A stretch of DNA of 64,000 nucleotides from Candidatus Jettenia caeni. GTDB lineage: Bacteria > Planctomycetota > Brocadiia > Brocadiales > Brocadiaceae. Positions 1 through 64,000 of the stretch are shown here, one piece after another; the stretch's first letter is position 1, and each line of letters starts with the position of its first letter. Position numbers and translations under genes: made by a program. A model generated the notes under the pieces. It had not been told where the DNA came from, did no database searches, and saw only the letters and a list, made by a program, of their open reading frames with translations. The stretch is from NCBI GenBank assembly GCA_000296795.1, contig BAFH01000002.1, forward strand, positions 776,686-840,685. The letters run 5' to 3'.

Positions 1-223
1 TCCTTGATGCAAAATTTATTTTTATTCATCAAAATATTACAAAATCACCTTTTCCCTTACAATGGTATATTTTTTGATACTCTTAACAGTTAGAGTTAAA
101 ACTACTTTTTTCTTACTTATATTATCTCGATAGAGTCTCGTTTACTCCTGAGTAAATGCGATCGTTTTTATTTTACCGGCAAATCCGAACCAACAACTTA
201 AAATCAAAAGGGAACTACCAAAA
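1..223. other. AT-rich intergenic start of window
   Basis: No coding region is supported here. The stretch is AT-rich and presumably carries the promoter of the aldo/keto reductase that follows, but no clear -35/-10 pair stands out. Confidence 0.4.
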
Positions 224-1249
224 ATGACTCCTGAGAAAAACAGATTCACAAATCGGAGAGATTTTCTTAAAGATACCTTTTCTGTTGCTGTTGGCCTTGG
301 ATTTACCAAGAATTTGAATACAATACTTCAGAGAAATCCTGTATCTTCTCCACCTGCAGAGATAGAAGGCATACCAAAACGCCGCCTGGGAAAAACGGAA
401 GAAATGGTTTCCGTGCTTTGTATAGGCGGATACCATATTGGCCGGATGCATGATGAACACTATGCTATCCGTATGCTCCATGCTGCCATTGACGAAGGCG
501 CCAATTTTTTTGATTCTGCCTGGTGTTACAATAATGGCGAAAGTGAGCGGAGACTTGGAAAAGCGTTGAAATCTCGTCGGGATAAGGCATTCATTATGAC
601 GAAAAATCATGGACGCGATGTTGATACAGCCTCATACCAATTACATGAAAGTCTCCATCGGCTACAAACCGATCATATCGATTTATTACAATTCCATAAT
701 TTACAAACAAGGGAGGAAGTTGAATCGGTCTTTCGGGAGGGTGGCGCCGTTGAAGTAGCTCTTCAAGCTAAAAAAGAAGGGAAGGTCCGTTACGTGGGAT
801 TTACGGGACATAGAAATCCAGAAGTACTTTTAGAAGCCATTCAAAAGTACCACAATCATATTGATACTGTACAAATGCCGGTGAATCTTGTAGACCCGCA
901 CTATTTCAGCTTTGTTCAGCAGGTCATTCCCAAAGCCGTAGAATACGATATTGGAATTCTTGCAATGAAAACAGTAGCAAACGGCATATTACTGGAAGAT
1001 AATGTAGCCACGATAAAAGAGTGTTTATGTTTTGCCTGGAATCAACCTATCAGTACTTTAGTTTCGGGTATGGACAGTATTGAACAGCTTAAAGAAAATA
1101 TAACCCTTGCACGGCAGTTTAAGGAACTTTCAGAAGAGCAGCAATCTCAATTACTCGTCCGGACAGAACCTTTCGGCGGAATTGAAAGAGAATTTTACAA
1201 ACACCCATCCCAAAACTGGCGCGTTTATCCTGCACAACCGGTGCATTAA
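224..1249 (+). CDS. Tat-exported aldo/keto reductase
   Basis: This 341-residue protein belongs to the aldo/keto reductase family, NAD(P)H-dependent oxidoreductases with a TIM-barrel fold. The catalytic tetrad can be placed: Asp97 (in FFDSAW), Tyr102 (CYNNG), Lys127 (IMTKNH) and His158 (LQFHN). The N-terminus carries a twin-arginine motif, RRDFLK at residues 11-16, followed by a hydrophobic segment, so the folded enzyme is probably exported by the Tat system, as in many planctomycete oxidoreductases. The start is the ATG at 224 (MTPEKNRF). The substrate cannot be read from the sequence. The gene may be cotranscribed with the lipoprotein gene 36 bp downstream. Confidence 0.85.
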   Translation: MTPEKNRFTNRRDFLKDTFSVAVGLGFTKNLNTILQRNPVSSPPAEIEGIPKRRLGKTEEMVSVLCIGGYHIGRMHDEHYAIRMLHAAIDEGANFFDSAWCYNNGESERRLGKALKSRRDKAFIMTKNHGRDVDTASYQLHESLHRLQTDHIDLLQFHNLQTREEVESVFREGGAVEVALQAKKEGKVRYVGFTGHRNPEVLLEAIQKYHNHIDTVQMPVNLVDPHYFSFVQQVIPKAVEYDIGILAMKTVANGILLEDNVATIKECLCFAWNQPISTLVSGMDSIEQLKENITLARQFKELSEEQQSQLLVRTEPFGGIEREFYKHPSQNWRVYPAQPVH

Positions 1250-1285
1250 TATAAAAGACGCAAAAACTCAAATTCGGGAATAAAA

Positions 1286-1939
1286 ATGATTCTGCAACAA
1301 TTTCGTTGGAGTTGGATTTATGTATCTGTTTTATCTATCATAGTAATATCAGGTTGTTCCACTGAAAAGCCTCCACAGGAAGCAGCCCAAAAATTTTGGG
1401 ATGCTATAAAGACCCAGGACATTGAAAATGCCCGTAAGTATGCTACAGCAGAAACACGCGATTTGATAAACGCTTCCCGTGAACAATTTCGTGATACAAA
1501 TGTCGCATTCGGTAAAATCCTCATTGACGGCGACACAACCACCATTGAGACAACATTGCACCTGTATAAAAATGGCACGGAAACTACGCTTCCGTTGCAA
1601 ACAATCCTAAAACAGGAACATGGAGAATGGAAAGTAGATTATCAACAGACGCGACAGAGCATAAAAGAAACCGATACTCTTCCTGATATTGCGAAAGACA
1701 TACAAGAACTCGGTAAAAAATTATCAGATCGTATGGACGAAGCACTTGGAGAGATAAAACAGAAAATTCCCGAATATGAGGAAAAAATAAAGGAATTAGG
1801 TGAGACAGCATCGAAAAAAATGGAAGAAGTATGGCAACGACAGGTAGCAGAGATTAAGAAAAGCATTGAAAAATTGGGGAAAATTCTGGATGAAGTACTA
1901 AAAGAAGAAGGTAAAAACGATCAACAAGATAAACCATAA
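1286..1939 (+). CDS. lipoprotein with DUF4878-like and coiled-coil parts
   Basis: This 217-residue protein starts with a short basic region, a hydrophobic stretch and the lipobox ISGC with Cys24 as the lipidated residue, so it should be anchored to a membrane outside the cytoplasm. Residues about 30-115 (EAAQKFWDAIKTQD onwards) look like the NTF2-like DUF4878 type of lipoprotein domain. The last hundred residues are charged, Lys/Glu-rich and likely coiled coil. No enzymatic motif is visible. It follows the aldo/keto reductase in the same direction. The domain assignment is by general resemblance only. Confidence 0.7.
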   Translation: MILQQFRWSWIYVSVLSIIVISGCSTEKPPQEAAQKFWDAIKTQDIENARKYATAETRDLINASREQFRDTNVAFGKILIDGDTTTIETTLHLYKNGTETTLPLQTILKQEHGEWKVDYQQTRQSIKETDTLPDIAKDIQELGKKLSDRMDEALGEIKQKIPEYEEKIKELGETASKKMEEVWQRQVAEIKKSIEKLGKILDEVLKEEGKNDQQDKP

Positions 1940-2015
1940 TTGGATAAGCGCTTAGTTACCTAGGTTAAGCGAAGCAAACCCAACAATAAAATTCTGATCG
2001 AAGGAAAAGTGTAGG

Positions 2016-2033
2016 GCGAGGCTTTAGCCTCGC
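2016..2033. repeat. palindromic hairpin after lipoprotein gene
   Basis: GCGAGGC and GCCTCGC form a perfect 7-bp stem around a TTTA loop, inside the longer string gtagggcgaggctttagcc. A related string (cagggcggggctttagcc) lies near 59845. It is probably a dispersed REP-like element that may also act as a transcription terminator between the convergent genes ending at 1939 and 2082. Confidence 0.55.
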
Positions 2034-2081
2034 ACTTATTACTTTTCAGACAGTCTCTAAGGTAAATATCTCTGTTAAAAA

Positions 2082-2633
2082 TTATGAGAATTTACGAGCG
2101 ATATAACTTCTCAATAGATTTCTGACGAATCTATCTACTTCTGAAAATATCTTCTGTATACCAACACGGTCTTTTTCCGAGGTATGCCCTTTAATCCATA
2201 CGAGCTTTGGCGAAAGCTGGTCGCAGAGTGTAAAAATGCCCTTGTAGATATCTGCATTTCCCAAAATTGTACCTTTTCTTTTACTGAGATAATGAGTACG
2301 CCCAAGCCTCTCTCTCCGTCGCAGCAGATCAACTGCGGTACGGCAGTCTGTGTAAACGGTTATCGATCCCATTTCCTCAGAGGTTTTGGTCTCAGTATCT
2401 AATCTGAGAGATTCGAGAGCCCAGAGAAGTGTCTGAAGTTCCAGCCGTGTATTTGTTGTATGCTCCACAATCCTTGTTTTCACGACATCCGGAGAATACA
2501 ATTCCTCTAACGCATTCTTATTCACCAGCACTTCGTCAGGGCAATTTGGAATACACAAAAATCCCCCTACCCCAAATTTTCTGTCTGGATTGTAGCTGGA
2601 ATCAATAAAAATCGTAAAATGAGATTTGTTCAT
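2082..2633 (-). CDS. RNase H-like protein
   Basis: This 183-residue protein has the RNase HI fold signature. Candidate metal-binding acidic residues are Asp11 (TIFIDSSYN), Glu65 (TRLELQ), Asp96 (VYTDCRTA) and Asp167 (SEVDRF), and the usual KGH motif occurs as WIKGHTS near 147-152. The spacing fits a type I RNase H or a reverse-transcriptase-type RNase H domain used alone. It could remove RNA from RNA:DNA hybrids. It is longer and more divergent than housekeeping RnhA, with an insert between the first Asp and the Glu, so it may be an accessory paralogue. No operon partner is evident. Confidence 0.7.
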   Translation of the reverse strand: MNKSHFTIFIDSSYNPDRKFGVGGFLCIPNCPDEVLVNKNALEELYSPDVVKTRIVEHTTNTRLELQTLLWALESLRLDTETKTSEEMGSITVYTDCRTAVDLLRRRERLGRTHYLSKRKGTILGNADIYKGIFTLCDQLSPKLVWIKGHTSEKDRVGIQKIFSEVDRFVRNLLRSYIARKFS

Positions 2634-2683
2634 TGAGATACCGGAATATTATTTTTGTTATTCAAAGAAGTTGTGAATAATGT

Positions 2684-2714
2684 GTAGGGTGGATTAAGCG
2701 TAAGCGAATCCACC
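2684..2714. repeat. REP palindrome downstream of RAYT gene
   Basis: The string gtagggtggattaagcgtaag continues to gaatccacc at 2714. The outer arms GGTGGATT and AATCCACC pair. The same unit in reverse orientation lies at 3333-3363, so the two copies bracket the RAYT gene at 2725-3243. Confidence 0.75.
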
Positions 2715-2724
2715 AAAAGGAAAT

Positions 2725-3243
2725 CTATTCTAAATTCATCTCATTGATAGACGAAGGTTCTTTTGCCCCCCAATCTGCCGGATATAACCCCTGCATTACT
2801 GCACGCTGAAATGACCCATAAGGCCAGTCTCCCGGACTTTGAACATAGCCATGTTTGACAGGGTTGTAATGAATATAATCCATATGCGTACGCCAATCTT
2901 CTTCATTTCTCAGCAGATGTTCCCAGAACCTTCTTTGCCATATTCTCTTTTCTGCTCTTTTAGTTAACGGGGCATTGATGCCAATTGAAAAATATCGCTT
3001 GATCAATCTCCATCGTGTTGAAAAATCATCATCGTCAAGAGGTAAGCGCCAAATACAGTGAATATGATCAGGGAGGATAACCACGGCATCTATATTAAAG
3101 GGAAGTTTCTTCATCACATGGCTGAGTGATTGTCTTAGCCGTATAAGATTATCAGGTTGAATGAGAATCTTTTCCCGATTGTATGTTACAACCGTAAAGA
3201 AATACCAGCCTTGTTGACGATAAAGCCTGCGGTATTCGCTCAT
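2725..3243 (-). CDS. REP-associated tyrosine transposase (RAYT)
   Basis: This 172-residue protein is a Y1/IS200-like transposase of the RAYT type (TnpA-REP), single-strand endonucleases that cleave and mobilise REP palindromes. The HUH motif is His60-Ile-His62 in PDHIHCIW, and the catalytic tyrosine is most likely Tyr123 in DYIHYNPVKHG, a typical RAYT signature. The length is normal for the family and the frame is intact. REP-like palindromes flank it at 2684-2714, 3275-3315 and 3333-3363, and a degenerate one lies at 7329-7366. That is the expected arrangement of a RAYT with its own substrate repeats. Confidence 0.9.
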   Translation of the reverse strand: MSEYRRLYRQQGWYFFTVVTYNREKILIQPDNLIRLRQSLSHVMKKLPFNIDAVVILPDHIHCIWRLPLDDDDFSTRWRLIKRYFSIGINAPLTKRAEKRIWQRRFWEHLLRNEEDWRTHMDYIHYNPVKHGYVQSPGDWPYGSFQRAVMQGLYPADWGAKEPSSINEMNLE

Positions 3244-3274
3244 GATTAGACCTTATTATTATATAATAGCAAAA

Positions 3275-3315
3275 GTAGGGTGGATTAAGGCGCTGTCTTT
3301 TGCGCCGAATCCACC
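3275..3315. repeat. REP palindrome with extended loop
   Basis: The unit begins gtagggtggattaaggcg and ends gcgccgaatccacc. GGTGGATT pairs with AATCCACC and GGCGC with GCGCC, giving a longer hairpin than the other units. It lies just upstream of the RAYT start codon. Confidence 0.75.
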
Positions 3316-3332
3316 ACAATATTTTTATAAAA

Positions 3333-3363
3333 GGTGGATTCGCTTACGCTTAATCCACCCTAC
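3333..3363. repeat. inverted copy of REP palindrome
   Basis: GGTGGATTCGCTTACGCTTA continues to ATCCACCCTAC. It is the exact reverse complement of the unit at 2684-2714, so the pair forms long inverted repeats around the RAYT gene. Confidence 0.8.
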
Positions 3364-3579
3364 AAAACTGTCATGCTGAACGGAGTGACGCATCCCGACT
3401 TAAAAGGTTTAAAATTCCTTGATTTCGCATTATACTCATTTATTGAAACAACGGAATATTGCCTTTTTTAGGAGTCGCATATTATTTAAGCTAAATTATA
3501 CTGATATGATGAAAGTTTGTCCCCTTTATTCCTTAAAGTCATACAGAACTTGTTTCAGTTAGGCAATAAAGGAGAAAAA

Positions 3580-3705
3580 ATGGCTACAAGTAGACAAAAA
3601 ATTAAACTTATGGTAATAGGTCTGATTTTAATATCCTGCATGTCTTGTATAACTATGGGAAGTACTTTTCGTGATGATGATTTTAATAAAATAAAACCAA
3701 GGTAA
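3580..3705 (+). CDS. small, probably truncated lipoprotein
   Basis: The ATG at 3580 has a good ribosome binding site (aaaggag, 3569-3575), and a 41-residue product follows. Residues about 9-23 form a hydrophobic signal with cysteine-containing lipobox candidates (LISC, CMSC). The mature part, GSTFRDDDFNKIKPR, resembles the beginning of BamE/SmpA-like small lipoproteins, which continue with a conserved I-x-P/x-G-K-T segment. The stop codon at 3703-3705 lies two bases before the IS3-type left end at 3708. Removing one A from the ccaagg string would read IKPGK into the element. I infer a gene cut by the insertion and then frameshifted. It could also be a genuine micro-lipoprotein. Confidence 0.5.
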   Translation: MATSRQKIKLMVIGLILISCMSCITMGSTFRDDDFNKIKPR

Positions 3706-3780
3706 GGTGTACCCCATTGTCTAGACAATTTTTTCATAAAAATAAGATAAAGTATTTTGATAATTATCTTAAACTAATAA

Positions 3781-3829
3781 GGCGCATAGAAACGAAGTGG
3801 AGCGTAGCGGAACGGAGTTTCCATGCGCC
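3781..3829. repeat. palindrome inside the IS3-type element
   Basis: GGCGCAT/ATGCGCC and GAAAC/GTTTC form a two-step stem around a purine-rich loop. It is not part of the terminal inverted repeats. It could be a nested repeat insertion. Confidence 0.5.
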
Positions 3830-3968
3830 TCCGCAAAATCCATCCCACTTCTTCCGTTCAATCTTTCAGTGAAAATATTTTTGTTGATTATTATCCCTCC
3901 CGTTTTCTCTGATATTATTTTCATTCTTTACCCTGAATTTTCTTCTCTTTACTTTTTTCTTTTTTGGC

Positions 3969-5074
3969 TTATTCTTGCTGAAAATACACCTCTTTTGGTG
4001 TCCTATACTCCAGCGATTGATGCAATCTCTCATTATTTTAAAAATTGAAATAGTCCCTTAAATTCACTATCGCTTCACGCACAGTTTTATAGTCCTTTCT
4101 ATACACCTCCTCATACTTTACTGACCTCCATAACCGTTCTATAAATATGTTGTCAACACCCTCCCTCTGCCATCCATGCTGATCTTTATTCTTGCTTCTG
4201 TTAATCTACCCGTAAATGCCCTACTGGTAAACTGTGAACCCTGATCCGTGTTAAATATCTCCGGATTCCCCACCTCCTTCGCCTTATCCAATGCCTCTAT
4301 GCAAAACCCTACATCTAACGTTATTGACACTGCCCAGGATACCACATACCTGCTATACCAATCCATTATCGCCACCAGGTAAACATACCCCTGACTCATC
4401 TTCACATACGTTATATCCGCACACCATACATGGTTCGGATACTCTATCTTCAAGCCCCTCAATAAATACGGATATCTCTTCTGCTCATCCCTCCCATCAC
4501 TGAGCCTCGGCTTTGGATAAATCGCATACAAACCCATCTGCCTCATCAGCCGGTTTACCCGCTTACGATTTACTCCATACCCCTCTTGTCTTAACCATTC
4601 CGTCATCCGCCTTACCCCATAAAACGGACTCCTCATGTACTGCTCGTCTATACGGTTCATCAACTCAAAGTTATATCCGCTCTCTCCTATCGGTGTGTAA
4701 TAAAAACTTGACCTTTCTAATCCTAACAATTCACATTGACGGACTATGCTGATCTCCTTGTTCTCCACCTCTACCAGACTCCTCTTCGCATCAACTGGTA
4801 AGTCCAGCTTTTTTTTAACCCAATCCAACTCCACCTTCAATTGTCCTATTTGCTGATACAACGATGACTTTATTTCCTCCTCCTTTCTTGCATCTCTTTC
4901 CTTCTTCGTTGAAAATATCTTCGGTATCTCGTCCATTACTTGCTTCTTCCACTGTGCTATCTGTGTCGGATGTACCCCATATTCTCCCGCTATCTCACTG
5001 GCTGCCTTCTCCCCCTTTATCGCCTCTATCGCTACCTTCGCCTTAAATTCACCACTGTATCTCTTCCTCTCCAT
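3969..5074 (-). pseudogene. IS3-family transposase, frameshifted and with a stop
   Basis: The protein starts at MERKRYSGEF (ATG ending at 5074; an upstream in-frame extension reaches 5119). It has an N-terminal HTH, a linker coiled coil and an integrase domain with the first two catalytic residues in CADITYV and NTDQGSQF. OrfA- and OrfB-like parts are fused in one frame. Near 4148-4157 a T appears to be missing in gtgttgac, so the frame ends at once. The expected third catalytic residue is found in the next frame (IFIERLWRSVKYEE). A further in-frame TAA lies after RDYFNF, followed by NNERLHQSLEYRTP to 3969. Two lesions mean no functional transposase. Confidence 0.85.
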
Positions 5075-5222
5075 CCCTAAAATATCCTCCCTTTTTGAAT
5101 CTACACTCCTAATTCTCACCCAGGATATTTTATCTTATTTATCTGTCCAGTTTTTGGGGTACATTATAGTAAAGTCAATTTCCATGAAAGTATTTACTTT
5201 TGTATAAAAAGTAAAATCGGAA

Positions 5223-5250
5223 GCAGAGACACAAGATGTTGCGTCTCTAC
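5223..5250. repeat. GTAGAGACG-type palindrome
   Basis: The arms GCAGAGAC and GTCTCTAC bracket acaagatgttgc. It is a degenerate relative of the perfect palindrome at 39449-39477, so this repeat type occurs at least twice in the window. Confidence 0.5.
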
Positions 5251-5319
5251 TGATATTACATGGATAAAAAACAGATAGAGAAAAATACCCAATTTTTTCA
5301 TGAGAAGAGACCGTAAATG

Positions 5320-5358
5320 AGAGAACAATAACCAGGAGTGTTTCTCTTTAAGTTATCT
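5320..5358 (-). repeat. 3'-end hairpin repeat, copy 1
   Basis: The element (read on +, agagaacaataaccaggagt then gtttctctttaagttatct) is nearly identical to the reverse complement of 59781-59819 and similar to 10451-10486. AGAGAA and TTCTCT form a stem. It starts 17 bp after the stop codon of the histidine kinase gene. All three copies have the same orientation relative to the gene they follow. Confidence 0.65.
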
Positions 5359-5375
5359 CTAAATCCCTGATCCTT

Positions 5376-7202
5376 TCAGGATTTTGCCGGAAGAATTATT
5401 GCAATTTTTGTGAACTTTCCTTCAATACTGTTGATCACAAGTTTGCCGCCGTGATCCCTGATGATGGTATGATTAATACTCAAACCCAGCCCAGTCCCTT
5501 TGCCGGAGGGCTTTGTCGTGAAGAAAGGATTCAGTAACTTATCTCTTATGCTGTTCGGTATGCCGGTGCCATAGTCACAAAAGGTAATTTTTACATGGGG
5601 AAGATCCTCAATCTTCATTTCTTCACCTCTGACCTCAAGGATTTTGTTCTCATGCGCCTCTGTATATTTTTGGTTCAGGGCATAGCGGGCATTATTAATA
5701 AGATTGAGAAAAACTTGCTGAATGAGTTGTGGGTTTACTTGTACTTTCGGTAAACTGTCAGGAACATCTAATTTTAGTTTAATACCTTCTTTGCGGAGTT
5801 GCACCTCTGTTAATGTCAATGCATCAGGAAGTATCTCGTGGATACCGATAATGCTTTTTCCACTGCTGCCTGATCTGGCAATGGAAAGAAGACTATGAAC
5901 AATTCTTGCTATACGGTCACCTTCTTTTAAAATCCGACGGGCAAGATCCCTCTCTTTGCTCTCTTCCTTACTTTTGTTAAGCAAGATCTGGGCACAGTTA
6001 ATAACACCCGTTATCGGATTATTAATCTCATGACCTACGCCTGCCGCTAATTCTCCCAATGCAGCCAGGTGGTAAGTGTGTTCTGCCTCCTTTTCCAGGG
6101 CGACCTTTTCCGTAATGTCAAGGGCTGAACCCAATATGCCAACAATAGCGCCTTTTCCGTCTCTTATGGGGGTTCTAATCATTTGCACAATAAGTTCATT
6201 TCCATCTTTGATATAGCTATCTTCTTTAGATTCTCTTTGCCCTGAATTTATAATTCTCTTATCATCAGACCGATATCTATCAGCAAGTTCTTTGGGGAAG
6301 AAGTCATAATCGGTTTTTCCAAAGACTTCATCCGGTTTTATATGGAAATCACGGGCAAAATTTTCGTTGCAAGAAATATACAGGGAATTTTTATCTTTAT
6401 AAAATATCCTTTGCGGGAGATTTTCAAGAAGTAGCCGATACTTATTTTCACTTTCACGGAGAATCTTTTCAGCATGCTTTCGTTCGGTAATATTACGGGC
6501 AATACCTAAGATTCCAATAACCGACCCTTCTTTAATCAGGGGGGCTACTTTAAATTCTCCTGTCAGGTAGTTGTTCGATTTATTCGATATACGTAATTCA
6601 AAGGTGGGTAGTGTTTCCCCCTGCAGAACGAGATACAAAAATTGTAGTGCAACAGCCCTGTCTTCAGGATGAAGTAAGGGATTGAAATTTTTATATAACC
6701 AATGATCCCGTGACCACCCGGTAATAGTCTCAAAGGCTTGATTTAATGAAGTAATAGTTCCGTCAGCAGCAAGGGTGAAAATAACATCCTGGGCATTTTC
6801 AACAAAGCTGCGGTATCGTTCTTCCGATTCGCACAATGATTGTTCTGCTCGTTTCCGTTCTTCATTTTCTCTCTCGAGTTCTTTATTTATCATGGTGAGT
6901 ATCAATGTTCGCTCTGCTATACGATGTTCAAGGGATTCATTGAGCGTTTTCAATTCTTTCTCTATAAGTTTGCGTTCATTATATCTTTTCTCCAGTAACA
7001 GGGCGGTACACAAAACCATGGCGGCAAAAAGGACAATGCCTATAACTACATACAAAGACAATCCAAATCTTAATACAGAGACATCAAATATCCAGCCGAT
7101 AATTACGAGAGCGCCAGCAATAAAGAGAGAAATGGTTAAAATTCTTGTGAATAATTTGTGGAAAGGGACTGCACGAATATCAGGTCCTCTAATCATACGC
7201 AC
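5376..7202 (-). CDS. membrane PAS-domain sensor histidine kinase
   Basis: This 608-residue protein has two transmembrane helices (about 20-40 and 47-70), a coiled coil (about 72-125), two PAS domains (about 128-243 and 247-365) each ending in a DITE-type motif, a HisKA dimerisation domain and a C-terminal ATPase domain. The phosphoacceptor His is in GVGHEINNP near residue 391. The ATP-binding motifs are visible as NLINNARYAL (N box), CDYGTGIP (G1) and GKGTGLGLS (G2). No response regulator gene lies next to it, so it is an orphan kinase. The signal is unknown; the PAS domains could bind a cofactor or small ligand. Confidence 0.9.
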   Translation of the reverse strand: MRMIRGPDIRAVPFHKLFTRILTISLFIAGALVIIGWIFDVSVLRFGLSLYVVIGIVLFAAMVLCTALLLEKRYNERKLIEKELKTLNESLEHRIAERTLILTMINKELERENEERKRAEQSLCESEERYRSFVENAQDVIFTLAADGTITSLNQAFETITGWSRDHWLYKNFNPLLHPEDRAVALQFLYLVLQGETLPTFELRISNKSNNYLTGEFKVAPLIKEGSVIGILGIARNITERKHAEKILRESENKYRLLLENLPQRIFYKDKNSLYISCNENFARDFHIKPDEVFGKTDYDFFPKELADRYRSDDKRIINSGQRESKEDSYIKDGNELIVQMIRTPIRDGKGAIVGILGSALDITEKVALEKEAEHTYHLAALGELAAGVGHEINNPITGVINCAQILLNKSKEESKERDLARRILKEGDRIARIVHSLLSIARSGSSGKSIIGIHEILPDALTLTEVQLRKEGIKLKLDVPDSLPKVQVNPQLIQQVFLNLINNARYALNQKYTEAHENKILEVRGEEMKIEDLPHVKITFCDYGTGIPNSIRDKLLNPFFTTKPSGKGTGLGLSINHTIIRDHGGKLVINSIEGKFTKIAIILPAKS

Positions 7203-7328
7203 TACCTAAAAAATTTAAATAATTTTATTTTATCCATACTCAGGGCACGGTATATTTTTACTTAATATTTGGTAAAATATCAATATCTAAGTAATTATAA
7301 CCAACAGGAATTGTATAGAAATAGTATT

Positions 7329-7366
7329 GGTGGATTCGGCGTAAAAACCAACGCCGTAATTCACCC
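7329..7366. repeat. degenerate REP palindrome
   Basis: GGTGGATTCGGCGT and ACGCCGTAATTCACC form an imperfect stem around an aaaacca loop. It is related to the REP units around the RAYT gene and lies between the kinase and CBS genes. Confidence 0.6.
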
Positions 7367-7404
7367 TTATAACTTGAAGAGGCTGGAAGGTTGGAAAGCT
7401 GAGC

Positions 7405-7824
7405 CTAACACAGCCTTGCCAAATACCGGATCAAGTCTGTACTCGTAATAATTCCGACAAGATTATTATCTTTGTCGACAACAGGAAGTGAATGGAATAC
7501 TCCATCACTGAGGAGATGGGCAGCTTTTCGTACCGTGCTATGTATATCAATGGTAACAAGATTCCTTTGCATGACCTGTTCAATCGTAAATTGCTGATCA
7601 AGCATCGTATCAATCGACCAACTGTTTGTACCCGATACGGCAAGGTTCAACCGTAACATATCGGTAGTACTGATAAGACCGACAAGTTTGCGATCATGTA
7701 CTACCGGAACGTGATGAAGCTGATTTTCAATAAATATTCTCCGGACTTCACTCAGCTTCTGATGTATCTGTACCGTCTTCAGGCTGGTAGTCATGACATG
7801 AGATATAGGGTCGAGCTGTTTCAT
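7405..7824 (-). CDS. two-CBS-domain protein
   Basis: This 139-residue protein consists of two CBS domains and nothing else. The first covers about 8-60 (MTTSLKTVQIHQKL to VGLISTTDMLRL), the second about 80-137 (VMQRNLVTIDIHSTV to LVGIITSTDLIRYL). CBS pairs bind adenosine nucleotides and regulate partner proteins or channels. The partner is not apparent from the neighbours. The start is ATG at 7824 (MKQLDPISHVM). Confidence 0.85.
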   Translation of the reverse strand: MKQLDPISHVMTTSLKTVQIHQKLSEVRRIFIENQLHHVPVVHDRKLVGLISTTDMLRLNLAVSGTNSWSIDTMLDQQFTIEQVMQRNLVTIDIHSTVRKAAHLLSDGVFHSLPVVDKDNNLVGIITSTDLIRYLARLC

Positions 7825-8030
7825 AATCCTTACCTTTCGTTATTATGAGTCTTTATGTAAAATCACTTTCCACTTGTGCAAGAGAGCTTGCATATGTCTT
7901 CGTTGGTCAAGTATATTATCATAGCATTTCCTGTGCAGTCAAATTGGAACTTAATTCCGCACAAGACTTATTGTACAGGAATACTGTATAATAAAAAAAT
8001 CTAAAAGATACCTATACGTGAAATTTGATC

Positions 8031-8705
8031 ATGAAAAATTCATCAAAACATTTCAAGGCTGTACTCTTCGATCTTGATGGGACATTACTTGATACCCTGG
8101 AAGATCTTAGCAATGCGACAAATCATGTCCTGGCAAGAAATGGTTTTCCCACTCATACGCTGGACATTTACCGTTACTTCGTGGGTGATGGAGCAGCTAT
8201 GCTTATGAGTCGTGCACTACCGGAAGATAAGCGAGATGGTGATATCATCCGTATTTGTGTGCAGGCATTTCGGGAAGAATACGGCCGAAATTGGAATAGA
8301 AAGACGAAGCCTTACGATGGCGTGGCAGAAATGCTCGATGCGCTGACAGCACATGGCCTGAAAATGGCAATTCTGTCTAACAAACCAGATGATTTTACAA
8401 AACTGTGCGTGGCAGAATTTCTGCAGAATTGGGCATTCGATATAGTTCTGGGCCAACGCAACTCATTCCCGCTCAAACCAAATCCCGCAAGCGCACGAGA
8501 GATAGCTAAATGTCTGAATGTTCACCCTTCAGAATTTATCTATCTTGGTGATACTGCTATTGATATGAAGACTGCCATAGCAGCCGGCATGTTTCCTGTA
8601 GGGGCGCTTTGGGGTTTCCGTACGGAAAAAGAGCTCCTGGAAAATGGCGCACAGATGCTGATTAAAAAGCCACAGGAAATCTTAGATCTTCTTGATTACA
8701 CATAA
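8031..8705 (+). CDS. gph: HAD-family phosphoglycolate phosphatase-like
   Basis: This HAD-superfamily hydrolase of 224 residues (from the ATG at 8031; a TTG two codons earlier is less likely) carries motif I FDLDGTLLDT, motif II LSNKPD, a motif III lysine in LKPNP and motif IV GDTAIDM. Size and motifs fit phosphoglycolate phosphatase, which removes 2-phosphoglycolate arising from DNA repair or metabolism; related sugar phosphatases cannot be excluded. Its stop codon lies inside the left end of the IS at 8698-10095. Joining the flanks without the IS and one GATT copy would end the protein two residues earlier, at LLD. Confidence 0.8.
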   Translation: MKNSSKHFKAVLFDLDGTLLDTLEDLSNATNHVLARNGFPTHTLDIYRYFVGDGAAMLMSRALPEDKRDGDIIRICVQAFREEYGRNWNRKTKPYDGVAEMLDALTAHGLKMAILSNKPDDFTKLCVAEFLQNWAFDIVLGQRNSFPLKPNPASAREIAKCLNVHPSEFIYLGDTAIDMKTAIAAGMFPVGALWGFRTEKELLENGAQMLIKKPQEILDLLDYT

Positions 8706-10095
8706 GTTGCGCATAAACCAGACAAAAATTGTGCTAACCAGCCATAGATAAGGGAAAGATGCCAGTCATGGCTGAGAGAGCCTGAAAAATCTTGTTCTTA
8801 ACGATTCTATTGCCGTGAAATTTTGTTAAGTCATGCTTCAGTTCGTACAAAAATACTGCTTGGGAAGACTGACTTACCTGTTTTTTCGCTTCAGCAATTG
8901 AAAATTTTGGATACAGAGACTTCAGAATGTTATATGCCAGAATCACCAAAAGAATATGGTTCATATAAGCTTCAAAATCTCTGCAATGATACGAGCCAAA
9001 ATGCAGATACTGTTTGAGTTCCTTAAAGAGAATCTCTATTCTCCATCGCAAGAGATAGGCATAACAGATTGCTCTGAGAGAAAGTCTTTTACCAACACCT
9101 ATAAGGGCAAGGGTTTGACGATCACGCTGAGAGAGCACTACGGTGGCAGGGCCAACCTTTGATACTTCAGCGCTGATTGACATAACTTTTAAAGTATTTT
9201 TTCGTCCATTACAAGAAATGGATATCTTTTTAAGGGCTGGTAAGTATTCTTTCTTAAAATCAGCAGTATGCCGGGTGTATCCCTTGATGGTAATCTTTCG
9301 ATTGGAGTCTAAAGAACTGACAAATGACCATTGGGGATGAGTGGTAATTTCTGATACGATAAAGTGCGCTACAAAGGCAGAGTCGGCAACCACGATGACA
9401 TGGGTTTCTAACGGAAGAGAGACCTCCTGTAAGATCTCTACGGCTAATTGGTTTTGGGTCTTAAACTCTTGGTTGGTTCTTCTACAAAATGCTTTGGTAA
9501 GATAGGGTTTTACGGCTATAATCCATGATGAATTGTCTTCACAGATAAGCAGGGCAAAGACAAAACAGTGGCCAATAATGAATCCACGGGAAGTCTTGAA
9601 CTTCTGAAGATTGCAGAGCTTTTTCCCTCTTTTGGCCTTCATTGTAGAATCGATAATCAGATGTGCCTTTTTCCCAATTCTTCCGGAGAGTTCTTTGGGA
9701 AGCATTTTCTGAGAGAGATTATCTAAGAATAGATTGTTCTTCATGTGTCTGGATACTTGTGCTTTATGTCGTTTGAGATATTGGGCAACTAAGCTGATAC
9801 TGAAATGACCCCAATAAGTCATTAGTGTCCACAGATAAACAGCAATAAGTTTTTCCTGAACGGATTTAGGGGTACGGTGAAACAGCATCTGTGAAAGCAA
9901 AGGGATTGAGAATGGTTTCTTCATGGTGGCTTCTCCTTATGAAAAATACTTGAACTATTCTTTCATAAAGAATGCCATACGTTGGGACTGTTCTCAACCC
10001 TTATTTTTCAGGCTTTTTCAGCCATACGGTCCTTAATTTCCTGGTATTTGGCTACTCTTGGACAAATTTATCCTATTTCTGCGCAACTTATGTGT
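8698..10095. mobile_element. IS4/IS701-like insertion sequence, intact
   Basis: The ends are perfect 16-bp inverted repeats, ACACATAAGTTGCGCA at 8698-8713 and its complement at 10080-10095. They are flanked by a 4-bp direct repeat GATT (8694-8697 and 10096-10099). The length is 1398 bp with one transposase gene on the minus strand. The 4-bp duplication and size suit the IS701 group of the IS4 superfamily. The insertion sits exactly at the end of the phosphatase gene. Confidence 0.88.
8734..9924 (-). CDS. IS4-superfamily DDE transposase
   Basis: This 396-residue transposase has the first catalytic Asp in LIIDSTMKAKRG, the second in VVADSAFV, and the Glu within a perfect Y-(2)-R-(3)-E-(6)-K signature (YLLRWRIEILFKELK) typical of IS4-type enzymes. 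The frame is open over the full length and the inverted repeats are intact, so the element may be active. It is transcribed against the phosphatase gene. Confidence 0.92.
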   Translation of the reverse strand: MKKPFSIPLLSQMLFHRTPKSVQEKLIAVYLWTLMTYWGHFSISLVAQYLKRHKAQVSRHMKNNLFLDNLSQKMLPKELSGRIGKKAHLIIDSTMKAKRGKKLCNLQKFKTSRGFIIGHCFVFALLICEDNSSWIIAVKPYLTKAFCRRTNQEFKTQNQLAVEILQEVSLPLETHVIVVADSAFVAHFIVSEITTHPQWSFVSSLDSNRKITIKGYTRHTADFKKEYLPALKKISISCNGRKNTLKVMSISAEVSKVGPATVVLSQRDRQTLALIGVGKRLSLRAICYAYLLRWRIEILFKELKQYLHFGSYHCRDFEAYMNHILLVILAYNILKSLYPKFSIAEAKKQVSQSSQAVFLYELKHDLTKFHGNRIVKNKIFQALSAMTGIFPLSMAG

Positions 10096-10406
10096 GATTA
10101 AAAACATGTTTAGCCCCATGGTATTGGGTTGCGCTTTCAGATCGGGTCAGATGAAAAGCAGAAAAAAGTCCTTAAACCCCGAAGGGGCATATGCATTATA
10201 GTATGCAAGAGATGAAACCGAACAGGATATGGAGAGAGTCAAGACTTTGCTATATGCAAGTGTATGGGATGTACGGAACTCTTAACCACGTCATTGCGAG
10301 GATTTTTTCCAAAGCAATCTCATAAACTATCGTAGAGATCCTTCTACCTTGCATGGGAAGTATAAAAGTCCCCTCTCGGGAGGGAATTGAGGGGTGGGTA
10401 AAAAGC

Positions 10407-10429
10407 CGTTGGGTTTTGTCTTTTAAAAC
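10407..10429. repeat. 23-base repeat shared with 61282-61304
   Basis: The string cgttgggttttgtcttttaa, plus aac, occurs identically at both places. At 61282 it continues into a hairpin; here the second arm is only partly kept. Confidence 0.55.
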
Positions 10430-10450
10430 CTGATATAACGTAAAGAGGAA

Positions 10451-10486
10451 AAGAATAACAATGGAGCATTTCTCCTTAAGTTATCT
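10451..10486 (-). repeat. 3'-end hairpin repeat, diverged copy
   Basis: Read on the minus strand it begins agataacttaaggagaaatg, matching the copies after the histidine kinase gene and after the GT2 gene with several differences. It lies 77 bp after the stop of the GGDEF-domain gene, in the same relative orientation as the others. Confidence 0.5.
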
Positions 10487-10563
10487 ATAGGTAGTCTTTC
10501 GTTAGGTAAGGATATGTTCGGTTTCATACAAAGGGTACTGGTACTATAGGCCATGGTCAAAGC

Positions 10564-12060
10564 TTAATAAGGACCTGCAACCCGATTCCTGCCACCTTCT
10601 TTAGCCTGGTAGAGTGCTTTGTTTGCAAGCTTTATGAGGGTTTCTTGTTCCGTGCCATGCTCCGGGAAAGATGCAATCCCGATACTTACCGTTAACTTAA
10701 TGGTTTGTCCCGGTACGATATCGTCAAAATCGGTATATTCAATAATCCGGCGAATTTCATCCGCCTTTACCAGCGCCCTTGTTATAAACAATGTAGGCAT
10801 GATAATGGCGATTTCTTCATGATCGTATCTGGCAATAATATCTGATTTGTTTACGAAATCACTGATAATCCTTGTCATTTGTTGCAATATACGGTCCCCT
10901 GCTCCTTCTCCATAAGTATCATGTAAATTCTTAAAGTGGTCCGGGTCTAAAATGAGAAGGCTTAAATGTTCATTACGTCTCTTTGCCAGAAATATCTGCT
11001 TACTCAGTATCTCATTAAAGAATCTTTTATTATATACCCCTGTGAGCTCGTCGGTTATATTTGTATGTTTGGCAATATCCAGAAGTTCAAGCCTGTGTAA
11101 AGCCAATGCTGTCAGTCCAACATAGTTTGACATAAGCCTGCGTATTTTTTCGTCATTCCAGCAAGCAATCTCCTTTTTTATCATCACAACCATTCCAAAC
11201 AGAATTCCTCCGGCTATCAGAGGAAGGCATATATATCCACCCCTTTCAATTTTATAAAGAATGCATTTACAGGATAAGTCCTTGTTGGTATTCATTACGA
11301 TACATTCCCGGCGCGTTTTTATTACATTGCACAACAAAGGGTCAAGGATAACCTCATTTTTTATAAACTCACTTACTGGCATGGAAGGTTCTATAAGGGG
11401 TACGTAAAGCATGTTTCTCTCCCTGTCCAGCATTATTATTGCCATAATATCCGGGTTAAAATGTTCCTGTATAGCCGAACTCATGTGCCTCAGTAACGTT
11501 TCTTCGTGCACCTCGTCGTTCATAATAGTAGAATAAGACATGAGATTCTCTAACTCCTTAATGTGCTTATTCCTCTCGTCCTCTGCCCGTTTACGTTCTG
11601 TGATGTCTTCCTTAACGGCGATGAAATGGGTGATGTCGCCTTTATGGTTTCTTACCCCTGAGATAGAGGCGTACTCCCAATAGCAACCGCCGTCCTTTCT
11701 CTTGTTACAGAACTCCCCCCGCCATTCTCCTCCGGAGGTAATCGTTTCCCATAACTGACGGTATTCTTCCGATGGTATCGTATCGGATTTTAAGATGCGT
11801 GGGTTTTTCCCCAGGACTTCTTCAGGGGTGTAGCCTGTTACCTGAGTAAACTTGGGGTTGACATATTCAATACTGCCCTTACTATTGGTAATCATAACCG
11901 CGCTTGGGCTTTGCTCTATGGCATGGGATAATTTACGAAGCTCATCCTCCATCTGGATGTCGTCGGAAGCTTTTCTATGAGATTCTTCGTCACTCTTTGT
12001 TAGACCCGCTTCTGTAGGAAGGATTGTATGTTTTTCCGGCAATTCATTATCTCTATTCAA
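10564..12060 (-). CDS. PAS-GAF-GGDEF protein with degenerate active site
   Basis: This 498-residue cytoplasmic signalling protein has a PAS domain with its PAC part (about 40-160, ending VKEDITERKRAE), a GAF-like domain (about 165-325) and a C-terminal GGDEF domain (about 330-498). The GGDEF signature is replaced: the usual RYGGDEF position reads ARYDHEEI near residue 413. The upstream metal-site string LDPDHFK and the surrounding fold are kept. Both glycines that hold GTP are gone, so cyclic di-GMP synthesis is unlikely, and the domain may act as a GTP or partner sensor. There are no transmembrane segments. Confidence 0.88.
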   Translation of the reverse strand: MNRDNELPEKHTILPTEAGLTKSDEESHRKASDDIQMEDELRKLSHAIEQSPSAVMITNSKGSIEYVNPKFTQVTGYTPEEVLGKNPRILKSDTIPSEEYRQLWETITSGGEWRGEFCNKRKDGGCYWEYASISGVRNHKGDITHFIAVKEDITERKRAEDERNKHIKELENLMSYSTIMNDEVHEETLLRHMSSAIQEHFNPDIMAIIMLDRERNMLYVPLIEPSMPVSEFIKNEVILDPLLCNVIKTRRECIVMNTNKDLSCKCILYKIERGGYICLPLIAGGILFGMVVMIKKEIACWNDEKIRRLMSNYVGLTALALHRLELLDIAKHTNITDELTGVYNKRFFNEILSKQIFLAKRRNEHLSLLILDPDHFKNLHDTYGEGAGDRILQQMTRIISDFVNKSDIIARYDHEEIAIIMPTLFITRALVKADEIRRIIEYTDFDDIVPGQTIKLTVSIGIASFPEHGTEQETLIKLANKALYQAKEGGRNRVAGPY

Positions 12061-12245
12061 ATTTTTTTCCCATTCTTTTTTTGTATTATCGAATTTCTGA
12101 GATTAATCACTCTTCTGCACTGATCCATAGATTTCTTTCTCTTTATTACCTAATAATAGTATATTACAATTTTCTGTAGAATTTAAAAGCGAAAAACCAT
12201 CTGTTTTCAAGGACATCCAGGCGGATAGGTGTAAACACAGCCATA

Positions 12246-13241
12246 CTACTGACATTTGACAGGAATGTTGTAAAGATACTTGTGAATCATTTCTGGATGA
12301 AAGACCATATGATCAGGACGGTCATAATGCCATTGGTCTCCGTCAGGGACGTGATAATCCAGATAAGGCCATTTACGAAAGGGATCTACCCCCAACGCCT
12401 CGATAAGTTTCCTATTACTCATAGTAACGTTACCTGCCCGGGGGGGCATTGGCCCTGCCTCTTTACGCATGCACCCTTTCAATAGATGGGGGGCGTAACC
12501 TCCTACCTTATTTACGATCTGCCCTATCTGGTAAAGACTGAGGTGCCGATGTGAGCCAAGATGATAAATACCCCGTATCTTTTCCCCCAGGGTAAGTTCT
12601 ACAATCTTATTGAAGTCCTCGCAGTAGAAAGGCGATCTCAATTCATCGAAGTATAGTGTGGCCGGATTATTTTTTTTAAAGCGGGATAATATCCAGTCAA
12701 TGGCGCCCGCATGTCCATTTACGCTGATTCCCATGGGGAGCGATATGCGAAAAATTGCTGCAGAAGGATAGCGGAGCATAATAATTTCTTCCGCCAAAGC
12801 CATAGTCTTGCCATACATAGTAACGGGAGATAGTGGGCTTTCTTCTGTATACAGGCCCGACGGTTTTCCCGGAAACACGAGATCTGTAGAAAGGTGAATG
12901 AGCCTGATCTCCTGGTCTCCCATCATTTCAAGCACATTCAGAACCGATTGCACATTCACACGATAGGCTAGCACAGAGTTCATCTCGCAGGACTTCAAGG
13001 CGCATGACCCTGCCCCATTCAGAACAGACTTGAAATTCTTCTGCTTCATTAACCTTACCAGTCCTTTGCGGTCTTCTATATCTAAAGGAATAATACCCTC
13101 ATCACGTAATGGCCAGTAACGAACAGGGCGGATGGCTGTAACGTGTTTTGGGTATTTTGCATGGAGATATTTAAAGACGCTGTAGCCGGGTACGCCTGTT
13201 ACACCGGTAATTAAAAGAGGCAAGAAAAATGGTAAAGACAT
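12246..13241 (-). CDS. RmlD-like NAD-dependent sugar reductase/epimerase
   Basis: This 331-residue extended short-chain dehydrogenase has the Rossmann nucleotide motif TGVTGVPGY near the N-terminus and the catalytic YGKTMALAE (YxxxK) in mid-protein, with the serine side in HLSTDLVFPG. The last string is typical of dTDP-4-dehydrorhamnose reductases and related sugar-nucleotide epimerases. It is the last gene of the minus-strand run that starts at dnaA, 80 bp after the AMP-ligase gene. The exact sugar substrate is not evident, and no rmlABC partners are next to it. Confidence 0.75.
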   Translation of the reverse strand: MSLPFFLPLLITGVTGVPGYSVFKYLHAKYPKHVTAIRPVRYWPLRDEGIIPLDIEDRKGLVRLMKQKNFKSVLNGAGSCALKSCEMNSVLAYRVNVQSVLNVLEMMGDQEIRLIHLSTDLVFPGKPSGLYTEESPLSPVTMYGKTMALAEEIIMLRYPSAAIFRISLPMGISVNGHAGAIDWILSRFKKNNPATLYFDELRSPFYCEDFNKIVELTLGEKIRGIYHLGSHRHLSLYQIGQIVNKVGGYAPHLLKGCMRKEAGPMPPRAGNVTMSNRKLIEALGVDPFRKWPYLDYHVPDGDQWHYDRPDHMVFHPEMIHKYLYNIPVKCQ

Positions 13242-13321
13242 AGTAACGGTAGGTTGGACTCGGTATGTTTAAAGATAGATGTAAAAAATTTTTTCTCAGA
13301 AAACGGGGACGAGCAAAAAAT

Positions 13322-14773
13322 TTATTGCCTCAGAACCCTTTTTAATATCTTACCTGTGGGACTATGTGGCAGCTCTTTAAGAAATTCAAAATATTTAGGA
13401 ACTTTATAGTTTGGTAATCGTTGCATACAATGGTCTCTGATTTCCTCCTCGCTGCACATCGCATGCTCATGCAATACTATGCAGGCCTTGGGAACTTCAC
13501 CCCGGACTTTATCAGGCACACCAACAACAGCAACCTCAAATACCTTTTCGTGTTCACCGATAACCTGTTCAATTTCCCGAGGAGATACATTCTCTCCGCT
13601 GATAATAATCAGGTCTTTTTTTCTGCCGGTAATCCATAAAAATCCTTCTGTATCTACTTTGCCATAATCTCCTGTTTTAAGCCAATTGTCGGATGTGATT
13701 GTTTTTTCGGTTTCGTTTGGGAGTTTATAATATCCCTTCATGATATTCGGTCCCTTCACCCAAATTTCACCTTCTTTATTTGCTGGCAGACATTGTCCAC
13801 TTTCACCTGCGATTTTCACTTCAAGGTTATCCAATGGAGCGCCAATGCTATTTGGCTTATACTTTTCAGGGGTATTTACAGAGACAACGGCTGTTGCTTC
13901 TGTTAGTCCATATCCTTCCATTAACCGGACAGGAAATGCCTTATTAAATGCTGCCAGTATCTCTCCGGGTAAATGCTCTCCTCCTGATGTACAAAGTCTT
14001 AAAGAGCTTACATTATGTTTTGTTGACGTCACGGCTCGCACGAGCATCCTATACATGGATGGAATAGCGCTTATACAGGTAATCTTATATTTCTCAATCA
14101 CTTCAAGAACTTTCGGCCCTGAAAACCGTTCAAGATAAACTACTGTTGCGCCCACACAGGTTGGTAATATCAATGTAGTAGTCAATGCGTAGGTATGAAA
14201 AAGCGGAAGTATACCTAATAGTATATCCTTATCCGTGAATTTAAATGCATGTATACAGCCATCAAGGTTACTCAGGAAATTTTTATGTGTTAACATAACC
14301 CCTTTTGGATTGGCATCAGTACCCGATGTATATAATATGGCAGCCAAATCCTCTGCATCTCCACGTTTTATTTTTTCTTCTCCTATCAATGCATGAGGAA
14401 TTTTTTCTTCACAAGAAAAGATACGTCTTATGTGATTTCCCAGGAGTGGTTTAAACAGACTATTGGTGAAGACAGTTTCTATACCCGCATTCTGGCTTAC
14501 AAATAATAGCTGGGATGATGAAAGCAGGTAATTTAAAGGAACCGGGGTCTTTCCTGCCATCAAGATTCCATAGAACGTTGTTACAAATCTTTTACCAGCA
14601 GGAAGAAGAATTCCGATAGTATTGCCTGTATCTTCTGCTAATAATTGCGCCGCAATCTCTCTGGCCTCCTGATAAATAGTATCATATGTAGCAGACCCAG
14701 TTTGATCAATAACGGCTGTTGCCCCGGCGTGTTTTTTACAGGTATTAAGAAAGGTTTCGACGAGTGTTATCAA
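13322..14773 (-). CDS. AMP-dependent acyl-CoA ligase
   Basis: This 483-residue member of the ANL superfamily activates a carboxylic acid as an acyl-adenylate. The P-loop-like motif is ILYTSGTDANPKGVMLTH, followed by EGYGLTEATA, the TGDYGKVD hinge-Asp motif and the C-terminal catalytic lysine in PTGKILKR. The arrangement fits a medium- or long-chain fatty acid-CoA/ACP ligase. At 483 residues it is at the short end. It lies 35 bp after the DksA-like gene in the same direction. Anammox bacteria make ladderane lipids, but nothing here ties this ligase to that pathway. Confidence 0.85.
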   Translation of the reverse strand: MITLVETFLNTCKKHAGATAVIDQTGSATYDTIYQEAREIAAQLLAEDTGNTIGILLPAGKRFVTTFYGILMAGKTPVPLNYLLSSSQLLFVSQNAGIETVFTNSLFKPLLGNHIRRIFSCEEKIPHALIGEEKIKRGDAEDLAAILYTSGTDANPKGVMLTHKNFLSNLDGCIHAFKFTDKDILLGILPLFHTYALTTTLILPTCVGATVVYLERFSGPKVLEVIEKYKITCISAIPSMYRMLVRAVTSTKHNVSSLRLCTSGGEHLPGEILAAFNKAFPVRLMEGYGLTEATAVVSVNTPEKYKPNSIGAPLDNLEVKIAGESGQCLPANKEGEIWVKGPNIMKGYYKLPNETEKTITSDNWLKTGDYGKVDTEGFLWITGRKKDLIIISGENVSPREIEQVIGEHEKVFEVAVVGVPDKVRGEVPKACIVLHEHAMCSEEEIRDHCMQRLPNYKVPKYFEFLKELPHSPTGKILKRVLRQ

Positions 14774-14808
14774 TCTGGCGTCCTTGTATATTTTCCACCT
14801 TTCGGATA

Positions 14809-15297
14809 TTAATTTTTGTTATCATCATATTCAAATTCCATGATTTTATTTCCCAGCTTTCTCTTATCGATATCGTCTAATTCACTGGTTTCAGAACTTC
14901 CCATATTTTCTTCCCATTCGTACTTAACCTGCGTTGTTTTCTCATTATAATATTCCCTCTCCTCTTCCTCTTTACAGCTTACGCAAAGGGTTGCGAACGG
15001 AATAGCTTTTAAACGCGCTTTCTTTATCGGCTGACCGCACTGTTCACATACTCCATAATGACCTGCTCTGATTCGGGCAAGGGCATCTTCAATCTGTTTC
15101 AACTCTCTAACATCTTCCACCGCAACCAGCATTTCCAGATCGCCATTGAGAACACTAGAAGCAATTTCCGCAATATCCGTTAATTTTCCATTATTTGCAT
15201 CCCGATACTTCTTGAAACGCTCTTCAACTTCCCGTAATAAAATATTCTTTTTGTTCAAAAGAATATTTTCCATTTGTTTTAATTCTTTCTTTTGCAT
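14809..15297 (-). CDS. TraR/DksA-type zinc finger protein
   Basis: This 162-residue protein has a helical N-terminal half and a four-cysteine zinc finger, Cys84-x2-Cys87 (CEQC) and Cys105-x2-Cys108 (CVSC), the TraR/DksA C4 type. Such proteins bind RNA polymerase through the secondary channel and tune stringent-response promoters. The tip acidic pair of true DksA is not clearly recognisable, and the C-terminal extension is acidic, so the exact role is open. It lies between gyrB and the AMP-ligase gene, 29 and 35 bp apart, and is probably cotranscribed with them. Confidence 0.82.
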   Translation of the reverse strand: MQKKELKQMENILLNKKNILLREVEERFKKYRDANNGKLTDIAEIASSVLNGDLEMLVAVEDVRELKQIEDALARIRAGHYGVCEQCGQPIKKARLKAIPFATLCVSCKEEEEREYYNEKTTQVKYEWEENMGSSETSELDDIDKRKLGNKIMEFEYDDNKN

Positions 15298-15326
15298 GAA
15301 ATCACTGTAACTCCCATTATAAGAGA

Positions 15327-18114
<2,788 letters not shown>

Positions 18115-18128
18115 ATAAGATCTCCCGG

Positions 18129-19229
18129 CTACTTTAACTCAACGGGCATAATAACATTTAACTGCTCATAGCCAGTCTTAAATATTGCAGCATCACTCGC
18201 GTTTTTTAATTCCATAGTAACTACATCATTATCAGAAACCTTTAAGACATCTAAAACATAATCAGGATTGAAACTTATCTCTAACTCTGGTCCGTCATAG
18301 CTAGCAGCAATCTCTAGTTCAGTTTCTCCAATATCCATAGCCTTTGACAGGAGTATTAACTTATCTTTCCGGTAAACAAATTTCACAACACGGTACCCCT
18401 CACTTGTCATAAACGATGCCATTCTTACGGTAGATAGTAATTCATCTCTATTTATTTCAACCCTCTTATCATTCTCTTTAGGAATAACTTCTTCGTACTT
18501 TGGATATTGACCATCTATCAGTTGAGATATTACCTCACCGCTTTCACCTTTAAATCTTATCTGCGACTCGCCTATCCCAACCTTTAAAGCCCCTTTACAT
18601 TCTGACGTGAAACGCTGTAAAAATGTCAGACATTTCACGGTAACTATCCCCTCCATCGGGATTCCATCAGGATTGCTCACTTTACGTTTTACTGTAGACA
18701 ACCTATTTCCATCTGCTGCAGCCATAGTAATATCATCTTTACCTATTCTGATAAAAATACCACAAAGGGTGCTTCTTGCCCTTACCGTTGACACTGCATG
18801 AGCAACCTTTCCTACCATATCAGCAAAAACTTCACCATCTATCTCAATAAAACCCTTAATATCATTTGCGTAAATTTCAGGAAATTGCCCAAAATCTTCT
18901 CCTACTACCTTAAAATATCCACCCTTTGATTTTATTGTACAGTTACTCCCTTCTACCACTATGGATATCTCATCATTACCAGACCATTCTCTGAGAATAT
19001 TATTAACACGGACCGCTGGCAAAACGATACCGCCCTCACCTGTATAATCTTTTACCGGCAATGTGTATCTGACCAACACCTCCAGATCGGTCGATGTCAA
19101 TTCCGCTTTCCCATCCCTAACCTCTAATCTCACTCCCTGCAACACATTTTTTACAGTTGAAGACGGAACTATACTGGTTACCAGATTAAAACCCCTGTAT
19201 AAATCAACACCAACAAAATTTAAATTCAT
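18129..19229 (-). CDS. dnaN: DNA polymerase III sliding clamp
   Basis: This 366-residue protein is a full-length beta clamp with three repeated domains; it encircles DNA and holds the polymerase. The N-terminus (MNLNFVGVDLYRGFNLVTSI) is typical apart from a weakly conserved first strand. The C-terminus ends QLNVIMPVELK, matching the family's terminal MPVR/MPMRL-type motif. It lies 223 bp downstream of dnaA and directly upstream of dciA. Confidence 0.95.
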   Translation of the reverse strand: MNLNFVGVDLYRGFNLVTSIVPSSTVKNVLQGVRLEVRDGKAELTSTDLEVLVRYTLPVKDYTGEGGIVLPAVRVNNILREWSGNDEISIVVEGSNCTIKSKGGYFKVVGEDFGQFPEIYANDIKGFIEIDGEVFADMVGKVAHAVSTVRARSTLCGIFIRIGKDDITMAAADGNRLSTVKRKVSNPDGIPMEGIVTVKCLTFLQRFTSECKGALKVGIGESQIRFKGESGEVISQLIDGQYPKYEEVIPKENDKRVEINRDELLSTVRMASFMTSEGYRVVKFVYRKDKLILLSKAMDIGETELEIAASYDGPELEISFNPDYVLDVLKVSDNDVVTMELKNASDAAIFKTGYEQLNVIMPVELK

Positions 19230-19452
19230 TTGTCATTCCTATCTTTATATATTAAATAAATTTTTAATCAGTCGTATTACTCTATGAAGATAAACCATAA
19301 TAAAAAGTATAAATGGCTATAACAACTCATGATACGTTAGATAAAACAATGTAAAAAACATGTAGATAGCTATTCTAAAAAATAAGGGATATCTTACCGG
19401 TCTGCCCAAAAGGCCTGTCCATGAACAAAGATATTTTACATAAAATAAACAT
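19230..19452. other. dnaA-dnaN intergenic region
   Basis: This 223-bp AT-rich spacer could hold promoter or origin elements. I see no consensus DnaA box (TTATNCACA) on either strand and no clear terminator. Confidence 0.4.
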
Positions 19453-21003
19453 TCACTTTTGTAATTCACTTTCCAGCTTTTGCAGGATAAAAAGGAGGTT
19501 TTTATCCTTTTTCGACATTTTTACTATCTTCTCGTCTGCATGAATTACCGTTGAATGATCCCTTCCGCCGATATATCCTCCAATCTCCTTTAACGACATA
19601 CTCGTTAGTTTTCTCGATAAATACATTGCTATCTGACGCGGTAACGTAAGATTCCTTGCTCTACACTTAGACTGAAGCTGTGATACACTTACATTAAATC
19701 TATTCGAAACGGCCTTAAGAACAATCTCAATATTAACTGTTTTCTTATCCCCTAATATTTCCCGGGAAATCTTTTTAACCAGATCTAACGTAATACAATT
19801 CTTTGTTATCTTCGATTCCTTGCTAAGTCTCGCTATTGCGCCCTCAAGTTCTCTGATATTACCAGGTATATTTTCCGCAAGATACAGGGCGGATTCATGA
19901 GATAAACTGATACCCCACAAGAACGCCTTTTTTTCAACGATAGCAGTTCGTGTTTCTATAGCCGGATTGTCTATGCCGCACAAAAGCCCCCATTTAAATC
20001 GGGAAACAAGTCTGTCCTCTAAAGAGTTTATAGACTCCGGGGGACAATCGCTCGTAATAACAATCTGCTTTCTCGCATTATAAAGCGCATTAAATGTATG
20101 AAAAAATTCCTCCCTGCATCCCTGGGAATTCTCGAAAAAATGTATATCATCAATTAAGAGCACATCCACGTTCCTGTACAATCTTCTAAACGAGTCCCAG
20201 CTATTCGAACGTATCGTAGAAATGTAATGATTTACAAAATGTTCACAAGACAGGTAAAGCGTCTTTAACGTGCGCTTCGACAGCAACACATTATTTATTG
20301 CATGCAAAAGATGTGTCTTACCGAGACCTGACATCCCATGTATAAAAAGGGGATTATAAGCATGCCCCGGGGATTCGGAGACAGCAATAGCTGCCGCATG
20401 TGCCAACCTGTTACACGATCCTACAACAAAATTCTCAAAACTGTAATACTTATTGAGCGGTATAGCGCAATACTGTTCAGAGACAGCAGCAATTGACAAA
20501 GTAGAATTTTCATTATAAGGAAAGGCTAATGTCCTCCCATAAATTTCATTTTCTGTAGAAAAAATCACTTCTCTCAGGGAATTCAGCACTTTATAGATAG
20601 CGCCTGAAAATAAATCCGTATAATTACTATATAACCACTCCCTGATAAAATCATTCGGCGCAATAAACGTAATACTGTTATCTGTAACAGTATGTATCTT
20701 AAGACAGGAAAACCATATATCAAACTGCTGTGCAGTAACTACCTTCTTTATCTCAGATAACATACTTTTCAGTATGAAATCTTTCTCGATTTCAGAAATA
20801 GTCCCCCCTTTGGCGGATATTTCCAGTGTTATATCAGATTGTTCAAAACTGTTAGGCATGTGTACAAGCAAGAAAGTATAATGAGTAAGAATTACTCTTG
20901 ATTCAATATTGCCTAAATCCTGCAAACAAGCTAAAGTTTCATTATAGGACCAGACAGAAAAGGTAGAATTTCCAGAGGATTTGAGAATTGAAAACAATTT
21001 CAA
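19453..21003 (-). CDS. dnaA: chromosomal replication initiator DnaA
   Basis: DnaA opens the replication origin. The protein shows an N-terminal domain (IWFSCLKIHTVTDNSITFIAP), the AAA+ Walker A GMSGLGKTHLL, Walker B VLLIDDIHFF, and the C-terminal DNA-binding signature GGRDHSTVIHADEKI. The open frame gives 516 residues. The first 48 are unlike DnaA, and the Met at residue 49 (ATG ending at 20859, MPNSFEQSD) is an alternative start, although neither has an obvious ribosome binding site. It begins the run dnaA-dnaN-dciA-gyrB, the classical origin neighbourhood. Confidence 0.95.
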   Translation of the reverse strand: MKLFSILKSSGNSTFSVWSYNETLACLQDLGNIESRVILTHYTFLLVHMPNSFEQSDITLEISAKGGTISEIEKDFILKSMLSEIKKVVTAQQFDIWFSCLKIHTVTDNSITFIAPNDFIREWLYSNYTDLFSGAIYKVLNSLREVIFSTENEIYGRTLAFPYNENSTLSIAAVSEQYCAIPLNKYYSFENFVVGSCNRLAHAAAIAVSESPGHAYNPLFIHGMSGLGKTHLLHAINNVLLSKRTLKTLYLSCEHFVNHYISTIRSNSWDSFRRLYRNVDVLLIDDIHFFENSQGCREEFFHTFNALYNARKQIVITSDCPPESINSLEDRLVSRFKWGLLCGIDNPAIETRTAIVEKKAFLWGISLSHESALYLAENIPGNIRELEGAIARLSKESKITKNCITLDLVKKISREILGDKKTVNIEIVLKAVSNRFNVSVSQLQSKCRARNLTLPRQIAMYLSRKLTSMSLKEIGGYIGGRDHSTVIHADEKIVKMSKKDKNLLFILQKLESELQK

Positions 21004-21409
21004 GGAATTTTACCTTTTCGATGGAGAATATACCACAAAAAGAGACAAGAAAGCAACCGAAAATCAAGACAGAGGAAACAGGGTGAACGATAAAGGAAAG
21101 AACCATCAGGTATCGGTTATGGCAAAGATGGAAAAATTATTTATTGCTAAAACTATTATACAAACATAAACTTATGAACCTTAAAAATTTTTTTTGTTGG
21201 GTTATTAATAAGCTATGGAATAATAAATTCAGGCATTATTAGCCTCACCTCGCCTTTTGTAATATCTACCTGGCTCGTTTTGCTGTTCAATACTAAGATC
21301 AAATCAATTTTCTATCGGAAGTCTGAAGAAAAAAAGATCCATAAAGAAGATTGATAAATCTTGACCTCATCGGGTTTTTATTTGACACCGCTATATCACA
21401 TAAGGCATA
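21004..21409. other. dnaA upstream region, candidate origin side
   Basis: This 406-bp stretch lies between the divergent dnaA and ModE-like genes. It is AT-rich with an A/T run near 21181-21215, as expected near an origin. The nearest match to a DnaA box is the single TTATACAAA at 21156-21164, one base off consensus. There is no box cluster, so an origin here is only positional inference. Confidence 0.35.
21389..21396. promoter_or_regulatory. possible ModE half-site
   Basis: CGCTATAT matches the left half of the enterobacterial ModE operator (ATCGCTATATA, recalled). The second half is not well conserved (cataagg). It lies 14 bp before the ModE-like gene and could mediate autoregulation. Confidence 0.3.
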
Positions 21410-21766
21410 ATGGTAAAATATTTTATGAAAGTAAAATGCAAGATATGGTTAGAAGAGAAGGACGGAGTAGCCTTTGCTGAAGGACGAAGGATGCTTCTGG
21501 AGGCTGTAAATCGCCTGGGATCATTACATGCAGCAGCGAAAGAACTCGGCATGTCGTACCGGGCGGCATGGGGAAAGATCAAGGCCACAGAGAAGGTGTT
21601 GGGTGTAAAATTATTGGAGGTTACTACCGGGGGAAAAGGCGGGGGCGGGGCTATCCTGACATCAGAGGCAGAGGAACTGATTCTGAAATATAAAAAGTAC
21701 ACAGAAAGGATGACTTCATTGATGGAAAAGGAATTCAAACGTATTTTTGGAAACAAAAAATCGTAA
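21410..21766 (+). CDS. ModE-like molybdate regulator, HTH part only
   Basis: This 118-residue protein matches the N-terminal LysR-type winged-helix domain of ModE: RRMLLEAVNRLGSLHAAAKE then LGMSYRAAWGKIK, followed by the wing GGKGGGGAILT. ModE represses molybdate uptake genes when molybdate is bound. The two C-terminal Mop (TOBE) domains of full ModE are absent, but the next gene encodes a separate di-Mop protein, so sensing may be split between two polypeptides. A weak ribosome binding site (taagg) precedes the ATG at 21410; Met6 is an alternative. Confidence 0.82.
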   Translation: MVKYFMKVKCKIWLEEKDGVAFAEGRRMLLEAVNRLGSLHAAAKELGMSYRAAWGKIKATEKVLGVKLLEVTTGGKGGGGAILTSEAEELILKYKKYTERMTSLMEKEFKRIFGNKKS

Positions 21767-21799
21767 CTATTCGATTTTAAAATTCTGTGATAATGGCAC

Positions 21800-22207
21800 A
21801 TGGCGAATAGACTTTACGGAACAATTGTAAATATAGTACAGGGGCAGATCCATGCCCACGTTCAAATCCTATGGAAGGACATACCACTCAGCGTTATCAT
21901 TACAAGGGCTTCCTGTGAGGATATGCGCCTTTCGGTGGGTGATACTATTTCTGTGCTTATCAAGGGCACGGATATTATGCTTGCAAAAGCATTATCAGGA
22001 ATGCTCAGCGCAAGGAATAAGGCAAGGGGAATTGTAAGACAGATTATTCAGGGGGATGTGTTATCAAAGGTTTTTGTAGAGTCTCAGGGTGATATGCTCC
22101 ATGCCATTATTACCAATGCTTCTCTCAGAGAAATGAATCTTCAGAAGGAGGATGAAGTAACAGCTATTGTAAAATCAACGGAACTAATATTATCGAAGGA
22201 AATTTAG
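21800..22207 (+). CDS. di-Mop (molbindin) protein
   Basis: This 135-residue protein is two tandem TOBE/Mop domains (about 2-66 and 72-135), each with the pattern of binding strands seen in MRLSVGDTISVLIKGTDIML and MNLQKEDEVTAIVKSTELIL. Molbindins bind molybdate or tungstate oxyanions between subunits and serve as a store or sensor. It lies 34 bp after the ModE-like HTH gene, in the same direction, upstream of modABC. Confidence 0.85.
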   Translation: MANRLYGTIVNIVQGQIHAHVQILWKDIPLSVIITRASCEDMRLSVGDTISVLIKGTDIMLAKALSGMLSARNKARGIVRQIIQGDVLSKVFVESQGDMLHAIITNASLREMNLQKEDEVTAIVKSTELILSKEI

Positions 22208-22308
22208 TTATGAGAAAAATGCAGAGAGATACACAACCAAGGGTAACGGAGCTGTTTTTATTTATATTCGTTATGTCTTTATTGGCATAACAATAAAAGG
22301 GAGAATAC

Positions 22309-23775
22309 ATGCGAAATAAATGGTTTCAATGTGGCGCATCTCTGGCTGCGGTATTTTGCGTTATACATGCTGGCGGTATGACGCGGGGTATATTTGCTCA
22401 GGATATTGTACAGACCCGTGAGACTTCCGAAAGTGAAGTAGGTGATTTGGAAAGACAATTAAAACAAATGGAAGAAGCGCTTTTAGTACAGCAGAAAATG
22501 ATGAAGCAGATGGAGGCATTAGCGTTAAGCCAACAAGAGCAAATCAAAGAAATGCAAAATCGTATCGAGCATATCAGTGAAAAACCTGCACCAACTACAC
22601 AGGAAGAAATAAAAGAAGAAGTGAAACAGGAAGTAGAAAACTACCTCGCATCGAACGGGGCGCGGGAGAAATTGGGTTTGGGCTTACCTGGCAAATATGA
22701 ACCTGTTAACGGCTATTATCTGCCCGACAAGGAAAAGGCCTCTATAGGTTTTCAAACAAGAGACGGAAACTATTCTTTAAACGTTGGGTTCAGAATGCAG
22801 ACGCGATTGACCTATAAGGACAACGATGATGATTTTGAAGAACCTGATAAAACCGATATTGATGTGCGCAGGGCAAGGCTTTGTTTTGGCGGCAATATCT
22901 ATAACAAGGATGTAAATTATTACGTGGAAATCGATGGAGACAGCTTTGAGGTAAATCTGAGGGATTATTATGTCTGGTGGTCGCCCCGCGAGGAATTAAA
23001 TATAAAGACGGGTTATTTTAAGGTACCCGCCAACCGACAATGGAATTCATCAGGTTTTAAACTCTTGCTCCAGGATAGGTCCATTGCCAGCGATGCCTTT
23101 AAACAGGATCGTGATTATGGTCTGGATATTTTCGGAAAACCGTTTGATGGCCACCTGGAATACCATGCAGCAGTTTTTCGCGGCGCCGGCCAGAATCCCT
23201 CAAAGGCGCTGGGAAAGGATGAAAATATCGACAATGAACTCCTGTATGTATTTACCACACGATATTATCCCTTTGGATGGTACAACTCCTATAATTTAGC
23301 AACGGGTTGGGAGGAGACTGATCTGAAATACGAAGAGAATTTTAAGGCCGTAATTGGCGCATCGGTGGTCTATAATGGGAAGGAGAGAGACAGGAAGCTG
23401 GCGGATACCAATTCTATCATTGGTAATATTGATCTGGGTATGAGGTACCGGGGGTTTACCTGGGATAGTGAATATTACATAAGGGAAAATGACCCTGAAG
23501 ACGATGGTGATTCAATAACTTCGGACGGTTTTTATACTCAGGCAGGATATTTTGTGTTGCCCAAAAAACTGGAACTGGCAGCCCGTTACTCTATGCTTGA
23601 CCCTGACAACGATTTGCCAGATGATGTTCAAAAGGAGTATTCAGCTGGCATCAATTATTACCTCCGTGGCCATCGTTCAAAGATACAGGCGGATATAGCC
23701 CGCTTTGTAACAGATACCAAAGACACGGACAAAAACGAAAACAGATTTAGATTACAATATCAGTTAATATTTTAG
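22309..23775 (+). CDS. OprP/O-like porin with coiled-coil N-terminus
   Basis: This 488-residue protein has a signal peptide (cleavage after GIFAQ or nearby), an N-terminal coiled coil (about 38-100, MEEALLVQQKMMKQMEA) and a C-terminal beta-barrel of about 16 strands resembling the phosphate-selective porin O/P family. It ends in a phenylalanine (RLQYQLIF), the usual outer-membrane assembly signal. It sits 11 bp before modA with a good ribosome binding site between, so an oxyanion porin role for molybdate is a reasonable guess. The family also includes phosphate and pyrophosphate porins. Confidence 0.82.
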   Translation: MRNKWFQCGASLAAVFCVIHAGGMTRGIFAQDIVQTRETSESEVGDLERQLKQMEEALLVQQKMMKQMEALALSQQEQIKEMQNRIEHISEKPAPTTQEEIKEEVKQEVENYLASNGAREKLGLGLPGKYEPVNGYYLPDKEKASIGFQTRDGNYSLNVGFRMQTRLTYKDNDDDFEEPDKTDIDVRRARLCFGGNIYNKDVNYYVEIDGDSFEVNLRDYYVWWSPREELNIKTGYFKVPANRQWNSSGFKLLLQDRSIASDAFKQDRDYGLDIFGKPFDGHLEYHAAVFRGAGQNPSKALGKDENIDNELLYVFTTRYYPFGWYNSYNLATGWEETDLKYEENFKAVIGASVVYNGKERDRKLADTNSIIGNIDLGMRYRGFTWDSEYYIRENDPEDDGDSITSDGFYTQAGYFVLPKKLELAARYSMLDPDNDLPDDVQKEYSAGINYYLRGHRSKIQADIARFVTDTKDTDKNENRFRLQYQLIF

Positions 23776-23786
23776 AGGAGGGCGCA

Positions 23787-24596
23787 ATGGTTTTGAGAGG
23801 GCCTGAAAAGTGGGTTACGAGTTTTATCCCGATAGTATGTACAACCTGGTTCATGTTTTTATTGATAGCTTTCCACCATAATGTTTGCGCAGATGAAAAA
23901 ATCCTTATTGCGGCAGCAGCCAATCTGAACCCTGTTATGGATGAGATTTGTAAAGGATTTGAGAAGGCATACCCCACTATCGATGTAAAAGTATCATATG
24001 GTTCTTCCGGTAATTTTTTTGCTCAAATTAAACAGGGGGCGCCTTTTGATATATTTTTCTCAGCCGATACAACCTATCCGGCGCGTCTGGAAGAGGAGGG
24101 TTTGGCGGTAAAGGGGGAGGGAAAAATTTACGCCTTTGGAAGTATCGTGCTTTGGATACCGAAGAATTCTGCATTAAATCCCCGGAAGGGATTACCTGTC
24201 GTTTTAGACCAGAAAGTGAAAAAGCTGGCCATTGCAAATCAAAGACTAGCGCCCTATGGCATGGCAGCCGAGGAGGCGCTTCGATACTATGGATTATGGG
24301 AGAAGGTTCAGGATAAACTGGTCTTCGGGGAAAGTATCTCACAAACAGCACAATTCGTCCAGTCAGGTGCAGCAGACGCTGGAATTATTGCCCTGTCTCA
24401 GGCAATTTCACCAAAAATGGAAAGCGATGGAGACTATTGGGTCATATCCACTGAATCATATAATAAACTTGGGCAAGCTTATGTTGTCCTGCAAAGAGGC
24501 AAAGATAAGCCCGGTGTCAGGAAATTCCTGGAATTTGTGCAAGGGAAAAAAGGAGAAAAAATACTTTCTCAACACGGCTATTCACTTCCGAAGTAA
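23787..24596 (+). CDS. modA: molybdate ABC transporter substrate-binding protein
   Basis: This 269-residue periplasmic protein has a hydrophobic N-terminal signal (about 12-34) and the ModA motifs AAAANLNPVMDEI, YGSSGNFFAQIKQGAPFDIF and the C-terminal LQRGKDKPGVRKFLEF. It captures molybdate (or tungstate) for the ModBC transporter. The order porin-modA-(TauE remnant)-modB-modC indicates one operon. Confidence 0.92.
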   Translation: MVLRGPEKWVTSFIPIVCTTWFMFLLIAFHHNVCADEKILIAAAANLNPVMDEICKGFEKAYPTIDVKVSYGSSGNFFAQIKQGAPFDIFFSADTTYPARLEEEGLAVKGEGKIYAFGSIVLWIPKNSALNPRKGLPVVLDQKVKKLAIANQRLAPYGMAAEEALRYYGLWEKVQDKLVFGESISQTAQFVQSGAADAGIIALSQAISPKMESDGDYWVISTESYNKLGQAYVVLQRGKDKPGVRKFLEFVQGKKGEKILSQHGYSLPK

Positions 24597-24601
24597 ATTA
24601 A

Positions 24602-24981
24602 CAATACCTATTTAAAATTGTTCTTGGATTTATGGCGGGAATAGGCGTTGGCGTGTTCAGCAGTATGCTTGATGTTGCCGGAGGAGAATTAATTATTCCA
24701 ACTATCATATTGCTGTTTTCTGTTGATATTGAGCTTGCCGGCAGCTTAAGTCTTGCCATTAGCATTCCAACAATTATAATGGGACTTGTAAAATACAAAA
24801 ATCAACAACTTTTGAACGGCAGCAATTTCCTCTTATTTCCTTCCTATTACTAGGCTCTATCGCAGGAGCGTTGATCGGAAGTCGTCTTTTAAGCTATGCG
24901 CCCGGGTCCGTTTTGCATGTATTTCTTGGAGTAATATTGTTGTTTTCAGCTATCAGATTATTGAGAAGGAAAGAACAATGA
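24602..24981 (+). pseudogene. remnant of TauE/SafE-family permease
   Basis: Starting right after modA, the reading LGFMAGIGVGVFSSMLDVAG then GELIIPTIILLF is the repeat motif of TauE/SafE sulfite/organosulfonate exporters. The frame stops at 24853. The neighbouring frame carries on from about 24830 (LISFLLLGSIAGALIGSRLL to RLLRRKEQ), so a frameshift splits it. The N-terminal half of a normal permease is missing. The last stop (TGA) overlaps the ATG of modB (ATGA), so the fragment may still matter for translational coupling. Confidence 0.78.
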
Positions 24982-25649
24982 ATTTTATAACACCACTCCT
25001 TTTGACTCTAAAGCTTTCCATCGTTACCATGGTTTTATTATTTATTATAGGTATCCCTCTTGCCTACTGGCTTGCCTTCTCAACGTTACGATTAAAGTTT
25101 ATTGTGGAATCTGTAATAGCTTTACCTCTTGTCCTTCCACCCACAGTTTTGGGCTTTTATCTCCTTATGGCCATTGGAAGAAATAGTTTTATTGGGTATT
25201 GGTACGAAGGTATTTTTAATAAGACACTCGCCTTCTCCTTTCAAGGACTTGTTATAGGTTCATTCATGTATAATCTGCCCTTTGCAATACGGCCATTTCA
25301 ATTGGCTTTTACAGGAGTGGATAAAAAATTACTTGAAGCTTCATGGAGTCTGGGCAGGTCTAAATTATATACCTTCCTCTTCATTATCTTTCCACTCTCC
25401 CGGCAAGGTGTTATAACAGGCTGCATACTCTCCTTTGCGCACTGTGTGGGTGAATTTGGGGTTGTTCTTATGATCGGAGGAAACATCCCGGGAATTACCA
25501 GAGTTGCATCGGTAGCTATCTACGATGAAGTACAGGCGCTGAATTACGGAACTGCAAATATCTATGCAGCCATTTTGCTGGCATTTTCATTTGTAATACT
25601 CGCGGTAGTATATTTTATCAATAGACGTTTTTTTATGCGCATGTTCTAA
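24978..25649 (+). CDS. modB: molybdate ABC transporter permease
   Basis: This 223-residue inner-membrane permease has about five transmembrane segments and the cytoplasmic EAA-type loop LEASWSLGRSKLYTFLFIIF, which docks on ModC. HCVGEFGVVLMIGGNIPG is the characteristic ModB/CysT string. Its ATG overlaps the stop of the TauE remnant. It is followed after 120 bp by modC. Confidence 0.93.
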   Translation: MNFITPLLLTLKLSIVTMVLLFIIGIPLAYWLAFSTLRLKFIVESVIALPLVLPPTVLGFYLLMAIGRNSFIGYWYEGIFNKTLAFSFQGLVIGSFMYNLPFAIRPFQLAFTGVDKKLLEASWSLGRSKLYTFLFIIFPLSRQGVITGCILSFAHCVGEFGVVLMIGGNIPGITRVASVAIYDEVQALNYGTANIYAAILLAFSFVILAVVYFINRRFFMRMF

Positions 25650-25769
25650 GAGTATTCCACACACTACGTAATGATCTTAATTTGAGCAAAAGCAAACAGA
25701 GGGAAACCAGAGTATTCGTTTGGTTGTCAGCTACAATAGCTTTTATACTTATACCGCGGAGGTCTTGTT

Positions 25770-26648
25770 TTGCTAAAAATTTGTATTGAGAAAACATGGA
25801 GAGAATTCAAACTCAAGGTAGATTTTGAGATCCCTCATGAAAAAGTAACAGCCTTATTTGGTCCTTCAGGGTCAGGTAAGACAAGTACCTTGCGTTTTAT
25901 TTCAGGTTTGGAAATGGCCGACGACGGAACAATCACATATGGAGAAGAAATATGGTTTCATAAAATAAAAAGGATTAACATACCCCTGCAGCAGCGTTCT
26001 ATAGGGTTTTTATTTCAGGACTATGCCTTATTTCCTCATATGACCGTGGAAAAGAACGTAGCATATGGAATAAGAGGGAAAGAAAGACTAAGAGAAGTAA
26101 AAGAACTCATATCGCTGGTAGGTCTATCCGGCTACGAACGTTATTATCCCGGCCAGCTATCCGGGGGGCAAAAACAGAGGATTGCCCTGATCAGGGCCTT
26201 GGCAAGAAAACCCAAAATCCTTCTCCTGGATGAACCACTTTCTGCTTTGGATCTGGAGACGCGATTACGATTGCAGGAAGATTTAAAGCGGATTATTCAA
26301 CAATTTCATACAACGACACTGTTTGTAACTCACGATGTAACGGAGGTATATAAACTAGCCGACTATGTAATCGTGCTGGAATCAGGCAGGGTGGTTAAAC
26401 AGGGAACGCCGGAAGAGATATTTATGGGAAAGAGGCTAAGCACCCGTATCCAGATCGCAGGAAAGGTAGTTGGTATAGAATCCGACCCTATCATCGCTGC
26501 TGTTACTATTCTCCATGGAGACCAGTATTTTAAGGCCCTCGTAGATACGGAAGAAGTACACCACTTGAACTTAATGATAGGAGATAATGTTGTAATCGGA
26601 GCCAAATCTTCTGACGTGATCTTATTTAAAGTCTTAACAAAATCTTAA
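25770..26648 (+). CDS. modC: molybdate ABC transporter ATPase
   Basis: This 292-residue ATPase starts at a TTG (25770) preceded by ggagg at 25758-25762. It has Walker A GPSGSGKT, the Q-loop FLFQDYALFPHM, signature LSGGQKQR, Walker B ILLLDEP and the H-loop VTHDV. The C-terminal 65 residues form a Mop/TOBE-type regulatory domain (STRIQIAGKVVGIESDPI), as in ModC. The last codons overlap the Pho box of the pstB promoter. Confidence 0.93.
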   Translation: MLKICIEKTWREFKLKVDFEIPHEKVTALFGPSGSGKTSTLRFISGLEMADDGTITYGEEIWFHKIKRINIPLQQRSIGFLFQDYALFPHMTVEKNVAYGIRGKERLREVKELISLVGLSGYERYYPGQLSGGQKQRIALIRALARKPKILLLDEPLSALDLETRLRLQEDLKRIIQQFHTTTLFVTHDVTEVYKLADYVIVLESGRVVKQGTPEEIFMGKRLSTRIQIAGKVVGIESDPIIAAVTILHGDQYFKALVDTEEVHHLNLMIGDNVVIGAKSSDVILFKVLTKS

Positions 26649-26675
26649 TACAATCTTAACATATTCTTAACAATT
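26632..26675 (+). promoter_or_regulatory. Pho box of four 11-bp direct repeats
   Basis: Four consecutive 11-base units read TCTTAACAAAA, TCTTAATACAA, TCTTAACATAT and TCTTAACAATT, all sharing TCTTAAY with exact 11-bp spacing. This is the layout of PhoB/SphR-type operators; the core resembles the cyanobacterial PyTTAAPyPy box. The last unit ends 78 bp before the pstB start codon. A response regulator of phosphate starvation presumably binds here. The first unit lies within modC. Confidence 0.82.
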
Positions 26676-26753
26676 CTATGATATACATTACACAAATCAT
26701 GTAAGGCAAAAGTTTATAAAAGTCCATCCATAGGGGTTTATTTTCTCATAAGT

Positions 26754-27539
26754 ATGGAATACGATATAGATATAAAAGGACAGCAAAAAACGAAGATAAA
26801 GCTGGAAAACGTATCCTTTTACTATGGGGAATCCCAGGTGATAGATGCTATCTCCATGGATTTTTTTGAGCGCAAGGTCACCGCCATTATAGGACCTTCG
26901 GGGTGTGGAAAATCAACCTTAATTAAATCGGTCAATCGTATTTCCGAAATTACTACTAAGGTAAAAATCGAAGGAAAGGTCTTGTTAGACCATAAAAATG
27001 TTTATGACAGGGATGTTGATCTCGTAGATCTGAGGCGGCGTGTTGGCATGGTATTCCAGAGGCCTAATCCTTTTCCTAAATCTATTTACGATAATGTGGC
27101 CTTTGGTCCGAGGCTTCGTGGAATAAGCAATAGGAAACAGTTACATGAGATTGTAGAATATAGTTTGACCAAGGCAGCCCTTTGGAATGAAGTTAAAGAC
27201 CGGCTCAATCAGAGTGCAATTGGACTTTCCGGAGGACAACAGCAACGACTATGCATTGCACGGGCGTTGGCAGTTGATCCGGAAGTCTTGTTAATGGATG
27301 AACCGTGTTCCGCTCTTGATCCAATAGCAACAGCAAGGATTGAAGAACTTATTGAGGATTTAAAAAAGTTCTATACCATAGTAATCGTTACCCATAGCAT
27401 GCAACAGGCCGCACGTATATCTGATTATACAGGATTTTTATTGCAAGGACAATTAATAGAGTATAATATAACCACTGAAATATTTACCAACCCTGACAAG
27501 AGGGCCACTGAAGACTATATCACGGGAAGATTCGGATAA
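26754..27539 (+). CDS. pstB: phosphate ABC transporter ATPase
   Basis: This 261-residue ATPase has Walker [10 protein letters not shown], the PstB-specific [14 protein letters not shown], signature [15 protein letters not shown], Walker [14 protein letters not shown] and H-loop VTHSM, ending TGRFG as usual for PstB. It powers high-affinity phosphate uptake. pstSCA are not adjacent, so the ATPase is separated from its permease genes. phoU follows 85 bp downstream. Confidence 0.95.
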
Positions 27540-27624
27540 TATATCATTCAATGTAAAAATTACTATTTTTTCTGTAACTCGGAGTTCTCTATGCTCTCTG
27601 TAGTGAATTTTTGCACATATTTAT

Positions 27625-28296
27625 ATGGAAAGACATTTCGATCAACAATTAGGGGCATTGAGAAAGAACCTCATTCAGATGGCATCCTGCGTGGAGACTG
27701 CTATTGCCAACGCCGTGAAATCCCTGATTGAAAGGAATAGCGAGCTGGCTAGCCTTGTTGTGCAGAACGATGAACAGGTAGATATCTTAGAATTAGAGAT
27801 TGATAAACAATGTGTGGATTTACTTGCATTGCGGCAGCCTCTGGCTATTGATCTCCGGTTTATTACCTCATCAATTAAGATTACCAATAACCTCGAACGT
27901 ATGGGCGATCTTGCTGTCAATATTGCAGAACGCGTAATTCCTCTCAACCAGGAACCACAATTAAAACCGCTCATCGATATTCCAAGGATGGCTACTATTA
28001 CTCAAACGATGGTTAAGGATAGTATCGATGCCTTTGTAAACCGGGATACAGAACTAGCGCGATCGGTATACGAGCGGGATTCTACGGTAGATGCCCTGAA
28101 TGATCAGATTTTCCGTGAATTATTAACCTACATGATACAAGATCCTGCAAATATAACACGCGCCGTTCACTTAATGCTGATTTCCCGTCATCTCGAAAGA
28201 ATTGCCGATCACTCTACCAATATTGCCGAAGAGGTGGTGTATATTGTTAAAGCAAAAGTTGTCAAACATCGGGCGCATGCCTTTGAAGAACCGTAA
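27625..28296 (+). CDS. phoU: phosphate signalling protein PhoU
   Basis: This 223-residue protein consists of two three-helix PhoU repeats, each with the metal-binding E/DxxxD pattern: NNLERMGDLAVNIAE (about 91-105) and RHLERIADHSTNIAE (about 190-204). PhoU links the Pst transporter to the PhoR kinase and limits phosphate uptake. It follows pstB and probably shares its Pho-box promoter. Confidence 0.95.
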   Translation: MERHFDQQLGALRKNLIQMASCVETAIANAVKSLIERNSELASLVVQNDEQVDILELEIDKQCVDLLALRQPLAIDLRFITSSIKITNNLERMGDLAVNIAERVIPLNQEPQLKPLIDIPRMATITQTMVKDSIDAFVNRDTELARSVYERDSTVDALNDQIFRELLTYMIQDPANITRAVHLMLISRHLERIADHSTNIAEEVVYIVKAKVVKHRAHAFEEP

Positions 28297-28464
28297 AACA
28301 GCTATAAGTGATATGCCGCTCAGGCTTTTTGTGCCCGTAAATCTTTTTACAAAATAAGAAAAACATATTACACGCTTTTTCTGTTGGCAATGGAAGGTTT
28401 ACTATGATAGACTAAACACCGATTTAGACTAATTTTAGAGAGAAAACTTTGGAATACCGTTACT

Positions 28465-29364
28465 GTGGAAACGAACGAAAAGAATTTAGTAGAAATATCT
28501 GTCGTAGGCGAAATCACAAGCCCGATTGTCGGCTCGCAACCTTATAGCGTAACGCCCGAGGGAAAACCTGTTATACTCCCAAGCGTAGGTGGAATTACCT
28601 ACAATGTGAAGGTAGGCGATAGCGCCATTCAGTGGGAGGCAGATCATGTAGAACCTTGTGTATCTGTTAAAAATAAGGACCGGGATGAGAACGGGGCGCT
28701 TAATTTACTATCCTGTATTGGAAATACTGCCAAAGTTATAACGGGTGATGCAAAAGGGAGCATAGGTATTGTAACAGGAAAACACGGTGGTATTGAGAAC
28801 GTATTGGTTGATTTTGAAGATAAAATTCTGGAAAAGCTCACTATTGGGGATAAAATACTTATTCGCAGCGTTGGATTAGGTTTATCTTTTATAGAATATC
28901 CACATATTAAACCGATCAATATATCTCCAAATCTTCTCAAGGTGTTACCCATTCGTCAGGATAAAACAAGCGGTATACTCCATATTCCCGTAACACATGC
29001 TATTCCTGCTGCCATTATGGGTTCAGGTTTGGGATCTCAACACTGTTGCCGTGGAGATTATGATATACAACTCTTTGATAAAGAACATAGAGAAAAGTAT
29101 CATCTTCAAACACTGCGTTTCGGTGATATAGTAGCAATCATGGACGCTGACCATACGTATGGAAGAATCTATAAAACCGGAGCAATAAGTATAGGGGTAA
29201 TTGTACACAGTAATTGCGTAACTGCAGGGCATGGCCCGGGAGTAACAACATTACTTACATCCGCCGAAGGCAAAATTATCCCGTACATAGATGCTAAGGC
29301 GAACATCTCTTTTTATTTAAATATAGGGCGATTCAGGAAAAGATCAAACAAAAAAGATATATAA
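28465..29364 (+). CDS. DUF4438 protein of unknown function
   Basis: This 299-residue protein begins at a GTG (28465, METNEKNLVEIS) and matches the DUF4438 type I recall from Thermotogae, archaea and some anaerobes. Conserved-looking strings are LPSVGGITYNVKVGD, GDAKGSIGIVTGKHGG, HIPVTHAIPAAIMGSGLG and AGHGPGVTTLL. Glycine-rich turns and paired histidines suggest a metal- or nucleotide-binding fold, but no catalytic role is known to me. It lies between phoU and rpsB without tight spacing to either. Confidence 0.7.
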   Translation: METNEKNLVEISVVGEITSPIVGSQPYSVTPEGKPVILPSVGGITYNVKVGDSAIQWEADHVEPCVSVKNKDRDENGALNLLSCIGNTAKVITGDAKGSIGIVTGKHGGIENVLVDFEDKILEKLTIGDKILIRSVGLGLSFIEYPHIKPINISPNLLKVLPIRQDKTSGILHIPVTHAIPAAIMGSGLGSQHCCRGDYDIQLFDKEHREKYHLQTLRFGDIVAIMDADHTYGRIYKTGAISIGVIVHSNCVTAGHGPGVTTLLTSAEGKIIPYIDAKANISFYLNIGRFRKRSNKKDI

Positions 29365-29398
29365 CTTTTTATATTAACCTGCGATACATAAAATATAC

Positions 29399-29426
29399 TT
29401 GACTTTTCTTGCTAAAATAATATAAT
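29399..29426 (+). promoter_or_regulatory. sigma70-type promoter for rpsB
   Basis: TTGACT at 29399-29404 and TATAAT at 29421-29426 are separated by 16 bp, close to the vegetative consensus. The start codon of rpsB is 53 bp further on. This is the clearest promoter in the window. Confidence 0.75.
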
Positions 29427-29479
29427 TTGAATCTTTTAAACCTTCGTATCTTAACCTAATTTTATAGGAGAGGAGATAT

Positions 29480-30184
29480 TTGTCTATTGTGAGTGTTCAG
29501 GAATTGATTGATGCAGGATTTCATTTTGGTCATCGGACGAGCAGGTGGAATCCAAAAATGAAACCGTATATTTATGGCAAGCGAAATTTGATCCATATTA
29601 TTAATTTACGTGAAACAGTAAGAGGGCTTGTTATAGCACAGAAGTTTTTAACAAATCTTGCCCAGACAAACAAAGATATATTATTTGTAGGCACCAAATG
29701 GCAGGCACGTGACATCGTTATACGCGAAGCCCAACGCTCCGGAATGCACTATGTAAGCGAACGTTGGTTAGGTGGTACACTAACAAATTTCGATACCATT
29801 CGGAAACGGTTAGAACGGCTGGATGAATTAGAGAGTATGGAACAAACGGGAGCTATTAATCAATTTAGCAAAAAGGCAATTTCTTCTCTTAACAGAGAAC
29901 GTAAAAAAATACTATCGAACCTGGAAGGTATTCGCAAAATGACCTCGCTTCCCAGTGCTCTTATAATAGTTGATCCAAGACACGAGCATAATGCCGTGAG
30001 CGAAGCAAGAAAATTGGGAATTCCAACAGTATGCCTTGCTGATACAGATTGCGATCCTGATATGATAGATGTTTGTGTACCTGGGAACGATGATGCTATA
30101 CGATCTATTAATCTCTTTTTAACTAAGACAGCAGACGCTATCTTGGTTGGCAAAGAGATGGCGACCACGATAGCGAAAGTTTAA
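29480..30184 (+). CDS. rpsB: 30S ribosomal protein S2
   Basis: This 234-residue protein is S2, with the signatures LIDAGFHFGHRTSRWNPKM, FVGTKWQARDIV, SERWLGGTLTNFDTI and IVDPRHEHNAVSEARKLGIP. It starts with a TTG (29480) preceded by ggagaggag, which is a strong ribosome binding site. The order rpsB-tsf-pyrH-frr is the standard bacterial cluster. Confidence 0.97.
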   Translation: MSIVSVQELIDAGFHFGHRTSRWNPKMKPYIYGKRNLIHIINLRETVRGLVIAQKFLTNLAQTNKDILFVGTKWQARDIVIREAQRSGMHYVSERWLGGTLTNFDTIRKRLERLDELESMEQTGAINQFSKKAISSLNRERKKILSNLEGIRKMTSLPSALIIVDPRHEHNAVSEARKLGIPTVCLADTDCDPDMIDVCVPGNDDAIRSINLFLTKTADAILVGKEMATTIAKV

Positions 30185-30391
30185 TAAGGATATCGAATAT
30201 TCAGAATAAGACCCTGCCATTTTCTATAAAAGACAGAGTATATTTACCTATAATAAATAGTTAGCAAGTCTGACTACTGCCTTCAAAGAGCATTTCATAG
30301 GGATTTCCAATCTTGAATGTTTCTCTCCGGAGAATGGTATTTTGGTATAGGGAAACAATAGCAGTTTTTATTATATTAACGGAGGATGTTC

Positions 30392-30979
30392 ATGGCGGAT
30401 ATATCGAGTATTACAAAATTAAGGGAGCTGACTGGCGCCGGCATATTGGAATGTAAAGGCGCCCTGGATGAAGTAAAAGGAGATTTCGAAAAAGCTCTCG
30501 ATATTATCAAAAAGAAGGGGTTTGCTAAAGCTGCGAAAAAAGAGCAACGGGCAACTGCCGAAGGCAGAATTGGCTCATATATCCATACGAACGGGAAATT
30601 AGGTGTGCTTGTAGAATTGAATTGCGAAACGGATTTTGTGGCAAAGAATGATGTCTTCCAGCAATTCCTGAAAGATCTCTGCATGCAGGTGGCTGCAACC
30701 AAACCCATTGCCGTCAAAAGGGAAGATATTCCTGCCCATATTATAGAAGAACAAAAAAAGATATTTATGGAAGAGGCAAAGGAAAAACCCGCGAATATTG
30801 CTGAGAAGATTACCCTCGGAAAGATAGAAAATTTCTATAAAGAAAAATGTCTTTTGGAACAGACATTTATAAAAGACACTACGAAAACTATTAAGGATTT
30901 ATTGATTGCAAATATCGCAAAAATAGGTGAAAATATTAAAATAAATCGTTTTGCTCGGTTCGAAGTAGGTGAAGGTTAA
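30392..30979 (+). CDS. tsf: elongation factor Ts
   Basis: EF-Ts is the nucleotide exchange factor of EF-Tu. The N-terminal domain reads KLRELTGAGILECKGALDE, followed by GRIGSYIHTNGKLGVLVELN and CETDFVAKN. The ggagg at 30380-30384 favours the second ATG at 30392 (MADISSITK) over the one at 30386. At 195 residues it is of the short type with one core subdomain, as in Thermus. Confidence 0.95.
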   Translation: MADISSITKLRELTGAGILECKGALDEVKGDFEKALDIIKKKGFAKAAKKEQRATAEGRIGSYIHTNGKLGVLVELNCETDFVAKNDVFQQFLKDLCMQVAATKPIAVKREDIPAHIIEEQKKIFMEEAKEKPANIAEKITLGKIENFYKEKCLLEQTFIKDTTKTIKDLLIANIAKIGENIKINRFARFEVGEG

Positions 30980-31012
30980 CTTACGAAAAGACGTTCTTAT
31001 ACATCCATTTCA

Positions 31013-31732
31013 ATGCAAAGCAATATTAAATATAAACGGGCATTATTAAAGGTAAGCGGCGAAGGTTTTGGTAATGAAAATGGGAGAGGTATTGAGACAG
31101 GGCGGTTTATCACTTTAGCGAAAGAAATACAAAAGGTCTCTGAGATAGGAGCAGAACTAGCAGTTGTTGTTGGCGGTGGTAATATACTTCGCGGTGCAAG
31201 GTTGGGAAGTGTAGGAAAATCGAGAGTACAGGCGGATCAAGTAGGAATGATTGCTACCGTAGTTAATGCGCTATTTTTGCAGGATATTCTGGAGGGTTTT
31301 AATGTAAAGGTTCATGTCGTAAGCGCTGTTGAGATTAAAGATATTACAGAACCTTTTAAGATCCGAGCTTGTTTACAGTATTTAAAAGAAAAAGATATCA
31401 TTATCTTTGCGGGTGGGACAGGAAACCCTTATTTTACAACAGATACTGCAGCAGCTTTGCGTGCAATTGAAATCAGCGCAGATGTGATGTTAAAGGCAAC
31501 ACAGGTTGATGGGGTATATACCGATGATCCCATAAAGAATGCATCTGCAAAACGATACGAGAAGTTAACGTATATGGATGTTTTAAGTAATCGGCTGGGC
31601 GTAATGGATTTGACAGCAATTTCCTTAAGTATGGAAAATAAATTGCCAATTATCGTTTTTAACATGAATGAGCGGGAAAATATCAAAAAGGCAATTATAG
31701 GCGAATCGGTTGGCACATATATTGGGGAATAA
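31013..31732 (+). CDS. pyrH: uridylate kinase
   Basis: This 239-residue UMP kinase phosphorylates UMP to UDP. It shows KRALLKVSGEGFG, VVGGGNILRGA, the FAGGTGNPYFTTDTAAALRA signature and KATQVDGVYTDDP. It sits between tsf (33 bp) and frr (5 bp) as usual. Confidence 0.97.
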   Translation: MQSNIKYKRALLKVSGEGFGNENGRGIETGRFITLAKEIQKVSEIGAELAVVVGGGNILRGARLGSVGKSRVQADQVGMIATVVNALFLQDILEGFNVKVHVVSAVEIKDITEPFKIRACLQYLKEKDIIIFAGGTGNPYFTTDTAAALRAIEISADVMLKATQVDGVYTDDPIKNASAKRYEKLTYMDVLSNRLGVMDLTAISLSMENKLPIIVFNMNERENIKKAIIGESVGTYIGE

Positions 31733-31737
31733 AAAAT

Positions 31738-32298
31738 ATGGGTAAAGAATCGATATGTAAAGATGCAAGGGTTAAAATGGAAAAAGCCATTACACACCTG
31801 CAAGAGGAATTAAGGGGTTTAAGGACAGGCAGAGCCAATACAGGACTGGTAGAAAATATAAAAATAGAATGTTATGGAGATATATCGCCATTAAAACAAT
31901 TAGCGGCTATCTCAACACCCGACGCCCAATCGATTGTGATTAAACCTTACGACCCTTCTGTTATTTCAAACATCGAAAAGGGTATATTAAAATCGGATCT
32001 CGGTCTAACTCCTGCAGTTGAGGGAAAGATGTTACGTATCGTCATTCCACCGCTTAACGAGGAACGACGAAAGAAACTCTCTGTGCACGCAAAGGATTTC
32101 GGTGAGACTGCGAAGGTAGTCTTGCGGAATATAAGACATGAGGCTATTAAGCATGCCGAGAAAGAAGAAAAAGAGGGAATTCTGACCGAGGATGATGCCA
32201 AACGTACTAAGGATGATATACAAAAGATCATCCATGAGTTCGAGGGAAAAGCGAACGATTTCGTTAAGAAAAAAACAGAAGAGATACTTAAAGTATAG
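31738..32298 (+). CDS. frr: ribosome recycling factor
   Basis: This 186-residue protein splits post-termination ribosomes together with EF-G. LRTGRANTGLVENI, IKPYDPSVISNIEKGI and VVLRNIRHEAIKHAEK are family strings. It starts 5 bp after pyrH and ends the translation cluster. Confidence 0.96.
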   Translation: MGKESICKDARVKMEKAITHLQEELRGLRTGRANTGLVENIKIECYGDISPLKQLAAISTPDAQSIVIKPYDPSVISNIEKGILKSDLGLTPAVEGKMLRIVIPPLNEERRKKLSVHAKDFGETAKVVLRNIRHEAIKHAEKEEKEGILTEDDAKRTKDDIQKIIHEFEGKANDFVKKKTEEILKV

Positions 32299-32371
32299 AA
32301 CTGCAGAGCAGCACTATTCATTAAGTAAAGATATTTTTTATATGTACAAATAAAAATAAAGGATGTATAAT

Positions 32372-32444
32372 GGGGGCATAGCTCAGTTGGTAGAGCACCG
32401 CCCTTTTAAGGCGGGCGTCGATGGTTCGAGTCCATCTGCCCTCA
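32372..32444 (+). tRNA. tRNA-Lys (anticodon TTT)
   Basis: The acceptor arms GGGGGCA and TGCCCTC pair with one G-U. The D arm is GCTC-AGTTGGTA-GAGC, the anticodon stem CCGCC/GGCGG with loop CTTTTAA (anticodon TTT), and the T arm GATGG-TTCGAGT-CCATC. The discriminator is A and no CCA is encoded. It lies 73 bp after frr. Confidence 0.95.
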
Positions 32445-32460
32445 TAATTAGCCAATGTAT

Positions 32461-32535
32461 GGCCCCATCGTCTAGCCTGGTCTAGGACAACAGATTTTCG
32501 ATCTGTGAACTGGGGTTCAAATCCCCATGGGGTCA
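32461..32535 (+). tRNA. tRNA-Glu (anticodon TTC)
   Basis: The acceptor arms GGCCCCA and TGGGGTC pair with one G-U. The anticodon stem is ACAGA/TCTGT with loop TTTTCGA (anticodon TTC), and the T arm is TGGGG-TTCAAAT-CCCCA. The discriminator is A and CCA is not encoded. It follows tRNA-Lys by 16 bp, so both are likely one transcript. Confidence 0.95.
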
Positions 32536-32547
32536 TTTCTCTAAAAA

Positions 32548-32588
32548 CAAAAAAGCCGTGAAAAATTGAGTCTCACGGCTTTTTTGTT
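32548..32588. terminator. bidirectional intrinsic terminator
   Basis: AAGCCGTGA and TCACGGCTT form a perfect 9-bp stem around aaaattgagtc, with an A run on the left and a T run on the right. It can end the tRNA transcript on + and the htpG transcript on -. Confidence 0.88.
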
Positions 32589-32616
32589 TTCATTGGTTTC
32601 CAAAATGCACAATGTG

Positions 32617-34527
32617 CTAGATAATAATCCTTTTTCCTTCTCCAAGCGTTGCTTTTGTTAGTTCTTCCATAAGCTCATTCAATCGAGGAACCATAGAAAG
32701 AGGATCAAAGATAACCCCGTCCTGCATTAATGCGTTTTCAAATAACTGTTGGACTATTTTTTCAACTAACGGCTGATAACCAGGATTCTCATTCATCCTG
32801 GCAAGATTCTGGATCATCTGATTTTTCCTGTTGATCTCCATAATCTTCTTGGATGCTTTATACTTGTTATCTACCATTTGTATAAGTTTTTGGACATGTA
32901 CGCTTGGTCCTCCCTCTGGGTTTACCAGGCAACACGGACTATCACTCAATCTGTGTGATTCCTTTACGTCAATTACCTTATCTGCCAAAACTACCCTCAT
33001 TGTTTTCAAAAGATGCTTAAATGTCTCTTCATAATTTTGAGGCTCTTTCGAGATGTCTATAATCTTGCTATCAGTATCCTTGAGTAAATCAAGATCAGCC
33101 TGGTCTACCGAACGAATGGATTTCTTCTCAAATTCCATAAGGCCGGAAAGGAGAAATTCATCATGAGGATCCACTAAATACAACACCTCTACACCTTTTT
33201 TACGGAATATCTCAAGGTAAGGACTTTTTTCTATCGTTTCCCGGTTTACCGCCGTTATATAGTAAATCTCTTTTTGGTCAGGCTTCATTCTGTCCACATA
33301 TTCTTTCAGAGAAATCAGGCCGTCTGAATCTGTACATACCGAAGAATTAAATCTTAACAGGTTTGCTAAAAGATCCCGATTATCAAAATCGAGATGCACT
33401 CCCTCTTTTAAAATTTTTCCGAATTGCCTCCAGAAGGCTTCGTATTTCTCCTTCTCATTTTTCGCCATGTCTTGTAAAAGCAATAGTATTTGTTTACTAA
33501 GAATACCCTTAATTTTATGGATGATCCTATTATCCTGAAACGTTTCCCTTGAGATATTCAGAGGGATGTCTGCGGAGTCTACTACCCCCCGAATAAACCT
33601 CAAATATTCAGGCAAAAGCATTTTGCAATCAGATTGAATCAGGACCTTATTTGAGTAAAGTTGAACCCCATGTTCTAGTTTTTTAAATCCGTAGACTTCG
33701 TAATTAGTAGCAGGGCAATATAATATACTGTAAAACTGAATAGGTGCTTCGGCAGAGGTATGAAGCCGGAACAGAGGCGTCTCTTCAGTGTTTGAAATAA
33801 ACTTGTAGAATTCATTGTACTGTTCGTCTTTAATATCTTTCTTAGGTTCTTTCCAGATAGCCGTAATTTGGTTGGCCTTTTCACCACAAACTATGATAGG
33901 AAAGCTTACAAAATTGGAATATTTTTTAATAATGGATTCTATTCTGGATTTTTCCGTATATTCTTTTTCATCCTCTTTAAGATGAACGATAATATCGGTA
34001 CCCCGATTTTCCTTTTCAATAGAATGTAAGAAATATTTCCCAGTGCCATCTGAATGCCATTCAAATGCGGATTCGTTCTTCTTACAGGATTTTGTCCTAA
34101 CCCTGACTTCATCTGCCACCATAAATACGGAATAGAATCCTACCCCAAATTGACCTATGATATTTGAATCCTTCTTCGCCTGCTCGGATAAATTTGCTAT
34201 AAACTCCAATGAACCTGATTTTGCAATGGTACCGATGTTTTGAATAATCTCATCCCTGGTCATTCCAACGCCGGTATCGCTAATTGTTACGGTTCTTTTT
34301 TTTTCATCGGTACTTATAGTAATCTCAAGAGGTAGGTCTTTCCCTTCATGTTCCTGATTCGTGAGAGAAATAAACCGCATCTTGGTTAATGCATCTGATG
34401 CGTTTGAGATAAGCTCTCTGAGAAATACCTCTTTATGGGTATACAAGGAGTGGGAAAGGATGTTCAATAGCTTCTTGATTTCCGCTTGAAACTCAAAACT
34501 CTCTTCACGTTTAATTTCTTCGCTCAT
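32617..34527 (-). CDS. htpG: Hsp90-family chaperone HtpG
   Basis: This protein of 636 residues (from the ATG at 34527, which is spaced properly from aggag; the ATG at 34533 abuts it) has the N-terminal GHKL ATPase motifs ELISNASDALTKMRF, ISDTGVGMTRDEI and GQFGVGFYSVFMVAD, then the middle and dimerisation domains. HtpG is a cytoplasmic ATP-dependent chaperone. It is convergent with the tRNA genes and has no partner genes. Confidence 0.96.
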   Translation of the reverse strand: MSEEIKREESFEFQAEIKKLLNILSHSLYTHKEVFLRELISNASDALTKMRFISLTNQEHEGKDLPLEITISTDEKKRTVTISDTGVGMTRDEIIQNIGTIAKSGSLEFIANLSEQAKKDSNIIGQFGVGFYSVFMVADEVRVRTKSCKKNESAFEWHSDGTGKYFLHSIEKENRGTDIIVHLKEDEKEYTEKSRIESIIKKYSNFVSFPIIVCGEKANQITAIWKEPKKDIKDEQYNEFYKFISNTEETPLFRLHTSAEAPIQFYSILYCPATNYEVYGFKKLEHGVQLYSNKVLIQSDCKMLLPEYLRFIRGVVDSADIPLNISRETFQDNRIIHKIKGILSKQILLLLQDMAKNEKEKYEAFWRQFGKILKEGVHLDFDNRDLLANLLRFNSSVCTDSDGLISLKEYVDRMKPDQKEIYYITAVNRETIEKSPYLEIFRKKGVEVLYLVDPHDEFLLSGLMEFEKKSIRSVDQADLDLLKDTDSKIIDISKEPQNYEETFKHLLKTMRVVLADKVIDVKESHRLSDSPCCLVNPEGGPSVHVQKLIQMVDNKYKASKKIMEINRKNQMIQNLARMNENPGYQPLVEKIVQQLFENALMQDGVIFDPLSMVPRLNELMEELTKATLGEGKRIII

Positions 34528-34899
34528 GCACATCTCCTAAATAAATCTTTTATTACAATAGTAGTAATCTGAAACATCTGTGGTAAGTTTTTAAAGTAAC
34601 AAATCTAAAGGGAATTGTCAATACAATCGAAATTCCAGCTCTCCTCAGTTGAGACCTCATGAATTCCTCTCTGATTCATGCTTGACACAAGAAACGTATC
34701 TTGATAAACTCCAGCACATTTCCCCCTTTTCTAAAGGGGGATCAAGGGGTATTACTTCTCCTTTGTTTTACTCTGATATTCAACTTGCTTGCAATGAGGC
34801 TATTAAAAAATAACCTTTTTTCGGCAGCTTCCAGATTAGGGTTGCACCTTATTGTGAGTAATTACGAAACTCCTGTACATTAAATTGGGACAAATTATT
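34528..34899. other. htpG-glyQ divergent intergenic region
   Basis: This gap of about 370 bp should hold both promoters. The hairpin CCCCC-TTTTCTAAA-GGGGG (34719-34737) belongs to a G/C-run repeat type also seen near 10375 and 42965. No gene is supported. Confidence 0.45.
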
Positions 34900-35814
34900 A
34901 TGACATTTCAAGAAATTATACTGAAACTACAGAACTATTGGGCAGATTACGGTTGTGTGATATGGCAACCTTATGATATCGAAAAAGGAGCCGGCACCTT
35001 TAATCCTGCGACGTTTCTTAAAGCATTAGGCCCGGAGCCATGGAAATGTGCTTATGTTGAACCCTCGCGACGGCCAACTGATGGCAGATATGGTGAAAAC
35101 CCAAACAGACTGCAACACTATTATCAATTTCAGGTGGTAGTTAAACCTGCGCCTGATGACTCGCAGAATATCTACCTGAACAGTTTAAGATCTTTAGGTA
35201 TCGATCTTATCAAACACGATGTACGGTTTGTTGAAGATGACTGGGAATCGCCAACTCTTGGGGCTACCGGTCTTGGTTGGGAAGTATGGCTGGATGGAAT
35301 GGAAGTTACGCAGTTTACGTATTTTCAACAGGTAGGCGGGATCGAACTTGAGCCTATCACGCTTGAACTTACATACGGGCTTGAGCGCATTGCCATGTTC
35401 ATTCAGGAAAAAGAATCTGTTTTTGATCTCGAATGGGTCAAGGGTTACACATACGGAGACATTCACAAACAGGATGAGATTCAGTTCTCCACATATAATT
35501 TCAAGGTAGCAGATACAGCGATGCTCTTCCAGCTTTTTGATATGTATGAAAAAGAGTGTCAGAAGCTCTTAAAAGAAGATTTGGTACTGCCGGCGTATGA
35601 TTACGTTCTCAAATGCTCACATGCCTTTAACATGCTGGATGCACGGGGGGTTATCGGAGTAACACAACGCACTGGCTATATCGGAAGGGTGCGAAACCTT
35701 GCCAGGCGCTGTGCAGAGAGCTATGTTCGGCTACGTGAGACACTGCATTGGCCACTCCTGAAAGATAGCCCCGTGGCAACAACTCACCATGGAAAAACAC
35801 AGATAGAGTATTGA
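34900..35814 (+). CDS. glyQ: glycyl-tRNA synthetase alpha subunit
   Basis: This 304-residue class II synthetase subunit begins [19 protein letters not shown] (ATG at 34900; an upstream TTG at 34885 is less likely). The family strings [40 protein letters not shown] and [11 protein letters not shown] are present. GlyQ works as an alpha2beta2 complex with GlyS. glyS is usually directly downstream, but here a convergent regulator gene follows, so the beta subunit must be encoded elsewhere. Confidence 0.95.
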
Positions 35815-35850
35815 TAGTACAGAACAAAGGAGGATAATCAATTACCTCGC

Positions 35851-37110
35851 TTATAAACCCTGAGCTATGTTCTCGCCGGTAATAAGCCCATCTACGATAT
35901 TAAGATATTTCCACTTCTCTAATATCATCTTAAGAGGTACTGCCTTTTGACTCTCACCTCCTACCACAAGGAGGATATAAGGTTTTTTACTTTGTTTTTG
36001 CATACTGTTTTCAATCTCGCAAAAATTTATCGTAAATATAGAACTAAAGAAGTTTGCTGCATCAATAAGATCTTGTCTGGATACTGCTATGCTGTTAGGA
36101 GCAAATTTTTTTAGCCTCTCTATTTGCTCATATTCGTTATAGAGAAATTTTCCATTCTCTTGCTCAAAAACCTGTGTTACTAAATGATGAAACAAGAATC
36201 CGTTTTTATTAAATGGAGCGAATGCTATCTCGCCCATAATATCAAAATTTTTTATGAATGATTGTAAACGCAGATTATAGACATGATGCATAAATCCTGT
36301 TACAGGGAAATTCCATTTTATACTACCTAAGCCAAAAATAACTATATCGCTTTGAAGTATCCGATCGCTAAATCCAAGCATTTTTTGAGTCCTGATACGT
36401 TGATTGACAATTTCGTACAGTGATTCCCTGCTATATAGATTAGATGTTTCTGGAAGTTGATATGCGTGGGCAATATCAATGTTTAATTTTCTGTTTAATA
36501 ATTGAGATACAATATGAAGTGGAGTCAATTCTATTAAACTGCTTGATCTTAAAGCTACACAACCTGAGAAAAGCACCTTTATATCCGTGTTCTCTAGTTC
36601 ATCCGCTAAACTCATTACGGTAGCAAAAACACTGTTTCCACCTGATGCGGATATCTTAACTTCTATCTTATTAATCTCCTCTGTTCCTTTAGTTCTGCTA
36701 TTTACCATTTCAGTTTTTTTCTCAAGTATATCGTTTATCTTTCTTACTAAAACGTCAGAAGCATACTTGCCTATTTGATCGAAATAGTTCCTGGTGGAAA
36801 CAAAATAATCAGGATTTTTAAAGATTACTATATCATCGAGATTGTAAGTGCTCTTCAGCTTCTCTTCCAGTACTGCGCTTCTCTCATCATAGAACATCTT
36901 TAACGGGGCAGTTTTCTTTTTTTCCCAACGCGATAACCGTTTAGAAACTAATGATTGCGAAATATCTAATTCGTTGGCAATTTCCTTTTGTGTTACAAAC
37001 CGGGGCCATTTATTATAAATGACTTTTGCAATTTTATTGTCCAGCTCAAGCTGACTAGAGATCGTCCTGGGCCTGGAGTTTTTACGTTTCATATTTTTTT
37101 TTATTGCCAT
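35851..37110 (-). CDS. SorC-family transcriptional regulator divergent from hdh
   Basis: This 419-residue protein has an N-terminal helix-turn-helix (about 38-62, VTQKEIANELDISQSLVSKRL) and a long C-terminal domain of the SorC sugar-binding type: ISASGGNSVFATVMSLADEL, SDIVIFGLGSIKWNF and the end VVGGESQKAVPLKMIL to LITGENIAQGL. SorC proteins respond to phosphorylated sugars or other metabolites and usually control a divergent or neighbouring operon. The start ATG (37110) has aagga at good spacing. The gene opposite is hydrazine dehydrogenase, which makes this its candidate regulator. The effector is unknown. Confidence 0.75.
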   Translation of the reverse strand: MAIKKNMKRKNSRPRTISSQLELDNKIAKVIYNKWPRFVTQKEIANELDISQSLVSKRLSRWEKKKTAPLKMFYDERSAVLEEKLKSTYNLDDIVIFKNPDYFVSTRNYFDQIGKYASDVLVRKINDILEKKTEMVNSRTKGTEEINKIEVKISASGGNSVFATVMSLADELENTDIKVLFSGCVALRSSSLIELTPLHIVSQLLNRKLNIDIAHAYQLPETSNLYSRESLYEIVNQRIRTQKMLGFSDRILQSDIVIFGLGSIKWNFPVTGFMHHVYNLRLQSFIKNFDIMGEIAFAPFNKNGFLFHHLVTQVFEQENGKFLYNEYEQIERLKKFAPNSIAVSRQDLIDAANFFSSIFTINFCEIENSMQKQSKKPYILLVVGGESQKAVPLKMILEKWKYLNIVDGLITGENIAQGL

Positions 37111-37221
37111 AATAATTCCTTAAGAAACGACCGGCAGGCATTAATTCCTATAAGCAGAAGTATAGTACCAAACGAGATCAAATGAAGTCTGGAATATTAA
37201 TAATACCAATAGTATAGATGG

Positions 37222-37299
37222 TAAGTATTTACATAAGTAATTATCACAAATATTATTTAATAATAATTTATCATAAAATATTATGTATGTAAATACTTA
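37222..37299. promoter_or_regulatory. inverted repeat pair 1, candidate operator
   Basis: TAAGTATTTACA (37222-37233) and TGTAAATACTTA (37288-37299) are exact 12-bp inverted repeats 54 bp apart. They lie 112-189 bp upstream of the SorC gene. The core AAGTATTT recurs in pair 2 near hdh. Confidence 0.5.
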
Positions 37300-37505
37300 T
37301 TATTTAAATTGTTATAATTATTAGTAATATTTATGTCTATATAATAGCGTATTTTAACATATATATTATCGTAGTAATAACCTGCCGATATAGTATAATA
37401 TTGTGCAATTTTAGTGTAACCTTAAAGCCTTTCTTAATTATAGCTGGAGAGCAATTAGTACCTTACATATTAAACGAGAAAGGTTTATTTCTTCAACCCT
37501 GACAA

Positions 37506-37518
37506 TAGAAAGGAGGTG
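37506..37518 (+). promoter_or_regulatory. orphan extended Shine-Dalgarno sequence
   Basis: TAGAAAGGAGGTG is fully complementary to the extended 16S rRNA tail CACCTCCTTTCTA (recalled from other bacteria). No start codon with an ORF follows at normal spacing. It lies 168 bp before the hdh start codon and may sit in its leader, where ribosome binding without translation can stabilise mRNA. Confidence 0.5.
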
Positions 37519-37544
37519 TAAATCAGATCTTTGTATAAGGCCTG

Positions 37545-37589
37545 AAATACTTTTTTGTTATTTTTGAAGATGTTTATAAAAAAGTATTT
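37545..37589. promoter_or_regulatory. inverted repeat pair 2, candidate operator
   Basis: AAATACTTTTTT (37545-37556) and AAAAAAGTATTT (37578-37589) are exact 12-bp inverted repeats with a 21-base spacer, 97-142 bp upstream of the hdh start. They share the AAGTATTT core with pair 1. In RNA they could form a hairpin instead. Confidence 0.5.
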
Positions 37590-37686
37590 ATGCTGAAAAA
37601 GGAGTGTTTGTTATATCTATAGAAAACTTTGTTTTATTGTTGCGTAATGTTAATCACGGTATAAAAAGGTAAAAAAGGAGAGCATT

Positions 37687-39393
37687 ATGTATAACTTTTT
37701 AAAAGTAACATTAATGTCAGCATTAATAGGTTGCGGGGCGATGGGAGCTGCATCCAGTCTCATGCTGAAAGAAGCAAAGGCAGTAGAAATTATCACCCAC
37801 TGGGTACCTCATGAAGTATATGGACAGATCGGTGAACCGGATAACAACGGTAAGGTGTTCTTCTCTGGTTTAGGGGCAAAATATATGGGATATCCAAAAC
37901 ATGAGAATCCACCACCCTATCCTGGCAAATACAGCAAATTCTGGAGAACCTTGCCAGCATACCGTTACTATATCCCTGATTTTATGTACAACAGGGATGA
38001 AGTAAGACCTTCAAACCCGATAAAGGGAACCTTCCAGCTCGAGCAGTGTATCGCATGTCACTCAGTTATGACCCCCGGTATCGTAAGGGATTATAAGAAG
38101 AGTGCTCACTCCAGGGCTGAACCGAACCCGACAGGCTGTGATACCTGTCATGGTAATAACCATCAGAAGCTTACCATGCCATCGTCAAAGGCTTGTGGTA
38201 CCAGTGAATGCCATGAGACCCAATATAGCGAACAGGGTCAGGGCGGTATCGGTTCACATGCATCGTGTTCAAGCTTTGCTCAGATTGAATGTGCATGGTC
38301 AATTGAAAGACCACCGGGCGACACTGCCGGTTGCACTTTCTGCCATACCAGTTCAGAAGAAAGATGCAGCACATGCCATCAGAGGCATCAGTTTGATCCG
38401 AAGGTTGCAAGACGTGCAGAGCAGTGCAAGACCTGCCATTGGGGTAAGGATCACAGAGACTGGGAGGCATATGATATTGGTTTGCATGGGGTAGTCTATC
38501 AGGTAAACAAATGGGATCCAAAGCAGTTCGATTGGGATAAGAAGTTGGCCGATGCAGATTATGTTGGTCCGACATGTCAGTATTGCCACATGAGGGGTGG
38601 TCATCACAACGTACAGAGGTTCAGCACCGTATATACCAGTATGGGTATGTCGATGGCTGATCGTGGAGCACCGATATGGAAAGAGAAGAGAGACCGTTGG
38701 GCATCAGTGTGCGATGATTGCCATTCACCGAGGTTTGCGAAAGAAAACCTGCAAGCATTGGATGAATCGGTTAAGGATGCCGGTCTGAAGTATCGTGAGA
38801 CCTTTAAAGTTGCAGAAGACCTCCTGAAGGATGGAGTAGCTGATCCAATGCCAAAAGATCTTGCACCTGACTGGTCAGGTCAGCATATCTGGAGTTTGAA
38901 GATCGGTGCCTATCATGATGGTCCGGAATATGGTGGCAAGACGGGTGAGTCTGGAGAGTTCAGGATGTCGAACTGTTCAGATATAGAAAGGCTCTGCTTT
39001 GAGAGCGTAGGGTATTTCCAGACGTATATCTATAAGGGTATGGCACATGGTTCATGGAACGATGCGACGTACTCAGATGGTTCATTCGGTATGGATCGTT
39101 GGTTGGTGAACGTAAAGCAGAATGCTTCTCAGGCAAGGAGACTTGCTGCATTGGAGAAGAAGGTTGGCATCAGTTGGGTTCCGGAGAGTTTCTGGAAGAC
39201 AGGTGAATGGCTTGATCAGTTAACGGGTCCGTACATCGTGAAGAATCATCCGGGGAAGACCATCTTCGATCTGTGTCCTGATCCAGGTTGGTTAGATACC
39301 CATCATGCACCTGCAGAAGAGGTTGAGTATATCAACAGGAAACTTGAAGAGCTTGGCATGAGACATGAATCACATGGCGGCGCTCATCACTAA
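37687..39393 (+). CDS. hdh: octaheme hydrazine dehydrogenase
   Basis: This 568-residue multiheme protein belongs to the hydroxylamine oxidoreductase family. A signal peptide ends at about Ala32 (KEAKA). Eight haem sites are visible: Cys121-His125, Cys151-His155, Cys170-His176, Cys216-His220, Cys227-His231, Cys247-His251, Cys297-His301 and Cys342-His346. The third is a CX4CH site (CGTSECH). Tyr462 (in NDATYSDG) fits the crosslinking tyrosine of the P460-type catalytic haem, the mark of oxidative members. Overall it matches my memory of anammox HDH, which oxidises hydrazine to N2 in the anammoxosome; a hydroxylamine-oxidising paralogue is the alternative. It is a single gene with a strong ribosome binding site. 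Confidence 0.88.
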   Translation: MYNFLKVTLMSALIGCGAMGAASSLMLKEAKAVEIITHWVPHEVYGQIGEPDNNGKVFFSGLGAKYMGYPKHENPPPYPGKYSKFWRTLPAYRYYIPDFMYNRDEVRPSNPIKGTFQLEQCIACHSVMTPGIVRDYKKSAHSRAEPNPTGCDTCHGNNHQKLTMPSSKACGTSECHETQYSEQGQGGIGSHASCSSFAQIECAWSIERPPGDTAGCTFCHTSSEERCSTCHQRHQFDPKVARRAEQCKTCHWGKDHRDWEAYDIGLHGVVYQVNKWDPKQFDWDKKLADADYVGPTCQYCHMRGGHHNVQRFSTVYTSMGMSMADRGAPIWKEKRDRWASVCDDCHSPRFAKENLQALDESVKDAGLKYRETFKVAEDLLKDGVADPMPKDLAPDWSGQHIWSLKIGAYHDGPEYGGKTGESGEFRMSNCSDIERLCFESVGYFQTYIYKGMAHGSWNDATYSDGSFGMDRWLVNVKQNASQARRLAALEKKVGISWVPESFWKTGEWLDQLTGPYIVKNHPGKTIFDLCPDPGWLDTHHAPAEEVEYINRKLEELGMRHESHGGAHH

Positions 39394-39448
39394 GAGGTAA
39401 CGAGAGAAAAAGATTGTTCATTTATTCTCTTGATGCTGTATGAGACTT

Positions 39449-39477
39449 GTAGAGACGACCTACCGGGTCGTCTCTAC
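39449..39477. repeat. perfect palindrome at the 3' end of the mnmE-like gene
   Basis: GTAGAGACGACC and GGTCGTCTCTAC form a 12-bp stem with a TACCG loop. It lies between the convergent hdh and mnmE-like genes and overlaps the last codons of the latter (VETTR and stop). It may also act as a terminator. A degenerate relative is at 5223-5250. Confidence 0.75.
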
Positions 39478-40971
39478 CCTTATATTAATCGTTCCATGTC
39501 CTTCTAAACATGCTGTAAAAATCTTTTTTAATTCATCAATCAGCCCGGATATCATACAGGTCTTATCTCCCGTGTTCAAATAATTTTTTGCTTGTTTCAC
39601 TACAACATCAGCTTTTGCCAGCAAACAGTACTGCCTTCTGGTAAATACTATCGGCCTCATGGGCTTATAAGTAGTGTCTAATTCGCCTACAAGCCTTTCT
39701 TTTAAATCTTCAAGTCTATCCCTATTCCGGGCGGATAGAGAATATAAAGGCTGAGTCACTGCAGACTCAATCTTTTTTCTGTCTAACCTTGCAGCCAAAT
39801 CACATTTATTGACTACGGGTATAATCTTGTACGTATTCACGTTTTGGTGTAAATCATCAGCATTCTTTTTCTTCGACCAGGAACTTAATGCACTCAAGAT
39901 CTCCGCATCTTCCTGATCAAAAGGCCTGGAATTATCAAATACTGCCATTACCTTATCTGCACGTTGGAGTTGTTCGAGCGCCATTTCTATGCCCATAGAT
40001 TCGAGGATGTCTTCAGTATCTCTGATACCCGCAGTATCCATAATTTCAAAAGGGACTCCATGAACAGAGATCAATTCGCTTACGTAATCTCGCGTAGTCC
40101 CCGGCTCATGATGCACCAGCATTCGCTCCTCACCAAGGATAGCGTTGATGATAGTAGATTTGCCAACATTAGGCTTACCCAGGATCACTAACACTTGTGG
40201 TGTAGTCAGCGCCATACCAAGTGAAGCCGTTTCCAATAAGCATCTGATATGATTCTCCAGGGAAGAAAGCATCTTTTCGTTCAATAATGCCTCTCTGCCT
40301 TCCCTTGCCAAATTGGGAATTAAGGATTTTTCTTCTCCCCGGTACTGATCTGTATGGATAATTGCCCCATGATACCAGGATTCTTTAAGGAAAGCCCGCT
40401 CGATTCCTTCAATAATTTCCAGTCCTTGCCTTAATGCGCTTGATAATGCCCCTGCATGCTGATCCAGCAACACCTTTACGCCTAACTTTGTATGTGCGTG
40501 AACAACTGCCTGAAGCGCCTCTTTCTGAACAAAATCCATTTTGTTATTTTCAAAAGATTGCTGTAACAAAGCGTCCTGCGGAACCCCTTCTGCGCCTGAA
40601 GATTGCAGGCATTCATAAATCCTCATTACAACACGGATTCCGCCGTGGCAGTTTATTTCTACAATATCTTCACCAGTAAAACTACCCTCCTTCTTGATTA
40701 TGTGCAAGATAACTTCGTCAAGTCTTTGTCCTTTATCATGTATATACCCATAGTAAAGCTTTTGATTTACAGCATTTTGAAGATCAGCAATCCCTTTTCC
40801 TGTGAATATCTTATTAACAATAGTAAAAGCGTTTGGGCCGGACACCATAACCTTACCAATACCACCTTCACCTAACGGTGTTACGATCGATGCTATGGTT
40901 TTATGTTTTACAAGCTTATCGTTTTTTGTTCTTTTATCATCTTTCTTTTGCATGTATTTTAATGGCCTCAT
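39460..40971 (-). CDS. MnmE-like GTPase without C-terminal cysteine motif
   Basis: MnmE modifies the wobble uridine of tRNAs with MnmG. This 503-residue relative keeps the folate-binding start TIASIVTPLGEGGIGKVMVSG, FTGEDIVEINCHGG and a full G domain: GKPNVGKST (near 267), EPGTTRDYV, DTAGIRDT and NKCDL. The usual PGEFT-RAF-NGK string is altered (PQDALLQQSFENNKMD), and the terminal FCIGK motif is missing. The protein ends LEGHGTINIRVETTR, where the last residues come from a palindromic repeat. It may be an inactivated or specialised paralogue. It is convergent with hdh. Confidence 0.75.
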   Translation of the reverse strand: MRPLKYMQKKDDKRTKNDKLVKHKTIASIVTPLGEGGIGKVMVSGPNAFTIVNKIFTGKGIADLQNAVNQKLYYGYIHDKGQRLDEVILHIIKKEGSFTGEDIVEINCHGGIRVVMRIYECLQSSGAEGVPQDALLQQSFENNKMDFVQKEALQAVVHAHTKLGVKVLLDQHAGALSSALRQGLEIIEGIERAFLKESWYHGAIIHTDQYRGEEKSLIPNLAREGREALLNEKMLSSLENHIRCLLETASLGMALTTPQVLVILGKPNVGKSTIINAILGEERMLVHHEPGTTRDYVSELISVHGVPFEIMDTAGIRDTEDILESMGIEMALEQLQRADKVMAVFDNSRPFDQEDAEILSALSSWSKKKNADDLHQNVNTYKIIPVVNKCDLAARLDRKKIESAVTQPLYSLSARNRDRLEDLKERLVGELDTTYKPMRPIVFTRRQYCLLAKADVVVKQAKNYLNTGDKTCMISGLIDELKKIFTACLEGHGTINIRVETTR

Positions 40972-41244
40972 TGCGGGAAAGTTGAATATCAGAGTAGAAC
41001 AAAGGGGGATTACGATGCTTCAGTCGCTCCCTCTTTCTTTGCAGTAAATTTGATGCTTCCTTTTTAGACAGCCCTTATCCATAATACCCTTACGATCCGC
41101 AGTATTTTAGTAAGTACCTTTATTATTTTACTCCTTACTTTAGCCAAAAGCAATTATACTCAATTAAGAATTGATATAAGTCAAAATAACAGGACTCCTC
41201 CTCACCTATAAATAGGCCTTCGGCGACTTTTTCCTCTCCCTTTC

Positions 41245-42958
41245 GAGACTGTGTCGTAATTATCAAAATTTTTTATAAAAAAGCGGACTCTCGGAGAGAT
41301 AAAGAATGCGGGATGTGATAGAATATACCCCTAAAAAGGAGGTGGAATAATGGCATATCGATATGGGAATCGTTATCAAATAGCATTATTACCCAAAAGC
41401 ATCGAGGACTATGTTGGTCCCGATGACCCGGTAAGGGTATATGATGCGTTTGTTGATGCACTGGATTTGAAAGAACTTGGTATGGAGATGAATCCTCATA
41501 AAGTTGGTAACACAGAGTATGATCCCCGGGTCATGCTCAAATTATTTGTCTACGGCTATTCGTATGGATGGAAGAGTTCCCGGAAACTCGAGAGAGCTCT
41601 GTATCATAATGTATCGTTTATCTGGCTTCTGGGAGGACTTACTCCTGATCATAAAACCATAGCGGAGTTTCGCCGTAAGAACACAGAAGCCCTTAAAAGA
41701 ATTCTCAAGCAATGTACTCGGATGTGTATGGAATTAGACTTACTCGATGGCAATGTACTCTTTGTAGATGGAACAAAGATCAGGGCAAATGCATCTCGTA
41801 CGAGAAATCACACAAAGCACCACTACGAGGAACACTTGGCAGAGGTTGATAAGCGGATAGATGAACTGCTTGAGGAATGTGAACGAATTGATGAGAAAGA
41901 GAAAGAACAGGGTTCATGGATAAAGCTGGAGAAAGAGCTGGTAGAGAACGAAGAGTATCGTACCCGGATACGGGAGATGTTGAATCGATTTAAAGAGGAA
42001 GAGGAAAAAGGGAAAAGGCCGAAAACGATAAACCAGACCGATCCGGAGAGTGCCCTGATGAGAAGCGTACAAGGTTCCCATGCGAGCTATAATGTGCAAA
42101 GCGTTGTGGATGAGAAGCATAGTCTTATTGTGCATGTTGATGCCGTCAGCGAGACGAGTGATGTAAACCAATTTGCCCATCAGATTACTCAAGCGGAAGA
42201 GGTGACCGGGAAGGGATGTAAGGTTGGATGTGCAGATGCAGGCTATGCAGATACCGAAGAGCTCGAGAAGATAGACCGGAGGGGGACAACAGTCATAGTT
42301 CCATCGCAGCGGCAAGCACTGCATAATCCAGAAGAAAAGCCCTTTGGTAAGGATAAATTTGTCTATGACAAAGAGCACGACTGTTACTGGTGTCCGGAAG
42401 GGCAGAAGCTCGTGTATGAAGGGAAACACGAGGGAGACAAAAAGATAGCATACCGGATACCGGATGCTGTCGTGTGTAAGAAGTGCAAGCAGTATGGTCA
42501 GTGTACAGATTTCCCGAGGGGGAGAAAGATAGTTCGGTTATCTCAGGAAGAGGTCAAGGAGAAACTGGAGAGGCAGTATGAGCACCCAGAGTCTCAAGAG
42601 ATCTACAAGAAACGGAAGGCACGGGTTGAACATCCGTTTGGTCATATCAGGAGGAATCTGGGGATGACGAGCTTTCTGGTACGGGGACGAGAAGGAGCAC
42701 GGGCGGAGATATCAGTCGCAGCAACCTGTTTTAATATCGTACGAATGATTACGTTACTGGGAGGTGTGAGAGAGCTTATAGGAGGATTCATGGCATTGCA
42801 GAGCTAAGAGATTGAGGGAAGATGCCTCATTATCTACAGGGTATGAAAAAAACGATGTCTTTTTGAGACACATATGCAGATCATGTTTCACCGAGAGTAT
42901 TTTTCTCTCTGATTAAAGAACGAATCCAACCCTTTCTGGGTAATTATGACACAGTCTC
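41245..42958. mobile_element. IS1182-type insertion sequence
   Basis: The ends GAGACTGTGTCGTAATTA (41245-41262) and the complement GAGACTGTGTCATAATTA (42941-42958) are inverted repeats with one difference. Flanks beyond them also resemble each other imperfectly (CCCTT). The element is about 1.7 kb with one full-length transposase gene. No clear target duplication is seen. It separates the hdh block from the polysaccharide locus. Confidence 0.8.
41350..42807 (+). CDS. IS1182-family transposase
   Basis: This 485-residue DDE transposase begins MAYRYGNRYQIALLPKSIED after an aaaaggagg ribosome binding site. It has the family N-terminal domain (VMLKLFVYGYSYGWKSSRKL), the first catalytic Asp in LFVDGTKIRANAS, the second in CADAGYADTEEL and the Glu in RARVEHPFGHIRRNLG. 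A four-cysteine knuckle-like part (CYWCPEG, CKKCKQYGQC) sits in the insertion domain. The frame is intact. Confidence 0.92.
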   Translation: MAYRYGNRYQIALLPKSIEDYVGPDDPVRVYDAFVDALDLKELGMEMNPHKVGNTEYDPRVMLKLFVYGYSYGWKSSRKLERALYHNVSFIWLLGGLTPDHKTIAEFRRKNTEALKRILKQCTRMCMELDLLDGNVLFVDGTKIRANASRTRNHTKHHYEEHLAEVDKRIDELLEECERIDEKEKEQGSWIKLEKELVENEEYRTRIREMLNRFKEEEEKGKRPKTINQTDPESALMRSVQGSHASYNVQSVVDEKHSLIVHVDAVSETSDVNQFAHQITQAEEVTGKGCKVGCADAGYADTEELEKIDRRGTTVIVPSQRQALHNPEEKPFGKDKFVYDKEHDCYWCPEGQKLVYEGKHEGDKKIAYRIPDAVVCKKCKQYGQCTDFPRGRKIVRLSQEEVKEKLERQYEHPESQEIYKKRKARVEHPFGHIRRNLGMTSFLVRGREGARAEISVAATCFNIVRMITLLGGVRELIGGFMALQS

Positions 42959-43507
42959 TCAAGGGAGGGGTTAGGGGAGGGTGGTTGTCCTTTTCCTTCA
43001 CCCCCACCTAACCTCCCCCACCAAGGGGGAAGAACTCTTTGTTTGAATTTCCTAAGCATTAAATTAAACTGCCTTTGGCAGTATCAACAAAATTCTTTAG
43101 CTCTCTAAAATTAGTATACCCTAATTTTTATTGAGATGCGGAACTCTTCCTTGCTTCATGCACTTCGTGCCTTCTGTGTATGCATTTGTCTACACAGAGT
43201 ATGTTTTTGCCAATATACAAGCCATAAATATATCTATATGCAGCATAACTACTTAGCTATAGTATTAATAAATTTTGTATCTATATGCATACAGAGAACA
43301 GGATCATGCTTTACCAATAAAAATAAAATTATGAATATCGAAGTGTGTGTAACGGCTAGTTATTTATATAGTTATATGTCCGCTTTAGTCTGATAAAAAA
43401 TTTTTATACACATAACTTCTTTTGCAGGCATGCTGTTTGTAATCTACGAGAAGAACTTTATTAAGCGTACTTTTCAATAAATTAAAATGTTGAGAATATT
43501 ACTATAG
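42959..43507. other. intergenic region before the polysaccharide locus
   Basis: The left part holds a long imperfect inverted repeat (42963-43033; gggaggggttagggg and cacctaacctccccc arms), a G/C-run element type seen elsewhere in the window. A small CTGCC-TTT-GGCAG hairpin lies at 43069-43081. The remaining stretch should contain the promoter of the polysaccharide genes. No gene is supported. Confidence 0.45.
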
Positions 43508-45172
43508 ATGAATTTAAACTCTTCCAGAAGCACTCCACGAGATTACCTGAGAATTTTATTCAGACACAAGATCGTTATTATCATTACACTCATTGCTATC
43601 ACGGTGACTACGTATATCGGGCTTGAACTTAAAACCCCGGTTTATGAGGCGCATGTTAAGATGCTCATTTCCGCACAGAAGCAGATAGATTCACCTTATT
43701 ACAAGGATTTGAGTAGCGCTTATAAGGATACCAAAATAGCCCTTACTCAAGCTGAGATTGTAACTTCTACTCATGTATTAGAACGCGCCGTCAAGGCACT
43801 TAAACTCCAGGAGCGCCCATTCGATTATGAAAAGAATTTCTATACCCCACTAAAAGCGCAGTTAACAGATCTTAAAACTAAATGGCTGGCAAATCTAAAA
43901 ACGATATGGCCGGTAAATTCAGAACCTAAAGAATCAGAAATACAGCAAGAACCACAGGATATGGTATCTGAACAAGAACAGGAACAGAAAAGAAAGCAAG
44001 AATATCGTTTATGGATAGCAACAGAAAATCTAAGAAGGGCTGTAAATGTTGAGCCTATAAGAGACACTGATTTATTTACAATAACCGTTAATGACTTTAG
44101 CCCGGACGAAGCGGCGATGATTGCCAACGCGGTAAGTCGTTCATATATTATTTGTGATCTTGAACAGCAACTGGCAGAACTTCAACTTCAGTATGAAGAT
44201 AAACATCAGCTTGTATTACAATTGAAGGACAATATCGACAAGATGAATGATAATCTTAGCGGCGTGTCACTTTCTTACATTGAATCAATCGGTCCGGCGA
44301 CAATTAAGATAGTTGAGCAAGCAAAAAAACCGTTTGTACCAATAGGAATTAATAAACATCTTACTCTTGCTCTGGCATCCTTTATGGGCATATTTTTAGG
44401 TATTATGTTTGCCTTTGGACTGGACTATATTGACCATACATTTAAGTCATCGCAAGATGTAGAGTTATTTCTCAACTTGCCATTTTTAGGATCAATCCCG
44501 AAGGGAAGGTTAAATGGAACGACCTTAATTAAAGATATAAACCAGATAAATCCTTATACCCAGTTCTATAAACATCTTGCAGACCAGATATATTTCTCAA
44601 TGAAAAACAAAAAATTAAAATCCATTATGATAACTGCTGCTTCGCCCTTAGAAGGATCTACAGGCATTACTGCCAATCTTTGCCATTATTTATCAAAAAA
44701 AGCAGGTCGTAAGGCAATTATTATTGATACTAATTTAAAATCCCCGGCAATACATAAAATTTTTAATATCCCGGAAAATCCAGGTCTTTCGAATGTACTG
44801 GAAGGCGAAATTTCATTTGAAGAAGCGGTTCATAACTTAGGTCATAACTTATCCGTATTGCCTGCTGGTAAAACCTCTCTCGACTCGACATTACTTTTAG
44901 ATTCTACTTCTATGATTAATGTAATCAGGGCTGCAAAAGAAAGGTACGAATTCGTATTTGTTGACTACGCAGACTTAAAAGATTTTCAGGATGCTTACGT
45001 ACTTTCTTCATATTTAGATGGAGTTGTCCTTGTTGTGAATGAGGGTAAAACCCGATGCCATGCTGTGAAGACGTTGATTGCCCCCTTCGAGGAAGGGAAA
45101 TCCAATATGATTGGCGTTATTTTGAACAATCGTACATTTGTGATTCCAAAAATAATCTATAAGAGGATTTAA
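43508..45172 (+). CDS. Wzz/BY-kinase-like protein with degenerate P-loop
   Basis: This 554-residue inner-membrane protein has the chain-length-determinant layout: transmembrane helix about 22-41, periplasmic part rich in helices with a Gln/Glu-rich insert near 145-160, and a second helix about 283-305 after a PFVPIGIN proline motif. A CapB-like ATPase domain follows (about 370-554). Its Walker A should read EGKST but is EGSTGIT near 382, without the lysine; the Asp motifs are IIIDTNLKSP and FVFVDYAD. The tyrosine-rich tail of BY-kinases is missing. It probably controls polymer length without kinase activity. It opens the polysaccharide locus. Confidence 0.8.
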   Translation: MNLNSSRSTPRDYLRILFRHKIVIIITLIAITVTTYIGLELKTPVYEAHVKMLISAQKQIDSPYYKDLSSAYKDTKIALTQAEIVTSTHVLERAVKALKLQERPFDYEKNFYTPLKAQLTDLKTKWLANLKTIWPVNSEPKESEIQQEPQDMVSEQEQEQKRKQEYRLWIATENLRRAVNVEPIRDTDLFTITVNDFSPDEAAMIANAVSRSYIICDLEQQLAELQLQYEDKHQLVLQLKDNIDKMNDNLSGVSLSYIESIGPATIKIVEQAKKPFVPIGINKHLTLALASFMGIFLGIMFAFGLDYIDHTFKSSQDVELFLNLPFLGSIPKGRLNGTTLIKDINQINPYTQFYKHLADQIYFSMKNKKLKSIMITAASPLEGSTGITANLCHYLSKKAGRKAIIIDTNLKSPAIHKIFNIPENPGLSNVLEGEISFEEAVHNLGHNLSVLPAGKTSLDSTLLLDSTSMINVIRAAKERYEFVFVDYADLKDFQDAYVLSSYLDGVVLVVNEGKTRCHAVKTLIAPFEEGKSNMIGVILNNRTFVIPKIIYKRI

Positions 45173-45283
45173 TAAGACCAGAAAAGGTGAAGGATAAAGG
45201 GGATGTACCTGTTCATTATTCAAACGTGTAGCAGGCATGAATGTGGTTATATTGATTTTTGTTAAGGTGAATAAGGTTAATAC

Positions 45284-46582
45284 ATGAGTGAATTGCTGAA
45301 AAAAATAAAAACAAAGCATGCTAAGGTAGGTATCGTAGGTCTTGGTTATGTTGGATTACCACTAGCTCTTGAATTTTTAAGAAGCGGGTATTGTGTAACA
45401 GGTATTGACAAAAATAGGGAACGTGTTGAATCTCTTACCAGAGGCAGATCGTATGTGATAGATATAAAGGACGAAGATATCTCAGGGTTTATTCAAAAGG
45501 GTCTCTTTCGCGTAACTGATGACGCCGGCGTCTTATCAGCTCTCGATGCCATAAGCATCTGTGTGCCAACGCCGCTGACTAAGACGAAGGACCCTGATAT
45601 GTCTTACATCATCAATGTGGGCCAAGAGATTAAGAAGTATATGCATAATGAACAAATTTTTATTTTAGAAAGCACCACCTATCCGGGAACTACTGAGGAA
45701 TTGATGCAACCGATATTAGAGGAGAGCGGGTTAAAGGTGGGGAAAGATTTTTATCTTGCCTTTTCTCCGGAACGTATTGATCCGGGAAATAAGCGGTATT
45801 CAGTTAAGAATGTGCCGAAAGTAGTAGGAGGTGTAACTCAACAATGCACAGAACTGGCATGCTGTTTATACAATCAGATTATTGATACGATTATACCTGT
45901 TTCATCTCCAAAAGTAGCTGAGATGGTAAAACTGCTGGAGAATACATTCCGTAGTATCAATATTGCCTTAGTGAATGAGATTGCCATCGTGGCAGAAAGG
46001 CTGGGCATTGATGTGTGGGAAGTTATAGATGCTGCAAAGACAAAACCCTTTGGTTTTATGTCATTTTATCCTGGGCCCGGTCTGGGAGGACATTGCATTC
46101 CCATCGACCCGCTCTATCTTTCCTGGGTTGCTAAAAAAAATGGATTTGAGTTACGCTTTATTGCCCTTGCAGATCAGATTAATAGCGCTATGCCTGAATT
46201 TGTTGTGGAAAAGATCATCGATGTGCTGAACAATGCTGAAAAAAGCGTAAAAGGCTCAAACATTCATATTCTGGGCGTTGCGTATAAGAAGGATGTCGAT
46301 GATGTCCGGGAATCGCCTGCACTTGAGATTATGAGTATCTTAAAATCGAAAGGCGCAAAGATATCGTATACAGATCCTCATATCCCGGAAGTTAATTGCC
46401 ACAAGTTGAGTATTAAATCAGAACCGCTTTCTCAGGAGATCTTATCTAAAGCGGATTGCTCTGTTATCGTGACAGACCATAGTAGCTTTGATTATGGCTT
46501 AATTGTGTCCAACTCTAAACTGATCGTTGATACCCGGAATGCCTTGAAGGGTGTTAAAAAGAAATGTATCGTGCGACTCTAG
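45284..46582 (+). CDS. nucleotide-sugar 6-dehydrogenase (WecC/WbpA-like)
   Basis: This 432-residue enzyme oxidises a UDP-sugar C6 alcohol to the uronic acid in two NAD-dependent steps. The Rossmann motif is VGIVGLGYVGLPLALEF, SPERIDPGN and the catalytic cysteine Cys271 in GLGGHCIPIDP follow, and the C-terminal UDP-binding part contains GVAYKKDVDDVRESPAL. The sequence fits UDP-N-acetylglucosamine or -mannosamine dehydrogenases better than UDP-glucose dehydrogenase. It would supply an acidic amino sugar for the glycan. Confidence 0.88.
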   Translation: MSELLKKIKTKHAKVGIVGLGYVGLPLALEFLRSGYCVTGIDKNRERVESLTRGRSYVIDIKDEDISGFIQKGLFRVTDDAGVLSALDAISICVPTPLTKTKDPDMSYIINVGQEIKKYMHNEQIFILESTTYPGTTEELMQPILEESGLKVGKDFYLAFSPERIDPGNKRYSVKNVPKVVGGVTQQCTELACCLYNQIIDTIIPVSSPKVAEMVKLLENTFRSINIALVNEIAIVAERLGIDVWEVIDAAKTKPFGFMSFYPGPGLGGHCIPIDPLYLSWVAKKNGFELRFIALADQINSAMPEFVVEKIIDVLNNAEKSVKGSNIHILGVAYKKDVDDVRESPALEIMSILKSKGAKISYTDPHIPEVNCHKLSIKSEPLSQEILSKADCSVIVTDHSSFDYGLIVSNSKLIVDTRNALKGVKKKCIVRL

Positions 46583-46644
46583 TGCACTATCAATAGAATT
46601 CATGATAATACGGTTTGTATCGGTTCAACTGCATGAGGCTGTGT

Positions 46645-46721
46645 CATTGCGAGGGTATTGTCCGAAGCAATCCCCTGGACATTTCAAAAGAGATTGCTTC
46701 GGGAAAAAACCCCTCGCAATG
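46645..46721. repeat. TCATTGCGAGG palindromic element
   Basis: CATTGCGAGGG (46645-46655) pairs with CCCTCGCAATG (46711-46721) and CCGAAGCAATC (46662-46672) with GATTGCTTCGG (46692-46702). The whole unit folds into one long hairpin. A half unit lies at 10289-10322. I recall similar CATTGCGAG-GAAGCAATC elements in many anaerobe genomes. Confidence 0.75.
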
Positions 46722-46832
46722 GCAAATACTCTAAAGCCTATTGTGGTAAATTATCCTGACAGTGTACCAGGTATGGGTAGGGAGTTTTTTGAACTTATGA
46801 AAAGCTCTTGTTTTTAATAACGGGAGGTAGTA

Positions 46833-47822
46833 TTGGTTTCTGTATTTAATAATCCTGTCAAGTGGGATGAAGCTGTAGAAAGTTCTTATTATCCGTATAT
46901 CTCGTATAAATATGGTTGGCTCGAATCTATCGGTTCGTGCTTTTTACACATAGAGCCTTTGCCTCTTGCAAAGATTACAGAAGATGGCGATATTGAATAT
47001 GTTTGCCCGTGTTTTATAGACAGGGATAAAAAAGAGATTACGAGTTCCGTATTTCTTGCCCCAGGCTTTATTAATAAAAATGCAGATCCTGTTGAAATGA
47101 TAGAAGCACTTATTTCTTATGCAAAAAAAGAAAATTATAAAAAAATCTCGTTACAAATTCCTCCGGGTTTTCTTTATTCCAATATCTTATTAAATGGAAG
47201 ATTTAAACTCATAAGAAAAATCTGTTTTTTTAATATAGAGATATGTGCCATGAGCTCTTTCGATTATTACCTGAACAAGTGTGTTTCCAGTGGAAGAAAG
47301 AGCGACATGAAGGCTGCGTGGCGAAAAGGGGTAACGGTGGAAACCCTCTATCCTTCCCGGGAAGCGTTAGAGAGGTTCTATCCTTTTTATCAGGAAATGG
47401 TGCAAAGAAATAATGCCCAAATGTTAGAAAAAACCTTTATGTTGAAATTAAGTCAATCCCTTAACCAGAATACCCGTTACTGGATTGCGATGGTACATGG
47501 AAAGGATATCGGGTCTGCACTTACGTATGAATTTATGGGACGGCTTTGGGTTTGGTTGCTTCAGGGCGGCGGTGATTTTAGAGATTATAAAACAGATGCT
47601 TTTCTGTATGCTGAAATTATTCGGTACGGCTTTGAGAGACATTTTAGCGTAATAGATTTAGGGACGTCTCCATTGGATAACTCGCAGGGAGATTTTAAAA
47701 AACGATTGGGTGCTGATCCTGTATTCCATGAATTGTACGAATTAGATTTGTCGTACTTCGGGAATCTAAGAAGTACCTGTACTGAAATGAAAAAGGTGAT
47801 TAAAAGACGATGGGCAAACTAA
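46833..47822 (+). CDS. FemAB/GNAT-like acyl transferase
   Basis: This 329-residue protein starts at a TTG (46833) with gggagg before it. The C-terminal half (about 150-310) looks like the GNAT-fold BioF2/FemAB-like domain of cell-envelope and exopolysaccharide loci: YWIAMVHGKDIGSALTYEF, and FSVIDLGTSPLDNSQGDFKKRLG, the latter typical of the family's C-terminus. It may transfer an acyl or aminoacyl group to a sugar. It overlaps the deacetylase gene by 13 bp, so the two are coupled. Confidence 0.7.
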   Translation: MVSVFNNPVKWDEAVESSYYPYISYKYGWLESIGSCFLHIEPLPLAKITEDGDIEYVCPCFIDRDKKEITSSVFLAPGFINKNADPVEMIEALISYAKKENYKKISLQIPPGFLYSNILLNGRFKLIRKICFFNIEICAMSSFDYYLNKCVSSGRKSDMKAAWRKGVTVETLYPSREALERFYPFYQEMVQRNNAQMLEKTFMLKLSQSLNQNTRYWIAMVHGKDIGSALTYEFMGRLWVWLLQGGGDFRDYKTDAFLYAEIIRYGFERHFSVIDLGTSPLDNSQGDFKKRLGADPVFHELYELDLSYFGNLRSTCTEMKKVIKRRWAN

Positions 47823-48943
47823 AGAAACGTATTATTAATAAACTCCTCAAAGAAACATCTCCTTTCTTTGACTCTTATAGTCTTTATTTCAACATGCCTT
47901 CTTCCAAAAAGAAACTCAAACGACTTTCGGATTTTGCCGAAGTAGGCATCGGAGTCAATATTGAAGGAAAGATTACTACCCTGACGCCCCGCTATTTAGA
48001 AATAGGCAAAAACACAACGATACAATCTATTCATATAGCGCCTGAAAAATTTGTGCTCATCGAAAAGGATGTAATGACAGGGAATATCTCCTGCCGGAAG
48101 CACTCGATTATAACCCCTCAAAAGAGCTATGAGGGTGAAGAAATAGACGAAAAGTGCATAACTATTTCAGTAGATTTTGAGGCTGGTGTCGCTCTTTCAC
48201 ATGCATCAAAAGAAAGGTGGGGCCATTACCGAAAGTTTTGGGATAGCAGAAAAGCCGTAGAAAAACTCTCTCAGCTATTTAGGAAATATGAAATACCTGT
48301 GACGTGGGCTATATGCGGACACCTCTTCCTTAGAGAGTGTAATGGTAATCATAACATTATTGAAGATGATTGGGGTGGCCACTGGTTTATGCATGATCCT
48401 GCAACGAATTATAAAAATAATTCCGAATGGTACATGCCTGAAACAATAAAGGCTTTAGCGAAAGAGTCTCTTTTTGAAATAGGGTACCATTCTTTTGGGC
48501 ATTTCTTATATCAGCAATGCTCAGAAGACACGGTTAAAAAGGATATCCTGATGGCAAAAAAAATACGATCGGAGTGGGGACTTAAGCTCGATAGTTTTGT
48601 GTTTCCTTATAATCAGTGTGGTTATTTTGATTTACTCGTTGAAGAGGGGGGTTTTCGTAATTTCAGAGGCAAAATAGGTGTTATTTGTCCATCATATGGC
48701 GCTATCAATTTTAAAGAATTTTGCTACATACATACTACACAAGTATTCTCGCCAAGTACTATGGACAGATGTAATTTACAGATTCAGCAATTAACCAGGC
48801 AAAACTTTAACTATTATACACATTGTTATCAATGGATTGAGAATGATGGTTGGAAAGAGTTAGAGCAATGGTTGAAAAAGTTAAGCAGATTAATGTCTTT
48901 AAACAAAATTAAAATTAAAAAATTTGGAGAGTTATATGGTTAG
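47810..48943 (+). CDS. NodB-type polysaccharide deacetylase
   Basis: This 377-residue protein has a NodB-homology domain from about 120: ITISVDFEAG (motif 1, metal Asp), VTWAICGHLF, and EIGYHSFGHF (motif 2, HSFGH). Such enzymes remove N-acetyl groups from amino sugars. The first 115 residues are unusual and contain FAEVGIGVNIEGKI and YLEIGKNTTIQSI, which look like turns of a left-handed beta helix; this part may be vestigial. There is no signal peptide, so it may act on a cytoplasmic lipid-linked sugar. Confidence 0.78.
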   Translation: MGKLKKRIINKLLKETSPFFDSYSLYFNMPSSKKKLKRLSDFAEVGIGVNIEGKITTLTPRYLEIGKNTTIQSIHIAPEKFVLIEKDVMTGNISCRKHSIITPQKSYEGEEIDEKCITISVDFEAGVALSHASKERWGHYRKFWDSRKAVEKLSQLFRKYEIPVTWAICGHLFLRECNGNHNIIEDDWGGHWFMHDPATNYKNNSEWYMPETIKALAKESLFEIGYHSFGHFLYQQCSEDTVKKDILMAKKIRSEWGLKLDSFVFPYNQCGYFDLLVEEGGFRNFRGKIGVICPSYGAINFKEFCYIHTTQVFSPSTMDRCNLQIQQLTRQNFNYYTHCYQWIENDGWKELEQWLKKLSRLMSLNKIKIKKFGELYG

Positions 48944-49814
48944 ATTTTTAAGAAAATTACAGAATTATATATTTTACAAAATATATAAAATAACTTCTAA
49001 AGTAGTTCTTTATTGTAAAGCCGTAGTAAATCTCGCTAACAATAAGTCGATATCCAATAAGAATACTTTTGAATCATATTTTATAGTAAAAAGTTACGGT
49101 TACACCAATGATTTAACAACCCCGGAGAAAACGGTATTGGATATTTTGAAGAATGATTTAAGGAATATGAGGATGCTTGATATTGGTGTTGGCACGGGTC
49201 GTACAACCCTCCACTTTGCAGATTTAGTAAAAGAGTATATAGGCATTGATTATTCAATGAATATGGTGAATGCCTGTAAAACGAGATTTCCTGAAACATC
49301 CAGGATGAATTTTTTGAGATGTGATGTAAGGTCTATGGAAGTATTTGACGATAAATACTTTGATTTTATATTGTTTAGTTTCAATGGTATAGATTGTATT
49401 TCTTATAATGATAGATTAATAGCATTTGAGCAAATCAAACGCATAGGTAAACATAATGCCCTTTTTTGCTTTTCAACACATAATATACAGTTTATCCATA
49501 AGCTTTTTATGATTCATTATTCAGCAAATTTAATTAAAACAACACAAAATATATTTAAAAGCTTTTTATTGAGGTCTATCAATAAAAATATTAAAGGAGA
49601 TGAGAAATATGCGGTTATTAATGATGGTGCGCATATGTTTGGACTGAATTTATTTTACATTAAACCTCATGAACAAATAAGGCAATTATACGAATCCGGA
49701 TTTAATAATATACGGGTTTTTTCTTCGGAAAACGGCGAGGAAATAAAGGATTTCTTTGCTTTAGAAAATAATACAGAAATGTATCTTTATTATTTATGTA
49801 ATATTAACAATTAA
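48936..49814 (+). CDS. SAM-dependent methyltransferase
   Basis: The start is the ATG at 48936, six bases after ggag, and overlaps the deacetylase stop. The 292-residue product has a basic, hydrophobic N-terminus and a class I methyltransferase domain with the SAM motif MLDIGVGTGRTTLHFA, YIGIDYSMNMV and FDFILFSFNGIDCI. It could methylate a sugar or a lipid carrier intermediate. This part of the locus is noticeably more AT-rich than its neighbours. Confidence 0.8.
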   Translation: MVRFLRKLQNYIFYKIYKITSKVVLYCKAVVNLANNKSISNKNTFESYFIVKSYGYTNDLTTPEKTVLDILKNDLRNMRMLDIGVGTGRTTLHFADLVKEYIGIDYSMNMVNACKTRFPETSRMNFLRCDVRSMEVFDDKYFDFILFSFNGIDCISYNDRLIAFEQIKRIGKHNALFCFSTHNIQFIHKLFMIHYSANLIKTTQNIFKSFLLRSINKNIKGDEKYAVINDGAHMFGLNLFYIKPHEQIRQLYESGFNNIRVFSSENGEEIKDFFALENNTEMYLYYLCNINN

Positions 49815-49828
49815 AAATAAAACCGATA

Positions 49829-51334
49829 ATGAATAACGATAATAAAACAAAAAGCAACGATACTATTTTTAGTTTTACCGTTGACAGGCGAACAATCTTT
49901 AAAAGTTCAATAAATAGTTTTTTGATTCAGATTATTTTCAGGCTTAAAGGTTTTATTACAGCCCCTATTCTTACGTATCTTATGCTTCCCTCTGAAATGG
50001 GGGTATTGAATCTCATTGTGGTAACATCGTCTGTTTTTGCTCCTTTCGTTAATCTGAATTTACCCGATGGGTCTGCAATATATTTTTCGCGTGAAAGAGC
50101 TGTTGAAAAAATTCGCACCATGTATTTAACCATTGTAAACACTATAGGTATTTCTGCAATACTTGTTACCCTGATTGCCAGTCTGCTGATATATTTCTTA
50201 AGGCCTGATCTCTATAAATATGCTTTTTGGGCGGCTCTTTTGCTGTATGCAAATATTTTTTATCAGATGTCTTCATTTTTACTCAGTACATACCAGAAGA
50301 CGGGTCTTGTTGTAAAGAACGCTTTTGTAAGAGATTCAAGCGCTACGGTTATGTCAATATTCTTTGTCTATTTGGGATATTCCTATAAAGGAATGGTTAT
50401 TGCCAATGTTATTGCGTTTCTCGTTTCTTCTTTTTTGCTTTTGCGGATCGTTACAAAGAACATGTCTTATGCTTTTACTATCGATACGTCTTACCTCCGG
50501 GCTTTTTTAAAACTCTCTATTCCTTTACTTCCTGTTTTTTTCTTTTCCTGGATAATCCAGTCATCGGATTCTTATTTTCTTGCATACTATAAAGGCGAGG
50601 GGATAGTGGGTAAGTATTCCGTAATTTATGGCATTACCAATGTTATTTTAACTATTACGTATGCCTTGAATTTTTTCTGGGTGCCCGTTTCTGCCAGGCT
50701 TTGGGTTGAAAACAGGGAAAAATTTACTCAGGCATTTCGATTGTTATTTACCCTATTTTTAACAATACTCCTGATGATAGTTCTTCTCTTTGAGCTTAAT
50801 TCTAAAATGATAATACACCTCCTTATAAGGCGGGAGGAATATTACGATGCCTATGTAATTATGGGAATACTTGCATTTTCCTTTGCAATGCAAGTGTTAA
50901 TAACCCTGCTTACCGCTCCTCTTTATTCTAATAAGAATACCAGAACAATATTCTTTGCCCATTTAATCGGAGGCCTGGTGAATACCATCCTTAATTTTTT
51001 GATTATTCCTTCTACCGGGATATTTGGAGCTGCTATCAGTACTGCTGTTTCATATTTAACAGTCGTTCTCGTTATGTCCTATATGAGTTATAAACTTGCG
51101 GATTTTGCATTCCTTAATAAACATCTGTTTTACATAATAGGTCTTTTTGTCTTTGCATGGGGTGGAATCTTTTCTGCACGGGAATATTTTGAAATGTACC
51201 AAAGTATTCTTGCGAGTATTCTGGTGATTATCGTAATCGGAGCCATTGTTTATTTTAAGGTTCTGGAAAAAAAAGAGAGAGAATATCTGTTTTTATTTCT
51301 TAAAGAATTTAATATAAAAAGAGTAATAGCATGA
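49829..51334 (+). CDS. Wzx-type polysaccharide flippase
   Basis: This 501-residue protein has about 12-14 transmembrane helices and the MOP-superfamily pattern of polysaccharide biosynthesis proteins (RLKGFITAPILTYLMLPSEM near the N-terminus). Wzx proteins flip undecaprenyl-linked repeat units across the inner membrane. It lies 14 bp after the methyltransferase and overlaps the next gene by 4 bp (ATGA). Confidence 0.88.
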   Translation: MNNDNKTKSNDTIFSFTVDRRTIFKSSINSFLIQIIFRLKGFITAPILTYLMLPSEMGVLNLIVVTSSVFAPFVNLNLPDGSAIYFSRERAVEKIRTMYLTIVNTIGISAILVTLIASLLIYFLRPDLYKYAFWAALLLYANIFYQMSSFLLSTYQKTGLVVKNAFVRDSSATVMSIFFVYLGYSYKGMVIANVIAFLVSSFLLLRIVTKNMSYAFTIDTSYLRAFLKLSIPLLPVFFFSWIIQSSDSYFLAYYKGEGIVGKYSVIYGITNVILTITYALNFFWVPVSARLWVENREKFTQAFRLLFTLFLTILLMIVLLFELNSKMIIHLLIRREEYYDAYVIMGILAFSFAMQVLITLLTAPLYSNKNTRTIFFAHLIGGLVNTILNFLIIPSTGIFGAAISTAVSYLTVVLVMSYMSYKLADFAFLNKHLFYIIGLFVFAWGGIFSAREYFEMYQSILASILVIIVIGAIVYFKVLEKKEREYLFLFLKEFNIKRVIA

Positions 51335-52629
51335 GGAAAACAGTGATCATTGGGGCTGGGCTTGCTGGTTTGAGTGCAGGCTATTATGCCCAAAAGAAAA
51401 AAATAGATTATGAAATTTATGAGAAGGATGACGGTGTGGGAGGTCTATGCCGAACCCGTAAGAAAGAGCGCTTTTCCTTTGATTATTCAGGACATCTCCT
51501 CCACCTGAAAGATCCTTACTCTCAATCGTTGATTAAAAGCCTTCTTGGCCATAATCTCAACGTCATACAGAGAAATTCCTTCATTTACTCACATAAGGTA
51601 TTTACCCGTTATCCCTTTCAGGCAAACCTCTATGGCCTTCCTCCGGATGTGGTAAAAGAATGTCTCATGGAATTTGTCAGAGCATATTATGAGAATGAAG
51701 ATTTACCAACAGAAGCATACAAAACATTCCATGAATGGATCGTGGGAAAGCTCGGCAAGGGGATAGGAAAATATTTTATGTTCCCCTATAATGAAAAACT
51801 TTGGACAATTCCCCCCGGGGAACTCACCTGCGGATGGATGTCAGAATACGTACCTAAGCCTACCCTTGAAGATGTCTTTCATGGTACATTCTCTGATCAG
51901 AAGAAGGGTTTTGGTTATAATGCAACTTTCTGGTATCCGAAGAAAGGTGGAATACAGGCTCTTTGTGACGCGCTTGCTGATAAAGTAAGAAATATAAGGC
52001 TGCAGGAAAAGGTTGAGAGGATTTTTCATAAAAAAAAGATTATCGAATTTGACTCAGGTAAAACTACGGCATATGAAAAGCTTATTTCTACCATGCCTCT
52101 TAAAAAACTCGTAGAGAGATTAGACGGTGATATTCCACAGGAAGTAAAAGATGCTGCCCAGAAACTCAAGCATAATTCAGTCCTTATTATAAACCTGGGA
52201 GTAAAAGGTGAAGGTCTTACCGATAAACACTGGATTTATCTCCCTGAGAAGAAATACACAGTATACAGAATCGGGGTCTATTCCAATTTTTCAGAGTATA
52301 TGGCGCCGCCTGGTACAACATCCTACTATATAGAGATAGCTTACCAGAAAGACTGGAATATAGATAAAGAAAAAACAGTAGAAAATGCCCTGGATGAAAT
52401 CGTAGAGATTGGTTTTGTTCCTCACAGGAAGGATATTCTTGTGAAGGAGATAATGGATATTGAATGCGCATATGTTATTTACGACAGGTATTATTCAGAG
52501 AGCAAGAAAATAATCATGGATTACCTGAATAGTGTTAACATTTATAGTATTGGCAGATACGGTAATTGGGAATATTCAGGCATGGAAGAGGCCATGCATC
52601 AGGGAAAGGAGTCGATTGGTGAAAGTTAG
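51331..52629 (+). CDS. UGM-like FAD-dependent oxidoreductase
   Basis: This 432-residue flavoprotein begins with the dinucleotide-binding motif VIIGAGLAGLSAGYYA and EIYEKDDGVGGLCRT. FPYNEKLWTIPPGELTCGWM is typical of UDP-galactopyranose-mutase-like and protoporphyrinogen-oxidase-like amine oxidase family members in glycan loci. The reaction is likely a nucleotide-sugar ring rearrangement or another redox step, but this is not certain. Its start overlaps the flippase stop, and its end overlaps the next methyltransferase gene. Confidence 0.75.
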   Translation: MRKTVIIGAGLAGLSAGYYAQKKKIDYEIYEKDDGVGGLCRTRKKERFSFDYSGHLLHLKDPYSQSLIKSLLGHNLNVIQRNSFIYSHKVFTRYPFQANLYGLPPDVVKECLMEFVRAYYENEDLPTEAYKTFHEWIVGKLGKGIGKYFMFPYNEKLWTIPPGELTCGWMSEYVPKPTLEDVFHGTFSDQKKGFGYNATFWYPKKGGIQALCDALADKVRNIRLQEKVERIFHKKKIIEFDSGKTTAYEKLISTMPLKKLVERLDGDIPQEVKDAAQKLKHNSVLIINLGVKGEGLTDKHWIYLPEKKYTVYRIGVYSNFSEYMAPPGTTSYYIEIAYQKDWNIDKEKTVENALDEIVEIGFVPHRKDILVKEIMDIECAYVIYDRYYSESKKIIMDYLNSVNIYSIGRYGNWEYSGMEEAMHQGKESIGES

Positions 52630-53659
52630 GTCGTTAAAAAGCAAAAGAATAGATTTTATTGCGCATGAGTATTCTCATGTGCCTGTTGTGGCCTTTGTAA
52701 AAGCAGTGAATGATGGTTACTATAATTACAACGCATATGAATACGACTCTACACATCCCGACATCGCTTATGATGCAATTATAGCATGGGACAAGATTAT
52801 AGACCTTTTAAAGGTAAAAATGACAGATTTACAAGAATATACTATCGTGGACATTGGCTCCGGAACCGGGTTTGTTGCAGGGCGATTTCTTGAGAAATGT
52901 TTATCCTTTAAAAACTACATCGGTCTCGAACCTTCTGCTAGTATGAGAAAAGTAGCAACAAAAAAATTCAGAGAATCACGGTTATCTTTTCAATCCATTG
53001 ACATTTTAAAAAAAGAAGCAGTTTTTGACGTTCTGAAAAAAATAGAGGGGAAAAGGATAATTACGCTCAATTCAGTACTCCATCATATCGTTTGGTGGGA
53101 AGATTTTTTGACTGTTATCAAAAATGCTCTTAATACAGGTGATTTTCTTATCCTTTGCCATGAACCTAACAGCCGCTTCTGGGAAAATAATAAGCTCGTG
53201 AGCCTTTTTGATAAGATTCAAGAAGAAAAGGCAAGAATGAACCGAAGGGCCTTTTATTTGGACCCTATCTTCTATATAAAAAAAATTAATAGACTTGCAA
53301 GGAAAGACACATATCAGACTCCATCTAACTATGATTTAATAAATCAGGAACTCAGAAAATCTGGTGCTATCAAAAATAGCCTTTCTCCTGGTCTGATCGA
53401 TGCAATAATAGATTACAGTGTGCCTTTGTGCTGGCGCGGAATTACTATCGGAAAAGACTACAATGAAGGGTTCTTAAACATTGAAGGTTTGATAGAAAAC
53501 TATTTTAAGGATATGGAACTCTTACTTTCTTTTACCTATCAACATCTGGCTTTTTCTTCAATGGCTCTATCGACTCCATGGAGACATAAAGAGAAGGCTC
53601 TTGAGAAGGAATATCCACTGGATGGAGCACAATTTTGCTTAATTCTTCAGAGAAATTAA
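52619..53659 (+). CDS. SAM-dependent methyltransferase
   Basis: I place the start at the GTG 52619 (VKVRSLKSKR), which has aaaggag at 52604-52610, rather than further upstream inside the oxidoreductase gene. The 346-residue product carries the class I motif TIVDIGSGTGFVAGRFLEK, YIGLEPSASMRKVA and ITLNSVLHHIVWWEDFL. The C-terminal 150 residues are unfamiliar. It probably methylates a glycan precursor. Confidence 0.78.
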   Translation: MKVRSLKSKRIDFIAHEYSHVPVVAFVKAVNDGYYNYNAYEYDSTHPDIAYDAIIAWDKIIDLLKVKMTDLQEYTIVDIGSGTGFVAGRFLEKCLSFKNYIGLEPSASMRKVATKKFRESRLSFQSIDILKKEAVFDVLKKIEGKRIITLNSVLHHIVWWEDFLTVIKNALNTGDFLILCHEPNSRFWENNKLVSLFDKIQEEKARMNRRAFYLDPIFYIKKINRLARKDTYQTPSNYDLINQELRKSGAIKNSLSPGLIDAIIDYSVPLCWRGITIGKDYNEGFLNIEGLIENYFKDMELLLSFTYQHLAFSSMALSTPWRHKEKALEKEYPLDGAQFCLILQRN

Positions 53660-53668
53660 AGGATTTAT

Positions 53669-54412
53669 ATGGTAATTAAATTTTTAAATGCTGATTATTA
53701 TCACGCAAAAGTAAAATCTAAGCTCGTAATTGATTTTTTAAAATCGAGACGTGCTGGTGAAAGCATTTTGGATATGGGTGCAGGGGAAATGCCATTCAAG
53801 AAATATTGCGGGCATCTTAACTATACGAGTCAAGACTTCTGTCAATACGAGGGAAAAGGAGATGGCAGAGGACTACAGACTAATACATTTGACGTAAAAG
53901 GAATAGATATAGTATGCGATATCAAGCAAATACCTGTACCTGACGGGAGGTATGATAATATATTATGCTCTGAAGTGTTGGAGCATATAGAAAATCCTCT
54001 TGAAGGTATTCAAGAAATGAAGCGAATATTAAAACCCGGCGGCAAGGTTATTATAACAGTACCAGGTACATCTCTTTTGCATTTTTCCCCCTATCATTAT
54101 TATACCGGATTTAAAGATAATTTTTTTAATTTGCTCTTAGGGAAGTCGGGGTTTGATATTGATAAGATTACAAGAGTAGGAACAATTTATTCAGTCACAG
54201 CTCTTTACCTTTGGTATATTGCTGATAAGTTCTCAAAAGTAATCTTTCCATGGAGATCTTCACTATTCTTTAAGATGCTTATTCTCGGATTTTCACCATG
54301 TATATCTCTGTTTTTGATCCTTGATTCCATAAGGATATTAGACACCAGGACCATAGAAGCCGGCCTTTTAGTTATAGCAACAAAAAGACATGAGAATTCG
54401 CATGGTACGTAA
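53669..54412 (+). CDS. SAM-dependent methyltransferase (Methyltransf_11-like)
   Basis: This 247-residue protein has ILDMGAGEMPFKKY, the acidic PVPDGRYDNILCSEVLEHIE and MKRILKPGGKVIITVPGT strings of class I methyltransferases, and a hydrophobic C-terminus that may sit at the membrane. aaagga precedes the ATG. Its last codons overlap the start of the decayed glycosyltransferase copy. Confidence 0.82.
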   Translation: MVIKFLNADYYHAKVKSKLVIDFLKSRRAGESILDMGAGEMPFKKYCGHLNYTSQDFCQYEGKGDGRGLQTNTFDVKGIDIVCDIKQIPVPDGRYDNILCSEVLEHIENPLEGIQEMKRILKPGGKVIITVPGTSLLHFSPYHYYTGFKDNFFNLLLGKSGFDIDKITRVGTIYSVTALYLWYIADKFSKVIFPWRSSLFFKMLILGFSPCISLFLILDSIRILDTRTIEAGLLVIATKRHENSHGT

Positions 54413-54735
54413 CAATTCTTACGATATTGGTGGAGTAATAAACTATACTCGTCCCTTGGCAATAAAATTTACTAGACTGGGATATTGCGTATCCTATTTA
54501 TATTTTGGTGGTACGGCAAAGAGAAAATATAACTGATTTTAATACCTTATCTTAGAATTAACAGAAGAGATTTTCCTTTTAAATGTGCAGAACCGATGAA
54601 TCCTCCTAACTGGATGTATAGGAATTTCAAACTAATCATGGAGTGGCAAGGCGCGCCTTGCCACTACACGTCGCTAAAGGCATAGTTTATAACTATGGTG
54701 CTCCTTTGCTTGATATAAATGCCCATTAAACATGG
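54390..54735 (+). pseudogene. decayed 5' copy of the GT4 gene at 56009
   Basis: The translation MRIRMVRNNSYDIGGVINYT then RPLAIKF closely parallels MRILMVGNDPHDIGGVVNYT of the intact gene. After a stop at about 54535, further pieces are recognisable in shifted frames: INRRDFPFKCAEP, then NPPNWM, then YNYGAPLLDINAH followed by TAA where the intact gene has CAA. A palindromic repeat (54643-54664) is inserted between the last two. The rest of the gene is absent. It is a partial duplication that has decayed. Confidence 0.85.
54643..54664. repeat. perfect palindrome inserted in the GT remnant
   Basis: GTGGCAAGGCG and CGCCTTGCCAC make a perfect 22-bp palindrome, followed by tacacgtcgctaaagg. A relative lies at 63523-63551. 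It interrupts homology to the intact glycosyltransferase gene, so it inserted after the duplication. Confidence 0.75.
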
Positions 54736-54869
54736 GATGTACCTTAATGTTGTGAGAGGGCATAATGAAGAGAGAGGAGTAGGAGAATCGCTATTCAATG
54801 TGTGAGTATCTCTGGGGCTATTACAGGTAAGATTCTTGCCCGTTCATATGGAAAGCGAAAGGAAGGAAT
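54736..54869. other. intergenic remainder before the radical SAM gene
   Basis: No gene is recognisable. The stretch ends with aaaggaag, the ribosome binding site of the radical SAM gene. Confidence 0.4.
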
Positions 54870-55952
54870 ATGAAGAAAGTAATAAATATGTGGAAAAGCA
54901 CGACAAAAGAATTTCTTGAAAGTCAGCTTCCCATACCTGTAATGGCAATGTTAAAACTCAGAAGTCATCTTAGGCATTATAAACCTTTCACCACACACGT
55001 TCGGGAACGGAATTTTATTCTTGCACAACAAGATTATATGGCCAATAAGATTTTTGTCAGATCTTTGCCCTATTTAGCATTTGTTGACACAGGAAATATT
55101 TGTAATCTTAAATGTCCATTTTGCCCTACGAATAATGGTGAATACTCTTTCTCAAGCCCAAAATTTCCAAGCGTACTCAAGAGAGAACGCCGTTTCCTTG
55201 ATTTGGAAAAATATGCTTTAGTGCTTGAAGCATTTGGAGAAACTCTTTTTTCTCTGTCTCTCTTTGACTGGGGAGAACCTTTTCTTAATAAAAATATTTT
55301 TGAAATGGTATTCATGGCTAAAGAGTTCAATATAGAGGTTTGTTTGAGCACAAATTTGAATATCAAAGACCCTGACCTTGCACAAAAGATCTGTGAATGT
55401 TATCCGGATTCTCTTATTCTTAGCATCGATGGTATTTGTTCAGAAACCTATCGAAAATACCGCCGTGGTGGAGATTTTGAATTGGTCATGGAAAACGTGC
55501 AAAAAATCGCTGCCTATAAGAGAAAATATAGTCTTAAAAAGCCAGAATTAATCTGGCAATTCTTAGTTTTTAAACATAATGAACATGAAATTCCTTTTGT
55601 TAACACATTTGCCCGTTCGCATGGCGCTGACATTGTCAAAATTTCCAATGCATATATTTATCATGAAGATTGGATACCGGTAAACAAGAAATATCATCCT
55701 TTAGAAGCTCGTAAGAATAGTTGTGATTTTCTTTGGACGACGGCAACAATTGAAGCCACAGGTTCATTAAGCCCGTGTTGTGTTAATCGTGACTCCCGAT
55801 ATGATTTTGGAAAATTTACGACAGCACAGGAATTAAGAGATCTCTGGAATTGCGAGAAGATTCGTGCTTCAAGAAGTTTTTTTCATAAGAAGAAGCCTGA
55901 TAGTGAAATTTTGTGCGATATGTGCACATTAATAAAACAAGATGCTGAATAA
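54870..55952 (+). CDS. radical SAM/SPASM protein
   Basis: This 360-residue protein has the radical SAM cluster motif Cys78-x3-Cys82-x2-Cys85 (CNLKCPFC) and a C-terminal cysteine set (NSCDFLW, SPCCVNR, CDMC) of the SPASM type for a second iron-sulfur cluster. LSLFDWGEPFLNK and LSIDGICSETYRKYRRGG are typical core strings. In polysaccharide loci such proteins are thought to modify a sugar or a peptide, but the substrate is not known here. Confidence 0.85.
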   Translation: MKKVINMWKSTTKEFLESQLPIPVMAMLKLRSHLRHYKPFTTHVRERNFILAQQDYMANKIFVRSLPYLAFVDTGNICNLKCPFCPTNNGEYSFSSPKFPSVLKRERRFLDLEKYALVLEAFGETLFSLSLFDWGEPFLNKNIFEMVFMAKEFNIEVCLSTNLNIKDPDLAQKICECYPDSLILSIDGICSETYRKYRRGGDFELVMENVQKIAAYKRKYSLKKPELIWQFLVFKHNEHEIPFVNTFARSHGADIVKISNAYIYHEDWIPVNKKYHPLEARKNSCDFLWTTATIEATGSLSPCCVNRDSRYDFGKFTTAQELRDLWNCEKIRASRSFFHKKKPDSEILCDMCTLIKQDAE

Positions 55953-56008
55953 GGATCTGAAATGCTGAGATCAGAGAAAATGGTTTTTTGGCTATAGGTA
56001 TAAAAGAT

Positions 56009-57424
56009 ATGAGAATTCTCATGGTAGGTAATGACCCTCATGATATAGGCGGGGTTGTAAATTATACTCGTCCTCTTGCCTTAAAATTTGTTGAAATGGG
56101 ACATAAGGTTTTTTATTTCTATTCCGGTGCATGGAATAGAAGGTATAACTATCTCTTCAGGCCATATCTCAGGATTCATAGAAGAGATTTTTCCTTTGAG
56201 TGCGCAGAACTGATGAACTCTCCAAACTGGACATATAATTACGGTAATCCCTTGCTTGATATACACGCTCATCAAACAGAAAAATTGTTTATAAAATACA
56301 TGGAAAAAATAAAACCTGATGTAGTACACGTTCATAGCCGCTGTGGGCTTCCGGCATCACTTATTGAGATTGCTTCAAATCATGGATTGAGGGTCTTCAC
56401 TACTATTCATGTATACGGTTTCTTATGCCAGAAAAGAGTAATGATTGACCATCATGGAATGCCCTGCAAAGGACCCTCTGATGCAGACAAATGTGCTCAA
56501 TGCACAGGGTATGTCGATATAAAAAGATTAAAGCATACCGTACGACTAGAAAATACCAGCAAACAATTGTTTACATTGGCTAAATCGCTCCTTGGCATAC
56601 TAAGGAAATGCAGCAGATCCAAAAAATCTGATCAGAGAAGTAGTAACGATCCTGCGCCATGTAAAGGTATTGCACATTATGAGAAAATAAAGGCAAAACT
56701 GCAGGAAAGACTTGATTATATGATTCATGCGATGAATACGTATACGGTTACAAACCTGTGTGTATCTACTGATGTAAAAAGAACCCTTATGAGATATGGT
56801 GTTCATGAAGATAAGCTCTTAGTCCAGCATATAGGTTCATCAATTGCAGAAAACCAGAAGTTAAACAGGAGAACATTACATACGCCTATTGTAATAGGGA
56901 ATATCGGAGGAGTGCACCATTATAAAGGAACGCACGTTTTAGTGGAAGCAGTAAAGAATATCAAAAATAAAAATTTCATAGTAAAAATATTCGGCAAATA
57001 TGATCAGGCCTATGTAGAAAGCGTAATGCAGGGAAAAGAAGATTTACCGATAGAGTTTTTGGGAAAATATCAGCCAACTGATTTGTTTGAAATATTAAAG
57101 CAGGTAGACATCATGGTGCTTCCTTCTATCTGTAATGACACAGCGCCGCAAACTATTTTTGAGAGTTACAGTGCAGGCATCCCGATTGTTGCCTCTGATA
57201 TAGGCGGGTTTCCGGATTTTATAAAAGACGGGGTTAGTGGATGTCTTTTTAGGCCGGGAGATAGTCAGGATCTGGCAGATAAATTGGATAAGGTATTAAC
57301 AGATCCTCAAAAGATAGAATCATTTTCATGGAAGGTTCCAAAACTTAAGACAATTACCGATAATGCTCTGGAGTTAGTAGCCTTGTACAAAAAATGTATT
57401 GAGAATAATTCAATAACAACTTAA
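56009..57424 (+). CDS. GT4-family glycosyltransferase
   Basis: I place the start at ATG 56009 (MRILMVGNDPHDIGGV), which the decayed copy at 54390 also supports. The 471-residue enzyme has a GT-B fold: an N-terminal acceptor domain with a cysteine set in mid-protein (GFLCQKR, MPCKG, KCAQCTG) and the donor domain with GGVHHYKGTHVLVEAV and the EX7E-like IFESYSAGIPIVASDIGG. The cysteine-bearing insert is reminiscent of some GT4 proteins near SPASM genes. It retains the nucleotide sugar stereochemistry. Confidence 0.88.
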   Translation: MRILMVGNDPHDIGGVVNYTRPLALKFVEMGHKVFYFYSGAWNRRYNYLFRPYLRIHRRDFSFECAELMNSPNWTYNYGNPLLDIHAHQTEKLFIKYMEKIKPDVVHVHSRCGLPASLIEIASNHGLRVFTTIHVYGFLCQKRVMIDHHGMPCKGPSDADKCAQCTGYVDIKRLKHTVRLENTSKQLFTLAKSLLGILRKCSRSKKSDQRSSNDPAPCKGIAHYEKIKAKLQERLDYMIHAMNTYTVTNLCVSTDVKRTLMRYGVHEDKLLVQHIGSSIAENQKLNRRTLHTPIVIGNIGGVHHYKGTHVLVEAVKNIKNKNFIVKIFGKYDQAYVESVMQGKEDLPIEFLGKYQPTDLFEILKQVDIMVLPSICNDTAPQTIFESYSAGIPIVASDIGGFPDFIKDGVSGCLFRPGDSQDLADKLDKVLTDPQKIESFSWKVPKLKTITDNALELVALYKKCIENNSITT

Positions 57425-57430
57425 TACACT

Positions 57431-58819
57431 ATGCATAAGAATGGACAGATAACACAAATAAAAACTCAGGGCATAAAGAATGCTGCTGCAATCGTATTTG
57501 CCCTGGTTTTATCGATGCTGGCGGGATACATTCTTGTTCTTGGTTCTTATAAATTGCTGTTTCCTTTTTTATTTGCAGGGGTAATTCTGGTTTTATATTT
57601 TAAACAGTTTGAGATTCTCATAGTACTTATATTCATCATCAACCATGAATTGTTTTACCTTCTTCCCAGTGGCGCTCTGGGCAGAGATGCTTTTCAGGAC
57701 TTACTCTTTGTTATTATTTTACTCCTGTTAGGAGCCAGATATTTTCTGGATAAAAAGGCCCGTAACTACACGAAGAGGCATTTCGGATTATTTATACCCT
57801 TTTTTTTGTTTCTTGTTTTTGTAGGTATTCTCAAATCATATTATCAGGGACAGCCTTTTATTTACGGGATAAAGGCTGCTAAAGGTTACTATCTCATTCT
57901 GTTTTATTTTGTTTTTATGTCAAAAGAGATTAATACACAAAAACTTTTCCGGTTAATCATAATAGCGGGGATCCTGTTACTCATTCTTAATAATATCAAG
58001 TATGCCTTCTTTGATAGCGTAGGTATGTTCTATATTGATGAGAGTGAGATATCCGAACGGGGAGATAACCTAAGATTCATTGTGGGAGATTTTTTCATTA
58101 ATTTTGCGCCTATCGTTACCTTTGGGGAATATCTGAGGACCAGGAAAAAACTGTACCTCCTGATTTTTCTGTACATGATTGCTACGGTTATTATACAAGG
58201 ACAGACAAGGGCAGTTATAATTGGCATTACCGTGAGTGTACTTTTCATGCTGTACTTTTCACGTTGCATAAGCTTCAGTAAGATTGCATGTATAATACCG
58301 CTATTGATTATTCTGTCGATATGGGTTATCCCCATGCTCGAAGCAACGTTTTTAGGCAGATTATATGAAATTACTAAATCAGAAATAGAAGGAAATACAG
58401 GGAATGTCGGAATCAGAGTCGTGGGGTATAAATATTATTTCAGCGAGATTGTGAAGTCCCCAATAATAGGTAACGGCATATGGAATGTTCTTCAAACAAA
58501 GAATAATCCTGAGGATATGAGATATACAAGAATATATCTGGCAGATATAGGATTAACCAAACTCCTATTCCATTTCGGTATATTTGGGGTTGTATGGTTA
58601 CTTATGTTACTATCAAAGGTTTATAAAATATCATTTCAAAGTCTCGGAAGGTTAAAAGAAAATGTGCATTATAGCCTTCTCGGATATTTTATATTCTCAA
58701 TTGCAACAATGGCAACTTTAGATTGCTTCGTGGATAGGTTTACTATAATTTATCTGGCGCTCGTGCTCGCCTTGTTAAGTCAATCTGATTATTCAATGAA
58801 AGATCAGCAGAGAGGTTGA
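57431..58819 (+). CDS. Wzy-like O-antigen polymerase/ligase
   Basis: This 462-residue membrane protein has about 11-12 transmembrane helices and a long periplasmic loop between about 300 and 380 (MLEATFLGRLYEITKSEIEG), with GNTGNVGIRVVGYKYYF and IIGNGIWNV, the pattern of the Wzy/WaaL (Wzy_C) family. It would polymerise repeat units flipped by the Wzx protein. It starts 6 bp after the GT4 gene. Confidence 0.82.
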   Translation: MHKNGQITQIKTQGIKNAAAIVFALVLSMLAGYILVLGSYKLLFPFLFAGVILVLYFKQFEILIVLIFIINHELFYLLPSGALGRDAFQDLLFVIILLLLGARYFLDKKARNYTKRHFGLFIPFFLFLVFVGILKSYYQGQPFIYGIKAAKGYYLILFYFVFMSKEINTQKLFRLIIIAGILLLILNNIKYAFFDSVGMFYIDESEISERGDNLRFIVGDFFINFAPIVTFGEYLRTRKKLYLLIFLYMIATVIIQGQTRAVIIGITVSVLFMLYFSRCISFSKIACIIPLLIILSIWVIPMLEATFLGRLYEITKSEIEGNTGNVGIRVVGYKYYFSEIVKSPIIGNGIWNVLQTKNNPEDMRYTRIYLADIGLTKLLFHFGIFGVVWLLMLLSKVYKISFQSLGRLKENVHYSLLGYFIFSIATMATLDCFVDRFTIIYLALVLALLSQSDYSMKDQQRG

Positions 58820-58827
58820 AATACGGT

Positions 58828-59757
58828 ATGGATGTTACGATTGTAATAGTAAGTTATAATGTGGCTGACTTATTAAATGAATGCATTATCTCAATAAAAA
58901 AAGAGACGTCCTGCGAATACGAGATTATTGTTGTTGACAATAATTCTGTAGATAATTCCATGGAGTTGCTTAAGGCGAATCACCCTGATGTAAAACGAAT
59001 ACAGAACGTGAGCAATGTAGGTTTTGCAAAAGCAAATAATCAGGCCTTCGAAAAGGCTCAAGGCAGCTACATTTTTATGCTTAATCCCGACACCGTTGTT
59101 TTAGATAGAGCTATTGATAAGCTGGTTCAGTTTATGGACGAACACCCGGAAGCAGGAGCTTGTGGGCCAAAAGTTTTAAACTATGATATGTCTCTTCAGC
59201 CTAGTTGCCATCATTTCCCGACAATTGCAATGAGATTCATAGAGCATTCTCAACTTGAGAGAGTTTTTCCAAAAAGCAAAATTTTTGGTCGTCACTATAT
59301 GACTTACTGGAATTATGATGAGGTAAAAGAGGTGGACTGGATTCGGGGTTGTTCCTTGCTGCTTAGAAAGACAACCTTAGAGCTTGTAGGAACTCTTGAT
59401 GAGAATTATTTTATGTATACTGAAGAAACAGATATTTGTTATCGCATGAATAAGAGTGGATGGAAAGTGCTGTTTTTCCCGGGAGCGGAGATTGTGCATT
59501 ACTGGGGTAAAAGTTCCGAAGTTTCAAAGAAGGAAAAAGGATATTCTCCTGCAACGATAAAATACTTATTTAATACGAAATACTATTTTTTTAAAAAACA
59601 TTACGGCTGTGTTCATTTTGTCTTTATAAAAGGAATTGACTTTGTATTTTATTTATTGGTCTTTATAAAAAATATATTTAGAAAGGATGCAGAGGTACGG
59701 AGATTAAAACTATCGTATGCTTCTTATGTGCTTTCTCTGATCTTGTTTGGCAAGTAG
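58828..59757 (+). CDS. GT2-family glycosyltransferase (rhamnosyltransferase-like)
   Basis: The start is best placed at ATG 58828 (MDVTIVIVSYN), since the in-frame TTG at 58816 abuts the ribosome binding site. The 309-residue GT-A enzyme has VDNNSVDNS, FMLNPDTVV (DxD position) and WIRGCSLLLRKTTLE with YTEETDICYR, the usual pattern of WbbL-like rhamnosyltransferases. A C-terminal hydrophobic segment may attach it to the membrane. Confidence 0.88.
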   Translation: MDVTIVIVSYNVADLLNECIISIKKETSCEYEIIVVDNNSVDNSMELLKANHPDVKRIQNVSNVGFAKANNQAFEKAQGSYIFMLNPDTVVLDRAIDKLVQFMDEHPEAGACGPKVLNYDMSLQPSCHHFPTIAMRFIEHSQLERVFPKSKIFGRHYMTYWNYDEVKEVDWIRGCSLLLRKTTLELVGTLDENYFMYTEETDICYRMNKSGWKVLFFPGAEIVHYWGKSSEVSKKEKGYSPATIKYLFNTKYYFFKKHYGCVHFVFIKGIDFVFYLLVFIKNIFRKDAEVRRLKLSYASYVLSLILFGK

Positions 59758-60017
59758 ATGTACCGTAAGGAAAAGCTATAGATACCTTAAAGAGAAACAC
59801 TCCTGGCTATTGTTCTCTTGCTCTGTAGTTACAGAGATCATATGCAGGGCGGGGCTTTAGCCTTACCGGGCAACCCTAAAGGATTGCCCTACGGAATTAA
59901 AATTCCTCAACAGGAAACCAGGATAGACCATAACTCGTAACACTTTGATTTTTGGAAAATAACCCCGTAGGGGTGAAATGTTTATAGAATAATAAAGTTA
60001 TCTATAGAGGTGTATTT
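59758..60017. other. intergenic region with three repeat elements
   Basis: It contains the 3'-end hairpin repeat at 59781-59819, a string like the hairpin at 2016 (cagggcggggctttagcc, 59844-59861) and the hairpin GGGCAA-TTGCCC around 59868-59891. No gene is supported. Confidence 0.5.
59781..59819 (+). repeat. 3'-end hairpin repeat, copy 3
   Basis: gataccttaaagagaaacac continues to tcctggctattgttctct. It differs from the copy at 5320-5358 by about two bases over 38. AGAGAA and TTCTCT pair. It starts 23 bp after the GT2 stop codon. Confidence 0.65.
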
Positions 60018-61250
60018 GTGAATGCGAAAAAAATACTCATTCTTTCTCCTTGCCCTCTTTTTCCCACAGTGATGGGAAATCAGGTCAGGATAAAGTTTCT
60101 TATAGAAGAGCTAAACAAACGGCATTGTGTGGACTTGATAACCCTTGAAGATAGAAAAAATTATAGTATGCACGATGCGCATTATAAGAAAATATGCCAT
60201 AAACATTATCCCATAATAATTCCGAACAATAAAGACAATGTAATTGGCAGGGTTTTTTATAGTTTAGGGCGACGGCTTGTGTACTTGCTTTTTGGAATTC
60301 CTTCGCAATATTATTATCCTTCATTGCCACAGATCCAGCGAGAGATACATGGCATAATAAACAGGAATGATTATGATGTTATCCAATTTGAATATTGGTT
60401 TATGGGAAAATTTATAAAGAAGTTAAAACAGAAATTATATTTAACCGTTGATACTCATGATGTATGTCATGAAAAAACAGAGAAAGAATTTCAAACTATA
60501 TATGAAAATTCCCGTAAGCAAAGATTTATTCGAAGAGAACTTTCAAAGATAAAAGAATTGGAGCATTATTACCTTAATCAATGTGACACGATCATTTCAA
60601 TCTCCAGTTCCGATTCTATATATTTTGAAAATAATTTTCCCAGGAAGAAGGTCCTTTATATACCAATTGGAATGGATTTAAAGGATTTCCTCAGTTACCC
60701 GACAATCAAAAATAATAAACCAACGGTTCTTTTTTATGGAAATTTAGGAACACTTCAGAATATACATGCTTTTTTTGAATTATGGAATGAAATCTTCCCA
60801 CGTATAAAAAAAGAAATCCCTAAGGCACAGTTGAAGGTTGTTGGGGCTAATCCTCCCGATACTATCAAAAAGTTGTCAAGTTTGGGGTATGTAGAAGTGA
60901 CAGGGTTCACGAATTGTTTGCCTGACATTTTATCATCATGTCACTTAAAAATATTGCCAATGAAAATCGGAGGTGGTTTCCGTACCCGCCTTATTGAAGT
61001 AATGGCTAGTGGAGTGCCAGTTATTGGTACTTATATTGGGGTGGACAGTTTAGCATTTGAAAATGACGTTCATGGGTATATTAGTGATGACTATAATATA
61101 TTAACTCATAAAGCTATAGAATTATTAAGAAATGATGAAAAAAGACAACACATGGGTATCGAATGTAAAAAATTTGTTGAAAGTCACTATACAACGGAAA
61201 AGGTTTATGGAAAGCTTTCTCAATATTATTTTGATTTAGAATTATCATGA
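60018..61250 (+). CDS. GT4-family glycosyltransferase
   Basis: This 410-residue GT-B enzyme starts at a GTG (60018) preceded by tagagg. The N-terminal half begins KKILILSPCPLFPTVMGNQV, and the donor domain has LFYGNLGTLQNIHAFFELW, LKIGGGFRTRLIEVMASGVPVIG-type residues and GYISDDYN. The middle reads DTHDVCHEKTEKEF. Donor and acceptor are unknown. It begins the second half of the polysaccharide locus after a repeat-rich gap. Confidence 0.87.
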   Translation: MNAKKILILSPCPLFPTVMGNQVRIKFLIEELNKRHCVDLITLEDRKNYSMHDAHYKKICHKHYPIIIPNNKDNVIGRVFYSLGRRLVYLLFGIPSQYYYPSLPQIQREIHGIINRNDYDVIQFEYWFMGKFIKKLKQKLYLTVDTHDVCHEKTEKEFQTIYENSRKQRFIRRELSKIKELEHYYLNQCDTIISISSSDSIYFENNFPRKKVLYIPIGMDLKDFLSYPTIKNNKPTVLFYGNLGTLQNIHAFFELWNEIFPRIKKEIPKAQLKVVGANPPDTIKKLSSLGYVEVTGFTNCLPDILSSCHLKILPMKIGGGFRTRLIEVMASGVPVIGTYIGVDSLAFENDVHGYISDDYNILTHKAIELLRNDEKRQHMGIECKKFVESHYTTEKVYGKLSQYYFDLELS

Positions 61251-61281
61251 ACAGTAATTGAGATAAGAATAGATTCAAAGT

Positions 61282-61309
61282 CGTTGGGTTTTGTCTTTTA
61301 AAACTCAAC
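61282..61309. repeat. hairpin repeat shared with 10407
   Basis: GTTGGGTTTT and AAAACTCAAC form a hairpin with a T-rich loop. The first 23 bases are identical to 10407-10429. It lies between the GT4 gene and the next methyltransferase and may act as an attenuator or terminator. Confidence 0.55.
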
Positions 61310-61350
61310 CTAATTAATTTATTTTATTACACAACTGAGGAAATAGTACA

Positions 61351-62340
61351 TTGTTAATAATTCTTAGGCATCCTGATGGATTAGTCCATATTGAGCAATC
61401 ACGGAATACAGACAAGAATATAATATCGGTTGAACTCCATAATAAAAGATTATTTATGCCGATAAGTACATTCGAGACCACGTATCCCTGGGAATTAATA
61501 AAAAGTATTTTACAGAGTAAAGGACCAGCATGCTTATGCGATGAAATAATGAAAGACGAAGATCCTTGTTGTGTTCAGCATCAATTACAATACACTTTGC
61601 TGAGTTATGTCAGCGAGAAAGATTTTGAAAATAGAAGAATACTAGACTTTGGTTGTGGTGCAGGCGCATCCTCAATAGTATTATCGCGCATGTTGCCGAA
61701 TACGGAGATAGTCGGAATAGAATTAGACGAAAAATTGCTATACACAGCCAGATTGAGGGCAGAGCATTATCAAGCTCATAATATACGTTTTATTCCTTCT
61801 CCCGACGGCAACAGTATTCCTGATAAGTTGGGAAAATTTGATTACATAATTTTAAGTGCGGTATATGAACATCTTCTTCCCCATGAGAGAAAAAATTTAC
61901 TACCTAAATTATGGGCGCATTTAAATTCTGGAGGTGTTATGTTTATTAACCAGACACCAAACAGGTTATTTCCTATAGAATTGCACACAACACATCTGCC
62001 ATTGATCAATTACTTACCGGACAAGCTGGCGTTGCTTTTTGCGAGGATGTTCTCGAAAAGAGTTATCTTTGGTGATGGTTGGGAAACATTATTGCGCAAA
62101 GGGATACGGGGAGGGACGGTAAGTGAAATAACAGATTTTTTATACGGAGATCAAAAACTATTACTGTTAGAACCTGCGATGGTAGGAGTACATGATAGTA
62201 TTGATATTTGGTATCGGCTAACAAATACCAAAAGATTAACAACTTCCAGGAAATTGTTAAAGTTTGGTATGAAATTTTTTAAATTTGTTACAGGCATACA
62301 ATTAACACCATGCCTGTCTTTGGCGTTAAAGAAATTATAG
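61351..62340 (+). CDS. SAM-dependent methyltransferase
   Basis: This 329-residue protein starts at a TTG (61351) with tgagga before it; Met36 (61456) is an alternative. The class I motif is ILDFGCGAGASSIVLSRM, followed by VGIELDEKLLYTARLRAEHY and YIILSAVYEHLLPHER. The C-terminal 130 residues are specific to this type. It is the fourth methyltransferase in the locus, which suggests a multiply methylated glycan. Confidence 0.82.
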   Translation: MLIILRHPDGLVHIEQSRNTDKNIISVELHNKRLFMPISTFETTYPWELIKSILQSKGPACLCDEIMKDEDPCCVQHQLQYTLLSYVSEKDFENRRILDFGCGAGASSIVLSRMLPNTEIVGIELDEKLLYTARLRAEHYQAHNIRFIPSPDGNSIPDKLGKFDYIILSAVYEHLLPHERKNLLPKLWAHLNSGGVMFINQTPNRLFPIELHTTHLPLINYLPDKLALLFARMFSKRVIFGDGWETLLRKGIRGGTVSEITDFLYGDQKLLLLEPAMVGVHDSIDIWYRLTNTKRLTTSRKLLKFGMKFFKFVTGIQLTPCLSLALKKL

Positions 62341-62369
62341 GTATTCGATAATTTAAAAGGCTTGTAAAT

Positions 62370-63494
62370 ATGCAGAATATTCTCTATATTATCCCATCCT
62401 TAAGACTTGCCGGAGCTGAGAAGCAAATCATTGGTTTAGTAAATGGTTTATCAGAAAAAAGATTCAATATCCATCTTTTTACCTTCGAGAGTCCGCTTGA
62501 TCAGTTGGATAGCCTGAACAAACAGAAAGTTAAGTTCTATAATTATCCCAGGCGGTATAAGTTTGATTTTTCTCCCTCGAAAAAGATTGCCGAAATAATT
62601 AATAGAGAAAATATAGATATTATAGACTGCAGATTGCAGATTGCCCTTCTGTATGGATTTCTTGGAAGGATATTGGCAAAAAAGAAGGTAAAATTCACAA
62701 CCTCGGTACATACAACAATAAATAGAAATAGAAAGGATGAACTGTTGGATCGTCTTCTCTATGTTCAATTAATGAAATACTGTGATAGGGTTATAACCGT
62801 TTGCGAAAATCAGAGGAAATACTGGATAAGAAAATACCCCTTCCTTGAAGAAAAATGTATCACCATACATAACGGTATAGATATTGATGAATTTAAGGAT
62901 GACGTATCCGAGGATGAAAAGAAGGCTTTAAGGGCTTCCTTAAAGATAGAAGATGATGAGTTGCTTGTAGGGACGGTTGCAGGCTTCAGGCCGGAAAAAG
63001 GTCACGAATATATATTGAGGGCATTAAAACTTCTTTTGAACTCAGGCGTAAAGATCAAACTCATTCTTATAGGGGATGGGGAGAGAAGAAATTACCTGCA
63101 GTCTCTTGCTCATGAACTTGGAATTTGGAGAAATGTCATCTGGCTGGGTTTGCAGAAAGAACCGAAAAAATATATCAGTATCTTCGATATATTCCTTATG
63201 GCATCTTATAGGGTAGAGACATTCTCTAATGCAATTATTGAGGCACTTTCTATGTCTAAGCCTGTTATCGCAACAGATGTAGGAGGAACCTCTGAGATGG
63301 TTAAAGACGGCGTAAATGGCTTTCTTGTAAGGCCAAAAAATCCGGAAGATATTTCGGAAAAGATTACATATTTCATTAAAAATCCGCAGTGTTTTAGGCG
63401 CTTCTCCCAAAACGCAAGACTATGCGCTGTAGAAGGGTTAAGCAAAGAACGGACGATAATGAAGACAGAAGAACTCCTTATGACATTAGCTTAA
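62370..63494 (+). CDS. GT4-family glycosyltransferase
   Basis: This 374-residue GT-B enzyme begins MQNILYIIPSLRLAGAEKQI and has IHNGIDIDEFK, VAGFRPEKGHEYILRAL, LIGDGERR and the donor motif ETFSNAIIEALSMSKPVIA with TDVGGTSEMVKDGVNGFLV. It is a typical polysaccharide glycosyltransferase. It lies 29 bp after the methyltransferase gene. Confidence 0.92.
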   Translation: MQNILYIIPSLRLAGAEKQIIGLVNGLSEKRFNIHLFTFESPLDQLDSLNKQKVKFYNYPRRYKFDFSPSKKIAEIINRENIDIIDCRLQIALLYGFLGRILAKKKVKFTTSVHTTINRNRKDELLDRLLYVQLMKYCDRVITVCENQRKYWIRKYPFLEEKCITIHNGIDIDEFKDDVSEDEKKALRASLKIEDDELLVGTVAGFRPEKGHEYILRALKLLLNSGVKIKLILIGDGERRNYLQSLAHELGIWRNVIWLGLQKEPKKYISIFDIFLMASYRVETFSNAIIEALSMSKPVIATDVGGTSEMVKDGVNGFLVRPKNPEDISEKITYFIKNPQCFRRFSQNARLCAVEGLSKERTIMKTEELLMTLA

Positions 63495-63522
63495 AATAGG
63501 CATTCGGTGACTTTCGCGACGT

Positions 63523-63551
63523 GTAGTGGCAAAGGCGTGCTTTGCCACTAC
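63523..63551. repeat. palindrome related to 54643
   Basis: GTAGTGGCAAAG and CTTTGCCACTAC form a perfect 12-bp stem around GCGTG. It follows the last complete glycosyltransferase gene by 28 bp and could serve as a terminator. Confidence 0.7.
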
Positions 63552-63685
63552 GTAGTTTGTTTTCCCTATGCATTAAATTAAGCGGGCAATATCTCAAAAA
63601 ATTTGAGATGCGTAATTATTTTTATACACTCATACCCTTTTCCTGAAGATTGAAAAGGTATGAGATTATTTGGGGGGCAAACGAA

Positions 63686-64000
63686 ATGATATCCACGATA
63701 AAAATCAGACCTATCCTTTTTCTTTTAGTATCAATGAGCGTGTTAAATTTTTTTTATGGTAAAAATGGATCATTTATGAAAGAGGTTTTCGCTTTTCCGG
63801 GAGGAAACAAACTTTTTCCTAACAGGAGTGTATCTGCTGAAGCAAAAAAATTTATCACCCGATATGATGAAGAACTGAAGGGGTGGTACAACCCTGTTTA
63901 TTTTAAAGATTGGTTTGATACCGATCAACGTTTTGTAGGAAACATAATCTTAGACTTATCGGTTCTTTGTTGGATAAACAACACCGCGTCCAACCGGGAT
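63686..64000 (+). CDS. partial exported protein, cut by window end
   Basis: An open frame begins at ATG 63686 (MISTIKIRPILFLLVSMSVL) and runs without a stop for 105 codons to the window end. Residues about 8-25 form a hydrophobic signal segment. The rest (KFITRYDEELKGWYNPVYF) is not recognised. The position suggests another protein of the polysaccharide locus. ggggggcaaacga before the ATG is a weak ribosome binding site. Confidence 0.55.
   Translation, partial: MISTIKIRPILFLLVSMSVLNFFYGKNGSFMKEVFAFPGGNKLFPNRSVSAEAKKFITRYDEELKGWYNPVYFKDWFDTDQRFVGNIILDLSVLCWINNTASNRD

Follow-up and report, generated by a model that had tools for sequence, protein, structure and literature searches.

The window, i.e. 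the whole stretch of 64,000 nucleotides analysed here, is part of a genome of 4,087,350 bases assembled in four contigs. At the junction of two convergent genes, one for hydrazine dehydrogenase (hdh), the other for an MnmE-like protein, it carries a short perfect palindrome. The hydrazine dehydrogenase gene marks the organism as an anammox bacterium. The features of the locus, and two genes found elsewhere in the same genome, are listed below. Residues of the MnmE-like paralogue are numbered from the second ATG, at 40953, which gives a protein of 497 aa.

37687..39393, plus strand: hydrazine dehydrogenase gene (hdh), convergent neighbour (NF052343, 1236.8 bits, cut-off 900)
39449..39477, no strand: REP-like perfect palindrome GTAGAGACGACC-TACCG-GGTCGTCTCTAC, between the two convergent genes
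39460..40971, minus strand: mnmE-like paralogue, 503 aa (TrmE_N, MMR_HSR1 and TIGR00450 profile matches, and fold match)
39460..39477, minus strand: codons GTA GAG ACG ACC CGG TAG, which encode VETTR plus the stop and are written by the palindrome; in the sister species the gene ends here with YT and stop
40000..40002, minus strand: Glu318, which corresponds to Glu282, a catalytic residue in E. coli MnmE; retained here, whereas the canonical copy has Met
40021..40023, minus strand: Arg311, which corresponds to E. coli Arg275, the residue that holds Glu282 stable; retained here, whereas the canonical copy has Asp
40564..40578, minus strand: QDALL, residues 126-130, where PGEFT is expected; motif replaced throughout the paralogue clade
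40645..40647, minus strand: His103, equivalent to T. maritima H82 and E. coli H84, a residue at work in the partner subunit's folate pocket; kept, missing from the canonical copy
40846..40848, minus strand: Met36, where the folate pocket has Arg20 in T. maritima and Arg23 in E. coli; Arg lost
G000:C2, about 662,862-664,211: canonical mnmE, containing PGEFT and ending FSEFCIGK
C3:500406-502190: mnmG, single copy (863.8 bits)

Genomes of the Brocadia type have glyQ as the convergent neighbour of the mnmE-like gene, with htpG, frr and pyrH next in line. The window (34900-39393) and the sister species have a gene for a SorC-like regulator, along with hdh, in between; apart from hdh, the names of neighbouring genes were assigned by eye from the sequences. 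The gap upstream of the mnmE-like gene holds different insertion sequences in the two species, an IS1182 element in the window (41350-42807) and, in the sister species, a transposase (L052:10494-11617) which we take to be IS630-like.

The arms of the palindrome measure 12 bp and are perfect: GTAGAGACGACC is found at 39449-39460 on the plus strand and at 39466-39477 on the minus strand, i.e. two matches against 0.08 expected, a number reached in none of 100 shuffles. Folded as RNA, the hairpin has an energy of -21.2 kcal/mol (z -5.9). The exact repeat occurs once in the genome, and 15 genome sites feature its nine outer bases on both arms (none with the reversed control). A search of 39 genomes, that of the window among them, identified palindromes with these arms in 26, with a maximum of 50 in G002. 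The inner part varies among copies, and the arms remain largely complementary. Eleven of the 15 copies overlap no ORF of at least 100 aa, two lie within an ORF, and two, the window copy and L039, overlap the 3' end of an ORF. A passage of PMC6006769 gives the GTAG foot as a mark of REP sequences. The palindrome is a REP-like element located where two convergent genes meet. The arms were searched at the nine Y1_Tnp loci of the genome, about 1.5 kb on each side, and found at none. A different GTAG-footed perfect palindrome, GTAGGGGCACG...CGTGCCCCTAC, lies at L053:440-467, about 1 kb from the best Y1_Tnp match of the genome. A literature search for REP sequences in anammox bacteria returned nothing relevant.

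The same hairpin might function mainly as a bidirectional transcription terminator serving hdh and the mnmE-like gene, rather than as a mobile repeat. That the two species of the genus both have it between convergent genes fits this role, and the sequence scans as terminator-like; however, the T-run is poor, and most of the near-copies in the genome are not at gene ends. A predominant terminator function is thus conceivable, yet somewhat short of an even chance. The terminator and REP readings are mutually compatible.

The initial annotation had placed VETTR and the stop codon of the mnmE-like gene inside a perfect palindrome, as is the case, and had proposed that insertion of the repeat cut about 20 residues, catalytic end included, from an MnmE protein. 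Orthologues ending at the same place without the palindrome had been named beforehand as the observation to look for against this idea. Orthologues are present in 19 of 23 same-family relatives, and 18 of the 19 are of this kind, since they end with IFxxCLxG or something close to it, followed by a short tail, and have no such palindrome in the fetched flanks (up to about 1.5 kb around the MnmE-like loci). Among the MnmE-like loci scanned for it, with their fetched flanks, GTAGAGACG occurs only at those of the window and of the sister species (G001, 90% identical). In the latter the stop follows ...CLEGHGYT, and the palindrome, outside the gene, starts 61 bp further on. Relative to the sister species, the window sequence has a one-base shift, which bypasses the sister stop, and it lacks about 54 further bases; the frame thus enters the palindrome with a net gain of eight residues, and the protein ends ...CLEGHGTINIRVETTR followed by the stop. 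The derived C-terminal extension TINIRVETTR starts just upstream of the codons written by the palindrome. Tails of similar length were found in the palindrome-free orthologues L010, L023 and L024; read by eye, the tail after the Cys residue measures seven residues in L008 and six in L019. The last codons do sit in the repeat, and the palindrome can be said to rewrite the C-terminus, in the sense that it writes the last residues of an extension; no residues were cut. Loss of the catalytic end by repeat insertion is, given the shared end point and a window protein longer than its sister, hardly tenable.

The MnmE-like protein matches PF10396 (TrmE_N, 80.3 bits) and PF01926 (MMR_HSR1, 77.0 bits) above the Pfam cut-offs, PF12631 at 29.9 bits, below the cut-off of 40.1, and NF003661 at 197.8 bits, below the cut-off of 380. 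The score with TIGR00450, the MnmE equivalog profile (204.1 bits), is also below the cut-off (252.6), although canonical planctomycete MnmE exceeds it in only 1 of 45 genomes. The domain layout is that of MnmE, TrmE_N plus a helical domain into which a Ras-like G domain is inserted. The GTPase residues are present: the P-loop with its Asn, involved in K+ binding, and the equivalents of Arg275 and Glu282.

The predicted structure (a monomer modelled with 17 sequences; pLDDT 81.6, pTM 0.77) is matched by seven solved MnmE entries, with Z-scores of 24.6-27.8 over 403-426 aligned residues; the next row has a Z of 19.0. The match stops at model residue 488, which corresponds to residue 435 of 450 in T. 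maritima and 439 of 454 in E. coli, and indicates that the swivel helix is absent and that Cys482 is not the equivalent of C451. According to the model, the protein comes to an end right ahead of the swivel helix or where this helix begins. Cys482 of the CLxG end was considered as the catalytic Cys and rejected, as the structural match, unlike the sequence by itself, places this residue ahead of the swivel helix. The short C-terminal tail is modelled with very low confidence (pLDDT about 31) and is probably disordered. In PMC12397908, the swivel helix with its FCIGK motif is described as the part which leaves the folate pocket for MnmG's FAD pocket, and a table reports that removal of residues 436-454 weakens the affinity of MnmE for MnmG.

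Proteins of this type are not confined to the family of the window genome. A profile built on members of the order matches 281 of 294 planctomycete genomes at 1e-20, many of the matches being Der or canonical MnmE; among the sequences fetched, a second, short MnmE-like protein without FCIGK was found in many planctomycete families. In a tree of 79 rows, 49 of the 50 rows devoid of FCIGK form one clade (SH-aLRT 100). The tree was made by a quick method and has long branches, and the branching order inside the clade is uncertain; the fragments L019, L033 and L034 were left out. The exception, L152 (G054), is placed among canonical rows. It is an MnmE of the canonical lineage which features R20, PGEFT and H82, lacks the FCIGK end, and has a normal paralogue, L188, beside it; L152 may be an exception to the pattern, or reflect a sequencing break.

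Co-occurrence was analyzed in 45 genomes, picked from the 294 for completeness and family spread. Canonical MnmE was identified in 28, one of these copies being a fragment located at the end of a contig, and the paralogue is also present in 26 of the 28. Of the 17 genomes without canonical MnmE, 12 were searched with the better profile A4, and five with A2 only; the profile search found the paralogue in none of the 12. The difference (26/28 versus 0/12) has a Fisher p of 1.6e-8, genomes being treated as independent despite kinship. G042 and G158 have a canonical MnmE and no paralogue was found in them; their canonical copy also lacks H82. Both MnmE types are apparently absent from G051, G057, G065, G080, G118, G143, G150, G199, G231, G089, G153 and G196, which belong to families f19, f25, f33, f63, f67, f72 and f74. 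The ORF in the window is an intact member of an ancient MnmE paralogue lineage, spread across Planctomycetota and lacking the C-terminal swivel helix.

That the gene is instead a decaying pseudogene could be argued from the missing swivel helix and PGEFT motif, and from the failure to find it in 4 of the 23 same-family relatives (G002, G005, G007, G018). In G002 and G005, however, a contig ends near the conserved neighbour glyQ, so that contig ends account in part for the missing matches. Moreover, the protein is 90% identical to that of the sister species, its G-domain motifs are intact, and it is conserved across the order; and a passage of PMC8567305 records in Tuwongella immobilis two 'paralogous genes for MnmE', probably the same pair, both detected as proteins. 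Decay is very improbable. The initial annotation had noted the missing FCIGK end; from the altered PGEFT region it took the gene to be already divergent, suggested that a second, true mnmE may exist, and proposed a search for mnmG. Both sequence features proved to be traits of the clade, QDALL standing in the window at a place where PGEFT is replaced throughout; the gene is divergent, the second mnmE exists, and mnmG is present as one copy.

The distribution of conserved residues was compared in 50 canonical planctomycete MnmEs, 41 Brocadiales-type paralogues, 42 other planctomycete paralogues and 63 reference MnmE rows; L033, L034, L063, L065, L073 and L076, either fragments or from the same genome as another row, were dropped from column counts. 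Among 119 columns conserved in the references, two pass the thresholds as kept in paralogues and lost in canonical copies, namely H82 and the second Gly of HGG. H82 is found in 40 of 40 Brocadiales-type paralogues (one further row has no data) and in 41 of 42 others, in total 81 of 82, as against 1 of 50 canonical MnmEs. Twelve columns show the opposite pattern, kept in canonical copies and lost in paralogues; they include R20, the Gly, Phe and Thr residues of PGEFT, and C-terminal positions, though in the last alignment columns the paralogue letters are non-homologous and single letters uninformative. The C-terminal FC(I/V/L)GK, whose Cys and Lys are essential in MnmE, is present in 47 of 50 canonical rows and in none of 83 paralogue rows.

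The pattern holds within genomes. In 45 pairs (genomes in which both proteins were fetched, minus a few fragments, a set overlapping the 45 co-occurrence genomes but not identical to it) H82 is in the paralogue only in 43, in both proteins in 1 and in neither in 1; the terminal Lys is in the canonical copy only in 44 and in neither in 1; the Gly of PGEFT is in the canonical copy only in 44 and in both in 1. The one paralogue with data which lacks H82, L233 (G255), has Pro instead, and its canonical partner lacks H82 too. Loss of Arg20, considered as a universal trait of paralogues, does not apply throughout: it is complete in Brocadiales rows with data, yet R20 is kept in 6 of the 45 pairs. 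A His residue is found two positions before the H82 place in 38 of the 50 canonical planctomycete MnmEs, and might stand in for it.

The 63 outgroup MnmE loci (L079-L141) had been found through a peptide pattern that includes CHGG, and their H82 count is therefore circular. They were replaced, as control, by 13 MnmEs from plasmid-collection records, found without the CHGG pattern (50 records matched, 30 were listed, and 13 were fetched for spread; one is frameshifted, one truncated). In these proteins, from Bacillota, Bacteroidota and Pseudomonadota, H82 and R20 are present in 13 of 13, and Glu282 in 11 of 11 readable cases. CHGG is also found in T. maritima, C. tepidum and Nostoc.

The GTPase domain follows a similar trend in part of the phylum. 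In the window genome the segment reads DTAGIDNTEDVIM in the canonical protein versus DTAGIRDTEDILE in the paralogue; the two changed residues correspond to Arg275 and Glu282 of E. coli, and only the paralogue keeps them. The Glu282 place is occupied by Glu in 41 of 41 Brocadiales-type paralogues; in 11 Brocadiales canonical copies the residue is hydrophobic in eight and Glu in three. Of the 45 pairs, 26 have Glu282 in the paralogue only, 9 in both proteins, 9 in neither protein, and 1 in the canonical copy only. The pattern is clear in Brocadiaceae and mixed phylum-wide, where Asp is common and the alignment gappy. In a passage of PMC3695501, the E. coli E282A change abolishes GTP hydrolysis and tRNA modification, and E282D is normal (100%).

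A passage of PMC12397908 assigns R20, Y71, V126, I130 and K450 to the cis side, and A15 and H82 to the adjacent subunit. By this placement, what the canonical copy has kept is on the cis side, and what it has lost is the trans His; in the paralogue the situation is reversed. These mostly opposite losses from the same active sites, in the planctomycetes examined, suggest that the two proteins work as one mixed enzyme. Our reading, held at a probability of roughly 60% and drawn from sequence comparison, is that the ORF encodes an intact, old MnmE paralogue which most likely pairs with the cell's canonical MnmE in a division of roles, and that its tail was added when the reading frame ran into a REP-like palindrome. 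For the phylum as a whole, replacement of the MnmE homodimer after gene duplication by an obligate heterodimer, with cis/trans and GTPase roles split, has in our view a slightly better than even chance. Canonical protein and paralogue would pair through their N domains. The canonical subunit would give PGEFT, the portion of the folate pocket that acts in cis, and the FC(I/V/L)GK swivel helix visiting MnmG, and the trans histidine of the paralogue would complete the canonical subunit's folate pocket, resulting in one working site per dimer. In Brocadiaceae, at least, the paralogue would supply an intact GTPase switch II, hydrolysis being carried out by its G domain and the G domain of the partner serving as a dimerisation surface; in anammox bacteria the paralogue would be the sole complete GTPase of the pair. 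Indels at the 3' end have led the reading frame of the window gene into the palindrome, with the gain of a short tail.

The main rival is that the two proteins form independent homodimers, canonical MnmE working with MnmG thanks to some compensating change, and the paralogue being a GTPase with another task. The two genes are not adjacent in the window genome, paralogues differ greatly from one another beyond the G domain, both in sequence and in length, and the nearby His of canonical copies might replace H82, all of which would suit separate homodimers. Neither the precise loss and retention of the trans residue nor the co-occurrence of the two genes is explained in this way, and we consider separate homodimers unlikely. 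A mixed dimer is also in line with known subunit behaviour: by cryo-EM of the E. coli complex, in a passage of PMC12397908, the MnmE dimer is asymmetric, one subunit touching MnmG. Identical subunits being already used unequally in E. coli, the split requires no new mechanism; by analogy, the heterodimer would, marginally more probably than its contrary, represent the evolutionary fixation of that asymmetry.

How GTP hydrolysis drives the MnmE-MnmG chemistry is hard to dissect because MnmE subunits are identical. If planctomycetes divide roles between two genes, each role would become separately mutable. If true, the tRNA wobble-modification enzyme of much of the phylum would resemble two redundant MnmEs, neither of which is complete. 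Among the papers listed by literature searches that covered few subscription journals, none described the complementary pattern or a swivel helix missing from such proteins.

Compared with REP sequences and RAYT elements, as described in a passage of PMC6006769, the window repeat likewise features a GTAG foot, a short perfect hairpin and many dispersed copies; in the window repeat the GTAG takes part in the base pairing, at the stem's foot. According to the passage of PMC8567305, the planctomycete Tuwongella immobilis expresses two MnmE genes, which are probably the pair described here; the passage mentions them and gives no sequence analysis of the pair. With respect to MnmE/TrmE/ThdF (TIGR00450, PF10396 plus PF12631), the paralogue has the same three-domain fold. 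Like MnmE, it is a K-loop type GTPase with Glu282 and Arg275, and has an N-terminal folate-type domain with H82. Unlike MnmE, it has neither the FC(I/V/L)GK swivel helix nor PGEFT, its Arg20 is replaced, and its family score is below the cut-off. Formation of cmnm5U34 with MnmG is the activity of MnmE, to which the paralogue is compared here by sequence and fold.
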